Of a stretch of DNA of 64,000 bases, positions 1-64,000 are shown piece by piece. This DNA is from Agromyces aurantiacus (GTDB lineage: Bacteria; Actinomycetota; Actinomycetes; Actinomycetales; Microbacteriaceae). The notes beneath the pieces are model-generated. The model was not told where the DNA came from. It saw only the letters and a list, made by a program, of their open reading frames with translations, and did not search any database. Position numbers and translations under genes: made by a program. Position 1 is the first letter of the stretch; each line of letters starts with the position of its first letter. The stretch spans positions 3,162,001-3,226,000 of the forward strand of contig NZ_JAFBBW010000001.1 of assembly GCF_016907355.1 (NCBI RefSeq). Reading direction: 5' to 3'.

Positions 1-2286
1 CTCGAGCCGGTCGAGCACGGTCGTGTTCGCGCCGAGCAGCGCGGGATCGCGTGCGAGCATCGTCTCGAGCACGGACTGCCACCAGGCCAGCTCGAGCTCG
101 GAGGAGACCTGCTGCTCGGGGACGTGGCGCTTGGCGAGGTCGATGAGCAGCGGGTCGAGGCCGAGGCCGCGCAGCTTCTGCAGCAGCGCCGTGCGCTCCT
201 GGAGGTTATGCAGCACCTCGGACTCGGCGGCGAGCCCGGCCAGCGTGGCCTCGAGGTCGCGGAGCGGGCGCGCGCCGAGCCGGCGCGGCGTCCCCTCGAG
301 GCCGAGCGGGAGGTCGAGCGCCTGCAGGTCGGCGGAGACGGTGTGGTAGGCGACGTGCACGTCGTCGAGCCCGACCGGCACGCTCGGCACGGCTCCGGCC
401 TCGGAGTACCGATGCCAGAGGGTGCGCTGCTGCTGGATGCCGCGGAGCGCGGCATTGAGGTCGCCGACGTGCACGCCCGGGCGCACGTACTCGAGCGCGA
501 GGCGCTTGAGCCGGCGACGGTTCGCACCCGACATCCCGGTCTCGCGCCGCGGGGCGGTCGCGGCGATGAGCTCGCCGAGCGGGCGATCGTAGACGGAGGG
601 CTGGAACTTGTCGAGCGAGTCGCGCACGTCGTGCAGCAGCCGGAGGAACACGCCCAGCTCGGCGACCGACTCGAACTGGCGCAGCCGGGTCTGGCCGATG
701 AGCGCCCGCGCGCGCTCGAGCAGGCGCGGCAGGTCGACGCCGCTCAGGCGCTTGGCGAGGTCGTGCGCCGCCGTCGCCTCCTCGGACGTCGCGAACGCGG
801 CGCCGTACCACGGCGAGTCGCCGGGGCCGTAGCGGAACTCGCCGAGCGCGGCGGCTCGCACGAGGTCGGCGGCGACCCCGTCGCGTCCGCTCGCGAGCGC
901 GACGAGCGAGTCGCGGTCCAGCCGGGCCGTCGTGTCCGGGGGCGTGGACATCGCGGCGAGGCCGGCGAGCGCGGTCAACGCGTCGAGCACGGACGCCCGC
1001 AGCTCCGGGTCGCGGCGCGTGAGGGCCTGCCGGTAGTCCAGCAGCACCTTGCGCAGCCGCACGAGCGCGTCGTCGACATCCGCGATGCGCGGTTGCTCGG
1101 CCTTCTCGTTGCGGTTGATCGACTGGATGAGGTCGCGTCGGAGCCGCTCGGTCGTGACCGCGAGTCCCCCGAGGCCCACCTGGCCGAGACGGTGGGCGAT
1201 GCCGTCGAGGCTCGAGCGACGGGCGCCGACGACGAGGACTCGCCGTTCGTTCGCGACGAGCGCGCCGATGGCGTTGACGATGGTCTGGGTGCCCCCCGTG
1301 CCGGGCAGCGTCTTCACGACGAGCGAGTCGCCCTGCTCGATCCGCGCGATCACCTGCTCCTGCTCGGAGTCCGCGTCGAGCAGCAGCCGGTCGGTCGACG
1401 GCGGACGTTCGTCCTGCGGCACGATCCGCGGCGGGTCGGCGGTCGTGGCGACCGCCGCGCGCGCGGTGGGGTTGCCGGCGATCGCGTCGATCACGGGGTG
1501 CTCGAGCCGCGCGGCATCCGCCCCCATCGCCGGGCCGACTTCGGCGAACGAGGAGACGACGAGCCGCGGCGCGACGTGGAAGGACGGCAGGTGCGAGGTG
1601 AGCCCGCGCAGCCGGTCGATCACCGGCTGGGGCTTGAACACGCCGTTCGTGATCGCGAGCGCGACGAACGCGTCGGCGTCGAGCGTGATCTGGAACTGCT
1701 CGTGCAGCTCGCGCGCGAGCGCGGGGTTGAGGAACGGCTGGCCCTTGAGCTTGAGCTCGAAGTCGCGGCCGTAGCGGCGGATGGCGAGGGGCCGCAGCAG
1801 CACCGGCGCGAGGTAGCCCTCCCCGCCGTGCTGCCACGACGCGAGGCCGATCGCGAGATGGACCGACTCGATGCCGCGCACGGAGCGCAGCTCGATGCCC
1901 TTCTGCGTGATCTCGGCCGCGGCGAGCCGGGCGTTGCGCAGTGCGAGCTCGTCGCGGATGAGGCTGGACAGCAGCGTGGAGTGGCCGGTGATGAACTGGG
2001 GCAGGCCGCCGGGATGCGTCGTCGAGAGTTCGAGTCGCGTGCGCGGCGTGTCCTCGAAGTGCACCAGCGGCGAGCGCCCGCCGAGCTCGCGGAGTTCGGC
2101 GTGCCATCGCCGCCAGCTGGGCTCGGCGACGTTGGATGCGACGACGCGCGGGTCGCCGACCGTGACGGCCTGGGGCGCGGCCGGGTCGCTTCGGACGCCC
2201 GATGACCCGCCCTGCACGGCGGCACGGGTCTCGGGCTCGTCCTCGAGGAGGTCGTCCTCGTCGTCGTTGCGATCGAGCCGTTGCAC
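1..2286 (-). CDS. Large ATPase/helicase-like protein, 5' part only (runs off left edge)
   Basis: The reading frame is open from a GTG at 2286 to the window edge, giving at least 761 residues; the C-terminus lies outside. An acidic linker follows the start, then a beta-rich conserved region (about 60-290). Near residues 318-335 there is a P-loop-like segment, VVKTLPGTGGTQT, followed by RRVLVVGARRSSL, which resembles motif Ia of superfamily 1 helicases. The P-loop lacks the usual GKT lysine. The rest is helical. I recall similar long proteins in Microbacteriaceae labelled AAA ATPase or DNA helicase; the helicase motifs II-VI would lie beyond the edge. GTG 2286 was chosen because no other start precedes it in frame. 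Function is unproven, perhaps DNA repair or processing. Confidence 0.75.
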   Translation of the reverse strand, partial: MQRLDRNDDEDDLLEDEPETRAAVQGGSSGVRSDPAAPQAVTVGDPRVVASNVAEPSWRRWHAELRELGGRSPLVHFEDTPRTRLELSTTHPGGLPQFITGHSTLLSSLIRDELALRNARLAAAEITQKGIELRSVRGIESVHLAIGLASWQHGGEGYLAPVLLRPLAIRRYGRDFELKLKGQPFLNPALARELHEQFQITLDADAFVALAITNGVFKPQPVIDRLRGLTSHLPSFHVAPRLVVSSFAEVGPAMGADAARLEHPVIDAIAGNPTARAAVATTADPPRIVPQDERPPSTDRLLLDADSEQEQVIARIEQGDSLVVKTLPGTGGTQTIVNAIGALVANERRVLVVGARRSSLDGIAHRLGQVGLGGLAVTTERLRRDLIQSINRNEKAEQPRIADVDDALVRLRKVLLDYRQALTRRDPELRASVLDALTALAGLAAMSTPPDTTARLDRDSLVALASGRDGVAADLVRAAALGEFRYGPGDSPWYGAAFATSEEATAAHDLAKRLSGVDLPRLLERARALIGQTRLRQFESVAELGVFLRLLHDVRDSLDKFQPSVYDRPLGELIAATAPRRETGMSGANRRRLKRLALEYVRPGVHVGDLNAALRGIQQQRTLWHRYSEAGAVPSVPVGLDDVHVAYHTVSADLQALDLPLGLEGTPRRLGARPLRDLEATLAGLAAESEVLHNLQERTALLQKLRGLGLDPLLIDLAKRHVPEQQVSSELELAWWQSVLETMLARDPALLGANTTVLDRLE

Positions 2287-2349
2287 ACCGACACCATACG
2301 GTGCACGCGGCCGATCTCCCGGAGCATCGCCGATGCCGCGAGGATTTCG

Positions 2350-2381
2350 ATACCCACTGGGTATTGATACCATGGGGGTAT
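2350..2381 (+). promoter_or_regulatory. Two tandem palindromic operators upstream of rhodanese-cstR
   Basis: Two 15-bp sites fit ATACC-N5-GGTAT: one at 2350-2364 and one at 2367-2381, with centres 17 bp apart. They end 21 bp before the rhodanese ATG. Short palindromes with a G/C core flanked by A/T are typical of CsoR/CstR-family repressors, and the second gene of the operon encodes such a repressor. Autoregulation is therefore inferred. A gaggag ribosome site follows at about 2391. Confidence 0.75.
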
Positions 2382-2402
2382 CCGTATCCCCGAGGAGCAC
2401 GC

Positions 2403-2711
2403 ATGAAGTCCACCACCCCCGCCGAAGCCCATGCCGCGACCGACGCCTTCATCCTCGACGTCCGCGAGCACGAGGAGGTCGCGCAGGCCCGCGTCGACGG
2501 CGCCCACCACATCCCCCTGGCCGCGCTCCCGGAACGGCTCGGGGAGGTGCCGCGCGACCGCACGGTCTACGTCATGTGCGCGCTCGGCGGCCGGAGCGCA
2601 CGCGCGACCCAGTACCTGGAGCAGCAGGGCGTCGACGCCGTGAACATCGACGGCGGCATCACCGAGTGGCACCGCGTCGGGCTGCCCGTCACGATCGGAG
2701 GCATCGCATGA
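2403..2711 (+). CDS. Single-domain rhodanese (sulfurtransferase)
   Basis: This 102-residue protein is one rhodanese domain, the usual size of the stand-alone GlpE/PspE-like type. The active loop is CALGGRSA with the persulfide-carrying Cys59. Upstream are the DVREHEEV and GAHHIPL motifs that mark the family. It would move sulfane sulfur between thiol carriers in the cytoplasm. It is first in an operon with a CstR-like repressor, whose start overlaps its stop by four bases (ATGA), and it lies directly behind two operator-like palindromes. The context suggests a response to hydrogen sulfide or persulfide stress. A role in cyanide detoxification is less likely but not excluded. Confidence 0.88.
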   Translation: MKSTTPAEAHAATDAFILDVREHEEVAQARVDGAHHIPLAALPERLGEVPRDRTVYVMCALGGRSARATQYLEQQGVDAVNIDGGITEWHRVGLPVTIGGIA

Positions 2712-2992
2712 GCACCATGACCGAGACCAAGTCCGACGCGCAGCGCCGCATCGCGAACCGGCTGAAGCGTGCGCGCGGCCAGCTGAACGCCGTGATCGAC
2801 GCGGTGGAGTCGGGCGCCGACTGCCGCGCCGTCGTCACCCAGCTCGCCGCCGTCTCGAGCGCGCTCGACCGGGCGGGCTTCGCGGTCATCTCCACCGCGA
2901 TGCGCGACTGCGCGACCGACCCCGAGGGCGCCGCCGGAGGCGACAAGCTCGACTTCGACGAGCTCGAGAAGCTGTTCCTCTCGCTCTCCTGA
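2708..2992 (+). CDS. CsoR/CstR-family repressor, CstR-like (persulfide sensor predicted)
   Basis: The 94-residue all-helical protein belongs to the CsoR/RcnR/CstR/FrmR family. Copper-sensing CsoR uses a Cys-His-Cys set spaced Cys, +25 His, +29 Cys. Here Cys39 and Cys68 keep the 29-residue spacing, but the histidine position (64) is alanine. Two cysteines without the histidine is the CstR pattern, which senses per- and polysulfides through a Cys-Cys bridge. The partner rhodanese fits that role. The basic stretch NRLKRARGQLNAV (17-29) is the family's DNA-binding helix. The start overlaps the rhodanese stop (ATGA); ATG 2717 is a possible alternative. The sensing ligand is inferred from residues and context. 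Confidence 0.85.
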   Translation: MSTMTETKSDAQRRIANRLKRARGQLNAVIDAVESGADCRAVVTQLAAVSSALDRAGFAVISTAMRDCATDPEGAAGGDKLDFDELEKLFLSLS

Positions 2993-3038
2993 GCCGCAGC
3001 GCCCTCGCCTCCCCCCAGCGGGGGCGATGCGTCACGAC

Positions 3039-3075
3039 GACGACGCCGGCCGGTGGATCACCGGCCGGCGTCGTC
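3039..3075. terminator. Bidirectional terminator hairpin between cstR and ald
   Basis: A perfect 17-bp stem (3039-3055 with 3059-3075) and a 3-base loop lie between two convergent genes. It can serve both directions; no clear T tract follows, which is common at this G+C. Confidence 0.8.
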
Positions 3076-3110
3076 GCGATCTCCGGGCGCGCCGGATCGG
3101 CGCGGGAGCC

Positions 3111-4211
3111 TCAGGCCAGGCTCGCGAGCTCCAGGCCGTGCGCCTTGGCCACGCCCTCGTTGGTGAGCTTCCCGCCCGTGGCGTTCAGGCCCTTCGCGAG
3201 CGCCGCGTCGCCGGCGAGCGCGGCCTGCCATCCGAGGTCGGCGAGCTTCAGCGCGTAGGGCAGCGTGGCGTTCGTGAGCGCCGGCGTCGACGTCGCGGGG
3301 ACCGCGCCGGGCATGTTGGCGACGCAGTAGTAGATCGCGTCGTGCACGCGGAACGTCGGCTCGGCGTGGGTCGTGGGTCGCGAGCCCTCGAAGCAGCCGC
3401 CCTGGTCGATCGCGATGTCGACGAGCACGGCGCCGCGCTTCATCGTCGCGACCATCTCGTCGGTGACGACCTTGGGCGCCGCCGCGCCGGGCACGAGCAC
3501 CGCGCCGATCACGAGGTCGGCGTCGCGCACCTGGCGCGCGGTCTCGTAGGGCGACGAGGCGAGCGTCTTGATGCGGTGGTCGTACCGGGCGTCGAGCTCG
3601 CGGAGCTTCGCCAGCGAGATGTCCATGACCGTCACGTCGGCGCCGAGGCCGAGCGCGGTGGCCGCGGCCTGCTCGCCGGCGACACCGCCGCCGATCACGA
3701 GGACCTTCGCGGGCGCCGTGCCGGGCACGCCGCCGAGCAGCACGCCGCGGCCGCCCTTCGACGCGTGCAGCTCGGCCGCGCCGACCTGCGGGGCGAGCCG
3801 GCCGGCGACCTCGCTCATGGGCGTGAGCAGCGGGAGCGAGCGGTCGGCGAGCTGCACGGTCTCGTAGGCGATCGCCGTGACGCCCGAGTCGAGGATGGCG
3901 CGGGTGAGCGGCAGGTCGGCGGCGAGGTGCAGGTAGGTGAAGAGCGTGAGGTCCTCGCGCAGGAAGCGGTACTCCTGCTCGATGGGCTCCTTGACCTTGA
4001 GGACGAGCTCGGCCGCCCACGCCTCGTCGGCGGTCGCGACGATGTTCGCGCCGGCGGCGCGGTACTCGTCGTCGTGGTACCCGGCGCCGTCGCCGGCACC
4101 GGCCTGGATGTCGACGCGGTGGCCGCGCAGCGAGAGCGCGTTCGCTCCGGCGGGCGTCATCGCGACGCGGAATTCGTTGTTCTTGACCTCAGCGGGCACG
4201 CCGATGTGCAT
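3111..4211 (-). CDS. ald: Alanine dehydrogenase
   Basis: The enzyme catalyses reversible NAD-dependent oxidative deamination of L-alanine to pyruvate and ammonia. The 366-residue length is normal for Ald. It begins MHIGVPAEVKNNEFRVAM, the family signature. Catalytic residues are visible as Lys74 in KVKEP and His95 in YLHLA. The NAD-binding motif is GGGVAGEQAA (174-183), ending at the acidic Asp197. A conserved NMPGAVPATST segment lies near the C-terminus. The divergent neighbour is an Lrp/AsnC regulator, the arrangement of ald and aldR in other actinobacteria, so alanine-dependent control by that regulator is likely. A strong hairpin follows the stop. Confidence 0.96.
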   Translation of the reverse strand: MHIGVPAEVKNNEFRVAMTPAGANALSLRGHRVDIQAGAGDGAGYHDDEYRAAGANIVATADEAWAAELVLKVKEPIEQEYRFLREDLTLFTYLHLAADLPLTRAILDSGVTAIAYETVQLADRSLPLLTPMSEVAGRLAPQVGAAELHASKGGRGVLLGGVPGTAPAKVLVIGGGVAGEQAAATALGLGADVTVMDISLAKLRELDARYDHRIKTLASSPYETARQVRDADLVIGAVLVPGAAAPKVVTDEMVATMKRGAVLVDIAIDQGGCFEGSRPTTHAEPTFRVHDAIYYCVANMPGAVPATSTPALTNATLPYALKLADLGWQAALAGDAALAKGLNATGGKLTNEGVAKAHGLELASLA

Positions 4212-4341
4212 GGTTGGCTCCGAATGCTGTGTGGGTATGTACCTCTATCGTCGCCGCTTGTTCGCTGTTTCGAAAGCCGATCCGCACGACGTTCGGTAGA
4301 CTCGATGCATCCGTCCCGAATGTTCGAAGGGAACCCCCGCC

Positions 4342-4845
4342 GTGAGCGATCTGCCGCAGTTCAGCGAACCCGCCCGCGTCGCGCTCGACGCGATCGACCG
4401 CCAGATCATCGCCCGGCTGCACGAGAACGCCCGCATCCCCAACGTCGAGCTCGCGCGCGAGGTCGGCATCTCGCCGTCGACGTGCCTTGCCCGCGTGCGA
4501 TCGCTGCGCGAGCGAGGCGTGATCACCCGCTACACCGCGGAGATCAACCCGGCGGCGCTCGGCTACACGCTGCAGGCGCTCGTCTCGGTGCGGATCCGCC
4601 CGGGAGCGCGGCACCTCATGGAGCAGATCTCCGACGAGCTGCGCAGCGAGCCCGAGGTCGCGCAGCTGTTCTTCCTGGGCGGCAGCGAGGACTTCCTCAT
4701 CCACGTGCGCGTGCGCGACAGCGAGCACGTGCGCCAGTTCGTGCTGAAGAACCTCTCGGCCAACCCCGCGGTCGCCCTCACCGAGACCAACCTCGTGTTC
4801 GAGCACCACACCGCGAACTCAGCGGGCCTGCGCACCGTGCTCTGA
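4342..4845 (+). CDS. aldR: Lrp/AsnC-family regulator, probable AldR
   Basis: This 167-residue protein has an N-terminal helix-turn-helix (about 20-65: DRQIIARLHENARI, then NVELAREVGISPSTCLARV) and a C-terminal RAM ligand-binding domain with a GSEDFLIHVRV strand. Lrp-type proteins act as octamers binding amino acids. It is divergent from ald across 130 bp, so it probably activates or represses ald in response to alanine; this is inferred from position. A TAGACT -10-like element lies at 4297-4302. The symbol rests on context rather than on specificity residues. Confidence 0.85.
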   Translation: MSDLPQFSEPARVALDAIDRQIIARLHENARIPNVELAREVGISPSTCLARVRSLRERGVITRYTAEINPAALGYTLQALVSVRIRPGARHLMEQISDELRSEPEVAQLFFLGGSEDFLIHVRVRDSEHVRQFVLKNLSANPAVALTETNLVFEHHTANSAGLRTVL

Positions 4846-4881
4846 CGCCGGCCGGGGCGGTGCGGATGCCACGAGGCGCCG

Positions 4882-5949
4882 TCAGCGGCCGACCGGCAGG
4901 ATCTCGCCGAGGTCGAGTCCGGCGGGCGCCTCGAGCTGCTCGTACGTGCAGCTCTCGGGCGTGCGATCGTGCCGCCACCGACGGAATTGCGCGGTGTGGC
5001 GGAAGCGGTCGCCCTCCATGTGGTCGTACGCGACCTCGACGACCAGTTCGGGCCGCAGCGGCACGAAGGAGAGATCCTTTCCGGCGCTCCACCGGCTCAC
5101 CGCGCCCGGCATGCGTCCCGTGCGATGAGCCTCCTGGTCGGCCCACTCCCCCCACGGATGGCTCGACAGGTCGGCCTCGACGTACGGCGCGAGCTCCTCG
5201 ACGAGCGCCTTCCGGCGCGCCATGGAGAAGGACGCGGCGACACCGACGTGCCGCAGTCGCCCGTCGTCGTCGTAGAGCCCCAGCAGGAGCGACCCGACCA
5301 CGTCGCCCGTCTTGTGCCAGCGGTACCCGGCGACGACGCAGTCGGCCGTGCGCTCGTGCTTGATCTTGAACATCGTGCGCTTGTCGGGCTGGTAGGTGCC
5401 GTCGAGGGGCTTGGCGACCACGCCGTCGAGTCCCGCACCCTCGAACCGTTCGAACCACTCGCGCGCCTCGGCGAGGTCGGACGTCGCCGGCGTGACGAAG
5501 ACCGGGTCGGATGCGGCGGCGAGCGCCCGCTCGAGCCGGGCCCGCCGCTCGGAGAAGGGCCGCCCCGTCAGGTCGTCCTCGCCGAGGGCGAGGAGGTCGA
5601 ACGCGACGAAGGAGGCGGGTGTCTGCTCGGCGAGCAGGCGCACCCGGCTCGCCGCCGGGTGGATGCGCTGCTGGAGCGCGTCGAAGTCGAGCCGACCGCC
5701 CCGCGCGAGCACGATCTCGCCGTCGACGACGCACCGGTCGGGCAGGTTCGCCTTGAGCGCCTCGACGAGCTCGGGGAAGTACCGGGTCATCGGCCGCTCG
5801 TTGCGGCTGCCGAGCTCGACCTCGTCGCCGTCGCGGAAGACGATCGTGCGGAAGCCGTCCCACTTCGGCTCGACGTGCCCGACATCGGGGATCTCCTTGA
5901 CGGACTTCGCGAGCATCGGCGAGACGGGCGGCATCACGGGCAGGTCCAT
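4882..5949 (-). CDS. ligC: ATP-dependent DNA ligase, LigC-like
   Basis: The 355-residue protein has the nucleotidyltransferase motif EPKWDGFR with adenylation Lys29, then motif III-like FVAFDLLA and motif IV GLDGVVAKPL. Motif V is FKIKHERTADCVVAGYR, which opens the C-terminal OB fold. LigC-type enzymes seal nicks, often in base excision or stationary-phase repair; there is no polymerase or nuclease domain as in LigD. The ATG at 5949 was chosen because the long upstream extension is low-complexity mirror sequence and family members start close to MDLPVMPPVSPMLA. It is convergent with aldR. No ku gene is visible in this window. Confidence 0.92.
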   Translation of the reverse strand: MDLPVMPPVSPMLAKSVKEIPDVGHVEPKWDGFRTIVFRDGDEVELGSRNERPMTRYFPELVEALKANLPDRCVVDGEIVLARGGRLDFDALQQRIHPAASRVRLLAEQTPASFVAFDLLALGEDDLTGRPFSERRARLERALAAASDPVFVTPATSDLAEAREWFERFEGAGLDGVVAKPLDGTYQPDKRTMFKIKHERTADCVVAGYRWHKTGDVVGSLLLGLYDDDGRLRHVGVAASFSMARRKALVEELAPYVEADLSSHPWGEWADQEAHRTGRMPGAVSRWSAGKDLSFVPLRPELVVEVAYDHMEGDRFRHTAQFRRWRHDRTPESCTYEQLEAPAGLDLGEILPVGR

Positions 5950-6153
5950 CCGACCATCATGCTCCCCACCCCCGGCATGCCGGCAGCCCCGCCGCGGGTC
6001 GGGTGGGCGCCCGCAGGACGCCGCATACCCCGGGGTAGCATCCGGCCCCGAGGCGGTCAAGGCCCTGCCCCGCCCTCGCGCGCGCGCGTACGGTGGGAGA
6101 CGGCCGTGATGGACGAGGGGGTCCCGCGCGGCCCGGATGATTGGGGGATCACG

Positions 6154-6318
6154 ATGTCCGACCCGCAGAGCGACGATCCGACCGCGGATCGCGAGATGGA
6201 TGCCGCCCTCGAGGAGGCCGAGCGCAAGGCGCGCGCCGAGGAGGACGCCGACCCGGACGAGCGCATCGCCGTGCGCGACGAGGAGTCCGGGCGGATCACC
6301 GAGGAGCGTGCGCAATGA
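6154..6318 (+). CDS. Small acidic protein of unknown function
   Basis: This 54-residue, highly charged protein is rich in Asp, Glu and Arg and predicted to be mostly helical or disordered. A ggggatc element precedes ATG 6154; an earlier ATG at 6109 is possible. Its stop overlaps the next gene's start by four bases (ATGA), which supports its being translated. It is the first of a group of short lineage-type proteins beside the DNA ligase. I do not recognise a family. Confidence 0.6.
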   Translation: MSDPQSDDPTADREMDAALEEAERKARAEEDADPDERIAVRDEESGRITEERAQ

Positions 6319-6584
6319 CCTCCCTGCTCGAGGAACCCGAGCACGACGCGCGCGTCGGCGAGGGCCCACTGCCCTCGATCGGCATCTGGTGGCCGATGCT
6401 CGAGCGCTCGTTCCAGCTCGAGATCCTGGAACACCCCACCGCCCCGCTGCGCGTGCTCGTCGTGCGACGCATCTTCGAGTTGTGCGACCTCGACGACCGC
6501 CCGGTGCCGCGCTCGGGCGTGCGGCTCGGCGCGAACGAGCGCGCCTACATCGCGGGCTGGGTCCACGCCGTCGACTGGGCCTGA
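6315..6584 (+). CDS. Small protein of unknown function, coupled to upstream gene
   Basis: This 89-residue protein starts at an ATG overlapping the preceding stop. Features include SIGIWWPMLERSFQLEIL and a basic-hydrophobic stretch RVLVVRRIFELCDL; the end is WVHAVDWA. No signal peptide or membrane segment is evident. The overlap with its neighbour and the normal codon use for this genome support it as real. It does not match a family I can name, and the only clue is its position in a ligase-adjacent island of short proteins. Confidence 0.65.
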   Translation: MTSLLEEPEHDARVGEGPLPSIGIWWPMLERSFQLEILEHPTAPLRVLVVRRIFELCDLDDRPVPRSGVRLGANERAYIAGWVHAVDWA

Positions 6585-6595
6585 GCGGCGGTCGC

Positions 6596-6955
6596 ATGGA
6601 TCGGATCCTGTACGCGGGCGGCGAACTGCTCACCGGCAGCGAGATCGCCCAGGCGATCGTGGACTACGCCGCAGCCCTGGCGGGCCGGCGTTCCGCGGCA
6701 TCCATCGACATCCCCATCCGGACCACGTCGGGCGGCGTCGCGCGCGCGCACCTGCTGATCGGCCCGGCGAGCCAGCTGGTCACGGAGCCCGTCGAGTCGG
6801 AGTTCGACGAGCTCGTGGACGAGGACCTGGTGACGCGGCTGCGCACGTCGGCGGCCGCGCTCGCCTCCACGCGGCCCGTCGTCGGCGCGACGGACGGCGA
6901 CGACGAGATCGACGACGCCGACACCGACGAACTGGAGTGGCCGCCCATCCGGTGA
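6596..6955 (+). CDS. Small conserved-type protein, paralogue of the protein at 6985-7263
   Basis: This 119-residue protein begins MDRILYAGGELLTGSEIA and continues with an alternating strand pattern, then an acidic tail DGDDEIDDADTDELEW. The first 65 residues align with the convergent gene at 6985-7263: ILYAGG with ILYGGS, a shared helix, then IPIRTTSGG with ITVNHGEGR and LLIGPAS with LLVGPGI. The two face each other tail to tail with about 30 bp between them, which suggests an inverted duplication. Function is unknown. Confidence 0.7.
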   Translation: MDRILYAGGELLTGSEIAQAIVDYAAALAGRRSAASIDIPIRTTSGGVARAHLLIGPASQLVTEPVESEFDELVDEDLVTRLRTSAAALASTRPVVGATDGDDEIDDADTDELEWPPIR

Positions 6956-6984
6956 GCCCTTCGCGGCTCAGGTCGGCCGACGCG

Positions 6985-7263
6985 TCAGGCGAGGTCGGCG
7001 TCGGCGTTCCGGCCGACCCCGTTCGCCTCGACGGCCGCCTCGGCCTCGTCGTCGTCGGCCGGGATCGGGATGATGCTGATGGGGATCCCCGGCCCGACCA
7101 GGAGCTCCGCCGGCTGCGGACGGCCTTCGCCGTGGTTGACCGTGATCCAGAGCGCGGTGCCGGTCGTGAACGCCTGCTCGACCGTCGCCTTGATCGCCTC
7201 GACGTCGGCCTGCCCGACCGAGTACTGCGAGCCGCCGTAGAGGATGTTCACGCGCTTGGTCAC
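6985..7263 (-). CDS. Small protein, paralogue of the protein at 6596-6955
   Basis: This 92-residue protein starts with GTG at 7263, which overlaps the stop of the gene at 7260-7589 by four bases (GTGA), so the pair is translationally coupled. It begins MTKRVNILYGGSQYSVGQ and contains WITVNHGEG and LLVGPGIPISIIPIP. A longer frame extending to 7917 is an artefact that would run through the coupled gene. Similarity to 6596-6955 is visible by eye. The family is unknown to me. The tail is acidic and probably disordered. Confidence 0.75.
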   Translation of the reverse strand: MTKRVNILYGGSQYSVGQADVEAIKATVEQAFTTGTALWITVNHGEGRPQPAELLVGPGIPISIIPIPADDDEAEAAVEANGVGRNADADLA

Positions 7264-7589
7264 TCGTGCTCCCGATTGTGGTCGTTCTCGGTGCGCTCGG
7301 GTTCGGGCACGAGCACGAGTCCGCCGGGCGAGTTCGCGGTGGACATGAGCGCGTCCACCCAGATCCGGTTGATCGACGGCTGGCGCCCGCCCGCGTACTT
7401 GAAGACGAGCGAGACCCGGGGGTGCATCCAGATCGTGCTGCGCCCGTCGCCGATCGCCGGATCGTCGCGCCAGCTGAAGTAGAAGGACTCGCCGCGACGC
7501 AGCTTCGCACCGATGACGAGCTGGAGGTGGGCCAGCACGCGATCGTCGAAGTCGACGCCGAGCGTCGAATCGTAGGTGAGCTTTCCCAC
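7260..7589 (-). CDS. Short beta-rich Microbacteriaceae-type protein (DUF7882-like)
   Basis: This 109-residue protein begins GKLTYDSTLGVDFDDR and carries FYFSWRDDP, IWMHPRVSLVFKY and ALMSTANSPGGL. I recall this pattern as a family widespread in Microbacteriaceae, often labelled 'ATP-dependent DNA ligase' in databases although it is far too short and lacks every ligase motif. GTG 7589 is the start because a GGAGG lies seven bases upstream; an ATG at 7619 would sit upstream of that ribosome site. It is coupled to the paralogue at 6985-7263. The presence of a true ligase two kilobases away may be coincidence. Confidence 0.8.
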   Translation of the reverse strand: MGKLTYDSTLGVDFDDRVLAHLQLVIGAKLRRGESFYFSWRDDPAIGDGRSTIWMHPRVSLVFKYAGGRQPSINRIWVDALMSTANSPGGLVLVPEPERTENDHNREHE

Positions 7590-7788
7590 AGGCACCTCCG
7601 GCTGCGACCCGACTACCACCCCAGCGTATCCCGGGCGGAGATCCGGCCGACAGGGGGTTGCGGCACGCCGGTTCGACGCTGACGAGCACCGGCGCGCGTG
7701 TCAAGCCTCTGGGCGCCCTCGAGCCGCGTGGGTAGACAGGGAGGGAACCGGTCGAGAGGCCGTTCCCCACGTGCGCAGGAGGTTGACG

Positions 7789-8046
7789 ATGACGACGAAC
7801 CGCGAGAAGACCGGCGACACGCTCATCGACGTGGTGCCCCTGAGCGAGACGACGTGGCGCGTGTGCGACACGAGGTGCGACGAGGGCGACAGCCGGCACA
7901 TCGTCGGCTACATCCACTCCATCGCGGGCGGCTACGAGGTGATGTGGATGCGTCCACGACCCGGGGTGACCTATCGCTACGCGACGTTCGAGGATGCCGT
8001 GCGCGAGACGTCGCGCCGGATGCGCCTCGTGCGCAGGCCCGGCTGA
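7789..8046 (+). CDS. Small conserved-type protein of unknown function
   Basis: This 85-residue protein has a strong caggagg ribosome site seven bases before ATG 7789. It contains WRVCDTRCDEGDSRHIVGYI, then YEVMWMRPRPGVTYRY and a basic helix RETSRRMRLVRR. The fold looks like a small alpha/beta domain; the two closely placed cysteines could bind metal but the set is incomplete. There is no membrane segment. It ends a few bases before tRNA-Arg. I do not recognise its function. Confidence 0.72.
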   Translation: MTTNREKTGDTLIDVVPLSETTWRVCDTRCDEGDSRHIVGYIHSIAGGYEVMWMRPRPGVTYRYATFEDAVRETSRRMRLVRRPG

Positions 8047-8050
8047 GCGG

Positions 8051-8122
8051 TGCCCCTGGAGGGACTCGAACCCCCAACCCTCTCCTTAGGACGGAGCTGC
8101 TCTTCCATTGAGCTACAGAGGC
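8051..8122 (-). tRNA. tRNA-Arg (CCU)
   Basis: Read on the minus strand the gene folds as a complete cloverleaf. The acceptor GCCTCTG pairs with CAGGGGC (one G-U), and the D stem is GCTC/GAGC. The anticodon loop GTCCTAA gives CCT, and the T-arm holds the standard TTCGAGT loop. CCU decodes AGG arginine codons. CCA is not encoded. Confidence 0.95.
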
Positions 8123-8146
8123 TGACCGGTCGAGTCTACCGGGCCG

Positions 8147-8245
8147 TCAGTTGTACCCGAGGACCACGATCGCCGAGGTGGAGGGGGCGAGTTCGTCGAC
8201 GAACACCGGTTCGTCGTGTCGTCCGTCATCGGATGGCTGCGTCAT
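8147..8245 (-). CDS. Candidate 32-residue peptide gene
   Basis: A 33-codon frame starts at ATG 8245 behind a clear GGAGAC ribosome site and ends 25 bp from tRNA-Arg. The product has a charged N-terminal half (MTQPSDDGRHDEPVF) and a hydrophobic C-terminus ending IVVLGYN. This leader-plus-core layout resembles ribosomally made, modified peptides, but no maturation enzyme is adjacent. Codon use is normal. It could instead be a small regulatory protein. The call rests on ribosome site, layout and isolation. Confidence 0.5.
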   Translation of the reverse strand: MTQPSDDGRHDEPVFVDELAPSTSAIVVLGYN

Positions 8246-8361
8246 CGCGGTCTCCTGCTTCGTGCGTGATCGTCTGGCAACGCTAGCCGGAGCTGCGTGG
8301 TTCGTCCACTCGCCGTCGTGTCGATCCTCATCGGTACCGCTCGCCGTCGCGTCGACGCCGA

Positions 8362-10086
8362 TCAGGCCGGTGGGTAGAGGTAGAGGGCGTCGCCCACCGG
8401 GATGGTGCGGACGTGGTACGAGTGGTCGGAGTTCTGGTTGTACTCCTCGATCGTGACGGTGCCGTCGCCGTTGACCGACTGCACGTAGGCGACGTGGTTG
8501 TACGGGAACCAGGCGACCGCGCCGACCACGGGCTCGCTGCTGGTCGGCCAGCCCTTCGACTGCCACTCGTCGGCCCACATCCAGGCACTGCCCGAGGCGA
8601 GGTTGCTCCAGTCCCACTTCCACGGGGCGCTCGTGACGCCCGCATCGCGGTTCAGCCGCCACGCGACGAAGTCGACGCACTCGCGGTAGTAGTAACGCAG
8701 GGGCGAGAGACCGCCGCCGTAGTCGTCGGGAGTCTCGTACCACCACGGGTAGTCGTCGCCCTCGGCCTGCTGCGTGACCTTCGCGTACTCGCCGCTGCCG
8801 CGCGAGGCGAGCTCGGCCTCCCACGCGGCCTGCTCGGCGGCGGCGGCCTCGGCCGCCGCCGCGTCGATCTCGGCTTTCGTCGTGACCGCGAAGCCGTCGG
8901 CGGAGATCGAGGCGCCGGTCGCCGAGCCGGACACCGTGACATCCTGCGCCTCGGCGACGGAGAGGCTGAACGTGGTCTGGACGCCCGGCACGTGCCCGCC
9001 GGGAAGGAAGGCGTAGGCCGGCAGCGCGAGCGTGCCCACGAGGGCGGGGACGATCATGATCGTGGCCGCGACGCGCAGCGGACCGTTGCGCCGCCGCGTC
9101 GCGCTCGCGCGAGGGGCGGCGGCCGGACGGGCCGCCGAGCGCCGCGCCGCCGCGAGGGCGCCGCCGGCGCGGACGAGCGCCGTCGTGCCGGGCAGAGCTC
9201 GCGGCCCACGCCGTGAGCGACCGGCCGCCTTCACCGCAGGTGCCCCACCGGCTGCGGGCGCCTCGGGGGCGACGGCGGGCCCGACCGGTTCGGCCCGCGG
9301 GCTCCGGAGCTCGACGCGCGCGTCGGGCGATCCGGTGCGCTCGGCGCCCGGCCGCTCAGGAGCCCGGGGAGCCGGCCGCTCGAGTGCTCGGTCGGACGCG
9401 TGCTGCGGAGTCGCGGACGCGGGACGGGCGGTCGACCGGTCCATGTGACGCTCGGGCGTCCGATCGTCGGGACGCGCGGCGTCGCGGTACGGGGGCCGTT
9501 CGGGCGTCCGATCGGCCGGACGCGCGGCGTCTCGGTACGGGGGCCGTTCGGGCGTCCGATCGGCCGGACGCGCGGCGTCGCGGTATGGGGGCCGTTCGGG
9601 CGTCCGTGGGACCGGACGCTCGGCGGGGTGGTACGCCGCCCGCTGGGATCGCTCGGCCGGGCGTTCCGGCGACGGGTACGGCGCGCGCGCCGGAGCGGAC
9701 GGGTGGGCCGAAGCGGACGGGTGGGCCGGAGCAGAGGCGGACGGTCGCTCCGGCGCGGGGGCGGACGCGGCGCGCTCCGGCGGCCGGGAGACGGAGCGCT
9801 CGGGCATGCGGTACGTCGCGCGCTCGCCCTCGTTCGCCGGGCGGCTCAGCGGGGCCTCCGCGGCACGACGCCCGACGGGCGGCTCCGCGGGGAGCGCCCG
9901 GCGCCCACTGGCCGGCGCGGATGCGGACGACTCGGGAGCGCGGCTCGGCGCGCCCCACGCGTCATCCGTCGATCGCGGGCGGTACCGACCCGCGTCTTCG
10001 CGCGTACGCGTGGCGTCGTCAGGCGGCTCGGCATGCCGGCGCGGGCGCAGGCTCGGGGGGTTGCCGGGCGTGTCGTCACCGTACAA
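8362..10086 (-). CDS. Surface CHAP-domain cell-wall hydrolase with repeat-rich N-terminus
   Basis: The 574-residue protein begins with about 330 disordered Pro/Arg/Ala-rich residues, including three tandem copies of a 16-residue unit (RTPERPPYRDAARPAD type). A membrane segment follows (IMIVPALVGTLALPAYAF, about residues 340-360). Next is a shared 'DVTV..TTKAEI' linker with an alanine-rich helix, then a C-terminal CHAP domain. Catalytic residues visible are Cys470 in RECVDFVAW and His531 in NHVAYV; EEYNQN follows. CHAP domains cleave peptidoglycan peptide or amide bonds. The cytoplasmic N-terminus is unusually long. TTG 10086 is the start, with GGAGG ten bases upstream. Confidence 0.88.
   Translation of the reverse strand: MYGDDTPGNPPSLRPRRHAEPPDDATRTREDAGRYRPRSTDDAWGAPSRAPESSASAPASGRRALPAEPPVGRRAAEAPLSRPANEGERATYRMPERSVSRPPERAASAPAPERPSASAPAHPSASAHPSAPARAPYPSPERPAERSQRAAYHPAERPVPRTPERPPYRDAARPADRTPERPPYRDAARPADRTPERPPYRDAARPDDRTPERHMDRSTARPASATPQHASDRALERPAPRAPERPGAERTGSPDARVELRSPRAEPVGPAVAPEAPAAGGAPAVKAAGRSRRGPRALPGTTALVRAGGALAAARRSAARPAAAPRASATRRRNGPLRVAATIMIVPALVGTLALPAYAFLPGGHVPGVQTTFSLSVAEAQDVTVSGSATGASISADGFAVTTKAEIDAAAAEAAAAEQAAWEAELASRGSGEYAKVTQQAEGDDYPWWYETPDDYGGGLSPLRYYYRECVDFVAWRLNRDAGVTSAPWKWDWSNLASGSAWMWADEWQSKGWPTSSEPVVGAVAWFPYNHVAYVQSVNGDGTVTIEEYNQNSDHSYHVRTIPVGDALYLYPPA
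9457..9600 (-). repeat. Three tandem 48-bp in-frame repeats in the CHAP protein gene
   Basis: Near-identical units begin at 9457, 9505 and 9553, with a partial fourth from 9601. Each encodes 16 residues of the disordered region. Copy differences are only a few bases, so the array is young and may vary in number between strains. Confidence 0.9.
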
Positions 10087-10182
10087 GAGTCGTGAACCTC
10101 CGGGACCTGCGCGCGGTCTGGGGAACCGGGACGCAGGCTTGCTGCGGTCGTGGAGCTACAGGGGGCGCTCCGGACTCGTACC

Positions 10183-10212
10183 ACCATAGGGCACGCGTCG
10201 GAGCCTTGTCAC
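10183..10212 (-). promoter_or_regulatory. Promoter of the CHAP hydrolase gene
   Basis: On the minus strand, -35 GTGACA (10207-10212), an 18-bp spacer and -10 TATGGT (10183-10188) lie about 90 nt before the TTG start. The -35 is the same as that of the neighbouring NlpC/P60 gene. Confidence 0.6.
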
Positions 10213-10250
10213 CGGTTCGCGTCGGGCGAGTCGGGCTCCGGAGCGCGGCG

Positions 10251-10748
10251 TCAGGCCGCCGAGCGGAGGAAGTCGCTCCACTGCGGCAACGGCCGCTCGA
10301 CCCCGCGGACGACCCATCCGCGGCCGCTGGGCATGCGCGGCGTGACGCGGAGCGTCCAGCCCATCTCGGCCGGCGTGTGGTCGCCCTTGGCGTTGTTGCA
10401 CCGGAGGCAGCACGCCACGAGGTTCTCCCAGGTGTCGCGTCCGCCACGCGACCGCGGCAGCACGTGATCGATCGTCGCCGCGGACTTGCCGCAGTACGCG
10501 CACCGGTGATCGTCACGGCGCAGCACGCCCCGACGGCTCACGGGCACCTGGTGCACGCGCGGGGTCCGCACGTAGCGCGTCAGCAGGATGACGCTCGGCC
10601 GGACCCATTCCCCGCTCGTGCCGTGCACCGGATTGCCCTCGTCGTGCAGGATCACGGTCGCCTTCTCGTTCATGACGAGCAGCAGCGCCCGCTTGAAGGA
10701 GACGACGGCGAGCGGTTCATATCCGGCGTTCAGCACGAGGGTGCGCAT
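10251..10748 (-). CDS. HNH endonuclease-family protein
   Basis: This 165-residue protein is an HNH domain of the McrA-like type common in actinobacteria. A first zinc-ligand pair lies in CAYCGK, the catalytic core is IDHVLPRSRGG with conserved Asp-His, and the second pair is CLRCN followed by AKG. The N-terminal third (MRTLVLNAGYEPLAVV) is also conserved in this group. It could cut DNA with a bound metal, but most members are uncharacterised. The gene stands alone between two cell-wall hydrolase genes and has a long structured upstream leader. Confidence 0.85.
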   Translation of the reverse strand: MRTLVLNAGYEPLAVVSFKRALLLVMNEKATVILHDEGNPVHGTSGEWVRPSVILLTRYVRTPRVHQVPVSRRGVLRRDDHRCAYCGKSAATIDHVLPRSRGGRDTWENLVACCLRCNNAKGDHTPAEMGWTLRVTPRMPSGRGWVVRGVERPLPQWSDFLRSAA

Positions 10749-11025
10749 GGGGTGCCTCTCGATCGGTGCTGGATGGCTTCCAGCCGCGTGAAGGGATCGA
10801 CGACCCGGATGCCGCGGGGCGGGCGGAATGCCCCCGGAGACGCGAAACGGGCACCGTCGTGATGACAGTGCCCGTCGGCATCCCAGCGCAGTCGCGACTC
10901 GGCTGACTGCTGCGCCGCTGGTCGTAGAGCGCGCGCGCACCCGCGGAATGGGTGCTGCTGCGCGGACCGACCATCGAACTTCCCCTACCCGGTAACCGGA
11001 TCGTCAGGAGACAAGGCTACGACAC
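10749..11025 (-). other. Gene-free region with potential hairpins (leader of HNH gene?)
   Basis: I see no coding gene here. On the minus strand an ACGGGCAC/GTGCCCGT hairpin (arms 10847-10854 and 10868-10875) is flanked by complementary GGATGCC and GGCATCC segments. A GCTGG/CCAGC hairpin lies nearer the HNH start. It may be a long structured 5' leader. No known riboswitch class is evident. Confidence 0.4.
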
Positions 11026-11059
11026 GAATGGCGCGCCGGGTCACCCCGGCGCGCCATTC
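11026..11059 (-). terminator. Terminator of the NlpC/P60 gene
   Basis: A perfect 15-bp stem (11026-11040 with 11045-11059) and TCAC loop lie about 30 nt after the stop codon. Confidence 0.85.
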
Positions 11060-11088
11060 GCAGACACGCTTCACACGCCGTTCACATC

Positions 11089-11949
11089 TCAGATGCGCAC
11101 GATCCAGTAGTCGCTCGTCCAGATCGGCTGCGTGCGCACGACCGTGCCCTCGTAGGGGGCGTGGAGGATCTGGCCATTGCCGGCGTAGAACCCGATGTGG
11201 CCGTCCATCACGACGAGGTCGCCCGGGACCGCCTGGTCGATCGGGATCTGGGTGCCCGCGGCACCCTGGGCCGACGACGAGTGCGGCAGGCTGATGCCGA
11301 ACTGCGCGTAGACGTACATCACGAGGCCCGAGCAGTCGAAGCCGGCGGGCGTCGCGCCGCCGTAGACGTAGGGCACGCCGAGGTACTGCTGCGCGACGGC
11401 GAACACGCTCGCCGGGTCGGCCGAGCCGTACACGGCCGCGGGAGCCGAGTACTGGGCGGCCGAGGCGGCGTACGAGGCCATCTCGGCGGCCGCGGCCTGG
11501 CGGGCGGCCTCGGCGGCAGCGGCCTCCTCGGCGGCGCGCTTCGCCTCCTCGGCGGCCTGGATCTCCGCAGCCGTGGTGGCGGCGTACTCGTCCTCCGAGA
11601 CGGGCGCCGCGATGACGTCGTCGCCGACCGTGACGTCCTGGGCCTGGGCCTGGGTCAGCCGGGTCTGCGCCGTCGCGCCGAACTGGATCCCGTCCGTGCC
11701 GGGCGCGAAGGCGTACGCGGGAATGGCGAGGGTGCCGACGAGGCCGGCCGAGACGGCCATGACGACGACGTTCTTCGCGCCGCCGCGGCGAAGCCGCCGT
11801 CCGAGCGAATCCCGCGGTGGGCGGGTGGGCGCCGCCGCGGATGGAGCCGGGGCGGGCGCGGCAGGCGACTCGCGCCTGACGAGGGTGTTGCGGGAAGTGG
11901 GCTTGGGGGCGTTGAGCGCGCCTGAGCGGCGCCGGGGGAATCGAGCCAA
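11089..11949 (-). CDS. NlpC/P60 cell-wall peptidase, secreted or membrane-tethered
   Basis: The 286-residue protein has a basic N-terminus, a membrane segment (VVVMAVSAGLVGTLAIPAYAF, about 61-81), the 'QDVTV..TTAAEI' linker shared with the CHAP protein, and an alanine/glutamate helix (about 125-162). The C-terminal NlpC/P60 domain has Cys206 (FDCSGL), His251 (DGHIGFY) and His263 (ILHAPY) as the catalytic set. Such enzymes cut the gamma-D-Glu to meso-diamino acid bond of peptidoglycan stem peptides. The start is TTG 11949 with GGAGG seven bases upstream. A promoter with a palindrome and a 139-nt leader precede it. Confidence 0.93.
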   Translation of the reverse strand: MARFPRRRSGALNAPKPTSRNTLVRRESPAAPAPAPSAAAPTRPPRDSLGRRLRRGGAKNVVVMAVSAGLVGTLAIPAYAFAPGTDGIQFGATAQTRLTQAQAQDVTVGDDVIAAPVSEDEYAATTAAEIQAAEEAKRAAEEAAAAEAARQAAAAEMASYAASAAQYSAPAAVYGSADPASVFAVAQQYLGVPYVYGGATPAGFDCSGLVMYVYAQFGISLPHSSSAQGAAGTQIPIDQAVPGDLVVMDGHIGFYAGNGQILHAPYEGTVVRTQPIWTSDYWIVRI

Positions 11950-12094
11950 AACGTGTCCTCCGCCCCACGGTGCCGGAGCGCCGTCCCACCGGTTGCACCC
12001 TCAGGTGCGTCACGGGTATCGGGGCCGAGCGGTGGGCGCCGGAGGCGTCTCGACCCTGGTCCGTCGGCTGGCTGGTCGCCGTCGGACTCGATCG

Positions 12095-12123
12095 AGAATA
12101 CGTGACACTCCGCCGAATGTCAC
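12095..12123 (-). promoter_or_regulatory. Promoter of NlpC/P60 gene overlapped by a palindrome
   Basis: On the minus strand, -35 GTGACA (12118-12123), a 17-bp spacer and -10 TATTCT (12095-12100). The inverted repeat GTGACA-N10-TGTCAC (12102-12123) covers the -35 and spacer and looks like an operator. The mRNA would start near 12088, leaving about 139 nt of leader. Confidence 0.7.
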
Positions 12124-12146
12124 ATTTTCATCACGGTGCGGCGGAA

Positions 12147-12839
12147 TCAGTCGCCGATGAACAGATGCCCGGCGGTCTCCACGGGCAGATCGAGCTCGTC
12201 GTCACGGCCCTCCACCCGGATGCGGACCAGGGGACCCTCGCGACGGGCCGAGACGGCCGATCCGGGCAGGAGGCCCGCGGCCTTGAAGCGGGCCAGCAGC
12301 TCGGGGTCGAACTGCGCGGGCTCGGCCAGGCGGCGGACGACGCCGCTCGCCTCGCCCCCGCCCTCGTCGAGCGCGGTGAGCAGGTTGCGCACCCCCTGCA
12401 TGAACGGCGCAGCCGGCTCGACCCCGAGTTCCTCGAGGCCCGGGATCGGGTTGCCGTAGGGCGAGTACGTGGGCTGCCCGAGGATCTCGACGAGCCGCCG
12501 CTCGACCTGCTCGCTCATGACGTGCTCCCAGCGGCAGGCCTCGTCGTGCACGTACTCCCAGTCGAGGCCGATCACGTCGGCGAGGAGGCGCTCGGCGAGC
12601 CGGTGCTTGCGCATGACGTGCACGGCCTTGCTGCGCCCGCTCGGCGTGAGTTCGAGGTGCCGGTCGCCCGAGACGACGACGAGGCCGTCGCGCTCCATGC
12701 GGGCGACGGTCTGCGACACCGTGGGACCGGAGTGCCCGATCCGCTCCGAGATGCGCGCCCGGAGCGGCACGATGCCCTCCTCCTCGAGGTCGAGGATGGT
12801 GCGCAGGTACATCTCGGTCGTGTCGATGAGATCGGTCAA
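12147..12839 (-). CDS. ideR: DtxR/IdeR-family iron-dependent repressor
   Basis: The 230-residue length matches IdeR/DtxR. Domain 1 is a winged helix (HSGPTVSQTVARMERDGLV recognition region). Domain 2 has the metal and dimer segment including CRWEHVMSEQVERRL, matching the DtxR metal-site motif with Cys, Glu and His. Domain 3 is the SH3-like FeoA-type fold (about 155-230). When bound to Fe(II) it represses iron uptake genes. The start is TTG 12839 with GAGGAG upstream; an upstream extension is low-complexity. It faces serC divergently, as in related genomes. A manganese-sensing MntR role is less likely given the third domain. Confidence 0.92.
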   Translation of the reverse strand: MTDLIDTTEMYLRTILDLEEEGIVPLRARISERIGHSGPTVSQTVARMERDGLVVVSGDRHLELTPSGRSKAVHVMRKHRLAERLLADVIGLDWEYVHDEACRWEHVMSEQVERRLVEILGQPTYSPYGNPIPGLEELGVEPAAPFMQGVRNLLTALDEGGGEASGVVRRLAEPAQFDPELLARFKAAGLLPGSAVSARREGPLVRIRVEGRDDELDLPVETAGHLFIGD

Positions 12840-13015
12840 CTCGCTCCTCCTCGGCCATGCGGCGCGTCCGACCCACAAGCCTACTTGGCCGCGCCGACGG
12901 CGCGCCCGGCCCCGGGTCGCCGCCTGCCGCACGTCCGGCCGAGGCCGTCCGCTCGACGCCGCGGCAGGCCGCGCGGGACGTCATGCGCCGCCACGGCGAA
13001 GGGGGTCCGCCGTAG

Positions 13016-14140
<1,125 letters not shown>

Positions 14141-14150
14141 GGTGACCGCC

Positions 14151-14408
14151 ATGCGGCTGTGGCTGTCCGAGTCCGAGCGGCGCCCCGATCCGGCGCCGGC
14201 GCGGACCGACGCGCGCAAGGCGCTGCTCGCGGGCACCGCAGCCTGGATCGTCGCACTCGTCGCGTCGATCGCGCTGCGCGAGCCCCTCGCCGACGCCGGC
14301 TTCGCGTGGTTCACGACCGCGGCCGCGATCGGCGTCGCGCTCGGCGTCGTCGGCCTCGTGGTGGTGCAGCTGCGCCGTCGGCGCGGACGCGACGCCGACG
14401 AGGAGTAG
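14151..14408 (+). CDS. Small two-helix membrane protein, DUF2530
   Basis: This 85-residue protein has two membrane segments (ALLAGTAAWIVALVASIAL and FTTAAAIGVALGVVGLVVV) and a basic, acidic-ended tail. The start MRLWLSESERRPDP and the layout match DUF2530. The ATG at 14151 has AGGGTG upstream; GTG 14142 is a near alternative. It follows serC by ten bases, so it is probably cotranscribed. Function is unknown. Confidence 0.8.
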   Translation: MRLWLSESERRPDPAPARTDARKALLAGTAAWIVALVASIALREPLADAGFAWFTTAAAIGVALGVVGLVVVQLRRRRGRDADEE

Positions 14409-14415
14409 GCGCGGC

Positions 14416-15102
14416 CTACTCCTCCTCGTCGAGCGAGTCGATGTCGATGCCGTCGAACGCGTCGTCGCCGTCGGCGCCGGCGTCGCCGAACTCCTCGCCG
14501 AGCTCGTCGGCGTCGAAGTCGTCGGCGTCGTCGTCGAACTCATCGCCCTCGAGCTCGCCCTCGGCGTCTTCGCCCTCCTCGGCCGGGCCTTCGACCTCGT
14601 CCTCGTCGCCGGGCTCCCCGGCCTCGCGCGCCTCGGCGGCCGCGGCGGCCTGGGCGGCCCGGTACTCGGCGAGCCGATCCGACCACGGAACCCACTCGGG
14701 AGCGAGCAGCGCGCGTGCACCGGGCATCAACTCGGTCTCGAGGACCGTGGGCTCGCCGCCCTCGACGCGCGCGAGCGTCACGCTCCAGTGCCATCCCGGA
14801 TACCCGGAGAGGTCGGCCGCGAAGTGCAGCGACAGCACGTGCTCGCCCTCGACCACGTGCCCGATCACCGAACCGACGGTCTCGGGCGCGGTGACCTCGA
14901 GGAGGGCCCGCTGCGCGAGGTCGACAGAGGCGAGGAGCACCTCGTCGGCGACCGCCGGCTCGGCAGGCGCCTCGTCGGCGACCGCCGGCTCGGCAGGCGA
15001 ATCCTCGCCGGGCGACTCGTCGACGGCAGCAGGTCCGGCGCTCGCCTCGTCGGCGACCGCCGGCTCGGCGAGCGCCTCCACGGGCTCGGGGACGTCAGGC
15101 AT
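14416..15102 (-). CDS. DUF3027-family protein with acidic tail
   Basis: The 228-residue protein has an N-terminal low-complexity repeat (two near copies of AEPAVADEAP), then a conserved core from LLASVDLAQRAL to VPWSDRLAEYRAAQ containing WHWSVTLARVEGGEPTVLETELMPG. The last 70 residues are almost all Asp, Glu, Ala and Gly. The core matches DUF3027, found beside cold-shock genes in actinobacteria. Its start overlaps the stop of the upstream cold-shock-type gene by eight bases, so the two are coupled. The role is unknown; the acidic tail might bind a basic partner. Confidence 0.82.
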   Translation of the reverse strand: MPDVPEPVEALAEPAVADEASAGPAAVDESPGEDSPAEPAVADEAPAEPAVADEVLLASVDLAQRALLEVTAPETVGSVIGHVVEGEHVLSLHFAADLSGYPGWHWSVTLARVEGGEPTVLETELMPGARALLAPEWVPWSDRLAEYRAAQAAAAAEAREAGEPGDEDEVEGPAEEGEDAEGELEGDEFDDDADDFDADELGEEFGDAGADGDDAFDGIDIDSLDEEE

Positions 15103-15475
15103 CCAGCTCGTCCGCGACCTTGCGCAGCAGCGCCGCGATCTTCCGGCTGTGCGCGTTGTCGGGGTACCGGCCGCGCTTGAGGTTCGCCCCGATGCCGTCG
15201 AGCACCTTGACGAGGTCCTCCACGATGATCGCCATGTCGTCGGCGGGCTTCCGGTGCAGGCGCTGCAGGCTCGGCTTCGCGTCGAGCACGCGCACCGAGA
15301 GCGCCTGCGCGCCGCGCTTGCCCTCGGCGATGCCGAACTCGAGCCGGCTGCCCGCGCGCACGGTCGCGCCGGCGGGAAGCGCGGAGGCGTGGAGGAAGAC
15401 CTCCTGGCCGTCATCACTGCTGATGAAGCCGAACCCCTTCTCCTCGTCGTAGAACTTGACCTTGCCGGTGGGCAT
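15095..15475 (-). CDS. Cold-shock domain protein with C-terminal extension
   Basis: This 126-residue protein starts with a cold-shock domain (1-65: GKVKFYDEEKGFGFIS and EVFLHASAL are RNP1 and RNP2). The domain is followed by a 60-residue helical extension (LHRKPADDMAIIVEDLVKVL) not found in classic CspA. The family binds single-stranded nucleic acid. Coupling with the DUF3027 gene is typical of actinobacteria and suggests a joint, unknown role. ATG 15475 has GGAGTT upstream. It differs clearly from the 67-residue CspA at 28882. Confidence 0.9.
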   Translation of the reverse strand: MPTGKVKFYDEEKGFGFISSDDGQEVFLHASALPAGATVRAGSRLEFGIAEGKRGAQALSVRVLDAKPSLQRLHRKPADDMAIIVEDLVKVLDGIGANLKRGRYPDNAHSRKIAALLRKVADELDA

Positions 15476-15584
15476 CGATGGAACTCCAGATCTGTCGTCG
15501 GCGTCGCCGGATCCCGTGGGCGACGTCGTCACCAAGTCTAGGGTCCGGCACCCGCGGGGACCTCCCGCTGGCTATTCTGGACGA

Positions 15585-15860
15585 GTGAGCACCCAGGGCC
15601 CCGTCACCGACCATCGCGCCGAGCGCATCCTCGCCTACATGGTCGCCGCCACCGTCGCGCTCTCGATCCTCGCGTTCCTCGCGGTCATGATCGGCACGCT
15701 CGCGGGTGCCGGCGCGAACGACGGCTTCAGCCAGGGCGCCTGGCCGGTGATCCTCGTGCTGCCCCTCATCGGGCTCCCCATCGGCTTCGTGCTGCTCATC
15801 GTCCTGCTCATCGTCAACGGCGTGCGACGCACGCGGGAGTCCCGGCAGGGCTCCGCCTGA
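15585..15860 (+). CDS. Small integral membrane protein
   Basis: This 91-residue protein has two membrane helices (about 16-42 and 52-77) and a short basic tail. The GTG start lies six bases after a TATTCT -10 element (15573-15578), so the mRNA is probably leaderless. It is followed five bases later by the helicase-partner gene, suggesting one transcript. I do not recognise its function. Confidence 0.72.
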   Translation: MSTQGPVTDHRAERILAYMVAATVALSILAFLAVMIGTLAGAGANDGFSQGAWPVILVLPLIGLPIGFVLLIVLLIVNGVRRTRESRQGSA

Positions 15861-15865
15861 CGGCC

Positions 15866-17731
15866 ATGCTGGTGCTCGCCGCGAGGCTCCGCGCACTGCC
15901 GCGTGAGGGGCTCGCCGCCGCACTGGCGACCCGCGAGTTCGACCACGCGGGGGTGCGCGACCTGTTCGACCTCGCCGAGGCGCTGACGGCGCCCGATGCC
16001 GTCGACCACGCCCTCGACCGGCTCGAGCGTCCTGCGCTGGCCACGCTCGCGGCCGCCGACGCGACCGCGGACGAGACCGGCTGGACCGACATCGCCGACG
16101 TCGCCGCCGAGCTGGTGCGACTCGGCGCCGCCGACCCCCTCGCGGCGGGAGTGCCCGGTGCGCTGGAGCTGCTCGCCGACCGGTTCCTCGTCGTGCAGGA
16201 GGGCGCTCGCGTGCACCTGCCGCCCGAGGTGCACGCGCGCCTGGCGGCCCGGCTCGGCGAGGACCTGCCCGAGGCGGCGTCACTGGCCGCCCCCGCGCCG
16301 CCCGTCGCCGTGCCGGCCGAACGCGCCGACCACGGCCTGCTCGAGCGCCGGGCGGCCGAGCAGGCCTACGCCACGATCAGCGCGACCGCCGAGCTGCTCG
16401 CGGGGTTCGCCGCGCAGCCCGCGCGCGAGCTGGCCAAGGGCGGCCTCGCGCTGCCCGACGCGAAGCGGCTCGCCGAGGCCACCGGCGTCGACCTCGCCGA
16501 GCTGCCGCGGCTCGTGCGTCGCGCGGTCGAGGCCGGCCTCGTCGTCCGCGAGGGTCCCGTCTGGCTCGAGTCCGACACGGGCGCGGCCTGGGTGCTGCTC
16601 GCCGCGGAGGAGCGGTGGATCCGGCTCGCGGCGGCGTGGCGCGAACGGATCCCGCCGGCGCTGCGCGACCTGGTGGTCCGCCGCAGCGACGCCATGAGCG
16701 CCAGTTCCATCCGCGACGACGTCGCCTGGTACTACCCCGGCGGCGGCAGCTGGCTGCGCGACGGGCTCGACCGGCTGCTCGAGGACGCCGAGGCGCTCGG
16801 CCTGGCGGTCGGCGGCGAGCCCATCGACACCGCCGCGCTCGTGCTCGCCGGCGACGTGCCCGGCGCGGCCGAGCGCCTCGCCGGCCACTTCCCCTCCCAG
16901 GTCGACCGCGTCTACGTGCAGCACGACCTCACGATCGTCTCCCCCGGGCCGCTCGAGCCCGGCCTCGACGCCCGGCTGCGCGGGTTCGCCGAGGTCGAGG
17001 GCCGTGACCTCGCCTCGAGCTATCGGGTCACCGCGGCATCCGTCAATCGCGCCCTCGCGGCGGGCGAGTCCGCGGAGTCCGTCCGCGCGTTCCTCGCGTC
17101 GATCTCGCTCACCGGCATCCCGCAGCCGCTCGAGTACCTGCTCGCCGAGTCCGCCGCGCGCTTCGGCGCGGTGCGCGTGAGCGCGGCCGAGCCCGGCGAC
17201 GCGCCCGCGCGCTCGTCGATCCGAAGCGACGACCCGCAGCTCATCGGCACGCTCGCGGTCGACCAGAGCCTGTCGTCGCTGGCGCTGCGGCAGGCCGGGC
17301 CGCATCGGCTGCTGTCGCGGTTCCCGCCCGACGTCGTGTTCTGGGGGCTCAGCGACGCGCGCTACCCGGTCGCCGCCGAGGACGGCGAAGGCCGCATCAT
17401 CCGGCTGCGCCGCCATCACGTCGCACCCCTGCCCGCCGCGGCCCCGCGTGCCGACCCGCTCGAGGCGATGCTCGACCGCCTCGCCGAGGCCGACGCCGAC
17501 GGGGGCACCGAGCTGGCCTGGCTCGCTCGCCAGCTCGAGGCCGCGGCGCGCGCGAAGGAGACGCTGACCGTCACGGTCCGGATGCCGGGCGGCGACACCG
17601 CCGACTACCTGCTGGCGCCCGCGAGCGTCGCGAACGGCCGCCTCCGAGCGCGCGACCGGAAGGCCGACATCGAGCGCACGCTGCCGATCTCGGCGATCGC
17701 CGCCGTCGCCCCCGCGCCCGCCGGAAGCTGA
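15866..17731 (+). CDS. Helicase-associated protein, partner of XPB helicase
   Basis: The 621-residue protein matches the actinobacterial helicase-associated family found directly before XPB helicases ('XPB/Ssl2-like helicase conserved C-terminal'). It has no Walker motifs. The N-terminal half is helical, with winged-helix-like repeats. The central block (about 340-460) with DRVYVQHDLTIVSPGP and ASSYRVTAASVNRALAAG is the most conserved. It is followed by the XPB gene after 65 bp. It probably loads or regulates that helicase in repair or transcription; the detailed role is unknown. Confidence 0.85.
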   Translation: MLVLAARLRALPREGLAAALATREFDHAGVRDLFDLAEALTAPDAVDHALDRLERPALATLAAADATADETGWTDIADVAAELVRLGAADPLAAGVPGALELLADRFLVVQEGARVHLPPEVHARLAARLGEDLPEAASLAAPAPPVAVPAERADHGLLERRAAEQAYATISATAELLAGFAAQPARELAKGGLALPDAKRLAEATGVDLAELPRLVRRAVEAGLVVREGPVWLESDTGAAWVLLAAEERWIRLAAAWRERIPPALRDLVVRRSDAMSASSIRDDVAWYYPGGGSWLRDGLDRLLEDAEALGLAVGGEPIDTAALVLAGDVPGAAERLAGHFPSQVDRVYVQHDLTIVSPGPLEPGLDARLRGFAEVEGRDLASSYRVTAASVNRALAAGESAESVRAFLASISLTGIPQPLEYLLAESAARFGAVRVSAAEPGDAPARSSIRSDDPQLIGTLAVDQSLSSLALRQAGPHRLLSRFPPDVVFWGLSDARYPVAAEDGEGRIIRLRRHHVAPLPAAAPRADPLEAMLDRLAEADADGGTELAWLARQLEAAARAKETLTVTVRMPGGDTADYLLAPASVANGRLRARDRKADIERTLPISAIAAVAPAPAGS

Positions 17732-17796
17732 GCCCGGATGGCGCGAGCCCGCCCCTCGGGGCGATCTCGGAGCAACCGGGGGTAGGCTGGACGGTC

Positions 17797-19437
17797 ATGT
17801 CAGACGGCCCCCTGATCGTCCAGAGCGACCGCACCGTGCTCCTCGAGGTCGCGCACCCGCTCGCCGAGGATGCGCGGCACGATCTCGCGATCTTCGCCGA
17901 GCTCGAACGCGCGCCCGAGCACATCCACACGTACCGCATCACGCGGCTCGGACTCTGGAACGCCCGCGCGGCGGGGCACACCGCCGAGGACATGCTCGGC
18001 ACGCTCGAGCGGTACGCGAAGTTCCCGGTGCCGCAGACGGTCGCCGTCGACATGCGCGAGACGGTCGCCCGCTACGGGCGCCTCGTGGTCGACCGCACCG
18101 ACGACGGCGCGCTGCGCCTGCGCAGCGACGACATGCCCGTGCTCACGGAGGTCGCGGGGGCGAAGCGGATCGCGCCGCTCCTGACCGAGCGACTGGACGA
18201 GGCGAGCTTCCTCGTCGAGCCGTGGGCGCGCGGCCAGCTCAAGCAGGAGCTCGTCAAGCTCGGCTGGCCCGCCGAGGACCTGGCGGGCTACACGCCCGGC
18301 ACGCCGCACGAGATCGCGCTGCAGGAGGACGGCTGGCACCTGCGCGACTACCAGCAGAAGGCGGTCGACAACTTCTTCGACGGCGGGTCGGGCGTCGTCG
18401 TGCTCCCGTGCGGCGCCGGCAAGACCCTCGTCGGCGCGGGCGCGATGGCGACCGCCAAGACCACCACCCTGATCCTCGTGACCAACACCGTCTCGGCGCG
18501 ACAGTGGCGCGACGAGCTGCTCAAGCGCACGAGCCTCACGGCCGAGGAGATCGGCGAGTACTCCGGCCAGACGAAGGAGATCAAGCCGGTCACGATCGCG
18601 ACGTACCAGATCCTCACCGCCAAGCGGAAGGGCGAGTACGCGCACCTGGCACTGCTCGACGCACTCGACTGGGGACTCGTCGTCTACGACGAGGTGCACC
18701 TGCTGCCCGCGCCCGTGTTCAAGCTCACGGCCGAGCTCCAGGCGCGACGTCGTCTCGGCCTGACGGCCACGCTCGTGCGCGAGGACGGCCGCGAGGGCGA
18801 CGTGTTCAGCCTCATCGGCCCCAAGCGGTTCGACGCGCCGTGGAAGGAGATCGAGGCGCAGGGCTTCATCTCCCCCGCGGCGTGCTACGAGGTGCGCATC
18901 GACCTGCCGCAGTCCGAGCGGCTCGCGTACGCGGCCTCCGCCGACGACGAGCGCTACCGGCTCGCGGCCACCGCCCCGGCCAAGCTCGACGTGGTCCGGC
19001 AGCTCGTCGCGCGGCACGCGGGCGAGCGCATCCTCGTGATCGGCCAGTACCTCGACCAGATCGACGAGCTCGCCGACGCGCTCGGCGCGCCGCAGCTGAC
19101 CGGCGCCACGCCGGTCGACGAGCGCGAGCGGCTCTTCCAGGAGTTCCGCGACGGGCGCACGCCCGTGCTCGTGGTCTCCAAGGTCGCGAACTTCTCGGTC
19201 GACCTGCCCGAGGCGACCGTGGCGATCCAGGTCTCCGGGTCCTTCGGATCGCGCCAGGAGGAGGCGCAGCGCCTCGGCCGCCTGCTGCGACCGAAGGAGT
19301 CCGGCCTGTCGGCGAACTTCTACACGCTCGTCGCACGCGACACGGTCGACCAGGACTTCGCGCAGAACCGCCAGCGCTTCCTCGCCGAGCAGGGCTACTC
19401 GTACACGATCCTCGACGCGCACGCGCTCGCCGCCTGA
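17797..19437 (+). CDS. DNA repair helicase XPB
   Basis: This 546-residue superfamily 2 helicase has the DNA-damage-recognition-like N-terminus and the Q-like motif WHLRDYQQKAVDNF. Walker A is PCGAGKTLVGAG (about 204-215), motif II is DEVH (298-301), and motif III is LTATLVREDG. Motifs V and VI are SKVANFSVDLPEA and QEEAQRLGRLLR. An RED-like turn (REDGRE) is visible. It unwinds DNA 3' to 5' in archaea and eukaryotes; the bacterial role in repair is presumed. A TAGGCT element lies eight bases before ATG (leaderless). A strong hairpin follows. Confidence 0.95.
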   Translation: MSDGPLIVQSDRTVLLEVAHPLAEDARHDLAIFAELERAPEHIHTYRITRLGLWNARAAGHTAEDMLGTLERYAKFPVPQTVAVDMRETVARYGRLVVDRTDDGALRLRSDDMPVLTEVAGAKRIAPLLTERLDEASFLVEPWARGQLKQELVKLGWPAEDLAGYTPGTPHEIALQEDGWHLRDYQQKAVDNFFDGGSGVVVLPCGAGKTLVGAGAMATAKTTTLILVTNTVSARQWRDELLKRTSLTAEEIGEYSGQTKEIKPVTIATYQILTAKRKGEYAHLALLDALDWGLVVYDEVHLLPAPVFKLTAELQARRRLGLTATLVREDGREGDVFSLIGPKRFDAPWKEIEAQGFISPAACYEVRIDLPQSERLAYAASADDERYRLAATAPAKLDVVRQLVARHAGERILVIGQYLDQIDELADALGAPQLTGATPVDERERLFQEFRDGRTPVLVVSKVANFSVDLPEATVAIQVSGSFGSRQEEAQRLGRLLRPKESGLSANFYTLVARDTVDQDFAQNRQRFLAEQGYSYTILDAHALAA

Positions 19438-19438
19438 G

Positions 19439-19471
19439 GCCGACGGCGGCCCGGCACGGGCCGCCGTCGGC
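19439..19471 (+). terminator. Terminator of the XPB helicase gene
   Basis: A perfect 15-bp stem with loop GCA begins two bases after the stop codon. It is one of the strongest hairpins in the window. Confidence 0.85.
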
Positions 19472-19530
19472 GGGTCGCGGTAGCGTGCCGCCTGCGGGCG
19501 CGGATGGCGCGTCCGAGGAGGGAGCCCGCC

Positions 19531-20151
19531 ATGCCGCTCGTCACCTGCGACATCTCCATCTCGATCGACGGCTTCGCCGCCGGCCCCGACCAGACGAGAG
19601 CGCATCCGCTCGGCCGGATCGACGAGAACATCCTCCACGCCTGGATGTTCGAGCGTCGCGACGAGAACCGAGACGAGGTCGAGGCCATCGTCGATGCCGG
19701 CGCCTTCATCATGGGCCGCCACATGTTCGGTCCCGACCGCGGCGATTGGGACCTCGACTGGCACGGCTGGTGGGGCGACGACCCGCCGTACCACGCGCCG
19801 GTGTTCGTGCTCGGGCACCGCGAACGCGACGAGCTCGCGATGGCGGGCGGCACGACGTTCCACTTCGTGACGGGCGGCATCCACGAGGCGCTCGACCGGG
19901 CACGCGCCGCGGCCGGCGATCGCAACGTCGCCGTCGCCGGCGGCGCCGCGACCGTGAACCAGTACCTGGCCGCCGGACTCATCGACGAGCTGCGCCTGCA
20001 CGTCGTGCCCGCGGTCATCGGAGCGGGCGAGCGGCTGTTCGACGGGGTCCCGCGCACGATGTTCGAACAGGTTTCATCGCGCGGCACGTCGCTCGTGACG
20101 CACCTCACGTACCGCCCCCGCCGCAGCACGGAAGGCCGGGCGCGCGCGTAG
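19531..20151 (+). CDS. Dihydrofolate reductase-family protein (RibD C-terminal fold)
   Basis: The 206-residue protein has the RibD_C/DHFR fold: CDISISIDGFAAGPDQ at the start, AFIMGRHMFGPD, FVLGHRER, VAVAGGAATVNQYLAAGLIDEL and VVPAVIGAGERLFDG. This is the DHFR-like family common in actinobacteria. It is not a classic FolA. A gaggagg site lies before ATG 19531. It likely binds NADPH; the substrate is unknown. It stands alone between the helicase and the Pr6Pr gene. Confidence 0.88.
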   Translation: MPLVTCDISISIDGFAAGPDQTRAHPLGRIDENILHAWMFERRDENRDEVEAIVDAGAFIMGRHMFGPDRGDWDLDWHGWWGDDPPYHAPVFVLGHRERDELAMAGGTTFHFVTGGIHEALDRARAAAGDRNVAVAGGAATVNQYLAAGLIDELRLHVVPAVIGAGERLFDGVPRTMFEQVSSRGTSLVTHLTYRPRRSTEGRARA

Positions 20152-20183
20152 CGTCCGAGCCGCGCTGCGAGCGCCCGCCCGAC

Positions 20184-20906
20184 TCAGGCGGGCCGGCGAG
20201 CGCGCCCGCGGTCGCGGACGAGTCCGACGACGGCGGCCGCGAGCCGATCGAGCAGGATCACGATCACCGAGAGCACCGCGATGTAGGCGAGCACCTCGAG
20301 CATCGCCACGAAGGAGCCGAGCGCGCCGAGCGCGTCGGTGTCGAGGAAGGGGTACGGGAACCGGTCGGGCACCTCGGGCAGCGCCAGCGCGCGCCAGAGG
20401 AAGATCATGCCGTAGGCGAACGGGTACAGCACCCACCATCCGATGTCGCGCCACCGGACCACGCGGTGCGGGCCGAACGCGATCCAGTCGAGCAGCACCA
20501 TCACGGGCACGACGTAGTGCACCGCGAACAGCGCCCGGTTGGCGAGCTGGTCGGCGGGGTCGGCGACGACGAGCCCGGGCAGCGGGTTCTCGAGGTGGTT
20601 GAGCAGCACGTGCGAGACGATCATGGTGGTGAGGATCCACACCGTGACCCCGCCGCGCAGGCGCGGCGCCGGGGGCGCCGTCGTGGCGCGCCGCACCATC
20701 CAGTACAGCGCACCCGCGTAGTAGCCGAACACGATCACGTTGCTCTGGGTGGTGAAGTACGCGAGTCGGCGCTCCGCCGCGACGAGCCCCCAGAGCACGA
20801 CCACGACGATGAGCACCCGCCACCAGAACTGCGGCGTCATCCACACGTTCACGCGCCGCTCGGCGACGTCTCGGTCGACGGACTGCTCTGCTGCAACGAC
20901 CGCCAC
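20184..20906 (-). CDS. Pr6Pr-type six-helix membrane protein
   Basis: The 240-residue protein has six membrane segments beginning with FWWRVLIVVVVLWG and conserved motifs FTTQSNVIV and MVLLDWIAFGPHR, as in the Pr6Pr (FAR-17a/AIG1-like) family. GTG 20906 was chosen because AGGAGG lies six bases before it; ATG 20924 is a weaker alternative. No catalytic residues are certain. Related eukaryotic proteins hydrolyse fatty acid esters of hydroxy fatty acids, but that activity is not shown for bacterial members. Confidence 0.82.
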   Translation of the reverse strand: MAVVAAEQSVDRDVAERRVNVWMTPQFWWRVLIVVVVLWGLVAAERRLAYFTTQSNVIVFGYYAGALYWMVRRATTAPPAPRLRGGVTVWILTTMIVSHVLLNHLENPLPGLVVADPADQLANRALFAVHYVVPVMVLLDWIAFGPHRVVRWRDIGWWVLYPFAYGMIFLWRALALPEVPDRFPYPFLDTDALGALGSFVAMLEVLAYIAVLSVIVILLDRLAAAVVGLVRDRGRARRPA

Positions 20907-20938
20907 CGGCCACCTCCTCGTCATCGAGCGTGACGCGC

Positions 20939-21682
20939 TCAGGCGCGAGCGTAACGCACGAACAGCATGCGCTCGCCGGCGATCGCGTGCACGAGGCGCA
21001 GCGAGCGGGCCACCTCGTGCGCCGACGACGCGATGCGCGGCGCGTCGCCCGCGACGAGGGTGGGGCTCACGGTCACGCACGCCTCGTCGACGAGGTCGGC
21101 CTCGGCGAGCGCGCCGAACAGGCCCGGGCCACCCTCGGAGAGCACCGACCGCAGGCCGCGCGCCGCGAGCGCGTCGAGTGCGGCCCGCAGGTCGACGCGC
21201 TCGTCGCCCGCGATCACGACGTCGGCGACCCCGGAGAGCGCGTCGCGACGCTCGCGCGGCGCGCGGGCGTTCGTGACGACGATCGGTCGCGTGAGCGCCT
21301 CGGCGAAGAACGGATCGCTCGGCTCGAACGCGAGGCGCGAGGAGACGACCGCGAACCGGGGCTGCGGGTCGCGCCCCCGCGCCGTTCGCCAGGCCGCGTC
21401 GGGCTCGGCCACCGCGGCGCCGCCGTAACCCTCGGCGGCGACCGTGCCCGAGCCGACCAGCACGACGTCGGCGTGCGACCGGAGGACCGACATGAGCCGC
21501 TGGTCCTGGGCGTCGCCGAGCGTGCCGCTGCGGCCGCCGAGCGTCGCCGCGCCGTCGAGGCTGGAGATCATGTTCACGCGGCAGAACGCGGCCTCCGCTC
21601 GTGCGCCCGCGTCGACCACGTCGACCGCGTACGCGGCGTGCATGCGATCGGCGTCGAACGCGGCGCCGGAGCCGGCGATCAC
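20939..21682 (-). CDS. Pyrimidine reductase-family protein (RibD C-terminal domain only)
   Basis: The 247-residue protein has CRVNMISSLDGAATLGGRSG, LRSHADVVLVGSGTVAAEGYG and a glycine-rich VLSEGGPGLFGALAEADLVDE, all RibD_C signatures for NADPH-dependent reduction of the ribityl pyrimidine. There is no deaminase domain. The GTG start overlaps the FolP2-like stop by four bases, and it is third in a coupled operon. It may act in riboflavin synthesis or on a pterin or F420-related substrate; the context favours the second but does not prove it. Confidence 0.88.
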   Translation of the reverse strand: MIAGSGAAFDADRMHAAYAVDVVDAGARAEAAFCRVNMISSLDGAATLGGRSGTLGDAQDQRLMSVLRSHADVVLVGSGTVAAEGYGGAAVAEPDAAWRTARGRDPQPRFAVVSSRLAFEPSDPFFAEALTRPIVVTNARAPRERRDALSGVADVVIAGDERVDLRAALDALAARGLRSVLSEGGPGLFGALAEADLVDEACVTVSPTLVAGDAPRIASSAHEVARSLRLVHAIAGERMLFVRYARA

Positions 21683-22575
21683 GACGCGCCCCCGGTGGGC
21701 ATGTTGTGCTCGAGGAACACCGGCTCGCGCCATCCCTCGATCGCCTCGACCATGCGCACCGCGTCGACCGTCTCGCGCACGTTGTGGACGCGCAGGATCC
21801 GCGCGCCCTTGCCGATGCAGTACACCGCGGCGGCGAGCGACCCGGCGACGCGGTCGCGCCGGTCGCGGCGGCCCAGGCTCTCGCCGATGAAGTCCTTGTT
21901 CGAGAGGGCCACGAGCAGCGGCAGGCCGATCGCCGCGATCTCGTCGAGGCGGCGCGTCAGCTCGAGCGAGTGCAGCGTGGTCTTGTTGAGGTCGTGCCCG
22001 GGGTCGATCACGAGCCGCTCGTCGGGCACGCCGTGCGCTCGGGCGAGGGCGACCCGGTCCCGCAGGAACGCGGCGACCTCGGCCACCACGTCGCGATACG
22101 TCGGACTCGGGTGCGGCGTGCGCGGTGCGGCGAGGCTGTGCGTCACGACGAGCGTCGCGTCGGAGGCCGCGACGACCTCGGCCATGGCGGGGTCGTGGAT
22201 GCCGGTGGTGTCGTTGATCACGTGCGCGCCTGCGTCGATCGCCCGGCGCGCCACCTCGGGATGGAACGTGTCGACCGAGATCACCGCACCCGACCCGGCC
22301 AGCGCGGCGACGACGGGCACGACCCGCTCGGCCTCCTCGTCGATCGGGATGGGCGGCCCTGGCGCGAACTTCGCGCCGCCGATGTCGACCCAGTCGGCGC
22401 CGGCCTCGACGGCGGCGTGCGCGGCCCGCACCGCGGCGTCGAGCGCGAACGTCTCGCCCCGGTCGTAGAACGAGTCGGGCGTGCGGTTGACGATGGCCAT
22501 GACGGCGACCTGCCGGGTGAAGTCGAACTCGCGCGGGCCGATGCGGCGGCGCAGGGCGGGGCGACCGGCGCTCAT
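21679..22575 (-). CDS. Dihydropteroate synthase-like protein, FolP2 type
   Basis: The 298-residue TIM-barrel protein has the DHPS pattern, but its first motif reads AIVNRTPDSFYDRG. Canonical FolP has GILNVTPDSFSDGG. It also has WVDIGGAKFAPGPPIP where FolP has an Arg-rich ESTRPG. These are the changes of the actinobacterial FolP2 paralogues, which do not replace FolP1. DINTTGIHD-like INDTTGIHD and KGARILRVHNVRET are also present. It is the middle gene of an operon in which each start overlaps the previous stop (ATGA, GTGA). Substrate unknown; folate synthesis should not be assumed. Confidence 0.9.
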   Translation of the reverse strand: MSAGRPALRRRIGPREFDFTRQVAVMAIVNRTPDSFYDRGETFALDAAVRAAHAAVEAGADWVDIGGAKFAPGPPIPIDEEAERVVPVVAALAGSGAVISVDTFHPEVARRAIDAGAHVINDTTGIHDPAMAEVVAASDATLVVTHSLAAPRTPHPSPTYRDVVAEVAAFLRDRVALARAHGVPDERLVIDPGHDLNKTTLHSLELTRRLDEIAAIGLPLLVALSNKDFIGESLGRRDRRDRVAGSLAAAVYCIGKGARILRVHNVRETVDAVRMVEAIEGWREPVFLEHNMPTGGAS

Positions 22576-23819
22576 CCGTCCGCCACGGCGAGCGCCGCGA
22601 GCGGCATCGCGGGGTCGATGAGGCGCGCGGGGTCCACGGCCGCCCGCGAGCGGATCAGGCGCTGCACGGTGTCGTTGACCTTCCACACGTCGACGTTCAT
22701 GCCGGCGACGACCCGGTCGTCGCGGAGCCAGAACGCGACGAACTCGCGACCCGCGCGGTCGCCCCGGAACACCGGCGCGATCCCCGCGGCCAACGGCGCG
22801 TAGCCGGAGTACTCCATGCCGAGATCGTACTGGTCGGTGTAGAAGTACGGGATCTCGTCGTACTCGACGGCCTCGCCGGCGAGCGAGCGGCCGGCGGCCC
22901 GCCCGGCGTGCTCGGCGTTGGCCCAGTGCTCGGTCCGCAGGTGCGCGCCGAGGAACGGCAGGAGCACGCTCGCGACGTCGCCCACCGCGAGCACGTCCGC
23001 GTCGCTCGTGCGGAACGCGGCATCCGTCACGATCCCGCGGTCGACCTCCAATCCGGCGGACTCGGCGAGCGCGGTCTGCGGGATCGCCCCGATGCCGACC
23101 ACGACGACGTCGGCGGGGACGATCTCGCCGCCCTCCAGTTCGACCCCGGTCGCCCGTCCGGCGTCGCCGACGATCCGGGCCACGCTCGTGGACATCCGCA
23201 GGTCGACGCCGTGCTCGCGGTGCAGCTCGCCGAAGACCGCGCCGGCCTCGTCGCCGATCGCCGCGTTGAGCGGCACGGTCTCGAGGCCGAGCACGGTGAC
23301 CTCGTTCCCGTAGCCGCGGGCGGCCGCGGCGACCTCGAGCCCGATCCATCCGGCGCCGATGATCGCGATGCGCCGGCCGCCGGGCGCGAGCGCGTCGCGC
23401 AGAGCCGCCGAGTCCGCGACGGTGCGCAGGAGGTGGACGCCGGCGAGGTCGCCGCCCGGGCCGCCGAACGTCCGTGGCGACGCACCCGTCGCGATCAGGG
23501 CGCGCTCGTAGCGCAGCACCGATCCGTCGTCGAGCGCGAGTTCGTGCGCCCGGGTGTCGAGTCGCTCGGCGCGGCGCCCGAGGCGCAGCTGCACGCGGTG
23601 CTCGCCGTACCAGGCGCGCGGGTGCACGTCGATCGCGTCGCGATCCTCCGTGCCGGCGAGGAAGCCCTTCGACAGGGGCGGCCGGATGTACGGCACCGCC
23701 GTCTCGGCGCCGACGATCACGAGCGGTCCCTCGTATCCCGCTGCACGCGCGCCCTCCGCCGCGCGTGCACCGGCGAGTCCGCCGCCCACGATGACGAGCG
23801 CCCGTTCCGCGCCGGCCAT
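22572..23819 (-). CDS. FAD-dependent ferredoxin reductase-like oxidoreductase
   Basis: The 415-residue protein has two dinucleotide folds: VIVGGGLAGARAAE for FAD and IAIIGAGWIGLEVAAAA for NAD(P). It also has IATGASPR and VLAVGDVAS and a C-terminal Reductase_C domain. This is the putidaredoxin/ferredoxin reductase family, moving electrons from NAD(P)H to a ferredoxin. No ferredoxin gene is near. It leads the operon with FolP2-like and pyrimidine-reductase-like genes and has a consensus promoter. ATG 23819 was chosen; GTG 23825 and 23828 are alternatives. Confidence 0.9.
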   Translation of the reverse strand: MAGAERALVIVGGGLAGARAAEGARAAGYEGPLVIVGAETAVPYIRPPLSKGFLAGTEDRDAIDVHPRAWYGEHRVQLRLGRRAERLDTRAHELALDDGSVLRYERALIATGASPRTFGGPGGDLAGVHLLRTVADSAALRDALAPGGRRIAIIGAGWIGLEVAAAARGYGNEVTVLGLETVPLNAAIGDEAGAVFGELHREHGVDLRMSTSVARIVGDAGRATGVELEGGEIVPADVVVVGIGAIPQTALAESAGLEVDRGIVTDAAFRTSDADVLAVGDVASVLLPFLGAHLRTEHWANAEHAGRAAGRSLAGEAVEYDEIPYFYTDQYDLGMEYSGYAPLAAGIAPVFRGDRAGREFVAFWLRDDRVVAGMNVDVWKVNDTVQRLIRSRAAVDPARLIDPAMPLAALAVADG

Positions 23820-23861
23820 GGTCACCACCCCGTTCCGCTCGCGATGTCGCCCCTGCCGCCG

Positions 23862-23890
23862 ACGCTAGGCGCGTCGCGCTCTTCTGTCAA
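23862..23890 (-). promoter_or_regulatory. Sigma-70-type promoter of the reductase/folP2 operon
   Basis: On the minus strand there is a perfect -35 TTGACA (23885-23890), a 17-bp spacer and -10 TAGCGT (23862-23867). It lies 43 bp before the ATG at 23819. Confidence 0.8.
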
Positions 23891-23977
23891 GACTCATCGC
23901 TTTTAGAATCGGCCCGAGTCGACCGATCCATGCAATTCCCAGCCAAGCCCCAGCCGGCATGCAGCAGAATCGTGGAC

Positions 23978-24670
23978 ATGAGCGACGGACCTCGCATCCT
24001 GATCGTCGACGACGAGCCCAACATCCGCGACCTGCTGACCACGAGCCTCCGGTTCGCGGGCTTCGCGGTGCGCGCGGTGGCCAACGGTGCGCAGACCATC
24101 TCGGCGGTGCTCGAGGAGGAGCCCGACCTCATCATCCTCGACGTCATGCTGCCCGACATGAACGGGTTCGGCGTGACCAAGCGGCTCCGCTCGGCGGGCT
24201 ACACCGCGCCGATCCTCTTCCTCACCGCGAAGGACGACACCGAGGACAAGATCACCGGGCTCACGGTCGGCGGCGACGACTACGTCACCAAGCCGTTCAG
24301 ACTCGACGAGATCGTCGCGCGCATCCGCGCCATCCTGCGCCGGACCATGCACGCCGAGGAGGACGCCGTCATCCGCACCGGCGAGCTCACGATGGACCAG
24401 GACACGCACGAGGTGCTCGTCGGCGACGTGCCGGTGGAGCTGTCCCCCACAGAATTCAAGCTGCTTCGCTACCTCATGCTGAACCCCAACCGCGTGCTGT
24501 CGAAGGCCCAGATCCTCGACCACGTGTGGGAGTACGACTTCAACGGCGACGCGGGCATCGTCGAGAGCTACATCTCGTACCTGCGTCGCAAGCTCGACCA
24601 GCACTCCACCGAGCCGCTCATCCAGACCAAGCGCGGCTTCGGGTACATGCTCAAGTCGTCGAAGTCGTAG
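23978..24670 (+). CDS. OmpR-family response regulator (MprA/TrcR-like)
   Basis: The 230-residue protein has a receiver with Asp11-Asp12, phosphoacceptor Asp55 (IILDVMLP) and Lys105, then a winged-helix DNA-binding domain with VESYISYLRRKLD and the terminal KRGFGYML. It works with the histidine kinase 41 bp downstream. By sequence it is close to the TrcR/MprA group; the regulon is unknown. It is divergent from the reductase operon. Confidence 0.92.
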   Translation: MSDGPRILIVDDEPNIRDLLTTSLRFAGFAVRAVANGAQTISAVLEEEPDLIILDVMLPDMNGFGVTKRLRSAGYTAPILFLTAKDDTEDKITGLTVGGDDYVTKPFRLDEIVARIRAILRRTMHAEEDAVIRTGELTMDQDTHEVLVGDVPVELSPTEFKLLRYLMLNPNRVLSKAQILDHVWEYDFNGDAGIVESYISYLRRKLDQHSTEPLIQTKRGFGYMLKSSKS

Positions 24671-24711
24671 CTCAGGCCCGGTACAGGGTGCCTGCGTAGA
24701 CTCGGCCCGCC

Positions 24712-26568
24712 ATGCACCAGACCCTCGCCGACCGGTGGAGCCGGATCTCGCTCCGGACCAAGATCACCGGCGTCACCGTGCTCATGCTGACGCTCGGCCT
24801 GCTGGTCTCCGGCATCGGCACGGCGGCGATGCTGCGCAGCTACGTCGAGAGCCAGCTCGAGTCCAAGCTCAGCGCGATCGCGTCGGGCGACTACTACAAG
24901 TACTTCACCCAGAACGGCGCCGAGCCCGACGACGACGCCAACCTCAGCGGACTCGACTTCAGCTCGTCCGACGACGTGTTCGTCGCCGTCTACGACCCCC
25001 GCACCGGCGAGTTCCTCGACCACAACTGGCGCGACCGCGACCCGTCGACCTACCCGACGATCCCCGAGCGCCTCACCCAGGTCGACGTGGTCGAGCAGAA
25101 CCAGGGCGGCGGGTACCGGGTGTTCTCGCTGCGCGACTCCGCGGGCGAGCCGACGTTCCGTGGCGTGTACGCCCTCATGGACGCCGACGACCGGGGCGGG
25201 CTCGCGCCGATCATCCTCGCGATCTCCTCGCAGGACACCGAGCGCCTGCTCGCGGCATACCTCACGATCTTCCTCGGCTTCGGACTGGGCGTCGTGCTCG
25301 TCGGAGCGCTCCTGACCCGCATGCTCGTCACCTCGACCTTCGCCCCGCTGCGCGAGGTCGAGCGCACGGCGGCCGAGATCGCCGACGGCGACTTCAGCCA
25401 GCGGCTCGGCGGCGCCACCCCGAACACCGAGGTCGGGCGACTCAACCGGTCGCTGAACACGATGCTCAACCGCATCGACCGGGCGTTCCGCGACCGGGCC
25501 CGCACGATCGACCAGATGCGACGGTTCGTCGGCGACGCCTCGCACGAGCTGCGCACGCCCCTCGTCTCGGTGCGGGGGTACGCCGAGCTCTACCGCATGG
25601 GCGCGCTGCAGTCCCCCGGCGACGTGGCCCAGGCGATGGACCGCATCGAGAAGGAGGCCATCCGGATGGGGGGCCTCGTCGAGGATCTCCTCGCGCTCGC
25701 CCGGCTCGACGAGGCCAAGCCGCTCGACCTCGCCGAGGTCGACCTCGTGCCCCTCGCCCGCGACGCGGCGCTCGATGCCATGGCCGCGAACCCCGGCCGG
25801 ACCGTGACCGTCATCGCGCCCGAGGACCTCAGGACCGATTCGACGGAGGTCGTCCAGGTCGACGTCGAGGTCGATCTCGACGCCGCGCCCTCGCGCGCGG
25901 CGGCGGGCCCCATCGCGCTCGCGGGCGCGACGCTCGCGCGCCTGCGCGGTCGCCGCGCGCCGACGGCCGCCGACGCCGGCGTCACCGCGGGACGCGCGCG
26001 ACGGGGCGGGGCCCGCGGCACCGGGAGCACGCGCGCCTCGCGCGCCGAGGCGCGTGCCGCGGCCGCCGCCGGTCGGGCGGCCGCCGAGGCGACGGGCGCC
26101 GAGACCGCCATCGCCGCCTCCGCCGCGACAGCCGGCCCGCCGCCCGCCGAACTGCCGACCGTGCCCGTACGCCGTGCGATCGTGCTCGCCGAGGAGAACA
26201 AGATCCGGCAGGTCATCACCAACCTCATGGGCAACGCCATGCGGTTCACGCCCGACGACAGCCCGATCGAGATCCGCGTGTCGATCGACGACGCCGCGGA
26301 GCGGGCGATGCTCGAGATCGTGGACCACGGCGAGGGCGTGCCGCCGCAGATCCGCGAGAAGATCTTCCAGCGCTTCTGGCGCGCCGACACCTCGCGCACG
26401 CGCGAGACCGGCGGCTCCGGGCTGGGCCTCGCGATCGTCTCCTCGATCGTCGCCGCGCACAACGGGCACGTCGACGTCGTCGAGACGCCGGGCGGCGGGG
26501 CGACCTTCCGGGTGGCGCTGCCGCTGGCCGGCTCGGCGGCCGCGCCGCAGCCCGTGGCCACGGCCTGA
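24712..26568 (+). CDS. Sensor histidine kinase with large alanine/arginine-rich insert
   Basis: The 618-residue kinase has a membrane segment near 20-45, an extracytoplasmic domain with DDDANLSGLDFSSSDDVF, a second membrane segment (180-200), HAMP, and a HisKA domain with His278 (DASHELRTPLVS). About 100 residues of low complexity (382-480) separate HisKA from the ATPase domain, which has the N box NLMGNAMRF (503), HGEGVPPQIREKIF and GGSGLGLAIV. Most kinases of this class have about 20-30 residues at that point. The tail repeats alanine. It pairs with the regulator upstream. Confidence 0.93.
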   Translation: MHQTLADRWSRISLRTKITGVTVLMLTLGLLVSGIGTAAMLRSYVESQLESKLSAIASGDYYKYFTQNGAEPDDDANLSGLDFSSSDDVFVAVYDPRTGEFLDHNWRDRDPSTYPTIPERLTQVDVVEQNQGGGYRVFSLRDSAGEPTFRGVYALMDADDRGGLAPIILAISSQDTERLLAAYLTIFLGFGLGVVLVGALLTRMLVTSTFAPLREVERTAAEIADGDFSQRLGGATPNTEVGRLNRSLNTMLNRIDRAFRDRARTIDQMRRFVGDASHELRTPLVSVRGYAELYRMGALQSPGDVAQAMDRIEKEAIRMGGLVEDLLALARLDEAKPLDLAEVDLVPLARDAALDAMAANPGRTVTVIAPEDLRTDSTEVVQVDVEVDLDAAPSRAAAGPIALAGATLARLRGRRAPTAADAGVTAGRARRGGARGTGSTRASRAEARAAAAAGRAAAEATGAETAIAASAATAGPPPAELPTVPVRRAIVLAEENKIRQVITNLMGNAMRFTPDDSPIEIRVSIDDAAERAMLEIVDHGEGVPPQIREKIFQRFWRADTSRTRETGGSGLGLAIVSSIVAAHNGHVDVVETPGGGATFRVALPLAGSAAAPQPVATA

Positions 26569-26705
26569 CGCGACGCGCGCCCGAGCGACCCGTCCTCCCC
26601 AGCCGCGGCCTGCGCGCGGCCCGTCGACTGCCTCGGCGCCGCCCTCCGTCTCGACGGCGACGCGCCTACGGTGGGCCGCGTACCCGAACGAGAGGAAACG
26701 GCACC

Positions 26706-26996
26706 ATGACGCGTTACCAGGTCGACAGCGAGCAGGTCAGGATGGCCACCCAGAGCGTGCAGGGCACGATCGGGCGCGTGCAGTCCGAGATCGCCTCGCT
26801 GCTCGCGCAGCTCACGGGCCTGCAGGGTTCGTGGTCGGGCCAGGCGGCCTCGGCCTTCCAGGGCGCCGTCGCCGACTGGCGCGGCACGCAGCAGCACGTC
26901 GAGGAGAGCCTCGCTGCGCTGAACCGGGCGCTCGCCGTCGCGGCCGCGCAGTACGCCGATGCCGAGCAGGCGAACGCGCGGCTGTTCGTGCGTTGA
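26706..26996 (+). CDS. WXG100-family protein
   Basis: This 96-residue helical-hairpin protein has the central WSG motif (GSWSGQAASAFQ) and heptad-like helices on each side, the hallmark of ESAT-6-like WXG100 proteins exported by type VII secretion. No EssC/EccC ATPase lies in this window. A gagagga site precedes ATG 26706. It may be exported or act as a chaperone partner; the target is unknown. Confidence 0.9.
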   Translation: MTRYQVDSEQVRMATQSVQGTIGRVQSEIASLLAQLTGLQGSWSGQAASAFQGAVADWRGTQQHVEESLAALNRALAVAAAQYADAEQANARLFVR

Positions 26997-27018
26997 CGCG
27001 CCCACGTGCGCACACGAC

Positions 27019-27048
27019 GAAGGGCGTCTCCCGGAGGAGACGCCCTTC
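27019..27048. terminator. Terminator between WXG100 gene and groEL
   Basis: A perfect 13-bp stem (27019-27031 with 27036-27048) and CGGA loop lie between convergent ends, so it can serve both genes. Confidence 0.82.
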
Positions 27049-27078
27049 GCGTGGTGCAGCCTGAGCCGCGGTCGGGAC

Positions 27079-28743
<1,665 letters not shown>

Positions 28744-28801
28744 TTAGCACTCGAATCGAGCGAGTGCTAAACCGATTCTGGCACTCACCCGCCACGAGTG
28801 C
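28744..28801 (-). promoter_or_regulatory. Perfect CIRCE plus a second CIRCE-like site before groEL
   Basis: The first site (28744-28770) is TTAGCACTC-N9-GAGTGCTAA, a perfect CIRCE bound by HrcA. A second degenerate copy (GCACTC-N9-GAGTGC, 28781-28801) lies ten bases further out and overlaps the promoter -35 and spacer. Confidence 0.93.
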
Positions 28802-28803
28802 AA
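28775..28803 (-). promoter_or_regulatory. groEL promoter
   Basis: On the minus strand, -35 TTGCAC (28798-28803), a 17-bp spacer and -10 CAGAAT (28775-28780). The transcript would start inside the perfect CIRCE. Confidence 0.75.
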
Positions 28804-28838
28804 GCGAGCGTCGACGGCCCCGACGTGCGCGGACATGC

Positions 28839-28871
28839 GGAAGCGCCGCCGTCCGGGACGGCGGCGCTTCC
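28839..28871 (-). terminator. Terminator of the cold-shock gene
   Basis: A perfect 15-bp stem (28839-28853 with 28857-28871), loop CGG, lies eleven bases after the stop. Confidence 0.82.
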
Positions 28872-28881
28872 GGGGAGGGAC

Positions 28882-29085
28882 TCAGGCCGGGCGAACGGCC
28901 TCGGCCTGCGGGCCCTTGGCACCCGAGCCGACGTCGAAGGTCACCTGCTGGCCCTCTTCGAGCACCTTGTACCCCGCCATGTCGATCGCGGAGTAGTGGA
29001 CGAACACGTCCTGGCCTCCGCCGTCGACGGTGATGAATCCGTATCCCTTTTCAGCGTTGAACCACTTGACGGTTCCGTTCGCCAT
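28882..29085 (-). CDS. Cold shock protein CspA-type
   Basis: This 67-residue protein is a single cold-shock domain with [17 protein letters not shown] and DVFVHYSAI, the RNA-binding RNP1 and RNP2 motifs. It binds single-stranded RNA and DNA as a chaperone. The mRNA leader is about 118 nt long, as usual for cold-shock genes. A CTATCT -10 and TTGTGC -35 lie at 29210-29239. It lies next to LytR_C and groEL as in related genomes. Confidence 0.95.
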
Positions 29086-29209
29086 GCGTTGCTCCCATGT
29101 TGCCGATTTCCGAGTCGGCACGTGCCTTCCGCCTGTACCGGGCCGTCCGCCGTGCTGGCAGGCGCCGGCACGGCACTGCTGCATCACACGGGTACGAGCG
29201 ACCGTTTCC

Positions 29210-29239
29210 AGATAGTCACAGCGCACGCGCGCCGCACAA
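29210..29239 (-). promoter_or_regulatory. Promoter of cold-shock gene with long leader
   Basis: On the minus strand, -35 TTGTGC (29234-29239), an 18-bp spacer and -10 CTATCT (29210-29215). About 118 nt of untranslated leader precede the ATG at 29085. Such leaders are often cold-responsive; here that is an inference. Confidence 0.6.
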
Positions 29240-29291
29240 GGGGGCCGGCGCCGCGAATGGTCGCAGAATGGCAACGATTCGGTCACCGGCG

Positions 29292-29837
29292 TCAGCCGGC
29301 GACCTGCTCGGCGTAGTCGGCGCCGAGGACGGCGACCAGCTGCAGGCCCTCGGCCGCGAAGTCCTCACTCAGTCGCACCTCGGCGCCCGGCAGGAGCTGG
29401 GCGACGCCGCGGGCCGCCCCCTCGAGGTCGGCGGAGGCGTAGTACACCACGGTCTGCTCGATGTCGGACGAGTCCGCGTTCGAGGCGACGCCGACGGGCA
29501 CCCCGCCCGCGGCGAGCGCCTCGCTCGCCTTGGCCGCGAGTCCCGTGGTGGTGGTGCCGTTGAGCACCGTGACGGGGATGTCGGGGGCGACCGTCGGCGG
29601 GACCGTCGCGACCGGCGTCGGCGAGCCCGTCGGCGCGGCCACGTCGTCGAAGTTCAGTCGGTTGTTGAATACCGACACGGCCGCGATGCCCGCGACCGCG
29701 AGCACGACCGTCGCGAGCGCGGCCCAGCCGAAGGTGATCCACCGCGCCCGGCGACGCGCGGGCGCGCGGTGCGCGCCCACCCGCTCGATGCCGTGCGGGA
29801 TCGAGTCGAATCGGTCGCGGGGGAACTTCTGCGCCAT
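29292..29837 (-). CDS. Membrane protein with LytR C-terminal domain
   Basis: The 181-residue protein has a basic N-terminus, one membrane helix (about 37-58), a Pro/Thr/Val-rich stalk, and an extracytoplasmic LytR_C domain ([22 protein letters not shown]). The catalytic LCP domain is missing. LytR_C domains accompany wall-polymer ligases, so a wall-linked role is plausible but unproven. The gene is 26 bp after the DUF3263 gene and probably cotranscribed. Confidence 0.88.
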
Positions 29838-29863
29838 GGGTCCTGTCGAGGGTCGGGGCCGGG

Positions 29864-30196
29864 TCAGCCGAGCGGATGGCCGTGGGGAATCGTACGACGT
29901 GCGCGGGCGTCCGCGCGCGCGTCGCGCTGCCGTTGCAGCCGCTTGACGAGCATCGGGTCGTGCCGCAGCGCCGCCGGCGAATCGACCAGCGCGCCCAGCA
30001 GCCGGTAGTACCGCGCGGCCGACATGCCGAGCTCGTCGCGGATCGCATCGGCCTTCCGCGCGGCGTCGCGCCACGCGCGTGCCTCGAAGGCGAGGATGTC
30101 GCGCTGCCGGTCGTCGAGTCCGGCCGCGGGCTCCACGGCGTCGGCGGAGGATGTCCCGGGAGGGCCCGGGCGGTCCGGTCGGCGTGCCGCGTCCAT
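29864..30196 (-). CDS. DUF3263-family protein
   Basis: The 110-residue protein has GLDDRQRDILAFEARAWRDA, then KADAIRDELGMSAARYYRLLGALVDSP, the helix-turn-helix-like DUF3263 core, and a basic tail. Family members are small DNA-binding-like proteins found beside LytR_C genes in actinobacteria. Start ATG 30196. The role is unknown. Confidence 0.87.
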   Translation of the reverse strand: MDAARRPDRPGPPGTSSADAVEPAAGLDDRQRDILAFEARAWRDAARKADAIRDELGMSAARYYRLLGALVDSPAALRHDPMLVKRLQRQRDARADARARRTIPHGHPLG

Positions 30197-30394
30197 CGCA
30201 CCTCCATCCCGTGCTCGGCGTGTGACGCCATCCTAGGGAGCGGCGGCCGGGAACGACCCGTGCGCCACGCTCGGCGAGCGTGAACGGCCGCCCTCGCCGG
30301 CGCGGGAACACGCTCCGGAGGTCGCACGTTGCACCACGCGTCGCCGCATGCGCGACGATGGAGTGGTCCCCCCACGTGCACGAGGAGCAGAACC

Positions 30395-30796
30395 ATGGCC
30401 TACCAGGTGAGCAAGTCCGACGACGAGTGGCGCGAGCAGCTCGGCGACGAGCGGTACGCCGTGCTGCGCGAGGCCGCGACCGAGCGCCCGTGGACGGGCG
30501 AGCTGCTCGACGAGGAGCGCGCGGGCGTCTACACCTGTGCGGCGTGCGGCGCCGAGCTGTTCAAGAGCGGCACCAAGTTCGACTCGGGGTGCGGCTGGCC
30601 GAGCTTCTACGAGTCGGTGCGGCCCGAAGCGGTCGAACTGATCGAGGACACCTCGCTCGGCATGGTCCGCACCGAGGTGCGCTGCGCGAACTGCGGCTCG
30701 CACCTCGGCCACGTGTTCCCCGACGGGTTCGGCACGCCGACCGGCGACCGCTACTGCATGAACTCGATCGCGCTCGACTTCGCGCCCGAGTCCTGA
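30395..30796 (+). CDS. msrB: Peptide-methionine (R)-S-oxide reductase
   Basis: MsrB reduces the R form of methionine sulfoxide in proteins using thioredoxin. This 133-residue enzyme has the two zinc CxxC pairs Cys48/Cys51 and Cys97/Cys100, catalytic Cys121 (RYCMNSIAL) and possible resolving Cys66. A gaggag ribosome site precedes ATG 30395. It is followed by a nitroreductase-like gene two bases later. Confidence 0.96.
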   Translation: MAYQVSKSDDEWREQLGDERYAVLREAATERPWTGELLDEERAGVYTCAACGAELFKSGTKFDSGCGWPSFYESVRPEAVELIEDTSLGMVRTEVRCANCGSHLGHVFPDGFGTPTGDRYCMNSIALDFAPES

Positions 30797-30798
30797 GC

Positions 30799-31350
30799 GT
30801 GGGGTCCGTGCGAGCGGCGGCGCTGGCGCGACGCTCCTGGCCGAAGGTGACGGATGACGCACCCGACGACGCCGAGCTGGCCGACCTCCTCGAGGCGGCG
30901 GGGCGGGTCGCCGACCACGGCGCGCTCGTGCCCTGGCGGGTGATCGCCCTTCGCGGTGAGGCGCGGCGGCGCCTCGGCGACGCGCTCGTCGAGGCCGCCG
31001 CCGTCGAGGGGGAGGCCGCGGCGAAGCTCGCCGCGAAGCCGGTGCGCGCGCCGCTGCTGCTCGCGCTCGTGGCGGTCGTGCAGCCGCACCCGAAGGTGGC
31101 CGAGTGGGAGCAGGAGGCCTGCGCGGCCGGCGTCGGCCACATGCTGACCCTCCTGCTCGACGAGGCCGGATGGGGCGTCATGTGGCGCACCGGCCCGCAC
31201 ACGCGCCATCCGGTGGTCGCCGGGATGCACGGCCTCGCCGAGGGCGAGCGGCTCATGGGGTGGCTCTACGTGGGCGGCAAGCCGGCCACCGGGCGGCCCG
31301 AGCGTCGTCGGGCGCCGGTCGCCGAGGGTCGCCTCAGCTCGCTGGACTGA
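30799..31350 (+). CDS. Nitroreductase-family protein
   Basis: The 183-residue protein has ARRSWPKVTDDAPDDAEL and AAGRVADHGALVPWRVIAL, the FMN-binding N-terminal region of the family, and GVMWRTGPHTRHP near the middle. Family members use NAD(P)H and FMN on nitro or quinone substrates; here the substrate is unknown. GTG 30799 follows msrB by two bases; GTG 30808 is a close alternative with a GGGG upstream. Its end overlaps the convergent DMT gene by 17 bases. Confidence 0.82.
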   Translation: MGSVRAAALARRSWPKVTDDAPDDAELADLLEAAGRVADHGALVPWRVIALRGEARRRLGDALVEAAAVEGEAAAKLAAKPVRAPLLLALVAVVQPHPKVAEWEQEACAAGVGHMLTLLLDEAGWGVMWRTGPHTRHPVVAGMHGLAEGERLMGWLYVGGKPATGRPERRRAPVAEGRLSSLD

Positions 31351-32404
31351 CGGGCGCCGGCGGCGCCGTGTGGCGAGCCGGCCGACGCGCGCTCGAGAGC
31401 GCGACCGCCACGAGCGCGAGCACCGTTCCGCCGATGGTCGCGAGACCCACGCCGTGCCCGGAGGTCGGCAGCAGCAGGTCGAGGGCGAGGGCCGCGGCGA
31501 GCTGCCCGGCCACGATGCCGAGCGCGAGCACGAGCACCCCCACGCGGCGCACGAGCGCGGCCTGCATGGCGATGAACACGCACCCGACGGCGCCGCCCGC
31601 ATACAGCCACGGTTCGGCCGGCATGGCGGTGGGCCAGCCGACGGATGCCGCGTGCACGAGCAGCACGACGACGAGCACCGTCGTGCCCACGGCGAAGTTC
31701 ACGAGCGTGGCCGCGAGCGCGCTCGACGCGGCGGTGCGGACGCGCCCGTTCATCGCCTGCTGCCACGAGACCGCGAAGCCCGCCGAGAACGGCAGCACCA
31801 TGAGCAGCACGGGCACGGCGGCGGCCACCTGGGCCGACACCGCCCACCCGATCGCGGCGAGGGCCAGGACGGCGCCGGCCACGCGCGGGACCGTCAGCGG
31901 CCGTCGACCGCCGGGTCCGATGCCGATCGCATCGAAGACGACGCCGCCGAGCGTCTGCCCCGCGACGATCGCGACCGTGAACAGCGCGACGCCGAGCACG
32001 CCCGCCGCGATGCCCTGGGTGGCGACGAACCAGGCGCCGGCGACGCCGCCGAGCAGCATCCACCTCGCGAGCCGCCGCTCGCGCAGCGCCGCACGCAGGC
32101 GGCCGACCCCGCGGCGTCCCGCAGGCCACGCCGCGAGCACCGCGAGCAGGATCAGCAGTCCCGAGCCGAACGAGATCAGCGCGGCGACCGCGAAGTCGTC
32201 GAGCCGGGTCGCGAGCTGGCCGTTGATGCGCGACTGCACGGCCACGAGTGCGCCCGAGACCACGGTGAGCGCGACCGCGGCCCACATCGGCACGCGCGAT
32301 CGCTCGGCGTGATGGTGCGGGTGGTGGTCGCCGAGCGAGGTCGGCGTCGACGGGATGGAGGGTGCCGCGACATCCGCGGGGCCGGGTGCGGGGGTGCTGG
32401 TCAT
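31334..32404 (-). CDS. DMT-superfamily transporter (YdcZ/DUF606-like), His-rich N-terminus
   Basis: The 356-residue protein has about ten membrane helices in two repeat halves, like the DMT/YdcZ family. The cytoplasmic N-terminus carries the cluster DHHPHHHAERS, which could bind metal. Helix motifs such as VSGALVAVQSRINGQLA and FGSGLLILLAVLAAW fit DUF606. Substrate unknown. ATG 32404 lies three bases from tRNA-Thr. Confidence 0.85.
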   Translation of the reverse strand: MTSTPAPGPADVAAPSIPSTPTSLGDHHPHHHAERSRVPMWAAVALTVVSGALVAVQSRINGQLATRLDDFAVAALISFGSGLLILLAVLAAWPAGRRGVGRLRAALRERRLARWMLLGGVAGAWFVATQGIAAGVLGVALFTVAIVAGQTLGGVVFDAIGIGPGGRRPLTVPRVAGAVLALAAIGWAVSAQVAAAVPVLLMVLPFSAGFAVSWQQAMNGRVRTAASSALAATLVNFAVGTTVLVVVLLVHAASVGWPTAMPAEPWLYAGGAVGCVFIAMQAALVRRVGVLVLALGIVAGQLAAALALDLLLPTSGHGVGLATIGGTVLALVAVALSSARRPARHTAPPAPVSPAS

Positions 32405-32406
32405 GG

Positions 32407-32479
32407 AGCCGGCTACGGGACTCGAACCCGTAACCACCGCTTTACAAGAGCGGTGCGCTACCAATTGCGCCAAGCCGGC
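32407..32479 (-). tRNA. tRNA-Thr (UGU)
   Basis: Read on the minus strand, acceptor GCCGGCT pairs with AGCCGGC, the D stem is GCGC/GCGC, the anticodon loop CTTGTAA gives TGT, and the T-arm contains TTCGAGT. CCA is not encoded. It decodes ACA threonine codons. Confidence 0.95.
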
Positions 32480-32524
32480 AGGTGTCCCCACATCCTACCG
32501 ACCGGGTGCGGGGCCGCGCACGAC

Positions 32525-32552
32525 GACGGCCCGGCCGCTGGGCCGGGCCGTC
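32525..32552 (-). terminator. Terminator of the DsbA-like gene
   Basis: A perfect 12-bp stem (32525-32536 with 32541-32552) and GCTG loop lie 17 bases beyond the stop. Confidence 0.82.
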
Positions 32553-32569
32553 GAACGGGTCGCCGGGGC

Positions 32570-33493
32570 CTACTGCGCCGCGGGCGTCGGGGTCGGCGTG
32601 GGCGTCGCCGTGGACTCCGAGTAGCTCTCGCCGGCCGCCTGGAGCACGAACGCCTGGAACTCGGCGGAGTCCTCGAGCGAGCCGACGTACTGCTTGCCGT
32701 TCACGAGCACGGTCGGGGTGCCCGTGACCGAGTCGAGCTCGGAGTTCGGGATCGGGCCGGTCAGCGCTCGCTCCGTGGCATCCTGCACCCAGCCCTTGAA
32801 CCGGGTCTGGTCGATGCACGAGTCGACCGACGAGGCGGCCCCGGCCTGCGACGCGAGCTTCTTGATCTCGTCGTTCGTGAGCCCCGTCGAGAGCTCCTCG
32901 GGCTGGTTCTCGAACATCAGCGCGTTGAAGTCGAAGAACGCCTCGGGCGAGTACTCGGCCACGCACGCGGCCGCGTTCGCCGCACGCAGGGAGTACTGCG
33001 TGCCCGCGGACTTGTTGGTGAGGATCGCGATCGGGTGCACCTCGAGCGTGGCGGCGCCCGACTCGACCATCGTGCGCATGGTCTCGTTGTTCGTCGTCTC
33101 GAACTGGCCGCAGTACGGGCACAGGTAGTCGATGTAGGTGACGATGTTGGCGACGGTGCCGCTCTCGTCGGGCTCGGTGGGCGTGGGCTCGCCGCCATCG
33201 GGGATGGCCGGCGTCTCGACGGCCTGGATGCCGCCCTCGCCGCCGACCAGCACGATGCCGTCGCTGGCCATGTTCTTCGGCCCCGGACCGCCCGCCGGCG
33301 CATTGCCGAGGACGAGCGCGACGATCAGGCCGGCCACCGCGAGGATCGCCACGATGACGCCGCCCTGGATCAGGAGCTTGTTGCGGCGGTCGCGCTTCTT
33401 CTGCTCCTCCCGGAGCAGCCTGGCCTTCTCGCGGGCCGCCTCGCGACGCTCGTTACGGGTGGGACGTGGCTGGTTCGGTCCGCCAGTGCTCAT
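32570..33493 (-). CDS. Membrane-anchored DsbA-like thioredoxin-fold protein
   Basis: The 307-residue protein has a charged N-terminus, one membrane helix (43-63), then a thioredoxin fold of DsbA type with active site CPYC (125-128) in YIDYLCPYCGQFE. The cis-Pro segment is TGTPTVLVNG and the end is Pro/Thr-rich. It would make or reshuffle disulfides in exported proteins. Two more cysteines (AAACVAEY and SVDSCID) may form a second bond. No DsbB/VKOR partner is in the window. Confidence 0.93.
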   Translation of the reverse strand: MSTGGPNQPRPTRNERREAAREKARLLREEQKKRDRRNKLLIQGGVIVAILAVAGLIVALVLGNAPAGGPGPKNMASDGIVLVGGEGGIQAVETPAIPDGGEPTPTEPDESGTVANIVTYIDYLCPYCGQFETTNNETMRTMVESGAATLEVHPIAILTNKSAGTQYSLRAANAAACVAEYSPEAFFDFNALMFENQPEELSTGLTNDEIKKLASQAGAASSVDSCIDQTRFKGWVQDATERALTGPIPNSELDSVTGTPTVLVNGKQYVGSLEDSAEFQAFVLQAAGESYSESTATPTPTPTPAAQ

Positions 33494-33796
33494 CGATGGT
33501 CAACTCCGGGTCGCTGTGTGAGCGCTCGCACGCGGGCACACGGGCACACGACAGGCGCAACGAACGAGTGTAGGAGCGATCGCTGTGAATCGCCCAAACG
33601 GCGCCCCGACACGCGCTGGACGCGGCCGCCGTGCGCCGCCGCCGTGGGCCCGCGCTGGGCCCGGGCCCCCCGGTCGTCACGATTGCCGGGTCGGTCGCGT
33701 CGCATGACATACTGAGGGAGCGTCGACATGGATGTCGGCGTTTCCATTCACTACGGATCGTCCGGCACGTACCTGCCGGTGAAGGAGAACAGAACC
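33494..33796 (+). other. Intergenic region upstream of the ABC ATPase
   Basis: There is no gene here. The left half is high-G+C sequence between divergent genes. A -10-like CATACT (33708-33713) lies before a palindrome CGACATGGATGTCG (33724-33737) and a leader of about 75 nt to ATG 33797. The palindrome just after the -10 looks like a repressor site. A gaaggag ribosome site lies ten bases before ATG. Confidence 0.5.
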
Positions 33797-34897
<1,101 letters not shown>

Positions 34898-34974
34898 CCC
34901 TCGCATTCCGCGATCGCGATGCCGGTCGGGCTTCGGCCCGGCCGGCTTCGTCGTTCCCCGGTACGCTGGGCGTG

Positions 34975-36294
34975 ATGAGCGGCACACTCTCGATCACGTC
35001 GGCGATGACCGATCCGGCCCTGCTCGACCTCCCATGGGACCTCCCGCTCGAGGCCTGGCCGAGCGAGCACATCGCGGCGCTGCCGAAGGGCATCTCGCGG
35101 CACCTCGTGCGCTTCGCGCACCTGAGCGGCCATGTGGTGGCGATCAAGGAGACCACGGCCGAGATGGCGCGCGGCGAGTACGACATGCTGCGCATGCTCC
35201 AGCGACTCGAGATCCCCTGCGTCGAACCCGTCGCGGTCATCACGAACCGCACGGATGCCGACGGCGCCGAGCTCGCGCCCGTGCTCGTCACTCGGCACCT
35301 GCGCTTCTCGCTCCCCTACCGCGCGCTGTTCTCGCAGACCCTCCGCCCCGACACCGCGACCCGGCTCGTCGACGCGCTCGCGGTGCTGCTCGTGCGCCTG
35401 CACATCGTGGGCTTCTTCTGGGGCGACGTGTCGCTCTCGAACACGCTCTTCCGCCGCGACGCGGGCGCGTTCGCCGCGTACCTCGTCGACGCCGAGACCG
35501 GCAAGCTCTACGAGGGCGGCCTCTCGAACGGCCAGCGCGAGAACGACCTCGAGATCGCGCGCGTGAACATCGCCGGCGAGCTGCTCGACCTCGAGGCCGG
35601 CGGCCGCGTCGCCGACGAGCTCGACCCGGTGCGCATCTCGAACGGCATCGTCGACGCGTACCGCAACCTCTGGAGCGAGCTGACGGGCAGCGAGTCGTTC
35701 GGCGTGGCCGAGCGGTGGCGCATCAACGAGCGCGTGAACCGCCTCAACGAGCTCGGCTTCGACATCGAGGAGCTCGCGATCCGCACCGACGAGAGCGGTA
35801 CGACGCTGCGCATCCAGCCCAAGGTCGTCGACGCGGGCCACCACCAGCGCCGGCTGCTGCGGCTGACCGGCCTCGACGCGGGCGAGAACCAAGCGCGGCG
35901 CCTGCTGAACGACCTCGACTCGTACCGTGCGGCGTACAACAAGCAGAGCCAGGACGAGGAGATGGTCGCGCACGAGTGGCTCATGCGCGTGTTCGAGCCC
36001 GTCGTGCGCGCCGTGCCGCAGGAGCTGCGGGGCAAGCTCGAGCCCGCCGAGGTGTTCCACGAGCTGCTCGAGCACCGCTGGTACATGGCGCAGCAGCAGG
36101 GCCGCGACATCCCGCTCGCCGAGGCCCTGACCGCCTACATCAACGACGTGCTGCGGCACCGGCGCGACGAGGCGACCGTGATCGGGCCGCCCACCGAGGC
36201 GATCACGACCGCGCTGCCCTCGATCGCCCCCGACACGACCGCGATCCCGGTGCACGACCCCGACGACGAGGGCGACTGGCGCCTCAAGGTCTGA
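34975..36294 (+). CDS. DUF4032 kinase-like protein
   Basis: This 439-residue protein has a kinase-like N-terminal half: VVAIKETTAEMARGEYDML resembles the ATP-binding lysine and glutamate region, and GFFWGDVSLSNTLF resembles the catalytic loop, with YLVDAETG after it. The C-terminal half is DUF4032. A TACGCT -10 element lies seven bases before ATG, so the mRNA may be leaderless; GTG 34972 is an alternative start. It follows the ABC ATPase. Lipopolysaccharide-kinase-like folds phosphorylate small molecules, but the substrate is unknown. Confidence 0.85.
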   Translation: MSGTLSITSAMTDPALLDLPWDLPLEAWPSEHIAALPKGISRHLVRFAHLSGHVVAIKETTAEMARGEYDMLRMLQRLEIPCVEPVAVITNRTDADGAELAPVLVTRHLRFSLPYRALFSQTLRPDTATRLVDALAVLLVRLHIVGFFWGDVSLSNTLFRRDAGAFAAYLVDAETGKLYEGGLSNGQRENDLEIARVNIAGELLDLEAGGRVADELDPVRISNGIVDAYRNLWSELTGSESFGVAERWRINERVNRLNELGFDIEELAIRTDESGTTLRIQPKVVDAGHHQRRLLRLTGLDAGENQARRLLNDLDSYRAAYNKQSQDEEMVAHEWLMRVFEPVVRAVPQELRGKLEPAEVFHELLEHRWYMAQQQGRDIPLAEALTAYINDVLRHRRDEATVIGPPTEAITTALPSIAPDTTAIPVHDPDDEGDWRLKV

Positions 36295-36339
36295 CCCGCC
36301 GCCGCGACCGCACCGCGCCTCCGAGGTGCACGAGCGTTC

Positions 36340-36413
36340 GCCGAGCGCGTGTAGATCCGGCGAGAGCGCGCGGGCAGGCACCCGCGTTCGCCGGATGTAC
36401 ACGCGCTCGGCGC
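36340..36413. repeat. Long imperfect inverted repeat between DUF4032 gene and rlmB
   Basis: Outer arms GCCGAGCGCGTGTA (36340-36353) and TACACGCGCTCGGC (36400-36413) are perfect complements over 14 bp, and inner arms ATCCGGCGAGAGCGCG and CGCGTTCGCCGGAT pair almost fully. It can form a 30-bp hairpin. It may terminate both convergent genes or be a copy of a dispersed palindromic element. Confidence 0.75.
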
Positions 36414-36440
36414 ACGGACCATCCGACGACGGCCGGCGGG

Positions 36441-37451
36441 TCAGCGTGCGGCGCGGAGCTTCGCGATCTCGTAGAGCGTGACCGACGCCGCGATGCCGGC
36501 GTTGAGCGACTCGGTCGCCGCGGAGATCGGGATGGAGACGATCGCGTCGCACGTCTCGGTCACCAGGCGCGAGAGTCCCTTGCCCTCCGAGCCGACCACG
36601 ATGACGATCGGGCGGTCGGCGAAGTCGAGCCCGGGCAACGACACGTCGCCGCCGCCGTCGAGGCCGAGCACGAACACGCCGCGCTCCTTCAGCGACTTGA
36701 GCGTCTGCGTGAGGTTCGGCGCCATCGCGACCGGCACGCGCGCGGCCGCGCCGGCCGAGGTCTTCCAGGCGGCCGCGGTGACGCCGACCGAGCGGCGCTG
36801 CGGCACGATGACGCCCTGGCCGCCGAACGCCGCGGTCGAGCGGATGATGGCCCCGAGGTTGCGCGGGTCGGTGACGCCGTCGAGCGCGACGAACAGCGGC
36901 GTGAGCCCGTCGGCGAGCACCTCGTCGAGCAGGTCGACGGGGTGCGCGTACTCGTAGGGCGGCACCTTGAGGGCGAGGCCCTGGTGCACGCCGCCCTCGC
37001 CGGCGAGCCGGTCGAGCTCGGGCCGCATGACCTCGAGGATCGGGATGCCGCGATTGGTGGCGATCTTGACGGCCTCCTTCACGCGGTCGTCCATCTCGAT
37101 GCGCGCGGCGAGGTAGAGGGTCGTCGCAGGGATGCGCGTGCGCAGCGCCTCGACGACGGCGTTGCGGCCGGTCACGATCTCGGACTCGTCGCCCGACTTC
37201 GATCGCCGCGCGGCCCCCGATGCGCCGCGCGGCGCACCGGCGCGCGCAGGGGCGCGCCCGCCCGCCTTCGCCGCGGCGCGCTCGGCGGCCGCCTTCTTCT
37301 TGTAGGCCTGGTGGTACGGCCGGTCCTCGGCCTTCGGCGTGGGGCCCTTGCCCTCGAGCGCCTTGCGGCTGTGGCCGCCCGTGCCGACCTGCTGGCCCTT
37401 GCCCTTCTTGCGCACCGCTCCGGCGCGAGGCTTTCCGCTGCTGCCCTTCAT
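36441..37451 (-). CDS. rlmB: 23S rRNA 2'-O-methyltransferase (TrmH/RlmB family)
   Basis: The 336-residue SpoU/TrmH protein has an 85-residue basic N-terminal extension, then the substrate-binding domain ([13 protein letters not shown]) and the knotted SPOUT domain with [12 protein letters not shown]-type [26 protein letters not shown] and [14 protein letters not shown]. RlmB methylates G2251 of 23S rRNA (E. coli numbering). Its start overlaps the cysS stop (ATGA). The basic extension is usual in actinobacteria. Confidence 0.93.
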
Positions 37452-38872
37452 GAGGTGAGGCTCCAATGCGTTCCGGTCTGGCTGTCTTCGATGGTGATGC
37501 CCGCGTCCGCGAGTTCGGCGCGGATGCGATCGGCGGCGGGCCAGTCCTTGGCCTCGCGCGCGGCGCGGCGGTCGGCGATGAGCCGCGAGACGAGGGCGTC
37601 GAGCGCGGATGCCGCGGGGCCCGCGTCGGTCGACCAGTGGGGGTCGGTCGGGTCGATGCCGAGCACGCGCACCATCGCGAGGACCTGCGCGCGCAACTCG
37701 ACGGCGGCGCCGAGGTCCTCGCCGTCGAGCGCCTGGTTGCCCGCGCCGACGGTCTCGTGCAGGACGGCGAGGGCCTGCGGCACGCCGAGGTCGTCGTCCA
37801 TGGCCTCCGCGAACGCGTCGGGCCACGTGCCATCCGCGGCCTCGGCCGCATAGCGGGTACCGGCGAGACGTCGGTCGACGCGGACCAGGAAGGTGCGGAT
37901 GCGCTCGACCGCGGCCTCGGCCTCCTCGAGCGAGTCGGGCGAGTAGTCGAGCGTCGAGCGGTAGTGCGCCTTGCCGAGCAGGTACCGCACGGCGAGGGGG
38001 GAGGCGAGAGCGGTGAGCTCGTGCGCGTACACGGAGTTGCCGAGCGACTTCGACATCTTCTGCCCGCCGACGTTCACGAGGCCGTTGTGCACCCAGTACC
38101 GCGCGAACGCCTGACCCGCCGCGGTCGACTGGGCGAGCTCGTTCTCGTGGTGAGGGAAGCGCAGGTCGAGCCCGCCGCCGTGCAGGTCGAACTCGGTGCC
38201 GAGGTAACGCGCGGCCATCGCCGAGCACTCGATGTGCCATCCGGGACGCCCGGCGCCCCACGGCGACTCCCACCCGGCCGAGGCGGGCTCCGTCGGCTTG
38301 TGCCCCTTCCACAGGGCGAAGTCGCGGGGGTCGCGCTTGCCGCGCGGATCGGAGTCGGCGGCGGCCTCCATGTGCTCGCGCGACTGGCGGGTGAGCTCGC
38401 CGTAGGCCGGCCAGCTCCCGGTGTCGAAGTAGACGTCGCCCGAGCCGTCCGGGGCCGGGTAGGCGTGGCCGAGGTCGATGAGCCGCCCGATGATCTGCTG
38501 CATCTGCGTGACGCTCGCGGTCGCGCGCGGCTCGTACGTGGGCGGGAGGATGCCGAGCGAGTTGTACGCGGCCGTGAACTCGAGCTCGTAGCGGTACGCG
38601 AGCGACCACCACTGCTCGCCGATGCCCTCCTCGGCGGCGGCGTTCAGGATCTTGTCGTCGATGTCGGTGACGTTGCGCACGAACGTGACGCGGTACCCGC
38701 GCGCGGCGAACCAGCGGCGCATGAGGTCGTAGACGAGCGCACTGCGCAGGTGCCCGATGTGCGGACTCGACTGCACGGTCGGGCCGCAGACGTACATGCC
38801 GACGTGCCCCTCCTCGAGGGGCACGAAGTCACGCAGGGCCTGGGCCTTCGAGTCGTAGAGTCGCACGGTCAC
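37448..38872 (-). CDS. cysS: Cysteinyl-tRNA synthetase
   Basis: The 474-residue enzyme has the HIGH-type PHIGHLRS, the zinc ligand Cys in YVCGPTVQ and KMSKS in [11 protein letters not shown]. It charges tRNA-Cys. GTG 38872 was used; GTG 38866 is possible. It is coupled to rlmB. The order cysS-rlmB-ispDF-carD is common in actinobacteria. Confidence 0.97.
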
Positions 38873-38962
38873 CCCGCAAGCCTACCGGCGGGGCGGCGGC
38901 GCGGCCGGGCGATGACGGATGCGGCGCCGCGGCCTGGCACCGGCCCGCGGCGCCGCACCCGG

Positions 38963-40192
38963 TCAGGCCGGCAGGATCGTCGCCGTCGCGATCGCGGCGA
39001 CGCCCTCGCCGCGGCCGGTGAAGCCGAGGCCGTCGGTCGTGGTCGCGGCCACGCTCACGGGCGCGCCCAGGATCCGCGAGAGCAGCGCCTCGGCCTCGGC
39101 CCGACGCGGCGCGAGCTTCGGGCGCGTGCCGACGACCTGCACCGACACGTTCCCCACGCGGAATCCCGCCTCGGCGAGGCGGCGCACGGTCTCGGCGAGG
39201 AACACCTCGCCGTGCGCGCCCGAGAAGCGCGGGTCGTCGGTGCCGAACATGCCGCCGATGTCGCCGAGGCCGGCTGCGGCGAGCAGGGCGTCGCAGATCG
39301 CGTGGGCGGCGGCATCGCCGTCGCTGTGGCCCGAGAGGCCGCGCTCGCCCGGCCAGTGGAGTCCGGCGAGCCAGAGCGGCGTCGCGGGGTCGTCGGCGAA
39401 CGCGTGCACGTCGAGGCCGGTGCCGACGCGCGGCGCGACGGACATCGCGTGCGGGGCGGACTCGATCGCGCGGCGCGACGCGGCATCCGTCCCGGCCCGC
39501 TCGGCGACGAGCTGCTCGGCGCGGTGCAGGTCGGCGGGCACGGTCACCTTGAACGCCCGGGCGTCGCCGGGCACCACGTCGATCGGCACGCCGGTGGCGG
39601 CCACGAGCGCCGCGTCGTCGGTGGCCTCGCCCTCGGCGCGCGTGTAGGCGACATCGAGGACCTCGCGGGGGAAGCCCTGCGGCGTCTGCATGGCGGCGAG
39701 CTCGGACCGGTCGACGGTCTCGAGCACGCGTCCGTGCGCGTCGACGCGCTTGATGGTGTCGACGACGCCGAGCCCGGGCACGATGCCGTGGCCGCGGCCG
39801 CGCACGGCCGCCGCCACCTCGTCGAACACCGCGGACGGCGTGAGGGGTCGGGCCGCGTCGTGCACGAGCACGGTCTCGATGAGGTGCGGGAGCACGGCGA
39901 GGCCGTTCGCGACGGACTGCTGGCGCGTGAGGCCGCCGGCGACGACGTCGAAGGGGGCGGATGCCGCGGCGACCCGCCGGGCGAACCGCGCGCGCACCTC
40001 GTCGACGCGGTCCTCGGGCGCGACGACGACCACGTGCGGGACCTCGCGCATGCCGAGCACGGCATCCAACGCGACGCCGAGGATGGTGTCGCCGCCGAGC
40101 GGCACGAACGCCTTCGGCTCGGAATGGCCGAGGCGCGTGCCGCTGCCGGCGGCGACGACGATGACGGCGACGGTCGGGTCGTTCGCGTTCAC
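38963..40192 (-). CDS. ispDF: Bifunctional IspD/IspF (MEP pathway)
   Basis: The 409-residue fusion has IspD (1-240: [21 protein letters not shown], and [12 protein letters not shown]) and IspF (from [16 protein letters not shown], with the zinc ligands in DVHAF and [18 protein letters not shown]). IspD makes 4-diphosphocytidyl-2-C-methylerythritol and IspF the cyclic diphosphate, steps three and five of isoprenoid synthesis. The GTG start lies 21 bases from carD. Confidence 0.96.
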
Positions 40193-40213
40193 GCTCCGAG
40201 CGTAACGCGCGGA

Positions 40214-40696
40214 CTAGGAGGCGAGGACCTCGTCGAGCACGCTCGAGGCCTGCTCCTCGTCGGTCTTCTCGGCGAGCGCGAGCTCGGAGATGAGGATCTG
40301 GCGCGCCTTGGCGAGCATGCGCTTCTCACCGGCCGAGAGGCCGCGGTCCTGGTCGCGGCGCCAGAGGTCGCGCACGACCTCGGACACCTTGATGACGTCG
40401 CCCGATGCGAGCTTCTCCAGGTTCGCCTTGTAGCGGCGCGACCAGTTGGTCGGCTCCTCGGTGAAGGGGGCGCGCAGCACCTCGAAGACCTTGTCGAGGC
40501 CCTCCTTGCCGATGACGTCGCGGACGCCGACGAGGTCGACGTTCTCGGCGGGCACCTCGATGACGAGGTCGCCCTGCGTGACGTTCAGCTTGAGGTAGAG
40601 CTTCTCTTCGCCCCTGATGATGCGTTTCTTGACTTCAACGATCGTTGCGGCTCCGTGGTGCGGATAAACGACGGTCTCGCCAACCTCAAAAAGCAT
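40214..40696 (-). CDS. carD: CarD-family RNA polymerase-binding regulator
   Basis: The 160-residue protein has the N-terminal Tudor-like domain ([20 protein letters not shown]) that binds the beta subunit of RNA polymerase and a C-terminal helical domain with [16 protein letters not shown]. CarD stabilises open promoter complexes, notably at rRNA promoters, and is essential in mycobacteria. The length is typical. Confidence 0.95.
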
Positions 40697-40856
40697 GAAT
40701 CGGTGTCCTTTCGGCAACTTTCAGGATATCACACCGAGTTCCTGCTAGGGTTCCGCCTCCGCGCCCGGGAGCGGCCTCCGCCGTAGGCTACACTCGACCC
40801 GAACCCATGCGCGCGGGCTCCATGCGCCTGCGCGCACGCACGTCATTGGAGGTCCT

Positions 40857-41318
40857 GTGAAGGCGCGTCTCGCGGCATCCGCTGCTCTGGCTCTCGGCAT
40901 CGCGATCGGCGGAAGCGGCTGCGCCATGATCACCTACCAGGCCACGACCGAGAAGTACGACGCGAGCGACGGCATCTCGCTCGACCTCGGCGACGTGCAG
41001 GTGCGCAACGCGCTCGTCGTCAGCGAGGACGGCCAGGAGGGCAACCTCGTGGCGTCGTTCACCAACACGGGCGAGAAGCGCGCCACGGTCGAGATCGAGG
41101 TCGTCGAGTCCGGCGAGACCGCGACGGTCGACGTCGGCGCGGGCGAGACGGTCTCGCTCGGTGCCGGCGACGAGGAGCCGCTGCTCATCGAGGACCTGGG
41201 CGCCGAGGTCGGCGGCCTCGCCGCGATGTACTTCCAGCAGGGCTCCGCCGAGGGGCGCGAGGTCCAGGTGCCCGTGCTCGACGGGCGCCTGCCCGAATAC
41301 GAGGACCTCGTCCCGTAG
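40857..41318 (+). CDS. Putative lipoprotein of unknown function
   Basis: This 153-residue protein has a signal peptide ending GIAIGGSGC (lipobox-like, Cys about 22) and an immunoglobulin-like beta domain with LVASFTNTGEKRATVEIEVV. GTG 40857 has TTGGAGG six bases upstream. It is probably anchored outside the membrane. Similar short actinobacterial lipoproteins are usually unassigned. A hairpin follows 41 bp after the stop. Confidence 0.8.
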   Translation: MKARLAASAALALGIAIGGSGCAMITYQATTEKYDASDGISLDLGDVQVRNALVVSEDGQEGNLVASFTNTGEKRATVEIEVVESGETATVDVGAGETVSLGAGDEEPLLIEDLGAEVGGLAAMYFQQGSAEGREVQVPVLDGRLPEYEDLVP

Positions 41319-41358
41319 ACGTCTTCGGCGGGCGAGCGTCCGCCGACCCACGCACGAG

Positions 41359-41394
41359 AGCGGATGCCGCGGCGCGAGCCGTGCGGCATCCGCT
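41359..41394. terminator. Terminator between lipoprotein gene and regX3
   Basis: A 12-bp stem (41359-41370 with 41383-41394) and 12-base loop lie between convergent gene ends. Confidence 0.75.
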
Positions 41395-41428
41395 TCGTCG
41401 TTCCCGGCCGCCTCGGCGGCCGCGGCCG

Positions 41429-42109
41429 TCACGCCTCGAAGCGGTAGCCCAGACCACGGACCGTGACGAGCTGCACGGGTTCCGAGGGGGTCAGTTCGAT
41501 CTTCGAGCGGATCCGCTTGATGTGCACGTCGAGCGTCTTCGTGTCGCCGAAGTAGTCGCTGCCCCACACCCGGTCGATGAGCTGCCCGCGCGTCAGCACC
41601 CGTCCGGCGTTGCGCATGAGCAGCTCGAGCAGCTCGAATTCCTTCAGCGGCATGGCCACGGGCTCACCGTCGACCTCGACCGTGTGCCGGTCGACGTCCA
41701 TGCGCACCCGGCCGCCCGTGATGATGCCCTCGTCGATCTCGTCGGGCTCGATGCGGCGGCGGAGCACCGCACGGATCCGCGCGAGCAGTTCGCGCGTCGA
41801 GTACGGCTTGGTGACGTAGTCGTCGGCGCCGAGCTCGAGCCCCACGACGATGTCGACCTCGGAGTCCTTGGCCGTGAGCATGATGATCGGCACCGACGAG
41901 CGCTGCCGGATCTCACGGCACACCTCGGTGCCGGGCAGGCCGGGGAGCATGAGATCGAGGAGCACGAGGTCGGCGCCGTCGCGATCGAACGCCGCGACCG
42001 CCGACGGCCCGTCGGCCGCGACCTCGACCTCGTAGCCCTCGCGTTCGAGCAGGAAGCTCAGCGGGTCGCTGAGGGCGATCTCGTCCTCGACGAGCAGGAT
42101 GCGGGTCAC
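41429..42109 (-). CDS. regX3: Phosphate-sensing response regulator RegX3
   Basis: The 226-residue OmpR/PhoB-type regulator has a receiver with phosphoacceptor Asp52 and Lys101 and a winged helix ending VRGLGYRFEA. SenX3-RegX3 is the actinobacterial low-phosphate system that activates pst and pho genes. Its GTG start overlaps the kinase stop (GTGA), so the pair is coupled. Convergent to the lipoprotein. Confidence 0.94.
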   Translation of the reverse strand: MTRILLVEDEIALSDPLSFLLEREGYEVEVAADGPSAVAAFDRDGADLVLLDLMLPGLPGTEVCREIRQRSSVPIIMLTAKDSEVDIVVGLELGADDYVTKPYSTRELLARIRAVLRRRIEPDEIDEGIITGGRVRMDVDRHTVEVDGEPVAMPLKEFELLELLMRNAGRVLTRGQLIDRVWGSDYFGDTKTLDVHIKRIRSKIELTPSEPVQLVTVRGLGYRFEA

Positions 42110-43410
42110 TCGGTGTCTCCTCGGGCGGGTGCCGACGGCAGCGCGGCGGCGATGCGGGCGGGGGGTTCGGGGCGCACGGGCGCCGGCGTGGAGGCGACGG
42201 ACGACGCCCCGGCCGGCCCGGCGGCGCGCTCGGCGTCGGCGACGCGCGCGGCGTCATTCGCGGGGGCGGACTCCGACCCCACGACGGGCCGCTCGGCCAG
42301 CGGCAGGCGGATCGTGAAGGTCGACCCGCGCCCGGGGCGCGACCACACGCGCACGTCGCCGCCGTGGTTCTGGACGGTGTGCTTGACGATGCTGAGGCCG
42401 AGCCCCGAGCCGCCGGTGTTGCGCGACCTCGCCTGGTCGACCCGGTAGAACCGCTCGAACACGCGGTCGAGGTCCTCGGGCGCGATCCCGATGCCCTGGT
42501 CGGCGACCGAGATCTCGACGGCGTCGCCGTCGACGATGACGCCCACGCCGACGCGGCCGCCCTCGCTCGAGTAGGCGATGGCGTTCGAGACCAGGTTGTG
42601 CACGGCCACGACGAGCAGCGCCTGGTCGCCGTAGACCTCGGCGCCCGACTTGGCGCGGACGGCGACCTCGACGCCCTTGGCTGCGGCGACGACGCGATTC
42701 TGGTCGACCGCGGCCGCGACGATGCGGTCGACATCGAGCAGCTCGTCGCGCCGCAGCGCGTCGCGCGCCTGCAGCCGGGACAGCTCGATGACCTCGCCCG
42801 TGATGTGCGCGAGGCGGGTCGACTCGACCGAGAGCCGGTCGGCGAAGCGGCGCACCTGCTCGGGCTCGTCGGCGGCGTGGTCGAGGGCCTCGGCGAGCAG
42901 GCTCACCGAGGCGATGGGGGTCTTCAGCTCGTGGCTGATGTTGGCGATGAAGTCGCGGCGCACCTCGTCGAGGCGATGCGCCTCGGTGCGGTCGTCGGCC
43001 AGGAGCAGCACGAACCGCGTGCCGAGGCGCGCGACCCGCACCGCGAGTCGCATGGTCGCGTCGCTGTACGGTCCGCGCGGCAGTTCGAGATCGGTCGCGA
43101 TGGGCTCGCCGGTGCGGCGCACGGCCGCGACGAGCTCGACGAGCTCGTGGTGCGCGAGCATCTGGTTGCGCACGAGCCCCATCGCCAGCGCGCCAGGTGA
43201 CGCGCGGAGCACGTTGTTCGACGGGTCGAGGACCACGCCCGCCGACTCGAGCACGTCGAGCACCTGGTCGACCCCGTCGGGGATCGTGGGAGCGACGACG
43301 CGCGCGGCGCTCTGGCCGCGGCGCTCGGCCATGTGCAGCACGACCGTGAACCCGGCTCCGAGCAGGAGCCCGAAGGTCAGCGCGGCCAGCACCGACCAGG
43401 TGGTGTCCAT
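42106..43410 (-). CDS. senX3: Phosphate-sensing histidine kinase SenX3
   Basis: The 434-residue kinase has an N-terminal membrane helix (5-27), a PAS-like domain (45-140), HisKA with His160 (NISHELKTP) and an ATPase domain with NLVSNAIAY, DQGIGIAPED and GGSGLGLSIV. The last 70 residues are disordered Ala/Pro-rich sequence. A TAGGGT -10 element lies six bases before ATG, so the mRNA is probably leaderless. Divergent from phoU, as in related genomes. Confidence 0.94.
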   Translation of the reverse strand: MDTTWSVLAALTFGLLLGAGFTVVLHMAERRGQSAARVVAPTIPDGVDQVLDVLESAGVVLDPSNNVLRASPGALAMGLVRNQMLAHHELVELVAAVRRTGEPIATDLELPRGPYSDATMRLAVRVARLGTRFVLLLADDRTEAHRLDEVRRDFIANISHELKTPIASVSLLAEALDHAADEPEQVRRFADRLSVESTRLAHITGEVIELSRLQARDALRRDELLDVDRIVAAAVDQNRVVAAAKGVEVAVRAKSGAEVYGDQALLVVAVHNLVSNAIAYSSEGGRVGVGVIVDGDAVEISVADQGIGIAPEDLDRVFERFYRVDQARSRNTGGSGLGLSIVKHTVQNHGGDVRVWSRPGRGSTFTIRLPLAERPVVGSESAPANDAARVADAERAAGPAGASSVASTPAPVRPEPPARIAAALPSAPARGDTE

Positions 43411-43482
43411 GGCACCACCCTAACCATGGGGCGCCCCGCCCCGACGCCGGGAGGTGCATCGCAGAGGGGTAGGTTGGGGAGT

Positions 43483-43515
43483 GTTCAACAGCACGGCACC
43501 TGCCGTTCACCTTCG
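43483..43515 (+). promoter_or_regulatory. PHO-box-like direct repeats upstream of phoU
   Basis: Three 11-bp units begin GTTCA at 43483, CGGCA at 43494 and GTTCACC at 43505. The period matches the actinobacterial PHO box and the pstS box in this window. It lies between divergent senX3 and phoU and could serve either. Confidence 0.65.
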
Positions 43516-43599
43516 AGGGCGAGGATGTCGCGAGCCGGTTGACGCCGGTGGTTCCCGCGTGCCCGACGCGGGGCGGAAGACCGAAGGGGTCGGAAACAG

Positions 43600-44253
43600 A
43601 TGCGTGAGGTGTTCCAGCAGGAACTGCGCGAGGTCCAGGACGGGCTCGTCGAGATCGCGACGCTCGTCGCCGAGGCCATCGAGAAGGCGACCCGCGCCTT
43701 CAACGAGTCGAACGTGAGCCTCGCCGAGGAGGTCATCGCCGACGACCACCTCATCGACCAGCGCACGCAGGCGCTCGACGAGCTCGCGATCACGATCCTC
43801 GCGCGCCAGCAGCCGGTCGCGCGCGACCTGCGCATCGTCGTGAGCGCGCTGCGCATCTCGGCGTCGCTCGAGCGCATGGGCGACATGGCCACGCACATCT
43901 CGCAGCTCGCGCGCTACCGCTTCCCCGACAAGGTCGTGCCGAAGAGCCTGCGCCCGACGTTCGCCGAGATGGGCGCGCTCGACGTCGACATCGCGAAGCA
44001 GCTCGTCGAGCTGCTGCGCAACGAGGACGTCCAGCTCGCGGAGGAGATCCGCAATGAGGACGACAAGGTCGACGCGCTGCACCTCTCGGTGTTCGACAAG
44101 GTGCTCGGCGAGACCTGGAAGGGCGGGGCCGTCGACACGGTCGACGCGACCCTCGCGAGCCGCTACCACGAGCGCTTCGCCGACCACGCGGTCTCGATCG
44201 CGAAGAAGGTCCAGTACCTCGCCACGGGCGACTGGGTGCCCGAGACCGTCTGA
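43600..44253 (+). CDS. phoU: Phosphate transport regulator PhoU
   Basis: The 217-residue all-helical protein repeats the PhoU three-helix bundle twice, each with an E/D-rich metal-binding motif (IVVSALRISASLERMGDMATHI). PhoU damps the phosphate-sensor kinase when phosphate is plentiful. ATG 43600. The symbol follows location beside senX3/regX3; Mycobacterium has the analogous PhoY. Confidence 0.95.
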   Translation: MREVFQQELREVQDGLVEIATLVAEAIEKATRAFNESNVSLAEEVIADDHLIDQRTQALDELAITILARQQPVARDLRIVVSALRISASLERMGDMATHISQLARYRFPDKVVPKSLRPTFAEMGALDVDIAKQLVELLRNEDVQLAEEIRNEDDKVDALHLSVFDKVLGETWKGGAVDTVDATLASRYHERFADHAVSIAKKVQYLATGDWVPETV

Positions 44254-44320
44254 GCGCTGATCACCGAGCGGGTCGAGGAGGGCGCCCGGCGCCCGTCCCG
44301 GAACCCGAGCCACGGCATGA

Positions 44321-44359
44321 CGAAGGGCCGAGCGGATGCGACATCCGCCCGGCCCTTCG
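44321..44359. terminator. Terminator between phoU and gpm
   Basis: Arms 44321-44330 and 44350-44359 pair perfectly; inner GCGGATG/CATCCGC pairs extend the hairpin. It lies between convergent ends. Confidence 0.82.
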
Positions 44360-44378
44360 CTCGCGTCGGGGGTTCGAC

Positions 44379-45125
44379 CTACTTCTTGCCCTGCGCCGCG
44401 ACCGCGGCCGCGCCGGCCGCCGCCGCCTCGGGGTCGAGGTACTCGCCGGGCTTGGTCGGCATGAAGTCGTCGCCGAGCTCGTAGACGAGCGGGATGCCCG
44501 TGGGGATGTTCAGGCCCGCGATGTCGTCGTCGGAGATGCCGTCGAGGTGCTTCACGAGCGCGCGCAGCGAGTTTCCGTGCGCGGTCACCAGCACGGTCCT
44601 GCCCGCCTGCAGGTCGGGGATGATGTCGGACTGCCAGTACGGCAGCATGCGCGCGATGACGTCCTTCAGGCACTCGGTGCGCGGCATCTCGTCGCCGGAG
44701 AGCCCGGCATAGCGCGGGTCGCCGACCTGCGACCACTCGGCGTCGTCGTCGATGGGCGGTGGCGGCGTGTCGAACGATCGGCGCCAGAGCATGAACTGCT
44801 CCTCGCCGTACTTCTCGAGGGTCTCGGCCTTGTCGAGGCCCTGCAGGGCGCCGTAGTGGCGCTCGTTCAGGCGCCACGAGCGCTTCACGTCGATCCAGAG
44901 GCGGTCGGCCTCCTCGAGCGCGATGTTCGCGGTCTGGATCGCACGGGTCAGCACGGACGTGTGGAGCACGTCGGGCAGGACGCCCTGCTCGACGAGCAGC
45001 TCACCGGCACGCTTCGCCTCGGAGCGCCCGAGGTCGCTGAGCCGGACGTCGACCCAGCCGGTGAACAGGTTCTTCTCATTCCAGTCGCTCTGGCCGTGGC
45101 GCAGCAGCACGAGGGTGTAGACCAT
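44379..45125 (-). CDS. gpmA: Phosphoglycerate mutase, 2,3-BPG-dependent
   Basis: The 248-residue enzyme has [18 protein letters not shown] with phospho-His10, [11 protein letters not shown] with conserved Glu and Arg, and second His in [11 protein letters not shown]. It interconverts 3- and 2-phosphoglycerate in glycolysis. Length and motifs are standard. Convergent to phoU. Confidence 0.96.
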
Positions 45126-45254
45126 GCGCTCCAGCCTACCGGCGCGACCTCGGCCGCCTCGCGGCGCGGTCCTCGCGTGACGCGACGCGATGCGCGGGCG
45201 GGCGGATGGCGCGAGCCGGCCGCCGGCCGCCGGCCGCCTGCGAGACTTGGGGGC

Positions 45255-46064
45255 ATGCCGGTCGGATCCATCACGCGGGGCACGACGAACACGAACCGCC
45301 TGCGTCGCGTCGACCGGTGGATCGCCGCCCAGCCGCAGTTCCGTCGGGCGGCCGATCCGCTCGTGGTCGACCTCGGCTACGGCGCGAGCGGGGTGACCGC
45401 CTTCGAGCTCGCCGACCGGCTGCGCCGTGCCCGCCACGACGTGCGCGTGCTCGGCCTCGAGATCGACCCGGCGCGCGTGCGCACGGCGACGGCGCAGCTC
45501 GCCGAGGTGCGCGCGGGCGACACGCCCTTCCCCGCCGACCTGCCGGTGTCGTTCGCCCTGGGCGGGTTCGAGGTCCCGATGCCCGGCGGCGCGCGGCCGG
45601 CCGTCATCCGCGCGTTCAACGTGCTGCGCCAGTACGACGAGGCGGAGGTCGCGGCCGCGTGGTCGCGCATGGCCGCCCGGCTCGCACCGGAGGGCCTCCT
45701 CGTCGAGGGCACGTGCGACGAGCTCGGCCGCATCGCGTCGTGGGTGGGCCTGTCGGATGGCGCGCCGCGCACGTTCACGATCAGCCTGCGCCTGCGCGAC
45801 CTCGACGCGCCATCGGTCGTCGCGGAACGGCTGCCGAAGGCGCTGATCCATCGCAACGTCCCCGGCGAGCGCGTGCACGAGCTGCTCGGGGCGCTCGACC
45901 GGGCCTGGCGGATGCACGCGCCGCTGTCGGTGTACGGCCCGTCGCAGCGATGGATCTCGGCGACGCGCACGCTGCGCGACGAGGGCTGGCCGGTTCGCGG
46001 CGGCATGCAGCGCTGGCGGCTCGGCGAGCTCACGCTGGACTGGGCCGCGGTCGCGCCGCGCTGA
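45255..46064 (+). CDS. SAM-dependent methyltransferase-like protein
   Basis: The 269-residue protein has the class I motif [17 protein letters not shown] and [11 protein letters not shown] for SAM binding. [20 protein letters not shown] follows, with a DUF-like C-terminal half ([18 protein letters not shown]). The substrate is unknown. ATG 45255. No partner gene is close on this strand. Confidence 0.85.
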
Positions 46065-46080
46065 CGCGCCCGACGCGCGG

Positions 46081-47160
46081 TCAGTCGCCCGGCAGGAGCG
46101 CGCGGGCGTCGTCGAGCCGCAGCCCGGTCGCGGTGAGCAGGTCGACGAGGTACGGCCGGAGCGAGCCGAGCGTGCGCCGATCGCCGGGCGGGCCGTCGGG
46201 CAGGATCGCGGCCGGCTCGAGGTGCCGGGCGATCTCGGAGAGCCCCTGCCGGGCGACGGGCTGCTGCGCGACGTCGCGCATCGAGTCGTCGAGCACCTGC
46301 ACGAACGGGACGATGCGGGCGACGACGTCGGCGATCTCGGGACGCGGCCGGCCGTCGCGGAGGATCCACTCGATGCGGCGCGCGACGATCCGCAGGTTGC
46401 GCGTGGCGAGGTCGAGCCCCGACAGCATGGTGCGCTGTCGCTCGAGGTCGAAGCGCGACCGGCGCACGATCGGCGAGACCCGTGCGATCGCGAGGCCCGA
46501 GTCGACGCTCGCCGTCCACGCCTCGACGAGCGGCTGCGTCGACCTGGCCCGCGAGAGCGCGCGCGCGGCGGCATCCGCCTCGCCGTCCCGCAGCGCGGAG
46601 GACAGTTCCCGCAGCACCGCGATGTGCTCGGCGAGGAGCCGGCGGCCGTCGCGGAGCGCCGTGCGCCGCGGGTCGCGCGGGATCACCGCGGTCGCGAGCA
46701 GCGCGAACGCGCCGCCCACGAGCCCGTCGACCGTGCGGACGAACGGACCGCCGTCGGGCGCGGGGACGAGCATGACGAGCGAGCACTGCACCGCCGCAGC
46801 GATGGCGAACGCGGCGTTGGGCGAGAGGAACCGCGCGACCGCGAGGGTCAGCGCGAGCGCGACCGCGAACTGGACGAGTCCGCTGCCGGCCAGAAGCAGC
46901 AGCACCTCGGCGAGCGCGATGCCGAGCGTCATCGCGACGGCGGTCTCGAGCACGCGCACGGGGCGCGCGTCGCGCACGAAGCCCAGCGCGGTGATCGCGA
47001 CGAGCGCCGAGATGAGCGGCTGCTGGTGGCCGAGGACGAAGACCGAGAACGCGTACGCCGCGACGGCCGTCGCGGTGATCTGGAGGATGGCGGGCAGCGA
47101 GTCGCGCACCCGGACGAGGCCCGCGGCGACCCGCGTGGGCGGCCCGGGCGCCGTCGTCAC
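46081..47160 (-). CDS. FUSC-family membrane protein
   Basis: The 359-residue protein has about six membrane helices in its first half, with [21 protein letters not shown] and a second repeat [21 protein letters not shown], then a helical cytoplasmic half. This fits the fusaric-acid-resistance/aromatic exporter-like group. It starts at a GTG overlapping the stop of the ygfZ-like gene by four bases. The substrate is unknown. Confidence 0.85.
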
Positions 47161-48302
47161 GGACGGACGCCGAGCCGTGGCAGGCGGGGCACCTCGACGG
47201 CCGCGCCCGCGTCGGCGGGGACGATCTCGACCTGCGCGGCCGCGACGTCGATGCCGTGGCTCTCGACGATCAGCTCGAGCGCTGGCGGCACGGCGCGCTT
47301 GACCACCGCGAGGGCGATCGGCCCGAGCTCGTGGTGCATCGCCGACGACGTGACGTGGCCGACGACGCGCCGCTCGGGCTCCTCGCCCGGCGCGGGTTCG
47401 GGCCGCGCCTTGACGCCGACGACCTCGTCGCCGGGCTTCGGCAGCACGGTGTCGCTGCCGTCGAGGTGCAGCAGCACCAGTCGGCGCGGCGGACGGCCGA
47501 GGTTCACGACCTTGGCCACGGTCTCCTGCCCGCGGTAGCAGCCCTTGTGCAGGTCGACGGCGCTGCGCAGCCAGTCGAGCTCGTGCGGGAGCGTCTTCTC
47601 GTCGACCTCGGTCGCGAAGCGCGGCCGCCAGGCGGCGATGCGCAGTGCCTCCAGCGCGAGCACGCCCGCGGGCTCGGCACGCCCCGCGCGCACGGCCGCG
47701 GCGAGCCCGGCGAGCGCCTCGCGCGGCACGATCGCCTCGACGTAGCGCCAGGACGCGCCGGGGTGGTTCGGGTCGTGCGAGTAGCGATGCCCGTTCGGCA
47801 GCTCGAGCCGCCAGGGATCACTCCAGCGGATGGCCCCCGCCGGGAGCTGGAGCGGGAACCCGTCACCCTCGGGCATGGCCCCGACCACCGCGTACCGGTC
47901 GCTCACGTCGGCGACCTCGACGCGCAGCATGAAGCGCATGCGGTCGAGCCATGACGCGAGCGCGGGCGCCTCGGCGCCCTCGACGACGAGCCAGGTGCGC
48001 TCGCCGTCGTCGACGGCGTGGACCGCGTGCTCGACGTGCCCCGCGGCGTCGAGGAACAGCGACTCCGCGCTCTCGCCGGGGGCGAGCCGGTCGAGCCGCT
48101 GGCTCGCCATCGAGTTCAGCCAGGTGAGCCGGTCGGGTCCCGTGACCGTGACGACGCCGCGGTGCGAGAGGTCGACGACGGCGCGGCCCAGCTCGAGCCG
48201 GCGCTGCTCGACCATCGGGTTGCCGTAGTGCGCGGCGACCCCGTCGTCGGCACCCTCGCCGGGCACGGCACCGGGCAGCGACAGGAAGGGCGAGCCGGTC
48301 AT
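47157..48302 (-). CDS. ygfZ: Folate-binding YgfZ/GcvT-like protein
   Basis: The 381-residue GcvT-like protein carries the YgfZ signature KGCYRGQETVAKV. YgfZ helps repair or assemble iron-sulfur clusters with tetrahydrofolate. It is coupled at its start with the nitrobindin-like gene (48302) and at its end with the FUSC gene. The Cys in the signature is conserved. Confidence 0.9.
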   Translation of the reverse strand: MTGSPFLSLPGAVPGEGADDGVAAHYGNPMVEQRRLELGRAVVDLSHRGVVTVTGPDRLTWLNSMASQRLDRLAPGESAESLFLDAAGHVEHAVHAVDDGERTWLVVEGAEAPALASWLDRMRFMLRVEVADVSDRYAVVGAMPEGDGFPLQLPAGAIRWSDPWRLELPNGHRYSHDPNHPGASWRYVEAIVPREALAGLAAAVRAGRAEPAGVLALEALRIAAWRPRFATEVDEKTLPHELDWLRSAVDLHKGCYRGQETVAKVVNLGRPPRRLVLLHLDGSDTVLPKPGDEVVGVKARPEPAPGEEPERRVVGHVTSSAMHHELGPIALAVVKRAVPPALELIVESHGIDVAAAQVEIVPADAGAAVEVPRLPRLGVRP

Positions 48303-48910
48303 CAGTCGACCTTCGCCAGTCGCGCCGACGCGTGGGTGCGCAGGTCCTGGCCGAGGGCGGCGATGTCCCAGGCCCAGAGCAGGTGGTTCTCGACGAGCCC
48401 GTAGAGCCGGGTCGCGGCGGCGTACTCCTTGGCGCCCGCCGCACGCATGACCGCGTCGGTCACGAGGTCGATGCGCGGGCCCTTGACCTGTCCGAGGTAC
48501 AGCTCGCTCACCCCGCCCGGATGCACGATGCCGACCTCGAGGTCGAACCCGCCGGCGGCGTTGCGCAGGGTCTCGACTGCCTCGGCGTCGGGGTAGCGGG
48601 TCATGCCCTCGGCGGGAAGCAGGCCCGGACCCGGATCGCCCTGCCCGAGCGGGCGCGCGAGCCGCCAGTAGCCGGTCTCGGCGGCGAGCGGCGTGGGCTC
48701 CGCGTCATCCGACTCGGGGAAGAGCCACGTGGAGGACGTGTAGTTCAGGTACGGCAGGCCGTCGTGGCTGAAGCTCACGCGCTGGCCGAACTCGTGCGTG
48801 ACCGAGCCGTCGCCGACCTTGTAGTCGATCACGCCGGACCCCTCCCAGACCCCGATGAGCCAGGAGAGCGGAACGAGCTCGGCAGGGAGATCGACCGGCA
48901 GTTCGATCAC
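48302..48910 (-). CDS. Nitrobindin-like heme-binding protein (DUF1794/FABP)
   Basis: The 202-residue beta-barrel protein has GVWEGSG at the start (GxWxGxG) and a C-terminal ENHLLWAWDIAALG containing the likely heme-ligand region. Related proteins isomerise peroxynitrite to nitrate. It shares one base with the ygfZ start. It leads into a small membrane-protein gene at 48914-49030. Confidence 0.88.
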   Translation of the reverse strand: MIELPVDLPAELVPLSWLIGVWEGSGVIDYKVGDGSVTHEFGQRVSFSHDGLPYLNYTSSTWLFPESDDAEPTPLAAETGYWRLARPLGQGDPGPGLLPAEGMTRYPDAEAVETLRNAAGGFDLEVGIVHPGGVSELYLGQVKGPRIDLVTDAVMRAAGAKEYAAATRLYGLVENHLLWAWDIAALGQDLRTHASARLAKVD

Positions 48911-48913
48911 GGG

Positions 48914-49030
48914 CTAGCGCTGCCCCTTGAAGAGCTTGAAGACGACGACCCCGCTGATCCAGGCGATCGCGAGGCTCGCAAGACCGAGCAGGCCGATGAA
49001 GAAGAGTTCGAGCGCGAGCAGCGAGGACAT
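48914..49030 (-). CDS. Small single-helix membrane protein (38 residues)
   Basis: A 38-residue frame from ATG 49030 encodes MSSLLALELFFIGLLG, then a membrane helix and a basic end FKLFKGQR. It ends three bases before the nitrobindin-like start, so the two are probably in one operon. This is a likely real but unassigned small membrane gene. Confidence 0.6.
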   Translation of the reverse strand: MSSLLALELFFIGLLGLASLAIAWISGVVVFKLFKGQR

Positions 49031-49050
49031 GCCCCGAGTCTACCCGCTGC

Positions 49051-49419
49051 TCAGCCGACGACCGGCAGCAGCGCGAGCGCCCCGGCCGCCGTCACGATGG
49101 CCGCGCCCGTCACGGAGGCACTGACCCGGCCGAGGAATCCGTGCGGGCGGCGCGACGCGAGCTGCAGGGCGAGCGCGCCCACGACCGCCGCCGCGAACAC
49201 CATGCCCAGGGCCGACAGCGCGGCGTACGGCCCGGCGTCGCCGAACCAGTCCCGCCGGCCGGCGTACGCGGACCCCACGACCAGCCCGGAACCGACGAGC
49301 GCGATGAGCCAGACGACCGGGATGGCCCAGCGCCCGAACCCCGTCGCGCGCGCCTCCGCCTCCGCCTGCATCCGCTGCTCCCCTTCGCCGCCGACCGCCC
49401 GCCGTAGCACGCCGTTCAT
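49051..49419 (-). CDS. Membrane protein of unknown function
   Basis: The 122-residue protein has three membrane helices (about 32-50, 66-88 and 100-120). ATG 49419 lies eight bases after AATACT (49428-49433), a good -10, suggesting a leaderless start; ATG 49371 with a GGGGAG site is an alternative giving 106 residues. It is divergent from the GlnR gene. I do not know its family. Confidence 0.7.
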
Positions 49420-49461
49420 CGTCCCGTAGTATTGACCGCACCTTACTACTGGAGGGTGCTC

Positions 49462-50151
49462 GTGGCGCAGCTGCTGATCCTCACTCCGGCAGCCAACGAC
49501 GACGTTCTCCCGGCCCTGTCGCTCCTGACGCATCGAGTGCGCGTGATCCCCGCGTCACCCGACCAGCTCGTGCGCGCGCCCGACGCCGACCTCGTGTTCC
49601 TCGACGCGCGCACCAACCTCGCCGGCGCCAAGGCGCTCGCGCAGATCCTCCGCACCACCGGTCTCTCCGTGCCGCTCCTGCTCGTGGTCACCGAGGGCGG
49701 CCTGACCGCGGTCACGCCCGACTGGGGCATCGACGACGTCGTGCTCGAGGCCGCCGGGCCGGCCGAGATCGACGCGCGCATCCGGCTCGCGATCGGCCGC
49801 GCGCAGGCGACCCAGCCGGCCGAGCGGATCCAGACCTCCGGCGTCGTCATCGACGAGGCCAGCTACTCCGCGAAGGTGCACGGCCGCCCGCTCGACCTCA
49901 CCTACAAGGAGTTCGAGCTGCTGCGCTTCCTCGCGGCCCACCCGTCGCGCGTGTTCACCCGTGAGCAGCTGCTCAGCGAGGTGTGGGGCTACGACTACTT
50001 CGGCGGCACCCGCACGGTCGACGTGCACGTCCGGCGCCTGCGCGCCAAGCTCGGCGACCTCGACAGCCTGATCGGCACGGTCCGCAACGTGGGGTACCGC
50101 TTCAACGTCCACGAGGAGGACGACCGCGACGTCGACGTCACGGCCCGGTGA
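49462..50151 (+). CDS. glnR: GlnR-like orphan response regulator
   Basis: This 229-residue OmpR-family regulator resembles actinobacterial GlnR. The first lines ([41 protein letters not shown]) match that group. The receiver lacks the usual acidic pair; Asp48 in FLDAR remains. The DNA-binding domain ends [12 protein letters not shown]. GlnR controls nitrogen uptake and assimilation genes. No kinase is adjacent. GTG 49462 has GGAGG six bases upstream. Its location next to ppk and pst matches nitrogen-phosphate cross-talk in this group. Confidence 0.88.
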
Positions 50152-50196
50152 CCTGCGCGTCACCCCCGCGTCGCAGCCCGGTGGCATGATGTGGGG

Positions 50197-52377
50197 ATGA
50201 CCGCGGAGAGCACCCTCGACGACGACCGCACCGCGAGCGACTTCGACGACGACTTCGAGCCGCTCGACATCGACGGTGCGCCCGAACTGCTCGCCGAGCG
50301 CTACCTCGACCGCGAGCTCAGCTGGCTCGCGTTCAACCAGCGCGTGCTCGAGCTCGCGGAGGATCCGCGGCTGCCCGTGCTCGAGCGCGCGAACTTCCTC
50401 GCGATCTTCGCGTCCAACCTCGACGAGTTCTTCATGGTGCGCGTCGCGGGGCTGAAGCGCCGGATCAACACCGGCCTCGCGATGCCGACCAACGTCGGCC
50501 GCACCCCCCACGAGGTGCTCGCCGACATCTCCCGCAAGGCGCACGAACTGCAGCTGCGCCACGCCGCCGCCTACCAGGAGCTCGTGAAGCCCGCACTCGC
50601 GGAGTCGGGCATCCACGTCATCTCGTGGGACGACCTCGACGACGCCGAACGCGAGCACCTGCACGAGTTCTTCAGCGCGCAGATCTTCCCGGTGCTCATG
50701 CCGCTCGCGGTCGACCCGGCGCACCCGTTCCCCTACATCTCGGGCCTCTCGCTCAACCTCTCGGTGCGGGTGCGCAACAGCCGCACCGGCCGGCAGGAGT
50801 TCGCGCGCGTCAAGGTGCCGCAGATGCTGCACCGCTTCGTGCGCGTCGACCCGTCGGAGTCGGTCGAGGACGCCCGGTACATCGCGCTCGAGGAGCTCAT
50901 CGCCAACCACCTCGGCGACCTCTTCCCCGGCATGGAGATCCTCGACCACCATGTGTTCCGCGTCACGCGCAACGAGGATGTCGAGATCGAGGAGGACGAG
51001 ACCGAGAACCTCATCAAGGCCCTCGAGAAGGAGCTGCTGCGTCGGCGGTTCGGGCCGCCCATCCGGCTCGAGATCTCCGACGACATGGACGACGTCACCC
51101 TCGGGCTGCTCGTGCGCGAGCTCGACGTCACCGAGCAGGAGGTGTACCGCCTGCCCGCGCCGCTCGACCTCGGCGGCCTCTTCGACCTCGCCCGGATCGA
51201 CCGGCCCGACCTGCACTACCCCACGCACGTGCCGGCGACGAACGCCCAGCTGATGCCCTCCGAGCCCAACCGGCAGGCCGACGTGTTCGCCGCGATCTCG
51301 CGCAAGGACGTGCTGCTGCACCACCCCTACGAGTCCTTCGCGACGAGCGTGCAGGCCTTCCTCGAGCAGGCCGCTGCCGACCCCGACGTGCTCGCCATCA
51401 AGCAGACCCTGTACCGCACCTCGGGCGACAGCCCCATCGTCGAGGCCCTGATCGACGCGGCCGAGTCGGGCAAGCAGGTGCTCGCTCTCGTCGAGATCAA
51501 GGCCCGGTTCGACGAGGCCGCGAACATCACCTGGGCGCGCAAGCTCGAGAAGGCCGGCGTGCACGTGGTCTACGGGCTCGTCGGCCTGAAGACGCACTGC
51601 AAGCTCGCCCTCGTGATCCGCCAGGAGAAGGGCGGGCTGCGCCACTACAGCCACATCGGCACGGGCAACTACAACCCCAAGACGAGCCGCATCTACGAGG
51701 ACCTGGGGCTCCTCACCGCCGACGACCAGGTCGGCAAGGACCTCACCCGGCTGTTCAACGAGCTGTCCGGCTACGCGATCGAGAAGAAGTTCAAGCGCCT
51801 GCTCGTCGCGCCGCTGCACCTGCGCAAGGGCCTGCTCAAGCTCATCGCGCAGGAGACCCGCAACGCCGAGGCCGGCCGGCCCAGCGGCATCCGGATCAAG
51901 GTCAACTCGATGGTCGACGAGGCCATCATCGACGGGCTCTACCGGGCGTCGAACGCCGGGGTGCCGGTCGAGGTCTGGGTTCGCGGCATCTGCAGCCTGC
52001 GCCCGGGCATCCCCGGGCTCAGCGAGAACATCCGCGTCCGCTCGATCCTCGGCCGCTACCTCGAGCACTCGCGGATCTTCACCTTCCACAACCAGGGCGA
52101 CCCCGTGGTGTACATCGGCTCGGCCGACATGATGCACCGCAACCTCGACCGCCGCGTCGAGGCCCTGGTCCGGCTCGCCGACCCCGATCACATCGCCGAG
52201 ATCGGCATCCTGTTCGACGAGGCGATGAACGACCGCACCAGCTCGTGGCACCTCGACGCCGATGGCGAGTGGACCAGGAACTCGACGGATGACGCGGGGC
52301 GCCCGCTCGACGACCTGCAGCAGCTGCGGATCCATCGCACGGCCCACCGCAGCACGCGAACGGCCAAGCGCCGATGA
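50197..52377 (+). CDS. ppk: Polyphosphate kinase
   Basis: The 726-residue PPK1 has the N-terminal domain ([15 protein letters not shown]), then AFFMVRVAG-like region, the catalytic histidine in [20 protein letters not shown], and [15 protein letters not shown] at the C-terminus. It makes polyphosphate from ATP. A CATGAT -10 lies six bases before ATG 50197, suggesting a leaderless mRNA. It is coupled by ATGA overlap to the Nudix-phosphatase gene. Confidence 0.97.
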
Positions 52378-53318
52378 GCCAGGTCGTCACCGCCGTCTAC
52401 GCGGCCGGCGCGGTGTGCTGGCGCGTCATCGACGGGCGCGTGCACGTGCTGCTCGTCCACCGCACGGTGTACGGCGACGTCACGATCCCCAAGGGCAAGG
52501 TCGATCCCGGCGAGACCCTGCCCGAGACGGCCGTGCGCGAGATCGGCGAGGAGACCGGCCTGCGCGTCGCGCTCGGCGTGCCGCTCGGCGTCTCCCGGTA
52601 CGCGATGCCGAGCGGGCGCGAGAAGATCGTGCACTACTGGGCCGCGCATGTCAGCGACAAGGCGGTCCAGCGCTCGACGTTCCGGCCCAACGCGGAGATC
52701 GCCGCGCTCGAATGGGTCACGATCAAGCGCGCCCGCGGGTACCTCAGCTACGAGCCCGACCGCGAGATCCTCGACAACTTCGCCGCGCTCGTCGAGCAGG
52801 AGATCACCGGCACGTTCGGGATCATCGTGCTCCGGCACGGCAAGGCGCAGGCCCGCGGCGCCTGGAAGGGCACCGACGCCTCGCGACCGCTCGTCGAGCG
52901 CGGCGTGAAGCAGGCCGCGGCGCTCGTCGGCATGCTCGGCGCGTGGGCGCCGAAGAAGCTCGTGTCCAGCCCGGCCGTGCGATGCGTCACGACCGTCGCA
53001 CCGTTCGCCGCGGCATCCGGGCTGCCCGTCAAGCGCGACGACGGCATCAGCCAGGATGCCTGGGAGGCCGGCAACGACGAGGTGCGCCGCGTCATCGGCA
53101 AGCGCGTGCGGGTGGGCAAGACCGCGGTCGTGTGCAGCCACGGGCCGGTGCTGCCCGAGATCATGCGCGAGATCGCGCTCGCGACGGGCACCCCGCTCGG
53201 CTCGTACGTGTCGGATGCCGCGGGGCTCGAGGTCGGCGAGTTCAGCGTCGTGCACCTCTCGGCCTCCAACCCGTCGTCGGGCATCATCGCGATCGAGACG
53301 CACGCGCCGCGCGCGTAG
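52374..53318 (+). CDS. Nudix hydrolase fused to histidine phosphatase (MutT1-like)
   Basis: The 314-residue protein has a Nudix box [20 protein letters not shown] and a C-terminal RHG phosphatase domain ([13 protein letters not shown] and [11 protein letters not shown]). Actinobacterial MutT1 has this architecture and cleans oxidised or dinucleoside polyphosphates. It is coupled to ppk by a four-base overlap. Confidence 0.93.
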
Positions 53319-53372
53319 CCGGCGCCGCACCCAGCGGACGCGCAGCGCGGCGCCGTCGGGGTGTCGACGCCC

Positions 53373-53394
53373 GTTCACCTTCCGTTCACCGTCG
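53373..53394 (+). promoter_or_regulatory. PHO box upstream of pstS
   Basis: Two 11-bp direct repeats, GTTCACCTTCC (53373-53383) and GTTCACCGTCG (53384-53394), match the actinobacterial PHO box. They sit just upstream of a TAGCGT -10-like hexamer (53422-53427), the position for an activator. Confidence 0.85.
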
Positions 53395-53479
53395 CGGGGG
53401 ATGCTCGTCACGCACGCTGGTTAGCGTCGCAGGCGGGTCGGCACCGGCCCCCTGCACACAGAACCCGGAAGGGAAACAC

Positions 53480-54574
53480 GTGAACCTCAAGCGTTTCGGC
53501 GCCCCCGCCGTCATCGCCATGACCGCGGCCCTCGCGCTCAGCTCCTGCGCCGCGAACGAGGGCGGCTCGGGCGAGCCCGCCGCCTCGGAGTCGACGCTCT
53601 CGGGCAACCTCGTGGGCGCGGGCTCGTCCGCGCAGGACGCCGCACAGCAGGCGTGGATCGCCGCGTTCCAGACCGCGAACCCCGACGTGACGATCGACTA
53701 CGACCCCTCGGGCTCGGGCGCCGGTCGCGACACCTTCCTCGAGGGTGCGAGCGACTTCGCCGGCTCCGACCGTCCGTTCAACGACGAGGAGCTCGCCGCG
53801 GGCGGCTTCGCCAAGTGCGCCCCCGACACGAGCATCGTCGAGCTCCCGGTCTACATCTCGCCGATCGCCGTCGTCTTCAACCTCGAGGGCATCGACTCGC
53901 TGAACCTCGACCCCGCCACGATCGCGGGCATCTTCGCGGGCACGATCACCACGTGGAACGACCCGGCGATCGCCGCGACGAACGAGGGCGTCGAGCTGCC
54001 CGACCTGGCGATCACGCCGGTGCACCGCTCCGACGACTCGGGCACGACCGAGAACTTCACCGACTACCTCGCGGCGGCCGCGCCCGACGTGTGGACCTAC
54101 GAGCCCGACGGCGTGTGGCCGATCGAGGGCGGCGAGGCGGCCCAGGGCACCTCGGGCGTCATCGACGCGGTGACCAACGGCACCGGCACCATCGGCTACG
54201 CCGACGCCTCGCGCGCCGGTGACCTCGGCACCGCGGCGGTCAAGGTCGGCGACGAGTTCGTCGAGTACTCGCCCGAGGCCGCGGCCGCGGTCGTCGACGC
54301 CTCCCCCGCGGCCGAGGGCCGCGAGGACGGCGACCTCGCGATCGAGGTCGACCACGCCACCACCGAGGCGGGCGTCTACCCCGTCGTGCTCGTCAGCTAC
54401 CTCATCGGCTGCAAGGAGTACGCCGAGTCCGACAACGTCGAGCTCGTGAAGTCGTACTTCTCGTACGTCGCCAGCGCCGAGGGCCAGGAGGCCGCGGCCG
54501 AGGCCGCCGGCTCCGCCCCGATCTCCGACTCGCTCCGCGAGCAGATCACCGCTGCGATCGACTCGATCCAGTAG
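53480..54574 (+). CDS. pstS: Phosphate-binding lipoprotein PstS
   Basis: The 364-residue lipoprotein has signal peptide with lipobox ALSSC, then the binding domain with GAGSSAQDAAQQAWIAAF and the phosphate loop GTTENF. It captures phosphate for the PstCAB importer. GTG 53480. A hairpin between pstS and pstC may let pstS be expressed more than the rest. Confidence 0.96.
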   Translation: MNLKRFGAPAVIAMTAALALSSCAANEGGSGEPAASESTLSGNLVGAGSSAQDAAQQAWIAAFQTANPDVTIDYDPSGSGAGRDTFLEGASDFAGSDRPFNDEELAAGGFAKCAPDTSIVELPVYISPIAVVFNLEGIDSLNLDPATIAGIFAGTITTWNDPAIAATNEGVELPDLAITPVHRSDDSGTTENFTDYLAAAAPDVWTYEPDGVWPIEGGEAAQGTSGVIDAVTNGTGTIGYADASRAGDLGTAAVKVGDEFVEYSPEAAAAVVDASPAAEGREDGDLAIEVDHATTEAGVYPVVLVSYLIGCKEYAESDNVELVKSYFSYVASAEGQEAAAEAAGSAPISDSLREQITAAIDSIQ

Positions 54575-54584
54575 TAGGTTCGTG

Positions 54585-54624
54585 CCCGACCCCGAGCGTT
54601 CCGTCACGGAACCCCGGGGTCGGG
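54585..54624 (+). terminator. Hairpin between pstS and pstC (partial terminator)
   Basis: A hairpin with outer arms CCCGACCCCG and CGGGGTCGGG (54585-54594 with 54615-54624) lies in the gap. In pst operons such hairpins allow differing levels of PstS and the permeases. Confidence 0.75.
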
Positions 54625-54667
54625 CACGGGCATGTCCCCAGCACCGCACATCGGAGGATCACCCCAG

Positions 54668-55606
54668 ATGACCACCGCACCCGCGCCGATCAGGGCGAAG
54701 CAGCGCCCCGGCGACCGCGTCTTCTCGAGGTCGGCGGTCTTCGCCGGCTCGATGATCCTCATCACGCTCGCGGCCGTCGCGACGTTCCTGATCGTCCAGA
54801 GCATCCCTGCGCTGTTCGCGACGAACGAGGACGCCTCGCTGCTCGAGGCGGACTTCTGGTCGTACGTCGGCCCGCTGGTCTTCGGCACCGTCTGGGCCGC
54901 CGCCCTGGCGCTGCTCATCGCCCTGCCGATCTCGATCGGCATCGCGCTGTTCATCTCGCACTACGCTCCGCGCCGGCTCGCCTCGGTGCTCGGCTACATC
55001 GTCGACCTGCTCGCCGCGGTGCCCTCCGTCGTGTTCGGCCTCTGGGGCATCGGCGTGCTCGCGCCGGCCGTGCAGCCGCTGTACTCGTGGCTCGTCGAGA
55101 ACATGGGCTGGTTCCCGCTCTTCTCCGGCCCGGTGTCCGGCACCGGCCGCACCATCCTCACCGCCGCGATGGTGCTCGCGGTCATGGTGATCCCGATCAT
55201 CACCGCCATCTGCCGCGAGATCTTCCTGCAGACCCCGGTGCTGCACGAGGAGGCCGCGCTCGCGCTGGGCGCGACCCGCTGGGAGATGATCCGGATGGCG
55301 GTCCTGCCGTTCGGCCGTCCCGGCATCATCTCCGCGGCGGTGCTCGGCCTCGGCCGGGCGCTCGGCGAGACCATGGCGGTCGCCATGGTGCTCTCGGCCA
55401 CCGGCGCCGTCACGTTCCAGCTGCTCACCTCGGTCAACCCCTCGACGATCGCCGCGAACATCGCGCTCAGCTTCCCCGAGGCGTACGGCCTGAACGTCAA
55501 TGTGCTGATCGCGACCGGGCTCATCCTCTTCATCGTCACCTTCGCGGTGAACGCGATCGCCCGATGGGTCGTCGCCCGCCGTGCCGACTTCTCGGGAGCG
55601 AACTGA
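54668..55606 (+). CDS. pstC: Phosphate permease PstC
   Basis: The 312-residue permease has six membrane helices and the EAA loop (EEAALALGATRWEMIRMAVLP). It forms the membrane channel with PstA. ATG 54668 has GGAGG ten bases upstream; ATG 54632 is a weaker start. It overlaps pstA by one base. Confidence 0.96.
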   Translation: MTTAPAPIRAKQRPGDRVFSRSAVFAGSMILITLAAVATFLIVQSIPALFATNEDASLLEADFWSYVGPLVFGTVWAAALALLIALPISIGIALFISHYAPRRLASVLGYIVDLLAAVPSVVFGLWGIGVLAPAVQPLYSWLVENMGWFPLFSGPVSGTGRTILTAAMVLAVMVIPIITAICREIFLQTPVLHEEAALALGATRWEMIRMAVLPFGRPGIISAAVLGLGRALGETMAVAMVLSATGAVTFQLLTSVNPSTIAANIALSFPEAYGLNVNVLIATGLILFIVTFAVNAIARWVVARRADFSGAN

Positions 55607-56703
55607 TGACCACGACCGTCACTCCGCCCGAGATGCGGTCCCCCGCATCGCCGGTGACGAACTCGCTCACCGCGGGCAAGCTGCCCAACGGCGCGCCGTG
55701 GATGGTGCTCGGCGCGAGCCTGCTCGTCTCCGCCGGCCTCTTCGGCGTGCTCGCGTTCGCCGGCGCCGAGTTCAACTGGGTCGGCATGCTCGTCGTGGCC
55801 GCCCTCGTCTACGTGATCACCATCACGCTGCTCTCGCGCATCGTCGAGGGACCGCGCAAGGCCACGGACCGCTTCGTCACCGCGCTCGTCACCGGGGCGT
55901 TCCTGCTGGCGATGATCCCGCTGGTGTCGCTCTCGATCACCGTCGTCTCGTTCGGCCTCGCGAGGTTCGACGCCGAGTTCTTCAGCTACTCGATGCGCAA
56001 CGTGACCGGCGAGGGCGGCGGCGCACTGCACGCCATCGTCGGGACCCTGCTGATGACCGGCACCGCCGCGCTCATCTCGATCCCCATCGGCCTGATGACC
56101 TCGATCTACCTCGTCGAGTACGGCCGCGGACGCCTGGCCCGGGGCATCACCTTCCTCGTCGACGTGATGACCGGCATCCCCTCGATCGTGGCCGGTCTCT
56201 TCGCCTACGCGCTCTTCGCGATCTTCTGGGGGCCCGGTACGCGCACCGGCATCGCTGGCGCGGTCGCACTCGCCGTGCTCATGATCCCGGTCGTCGTGCG
56301 GTCCAGCGAGGAGATGCTCCGGCTCGTGCCGAACGAGCTCCGCGAGGCGGCCTACGCGCTGGGCGTGCCGAAGTGGCTCACGATCGTCAAGGTCGTGCTG
56401 CCCACCTCCATCGCCGGCATCACGACCGGCATCATGCTCTCGATCGCGCGCGTGATCGGCGAGACCGCACCGCTGCTGATCGCGGCGGGCTTCACGCAGA
56501 GCATGAACTACAACCTGTTCGACGGGCGCATGCAGTCGCTGCCCGTGTTCGTCTACACGCAGTACGCCAACCAGGGCAACCCGCCCGAGGCCTACCTCGA
56601 CCGCGCCTGGGCGGCCGCGCTCACCCTCATCCTCATCGTCATGGCGCTGAACCTCATCGCCCGCCTCGTCGCGCGGTTCTTCGCCCCCAAGTACGGTCGC
56701 TGA
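55606..56703 (+). CDS. pstA: Phosphate permease PstA
   Basis: The 365-residue permease has a long N-terminal region with extra membrane helices and the EAA loop (REAAYALGVPKWLTIVKVVLP). It pairs with PstC. The TGATG junction with pstC gives tight coupling. Longer than E. coli PstA because of the extra N-terminal helices, as usual in actinobacteria. Confidence 0.95.
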   Translation: MTTTVTPPEMRSPASPVTNSLTAGKLPNGAPWMVLGASLLVSAGLFGVLAFAGAEFNWVGMLVVAALVYVITITLLSRIVEGPRKATDRFVTALVTGAFLLAMIPLVSLSITVVSFGLARFDAEFFSYSMRNVTGEGGGALHAIVGTLLMTGTAALISIPIGLMTSIYLVEYGRGRLARGITFLVDVMTGIPSIVAGLFAYALFAIFWGPGTRTGIAGAVALAVLMIPVVVRSSEEMLRLVPNELREAAYALGVPKWLTIVKVVLPTSIAGITTGIMLSIARVIGETAPLLIAAGFTQSMNYNLFDGRMQSLPVFVYTQYANQGNPPEAYLDRAWAAALTLILIVMALNLIARLVARFFAPKYGR

Positions 56704-56730
56704 CCCCGCGTTCACGCAGTAAGGAAAACC

Positions 56731-57510
56731 GTGTCCAAGCGCATCGAGGTCCGAGACCTCAACGTCTACTACTCCAAGTTCCTCGCGGTCGAGGGCGTGT
56801 CGCTCGAGATCGAGCCGCGCAGCGTGACCGCGTTCATCGGCCCGTCCGGCTGCGGCAAGTCCACGTTCCTCCGGACGCTCAACCGCATGCACGAGGTGAT
56901 CCCCGGCGCCCGCGTCGAGGGCGAGGTGCTGATCGACGGCAACAACCTGTACGACCCGCAGGTCGACCCGGTGCTCGTGCGTCGTCAGGTCGGGATGGTG
57001 TTCCAGCGCCCGAACCCGTTCCCGACGATGTCGATCCGGGAGAACGTGCTCGCCGGCGTCAGGCTCAACAACCGCCGCATGTCGAAGTCCGACGCCGACG
57101 AGCTGGTCGAGAAGTCGCTGCAGGGCGCGAACCTGTGGAACGAGGTCAAGGACCGCCTCGACCGGCCCGGCTCGGGCCTGTCGGGCGGCCAGCAGCAGCG
57201 CCTCTGCATCGCGCGCGCCATCGCGGTCTCGCCCGAGGTCATCCTCATGGACGAGCCGTGCTCGGCGCTCGACCCGATCTCGACCCTCGCGATCGAGGAC
57301 CTCATCGAGGAGCTCAAGCAGGAGTACACGATCGTGATCGTGACCCACAACATGCAGCAGGCCTCGCGGGTCTCCGACAAGACCGCGTTCTTCAACATCG
57401 CGGGCACCGGCAAGCCCGGCAAGCTCATCGAGTACGACGACACCACGACGATCTTCTCGAACCCGTCGGTCAAGGCCACCGAGGACTACGTCTCGGGCCG
57501 CTTCGGCTGA
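56731..57510 (+). CDS. pstB: Phosphate importer ATPase PstB
   Basis: The 259-residue ATPase has Walker [10 protein letters not shown], signature [16 protein letters not shown], Walker [13 protein letters not shown] and the PstB-specific NRMHE region. It energises phosphate uptake. GTG 56731 with aaggaaa upstream. Confidence 0.96.
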
Positions 57511-57528
57511 TCGGCGCGCACGCCGCGC

Positions 57529-57559
57529 ACGGCCCGGTCCCCCTGCGGGGCCGGGCCGT
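57529..57559. terminator. Terminator between pst operon and class IV aminotransferase gene
   Basis: A hairpin with one bulged T (about 57529-57542 with 57547-57559) lies between convergent ends. Confidence 0.78.
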
Positions 57560-57566
57560 CGGCGTC

Positions 57567-58454
57567 TCAGTCGCGCGGGCCCAGCAGGTAGGCGTTCAGC
57601 TGCGCCGTCGCGGCGTGATCGACGGGCATCGGCGCGCCGTCGAGCTCGACGATCGGCGCCGCCATCCGCACGCTCGAGACGAGCCACGCGGCATCCGCCC
57701 GCCGAAGGTCGTCGACCGTCAGGTCGCGATACTCGACCGTGCGTCCCTGCGCGTGCAGGTGCGCGAAGATGCTGCGCTGGGTCGTGCCGTGCAGGATGCC
57801 GGCCGCGGGCGGCGGCGTCACCCAGTCGTCGCCGAAGCGTGCGATCACGCTCGAGGTCGGCCCCTCGAGCACGTACCCGTCGGACGAGGTGAACACGGCG
57901 TCGTCGGCGCCGCGGCGCTTCGCCTCGCGGATCGCCGCCATGTTGGCGGCGTAGCTCAGGGTCTTCGCGCCGAGCAGCAGCCACGGCGCCCGCTCCCCCG
58001 CGCCGCGAGCGACACCGCGATCGAGCGTGACGACGCGGATGCCCTCCTCGCGGGCGGCGCGGAAATCGGCACCCGGCGTGACGTGCACCCAGCCCGTGGG
58101 CGTGGTGCCCGGGTCGATGCCGCGGCTGAGCGCGAGCTTGAGCGCGAACTCGCCCTGGCCGGGCACGCGCTCGGCCGCTCGCGTGATGACGAGCCGCCAC
58201 TGGTCGAGGTTCGGCTCGGGCAGCTCGCACAGCTGCGCCGAGTTCGCGAGGCGCGCGAGGTGCGGCTCGACCTCCTGCACGTGCCCGTCGACGATCGCGA
58301 GCGTCTCGAACACGCCGTCGCCGCGGTGCGGCGCGAGGTCGTTGACCGCGAGGGCCCCGGACCCCGGCTCGATCTCTCGGAACGACGCCTCGAGGAACTC
58401 GGGCGTCGCACCCACGGGAAGCGGATCGACGAGGAACGAGACGGTGTCCGGCAC
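57567..58454 (-). CDS. pabC: Class IV aminotransferase, aminodeoxychorismate lyase-like
   Basis: The 295-residue PLP enzyme of fold type IV has HRGDGVFETLAIVDG near the start, the PLP lysine in GAKTLSYAAN and EGPTSSVI, matching PabC, which splits 4-amino-4-deoxychorismate to p-aminobenzoate for folate. A branched-chain aminotransferase is less likely by length. TAGCAT lies six bases before GTG 58454, suggesting leaderless mRNA. The symbol is by similarity only. Confidence 0.8.
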   Translation of the reverse strand: MPDTVSFLVDPLPVGATPEFLEASFREIEPGSGALAVNDLAPHRGDGVFETLAIVDGHVQEVEPHLARLANSAQLCELPEPNLDQWRLVITRAAERVPGQGEFALKLALSRGIDPGTTPTGWVHVTPGADFRAAREEGIRVVTLDRGVARGAGERAPWLLLGAKTLSYAANMAAIREAKRRGADDAVFTSSDGYVLEGPTSSVIARFGDDWVTPPPAAGILHGTTQRSIFAHLHAQGRTVEYRDLTVDDLRRADAAWLVSSVRMAAPIVELDGAPMPVDHAATAQLNAYLLGPRD

Positions 58455-58749
58455 CCTCTGATGCTACGACTCCGAGCCGTTCGGCGGCATGCCGGAATCG
58501 ATGCCGGCGGGTCGCGGGCAGGGAAATGGCCGGCCGCAGAACGCCTCTCGGCGCGAGGCCGCTCGAAGCGGCGAATATTGGAGCCCGGGGTTACTGCGAC
58601 CGGCCACGACCAGTGTAAACGAGGCGCCGGGGTCGCCTATTCCACGGGCCGCCATTCGGACGGGATGCCCAGACGCCCGGGGCCTCCGGGCGTGTCGGGG
58701 AGCGGATGTCGCAGGGCGGCGTGCGGCGACGCGCCCCGGTCAGGTGGCC

Positions 58750-59388
58750 TCAGTCGAGGCTCTCGTGCCGCCACAGCCGCGCGCACGCGGCGAGCTCCTC
58801 GGCGAGCGACGAGAGGCGCAGGGCACGACGGGTGAGCAGGCCCGGGCGATCGGGGTGCGCGGCGTCCGCGGCATCCGCGTCGTCGGCCAGGCTCGCGAAC
58901 CCGGTCGAGGCGACCCGGCAGAATGCGGCCGCGCGCTCGAGCGCGGCCGCGAAGTCGCCCGAGAACACGCCGCGGAGGATCACGTCGGCGAGCTCGCGCA
59001 CCTCGGCGGGGCCGGCGGGCGTGGGCGCTCCGGCGACGACCTGGTCGATGGTCCGCGACACCTCGGTGCCGCGCTGGAATGCCAGGCTCACACCCGCGGC
59101 ATCCTGGCGGATCATCGTGCGCAACAGGTAGATGCGCCACAGCGCACCCGGCAGGCTCTTCGCCGACGCCTGCGACCACAGCTCGGCGATCGCGTCGATG
59201 CCGTGCTCGTCGGTGTACGACACCAGCCGCGCGACGACCTCGGGATCGGGGTCGGCGCGCACGCGCGAGAGCACCGCCGCGGCGGTGTCGTGCGCGACGC
59301 GGCTCACGTGCGCCGGGTCCTCGGCGCCGAGGTATCCCTCGAACATCGTGGGCGGGAAGCGCGTCGGCCGGTGGAAGTCTGCGGTCAT
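58750..59388 (-). CDS. Conserved helical protein of unknown function
   Basis: The 212-residue, nearly all-helical protein begins FHRPTRFPPTMFEGYLG and includes SLPGALWRIYLLRTMIRQD and EELAACARLWRHESLD. I recall close relatives across Microbacteriaceae, some mislabelled as an RNA polymerase beta subunit; it has no polymerase motif. It has no signal or membrane segment. Function unknown. Confidence 0.82.
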   Translation of the reverse strand: MTADFHRPTRFPPTMFEGYLGAEDPAHVSRVAHDTAAAVLSRVRADPDPEVVARLVSYTDEHGIDAIAELWSQASAKSLPGALWRIYLLRTMIRQDAAGVSLAFQRGTEVSRTIDQVVAGAPTPAGPAEVRELADVILRGVFSGDFAAALERAAAFCRVASTGFASLADDADAADAAHPDRPGLLTRRALRLSSLAEELAACARLWRHESLD

Positions 59389-59478
59389 CGCGGGCCACGA
59401 TACCTCGGCGCGCCCGCATCGGCCCCATGTTCCGCCTTCGGCGGAATCGGCTCGCCAAGCCCGCTCGGCGACGGGTGG

Positions 59479-59979
59479 TCACCCGACGCCAGCTCTGAGG
59501 AAGGCGGCGGCCTCCGCCATCGCGCGGAGCCGCATCGCCGACCGCCAGTCGGATTCCATTCGTTGGTACGTGACGATCGCATGGCAGTTGCGACAACGGA
59601 CATCGCATTTGGCGACCTCAGCGGCGATTCGTTGCAGCGCATGGCCGTCCTGTGCGAGCTTCATCACCTCTGCGCCCTTCTCGGCGCTGTCTCGATGATC
59701 GAAGTCGAGCACCCGGATGTCGTCCTCGCCGCAATCGACGCATGGATGGGTGATCAGGTGACGACCGACGAGTTCCAACGCGCGAGCTCGCCGCTCACCC
59801 TTCGACGCAACGATGCGCCGGACATGCGCCTCGCGATTGCGGGCGTAGTACGCACGGGCGTTCTCGCGATTGCACTCGCGGCAGAACGGCTGGAGGCCAT
59901 CTCGCGATCGGGATCGACGGTTGTATTCCGACGTGGGCTTAGACTGCTGGCAGCGGCCGCAACGTTTCGTTCGCGTCAC
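59479..59979 (-). CDS. Small zinc-ribbon/HNH-like protein beside tRNA-Lys
   Basis: The 166-residue protein has an N-terminal zinc-ribbon (CGRCQQSKP and CRECN), then CVDCGEDDIRVLDFDHRD and CDVRCRNCHAIVTYQR. The DFDH and C..C..H pattern resembles HNH nucleases. GTG 59979 lies three bases from the tRNA and divergent from it. Codon use is less biased to G/C at third positions than its neighbours, so it may have been acquired and settled beside the tRNA. Confidence 0.75.
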   Translation of the reverse strand: MTRTKRCGRCQQSKPTSEYNRRSRSRDGLQPFCRECNRENARAYYARNREAHVRRIVASKGERRARALELVGRHLITHPCVDCGEDDIRVLDFDHRDSAEKGAEVMKLAQDGHALQRIAAEVAKCDVRCRNCHAIVTYQRMESDWRSAMRLRAMAEAAAFLRAGVG

Positions 59980-59982
59980 ATC

Positions 59983-60057
59983 GCCCCCGTAGCTCAGAGG
60001 CAGAGCAGCTGACTTTTAATCAGCGGGTCGGGATGTCGGAATTCCCCGGGGGCACCA
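59983..60057 (+). tRNA. tRNA-Lys (UUU) with unusual T-arm
   Basis: Acceptor GCCCCCG pairs perfectly with CGGGGGC, D stem GCTC/GAGC and anticodon stem GCTGA/TCAGC are normal, and loop CTTTTAA gives TTT. Discriminator A and CCA (60055-60057) are encoded. The T-arm (60030-60046) reads GGGAT-GTCGGAA-TTCCC, without the TTCRA loop and with a T-T end pair. It may be divergent or degenerate. Confidence 0.8.
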
Positions 60058-60177
60058 CCGCTCGCCGAGGAGCCATGTCCGATGGCGCAGCGACGCACCG
60101 TGAGATCATCCATGGGACGACGCTAGCTGGAGCCGACGACATCCCGACGGCGTCGATGCGCGCCGAGCGTGCGCGAC

Positions 60178-61623
60178 TCACGGGGCCAGGTTCGGCTCGA
60201 CCGTCACGCCGAAGGTGTGGCGGAGCGCGCTGCGCGCGGCGTGCCATCCGGCCAGGCCGTGCACGCCGGGGCCCGGCGGGGTCGAGGCCGATGCGAGGTA
60301 CAGGCCGCGCAGCGGGGTGCGCCACGGGTCCGGCGAGACGACGGGCCGGCGCACGAGTTGCAGCATGGTGGGTGCGCCCGAGGCGATGTCGCCGCCGATG
60401 TAGTTGGCGTTGTCAGCCTGCATCTCAGCTGCCGAGCGCGCCGACGCGGCGAGGACGAGGTCGCGGAACCCTGGTGCGAAGCGCTCGATCTGTCGGGTGA
60501 CGGCCTCGGTCGGGTCGAGCGTCGACCCGGCGGGCACGTGCGTGTAGGTCCAGAGCGTGTGCTGCCCCTCCGGAGCTCGGGTGGGGTCGAGGATCGACGG
60601 CTGCGACACCAGAACGTAGGGTGACGCCGGATGACGCCCGCGCGCCACCTCGCGCTCGCCCGCCGCGATCTCGTCCCGCGTGCCGCCGAGGTGCAGCGTG
60701 CCCGCCTCGGCGAGCGCCGCGCTCGCCCAGGGCACGGGCCCCGAGAGCGCGAAGTCGACCTTCGCCGCGGCGTTGCCGTAGCGGAACCGCCCGAGCGCCC
60801 TCCGGTAGCGGTCGGGGAGGCGGCGGCCGGCGATGCGCGCGAGCGCGCGCGGGGTGACGTCGAGCAGGACGGCGCGGGCGCGCGGCAGCGCCCCGAGGTC
60901 GTCGATCGCGGCATCCGTCACGACCTCGCCCCCGTGGGCGACCAGGTCGTCGACGAGCGCGCCGACGATGGCGCCGCTGCCGCCGACCGGGATCGGCCAG
61001 CCGCGCGCATGCGCGTGCATCGTGAGCACGAGTCCGGCCCCAGCCGTCGCGAGACCCGGCATCGGGCGGATGGCGTGCGCCGCGACGCCGGTGAGCATCG
61101 CCGGCGCGACCTCGTCGCGGAACCGCGCATTCCACGCGGGCGAGCCCTGCTCGAGGGCGGCGAGGCCGAATCGCGCGGCCACGAGCGGATGGCGCGGCGC
61201 GCGCACCAGGGTCGACCCCGTGAACTCGGTCACCTCGTCGTCGTACGCGACGAGCGGAGCGAGCAAGCGCGCGTAGGCGCGTCCGTCACGGCCGAGCTCG
61301 TCGGCGGTGCGGTGCAGGTCGCGCCATCCGAGGCCGGCCCGGCCGCCGTCGAGCGGGTGCGCGTAGGACAGCTCGGGCACGCGCAACTCGATGCGACGCT
61401 CGAGCCCGAACGCGCGGAAGAACGGCGACGCGAGCGCCATCGGGTGCACCGCGGAGCAGACGTCGTGGCGGAAACCCGGGAGGGTGAGCTCCGCCGTGCG
61501 CGCCCCACCGCCCGGCTCCGAGGCGGCCTCGTAGACGCGCACCGACAGGCCGGCGCGGGCGAGCGTGACCGCGGCCGCGAGCCCGTTCGGTCCCGACCCG
61601 ACGACGACCGCGTCGGGCGTCAT
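60178..61623 (-). CDS. FAD-dependent phytoene desaturase-family oxidoreductase
   Basis: The 481-residue protein has an FAD motif VVVGSGPNGLAAAVTLARAG and the conserved YEAASEPGGGARTAELTLPG, and ends ASASTPPGPGVHGLAGWHAA. This is the CrtI/PDS-like family often named NAD(P)/FAD-dependent oxidoreductase; members act on carotenoid or other lipids. Substrate unknown. Its start overlaps the stop of a short upstream frame by four bases (ATGA). Confidence 0.9.
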   Translation of the reverse strand: MTPDAVVVGSGPNGLAAAVTLARAGLSVRVYEAASEPGGGARTAELTLPGFRHDVCSAVHPMALASPFFRAFGLERRIELRVPELSYAHPLDGGRAGLGWRDLHRTADELGRDGRAYARLLAPLVAYDDEVTEFTGSTLVRAPRHPLVAARFGLAALEQGSPAWNARFRDEVAPAMLTGVAAHAIRPMPGLATAGAGLVLTMHAHARGWPIPVGGSGAIVGALVDDLVAHGGEVVTDAAIDDLGALPRARAVLLDVTPRALARIAGRRLPDRYRRALGRFRYGNAAAKVDFALSGPVPWASAALAEAGTLHLGGTRDEIAAGEREVARGRHPASPYVLVSQPSILDPTRAPEGQHTLWTYTHVPAGSTLDPTEAVTRQIERFAPGFRDLVLAASARSAAEMQADNANYIGGDIASGAPTMLQLVRRPVVSPDPWRTPLRGLYLASASTPPGPGVHGLAGWHAARSALRHTFGVTVEPNLAP

Positions 61624-61814
61624 GCGCCCGTGCCTCGGCCCCGTGCCCGGTCTGCGATCCGAACGGCCGCCCACACGATGCCCGCCGCGGCGAGCGCGCC
61701 GGCCGCTCGACGATGGCCGGTCACGCGGAGCCGCGGCGACCGGCGGACTGCGTCGCGCCCGGAGACGCTGCGCGCTCGGCCGGGCGTCGGCGGCCACGGG
61801 CTGGCGGGAGGCAT
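61620..61814 (-). CDS. Possible small membrane protein
   Basis: A 64-residue frame (ATG 61814) has a basic N-terminus and one membrane helix (RAAGALAAAGIVWAAVRIAD). Its stop overlaps the oxidoreductase start by four bases, the only real support. Low complexity means it may be untranslated. Confidence 0.45.
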   Translation of the reverse strand: MPPASPWPPTPGRARSVSGRDAVRRSPRLRVTGHRRAAGALAAAGIVWAAVRIADRARGRGTGA

Positions 61815-61927
61815 GCCACCATCATGCCGCGCGCCCCGGGGCATCCGGCGGCCGAATCGCGTGGAGCCGGCGTCGAGGTCGTCCGCGACGCCGCCGAGCC
61901 GACCAGCCGTCGGTCCCTCGCGCGGCG

Positions 61928-62410
61928 TCACGTCGCCCCGCCCGCCCTGCCGGATGCCGCCTCCGGCGGCCGAGCACGCCATCGCCCCTCGGCGAGATGC
62001 GCCAGACGGCCCAGCGTCTCACGGTTGCGGACCCGGAGCATGGGCTCCCGGATGAACGGCGGCACGAACCGGCCGGGTCCCTCCGCGGGCTCCTCGGTGA
62101 TGCGGACGAGGCACCCAGCACCTGCGGGACGCACCTCGACCTCGACGTCGGCCTCGCCGATGGGCCAGCCGCGCGCGCGGAACGACGCCCGTCGTGGCGG
62201 CGCCCAGGAGCGGCTCGAGGTCGTGTCGTCGATGACGAACGGCCACACGCCGAACGAGTGGTGCAGTTGCGCGCCCGGAGCCGGCCAGTCGGCGCCGACC
62301 CCTCGGATGCGGCTCGCGCCGACGACCCACGCGGGGTAGAGCCACCCGTCGGCCAGCACGTCGAACACCGCCTCCGGCGGGCATGCGAACCGTCGGACGT
62401 TCCGCGACAT
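61928..62410 (-). CDS. SRPBCC-family (START-like) protein
   Basis: The 160-residue protein has CPPEAVFDVLADGWLYPAWVVGASR at the start, then strands (VEVEVRPAGAGCLVRI) and a C-terminal helix (REPMLRVRNRETLGRLAHLA), the SRPBCC hydrophobic-cavity fold. Such proteins bind lipids or polyketides. It lies before the FAD oxidoreductase on the same strand, which may mean the pair acts on one lipid pathway; this is only inference. Confidence 0.85.
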   Translation of the reverse strand: MSRNVRRFACPPEAVFDVLADGWLYPAWVVGASRIRGVGADWPAPGAQLHHSFGVWPFVIDDTTSSRSWAPPRRASFRARGWPIGEADVEVEVRPAGAGCLVRITEEPAEGPGRFVPPFIREPMLRVRNRETLGRLAHLAEGRWRARPPEAASGRAGGAT

Positions 62411-62736
62411 CCGGACCTCCCCGGCGGGAACGGCTCGGTCGTCCGATCCCGTGCGGCCGATGGTACGGTCGCCCGCCGGGACTGCCGAGGGGGTTGACCC
62501 CGGTCACCGCCCGGGCACCGCCCGGCGGGGTCGCGGGCGTTCGAGGCCACGTCGCCCCGCCACGGCGGCTCCTCCCCAGGTTCCCCTTCCGCGCCGCTGC
62601 CGTGCGGTGGACTGAGCGTACGCGCTCATCGCACGCGCACCTACACCCTCGAACAGGGGATGGACGCGGTGGCGATCGTGGAACGAACTCAGGACCCGCC
62701 TGCCGCGACGGACCGCGGATTCCTGCGGCGTGCCGG
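62411..62736. other. Gene-free region
   Basis: No supported gene lies here. A 41-codon minus-strand frame near 62504-62629 is arginine-rich and unlike a protein. It probably holds the promoter of the SRPBCC gene and the end of the F420 enzyme transcript. Confidence 0.5.
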
Positions 62737-63786
62737 TCAGCCCACGAGCCGCCGGAGGCCGCCCATGAGGGCGACCCGCTCCGCCGAGCTCCGTGCGAGC
62801 GGCGTGACCGTCAGCGTCGTCACGCCCGCCGCCGCGAACGCCGCGATGCGCTCGCCCACCTCGGACGCCGAGCCGATCAGCGACACGGCGCGCACGAGCT
62901 CGTCCGGCACCGCCGCGATCGCCTCGTCGCGCCGGCCCGCCAGGTACAGGTCCTGGATCGTCGCGGCATCCTCGGCGTAGCCGTAGCTGGCGACGAGGTC
63001 GTTGTAGAAGTTCTTGCCGCGTGCGCCCATGCCGCCGATGTAGAGCGCCAGGTTGGGCTTCACGGCCGCGATCGCGGCGGCCGCGGCATCCGCTCGATCG
63101 GTGATGGCCAACGCCGGGCTCGCGAAGACGTCGAGGTCGCCGAGCTCGGGAGCGCGCCGGGCGAGGCCCGCGTCGAGCGACGCCCCCCAGACGTCGCGCG
63201 CCCGCTCGGGGTGGAAGAACATCGGCAGCCAGCCGTCGGCGATCTCGGCGGTCTGCTCGACCGACTTCGCGCCGAGCGACGCGACCGTGATCGGGATGCG
63301 CTCGCGCACGGGGTGGTTGATGAGCTTCAGCGGCTTGCCGAGGCCCGTGCCCTCGCCCTCGGGCAGCGGGATGCGGTAGTGGCGGCCCTGGTGGACGACG
63401 GGCTCGCGGCGCCACGTCATGCGGCACACGTCGATGATCTCGCGCGTGCGGCCGAGCGGCGCGTCGTACTTCACGCCGTGGAACCCCTCGATCACCTGGG
63501 GGCCCGACGCCCCGATGCCGAGCTCGAAGCGCCCGTCGGAGACGTAGTCGAGGCCCGCGGCGGTCATCGCCGTGAGCGTGGGCGTGCGCGTATAGAGCTG
63601 CAGGATGCCGCTCATGAGCGTCATCCGCGACGTGCGGGCCGCGAGGAACCCGAGCTGGCTGACCGCGTCGAACGAGTACGCCTCGGGGACCGCGACGAGG
63701 TCGACGCCGGCGGCCTCGAGCTCGGCGACCTCGTCGGCGACCTCGCGGAAGCCTCCGGCGTAGTTCAGGAACATGCCGACGCGCAT
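62737..63786 (-). CDS. LLM-class F420-dependent oxidoreductase
   Basis: The 349-residue luciferase-like protein has TIM-barrel strands with VDLVAVPEAYSFDAVSQLGFLA, GRFELGIGASGPQVIEGFHG and PITVASLGAKSVEQTAEIADGW. The family uses F420 or FMN. Length and motifs favour F420-type reductases common in actinobacteria. Substrate unknown. ATG 63786. Confidence 0.9.
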   Translation of the reverse strand: MRVGMFLNYAGGFREVADEVAELEAAGVDLVAVPEAYSFDAVSQLGFLAARTSRMTLMSGILQLYTRTPTLTAMTAAGLDYVSDGRFELGIGASGPQVIEGFHGVKYDAPLGRTREIIDVCRMTWRREPVVHQGRHYRIPLPEGEGTGLGKPLKLINHPVRERIPITVASLGAKSVEQTAEIADGWLPMFFHPERARDVWGASLDAGLARRAPELGDLDVFASPALAITDRADAAAAAIAAVKPNLALYIGGMGARGKNFYNDLVASYGYAEDAATIQDLYLAGRRDEAIAAVPDELVRAVSLIGSASEVGERIAAFAAAGVTTLTVTPLARSSAERVALMGGLRRLVG

Positions 63787-63966
63787 GCAGCACTCCTCGT
63801 CGTCGTGGGGTGGTCGGGTCGGCCGGCGCGCGGCGCGGCCATCACGACCCTAGCCGACGATGAGCGGACCGCACGGCGCGTACGGACTCGCATCCGCCGG
63901 GGCGCTGGCCGGGGACGGATGCCGCGACGCGCCCGATCCCCCGGGAGGCGCCGCGGCATCCGGGTC

Positions 63967-64000
63967 TCAGGTCTCGAACGCGACGATCGGGACGGTCGTG
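63967..64000 (-). CDS. 3' end of a gene running off the right edge
   Basis: A minus-strand frame ends TTVPIVAFET and a TGA at 63967-63969. Only eleven codons are visible, too few to assign a family. Confidence 0.4.
   Translation of the reverse strand, partial: TTVPIVAFET

What the first reader, a model, noticed from the sequence alone, without database searches (positions are those of the whole stretch)
20939..23890. Coupled operon of ferredoxin-type reductase, FolP2-like and pyrimidine-reductase-like genes
Three enzymes overlap by four bases each behind a consensus promoter. The FolP2-like protein lacks canonical DHPS motifs (NRTPDSFYDRG, GGAKFAPG), so a non-folate pterin or related cofactor step is plausible. 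This may be an undescribed redox-cofactor pathway.
Basis: partly seen in the sequence, partly recalled or inferred. Interest (0 to 1): 0.7.

Follow-up and report, generated by a model that had tools for sequence, protein, structure and literature searches.

The report
Operon for a non-folate pterin
A soil bacterium carries a conserved pair of genes that resemble two steps of folate synthesis but whose first enzyme has lost the pocket for folate's usual building block, so together they probably make a related vitamin-like molecule that has not been identified.

Summary
The three genes are real and overlap by four bases at both junctions, behind the window's only TTGACA-N16-18-TANNNT site. The middle gene is FolP2, an actinobacterial DHPS paralogue of unknown function; the third is a homologue of the weak DHFR analogue Rv2671. 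FolP2 keeps the pterin and pyrophosphate residues checked, but its pABA pocket is replaced, and in a tree of 83 rows it is split from 17 folate-type DHPSs with full support. In 150 Microbacteriaceae genomes, 79 of 80 with FolP2 carry this reductase beside it and 0 of 70 without FolP2 have it. Adjacency recurs in two other FolP2 branches. A GTP cyclohydrolase I gene lies about 1.5 kb or less upstream in at least 18 of those 80 genomes, in seven as the only copy found. The ferredoxin reductase is accessory. Best reading: FolP2 joins dihydropterin pyrophosphate to an amine other than pABA, and the Rv2671-type enzyme reduces the product to a tetrahydropterin. Acceptor and product are unknown. The families are known; the link was found in no paper searched.

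The parts
23862..23890 (-). Putative promoter, TTGACA-17-TAGCGT, ending about 42 bases before the first gene
   Evidence: Only match of TTGACA-N16-18-TANNNT in the window, 0.01 expected; strict sigma-70 scan found none
22572..23819 (-). Ferredoxin/rubredoxin-type NAD(P)H reductase (415 aa), accessory gene
   Evidence: PF07992 + PF14759; best solved relatives 3lxd and putidaredoxin reductase; a homologue is adjacent upstream of folP2 in 42 of 80 named loci
22572..22575 (-). ATGA overlap of reductase stop and folP2 start
   Evidence: Sequence
21679..22575 (-). folP2: DHPS paralogue with pterin/pyrophosphate site kept and pABA pocket replaced (298 aa)
   Evidence: PF00809 233 bits; best solved relative 2vp8 'dihydropteroate synthase 2' E 2.6e-56; residue table; tree
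21679..21682 (-). GTGA overlap of folP2 stop and RibD2 start
   Evidence: Sequence
20939..21682 (-). RibD2: Rv2671-type pyrimidine-reductase-family / DHFR-analogue gene (247 aa, GTG start)
   Evidence: PF01872; NF010663 190.4 bits, cut-off 184; best solved relative 4xrb Rv2671 E 3.8e-38; the Rv2671 segment hits it at 122 bits, the next own-genome paralogue among 8 of 13 examined at 50 bits

Best explanation
The operon encodes part of a pathway for a non-folate tetrahydropterin. FolP2 is a pterin-alkylating enzyme: it binds 6-hydroxymethyl-7,8-dihydropterin pyrophosphate like DHPS but transfers the pterin-methyl group to an amine other than p-aminobenzoate, one without the carboxylate that DHPS recognises. 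The Rv2671-type reductase (RibD2) then reduces the dihydropterin product with NADPH, as DHFR does for dihydrofolate. GTP cyclohydrolase I, encoded upstream of the pair in some relatives, feeds the pathway; here the single FolE found, and presumably FolB and FolK (not looked for), supply the pterin. The ferredoxin-type reductase is accessory, perhaps keeping the product or its user reduced. Shown: gene anatomy, residue changes, family membership, conservation, co-presence. Inferred: both reactions, product class, the reductase's role. Unknown: the acceptor.
For: 1) Residues N22, D56, N115, D185, K221, R255, H257 (E. coli numbering; roles recalled) are identical in 126 of 126 FolP2 rows and D96 is D119/E7, while T62 and R63 are lost in all 126 (circular, since rows were sorted on these two). 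Not used for sorting: E60 is lost and G189 is D in 126 of 126, R220 is N in 114 (R in 11, H in 1), and position 222 (R10 S5 A1 in 16 FolP1) is D in 117 of 126. 2) In a tree of 83 of these 143 rows, FolP2 (66) and FolP1 (17, E. coli included) are the two sides of one branch, support 100/99. 3) 150 Microbacteriaceae: both genes in 79, FolP2 alone 1, RibD2 alone 0, neither 70; all 79 pairs within 500 bases on the same strand, 78 with RibD2 downstream; 11 genera are split, always for both genes together. 4) Adjacency recurs in other FolP2 branches: one lineage of family f19 (two near-identical genomes, L136, L137, with a more distant RibD2, 34% identity), one genome of the mycobacterial/streptomycete branch (L177), and on the opposite strand within 4 kb in 4 of 5 Thermomonosporaceae loci. 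5) FolE about 1.5 kb or less upstream, same strand, in at least 18 of 80 FolP2 genomes, in 7 of them the only FolE match; two FolE matches (some may be one gene in pieces) in 21 of 80 FolP2 genomes and 2 of 70 others. 6) Rv2671's DHFR activity is called greatly reduced relative to DfrA (PMC4879365 passage), so dihydrofolate may not be its proper substrate. The residues equivalent to Rv2671 N44, D67 and E193, reported to contact an antifolate in simulations (N32, D55, E181 in PMC10530724; the offset of 12 is my reading), are invariant in 24 of 24 rows. 7) Folate is covered elsewhere: folP1 beside folE, and a DHFR. 8) M. leprae folP2 does not complement an E. coli folP mutant (as told in PMC1971073).
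Against: No metabolite, activity or expression data. DHPS family models still score FolP2 above cut-off. Co-loss within Microbacteriaceae could be deletion of one adjacent block and need not mean shared function. Across the class the association is looser: 172 both, 11 FolP2 only, 14 RibD2 only, 39 neither, of 236; outside the own family and the small-genome family f88: 164, 11, 14, 10 of 199 (odds ratio 10.6, p 1.5e-5, genomes treated as independent, thresholds set after seeing the scores). None of 16 Micromonosporaceae loci has RibD2 in its flanks. The window's FolP2 lies in a different sub-branch from mycobacterial FolP2, so mycobacterial data carry over only in part.
Confidence: 0.5

Rival explanations
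1. Auxiliary folate enzymes: FolP2 is a weak or conditional DHPS and RibD2 a back-up DHFR, together a spare folate route used under antifolate stress.
For: TIGR01496 DHPS equivalog 274 bits, cut-off 162.6. Rv2671 has some DHFR activity. Loss of folP2 raised sulfamethoxazole susceptibility in two mycobacteria (PMC7809127 passages). FolE joins the cluster.
Against: pABA-side residues differ from FolP1 in the FolP2 rows examined; M. leprae folP2 does not complement E. coli folP (PMC1971073 passage) and M. tuberculosis FolP2 is called predicted to be defective in dihydropteroate synthesis (PMC7809127 passage); folP1, folE and a DHFR are present in the same genome; 70 of 150 relatives lack the pair.
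Confidence: 0.2
2. Ribose-side chemistry: the acceptor is a ribosylated or ribityl aminopyrimidine or arylamine (as in methanopterin or riboflavin synthesis) and RibD2 does the RibD-type sugar reduction rather than reducing the pterin ring.
For: RibD2 belongs to the RibD_C family whose usual reaction is ribosyl-to-ribityl reduction (reaction recalled). An acceptor without a carboxylate fits the changed pocket.
Against: The methanopterin acceptor enzyme, RFAP synthase TIGR00144, has no match over cut-off in 60 family genomes, own included; one weak hit of 20 bits. The closest solved relative, Rv2671, is reported as a DHFR rather than a deaminase (PMC12855090 passage).
Confidence: 0.13
3. FolP2 is a pterin-binding protein that no longer makes a C-N bond (regulator, pyrophosphatase or methyl-carrier enzyme), and RibD2 recycles a pterin independently.
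For: Pterin_bind also covers non-DHPS enzymes (recalled). Position 222 and loop 2 are rebuilt.
Against: N22, K221, R255 and H257 are invariant in 126 of 126 rows, which argues for kept pterin-pyrophosphate chemistry (roles recalled).
Confidence: 0.1
4. No functional link: synteny by descent, three unrelated genes co-transcribed by chance.
For: The ferredoxin reductase comes and goes; Micromonosporaceae have FolP2 without RibD2 nearby.
Against: 79 of 80 adjacency and joint absence in 11 split genera; adjacency in three FolP2 branches, with swapped order in two named loci (L054, L055) and opposite orientation in Thermomonosporaceae.
Confidence: 0.07

Closest known systems
FolP2 of mycobacteria (Rv1207, structure 2vp8)
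   Same: Same side of the tree against folate-type DHPS; same NRTPDSF, HD and SNKD signatures.
   Different: Window FolP2 is in another sub-branch (GHDLNK; loop 2 KFA instead of KAG) and is coupled to RibD2 and a ferredoxin reductase, whereas L146, next to 2vp8 in the tree, has a family-2 glycosyltransferase downstream.
Rv2671 (RibD-like DHFR analogue, 4xrb)
   Same: Best solved relative; PRK14059 family model NF010663 met; N44, D67, E193 equivalents invariant.
   Different: About 37% identical over 219 residues; sits in a folP2 operon here. No paper held contains both words folP2 and Rv2671.
Dihydropteroate synthase FolP1
   Same: Pterin_bind domain; pterin and pyrophosphate residues.
   Different: pABA-side residues replaced; not in the folE-folP cluster of the genome.
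Fused DHPS/dihydropteroate reductase of Helicobacter (mentioned in PMC1971073)
   Same: A DHPS-type enzyme coupled to a dihydropterin reductase.
   Different: There the reductase is flavin-dependent and fused to DHPS; here a separate RibD-family reductase in a genome that already has another DHPS gene and a DHFR gene.
Methanopterin synthesis
   Same: A DHPS-like enzyme using an acceptor without the pABA carboxylate (recalled).
   Different: RFAP synthase not found over cut-off in 60 of 60 family genomes.

Membership tests
Dihydropteroate synthase (EC 2.5.1.15) | Pterin_bind domain with pterin/pyrophosphate residues | tested here: met
   PF00809 E 4.3e-69; N22, D56, D96, N115, D185, K221, R255, H257 kept in the window protein
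Dihydropteroate synthase (EC 2.5.1.15) | pABA-site residues T62, R63, S222 (roles recalled) | tested here: not met
   F, A, D in the window protein. Caution: position 222 is S in only 5 of 16 FolP1 rows here
Dihydropteroate synthase (EC 2.5.1.15) | Makes dihydropteroate from pABA | not testable with these tools
   Needs an assay
FolP2 clade of Actinomycetota | Groups with 2vp8 apart from folate-type DHPS | tested here: met
   One branch, 66 vs 17 rows, 100/99, 100% of 200 bootstrap trees
FolP2 clade of Actinomycetota | Changed pABA pocket with kept pterin site | tested here: met
   Residue table of 126 rows
Rv2671-type reductase (PRK14059) | Curated family score | tested here: met
   NF010663 190.4 bits vs cut-off 184; NF010664 199.2 vs 226 and NF010665 152.5 vs 274 not reached
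Rv2671-type reductase (PRK14059) | Antifolate-contact residues N, D, E | tested here: met
   N37, D60, E183 invariant in 24 of 24 rows; such residues may also serve other RibD substrates
Rv2671-type reductase (PRK14059) | NADPH-dependent dihydropterin reduction | not testable with these tools
   Needs an assay
Ferredoxin--NAD(P)H reductase (BphA4/putidaredoxin reductase type) | Pyr_redox_2 plus Reductase_C | tested here: met
   3lxd E 3.1e-74. No NCBIfam equivalog cut-off is reached (best 314.6 of 650)
Ferredoxin--NAD(P)H reductase (BphA4/putidaredoxin reductase type) | A ferredoxin or oxygenase partner | not tested
   None among the three operon genes; the rest of the genome was not searched for one
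Tetrahydromethanopterin pathway | RFAP synthase | tested here: not met
   0 of 60 family genomes over cut-off, 1 weak hit; the control rang in 4 archaea of 14 genomes

The most novel reading that the evidence does not exclude
Much of the phylum Actinomycetota makes a second, undescribed pteroate-like tetrahydropterin coenzyme beside folate, built by FolP2 on an amine other than pABA and reduced by Rv2671-type reductases; the mycobacterial FolP2 and Rv2671 puzzles would then be two halves of one pathway.
Probability: 0.33. Interest if true: 0.9.

Novelty: new variant of a known kind. Interest (0 to 1): 0.58.

Why it matters
FolP2 is a long-known gene of unknown function, and Rv2671's proper substrate is unsettled. 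Finding them as neighbours, present and absent together in one family, with a GTP cyclohydrolase beside them in some genomes, turns two open questions into one testable one: what does this pair make? If a second tetrahydropterin exists it would be a new coenzyme in many actinobacteria and would bear on how antifolate drugs act there.

Tried and rejected
Methanopterin-type pathway: rejected for lack of RFAP synthase in 60 family genomes. FolP2 as a sulfonamide-resistance Sul enzyme: Sul models score 116-130 bits, far below their cut-offs of 475-600. Other neighbours as constant partners: c23 (one weak ArsR/SmtB hit), c63 and c57 (no family found), a divergent two-component system, TetR and MFS genes in Micromonosporaceae, glycosyltransferase or lysine-decarboxylase-like genes in other clades; none was constant in the loci looked at. 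Structure prediction of FolP2 and RibD2 was not available. An all-against-all comparison timed out and was replaced by a filtered gene set; one search read the wrong protein record and was redone. Score alone could not separate FolP2 from canonical DHPS outside the class (L156, canonical by its motifs, scored 290 bits with A1), so motifs and the tree were used there. Of the 40 loci, one (L162) holds no FolP hit and was dropped, and one (L156) proved FolP1-like. The FolP1 rows were picked by hand from the listings. Class-level thresholds (FolP2 E <= 1e-66; RibD2 cut between 2.4e-36 and 1.8e-35) were set after seeing the scores, and five borderline FolP2 calls (G231, G493, G502, G634, G656) were counted as present without a motif check. 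FolE counts are lower bounds because the listing is cut. The paper searches are by literal words in an open-licence library only.
Full report
What is there. The window comes from a 3.88 Mb genome of Microbacteriaceae, very likely Agromyces: the six best named relatives of the FolP2 protein are Agromyces at 77-86% identity; the own genome itself is unnamed. On the minus strand lie a ferredoxin-type reductase (23819-22572), folP2 (22575-21679) and a RibD_C-family reductase, here RibD2 (21682-20939), overlapping by ATGA and GTGA. A TTGACA-N17-TAGCGT site at 23890-23862 is the only one of its kind in the window, though a strict sigma-70 scan of the region reports nothing.

Families. The first gene is a putidaredoxin-reductase/BphA4-type flavoprotein by Pfam and solved relatives, without reaching any NCBIfam equivalog cut-off shown. 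The second matches Pterin_bind and the DHPS equivalog, with 'dihydropteroate synthase 2' 2vp8 as its best solved relative. The third matches the PRK14059 pyrimidine reductase family (one of three models over cut-off), with Rv2671 as its best solved relative. The Rv2671 segment hits this gene at 122 bits and the next of the own-genome RibD_C paralogues examined at 50 bits (8 regions of 13 matches; two of the eight regions contain this gene, whole or cut). The same genome holds another folP beside folE, and one DHFR, elsewhere, so these genes are extra.

The active site. Aligned to E. coli DHPS, the FolP2 rows (126) keep N22, D56, N115, D185, K221, R255 and H257 without exception, and D96 as D (119) or E (7). 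They differ from 16 actinobacterial FolP1 rows at E60, T62, R63, G189, R220 (still R in 11) and 222 (D in 117). T62 and R63 were used to sort the rows, so those two are circular; the others were not, and a tree of 83 of the 143 rows gives the same split with full support. The pABA role of 62, 63 and 222 is recalled from published DHPS structures. The likely meaning is an unchanged pterin-pyrophosphate half and a new acceptor half.

Conservation. In 80 named loci (the best 80 of at least 542), RibD2 follows folP2 on the same strand in 45 of 47 Microbacteriaceae (the other two, L054 and L055, have the order swapped) and 9 of 10 Micrococcaceae, lies on the opposite strand within 4 kb in 4 of 5 Thermomonosporaceae, and was not found near folP2 in 16 of 16 Micromonosporaceae, the one Streptosporangiaceae or the one unclassified locus (some flanks are short). 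The ferredoxin reductase is adjacent in 35 of 47 Microbacteriaceae, 6 of 10 Micrococcaceae and the unclassified locus, and in none of the other 22, so it is an accessory. In 150 family genomes the two genes are both present in 79, folP2 alone in 1, RibD2 alone in 0, neither in 70, with 11 genera split. Because they are adjacent, joint loss could be one deletion. In 236 class genomes the counts are 172, 11, 14 and 39, and without the own family and f88 they are 164, 11, 14 and 10 (genomes are not independent, thresholds post hoc). Adjacency also occurs in one lineage of family f19 (L136, L137, with a more distant RibD2) and in one genome of the mycobacterial/streptomycete branch (L177), that is in three FolP2 branches.

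A third member. In 17 of 80 named loci a GTP cyclohydrolase I gene lies within 3 kb upstream on the same strand (family assigned on one member). In the 150 genomes it lies about 1.5 kb or less upstream in at least 18 of 80 FolP2 genomes, and in seven of these it is the only FolE match. The conserved C..H and later C columns in 13 FolE rows, own FolE included, fit kept zinc ligands (ligand identity recalled). This ties the cluster to dihydropterin supply. The window's own operon has no FolE.

What is known. PMC1971073 (passages) says that the second folP of high-GC Gram-positives clusters with cell wall genes and that M. leprae folP2 does not complement an E. coli folP mutant. PMC7809127 (passages) reports raised sulfamethoxazole susceptibility on folP2 deletion and calls FolP2 predicted to be defective in dihydropteroate synthesis. 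PMC4879365 (passages) speaks of Rv2671's greatly reduced DHFR activity compared with DfrA; PMC12855090 (passages) calls it a DHFR rather than a deaminase. PMC10530724 (passages) names antifolate contacts in Rv2671 simulations. No paper held contains both folP2 and Rv2671 or folP2, ribD and operon.

Reading. FolP2 most likely couples dihydropterin pyrophosphate to an amine other than pABA, and RibD2 reduces the product. The chief rival is a spare folate route. The acceptor is open; a ribosylated or ribityl aminopyrimidine is one candidate, given the RibD fold, and methanopterin itself is unlikely. I score this as a new variant of a known kind: known enzyme families in a newly recognised, unassigned pathway link.

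Noticed in passing
window 19504-20151 (+): A second, distinct RibD_C-family gene lies two genes from the operon on the other strand; the genome has 13 RibD_C matches in all.
   Followed up: partly
window 23930-26568 (+): A response regulator and a histidine kinase are transcribed divergently from the operon; two neighbour clusters, c3 in 32 and c1 in 36 of 80 loci, lie in the like place in many of the 27 loci printed (not family-checked there). It may regulate the operon or be mere synteny.
   Followed up: no
L072 8716-9333 (+), L073, L088, L089: A conserved protein without any Pfam or NCBIfam match (L072 copy scanned) sits next to folP2, folE or RibD2 in Frigoribacterium, Glaciihabitans and Actinomadura.
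   Followed up: no
L066, L069, L071 upstream of folE: A divergent regulator with a weak ArsR/SmtB hit (L057 copy scanned) accompanies the FolE form of the cluster, and in L066, L069 and L108 a small protein without NCBIfam match (L069 copy scanned).
   Followed up: no
G602 (L181): This genome has two high-scoring matches to the FolP2 profile (456 and 287 bits, four matches in all); the second was not fetched, so whether FolP2 has duplicated into two kinds there is open.
   Followed up: no
window 20184-20900 (-): The next gene after the operon encodes a Pr6Pr-family membrane protein (NF038065).
   Followed up: no
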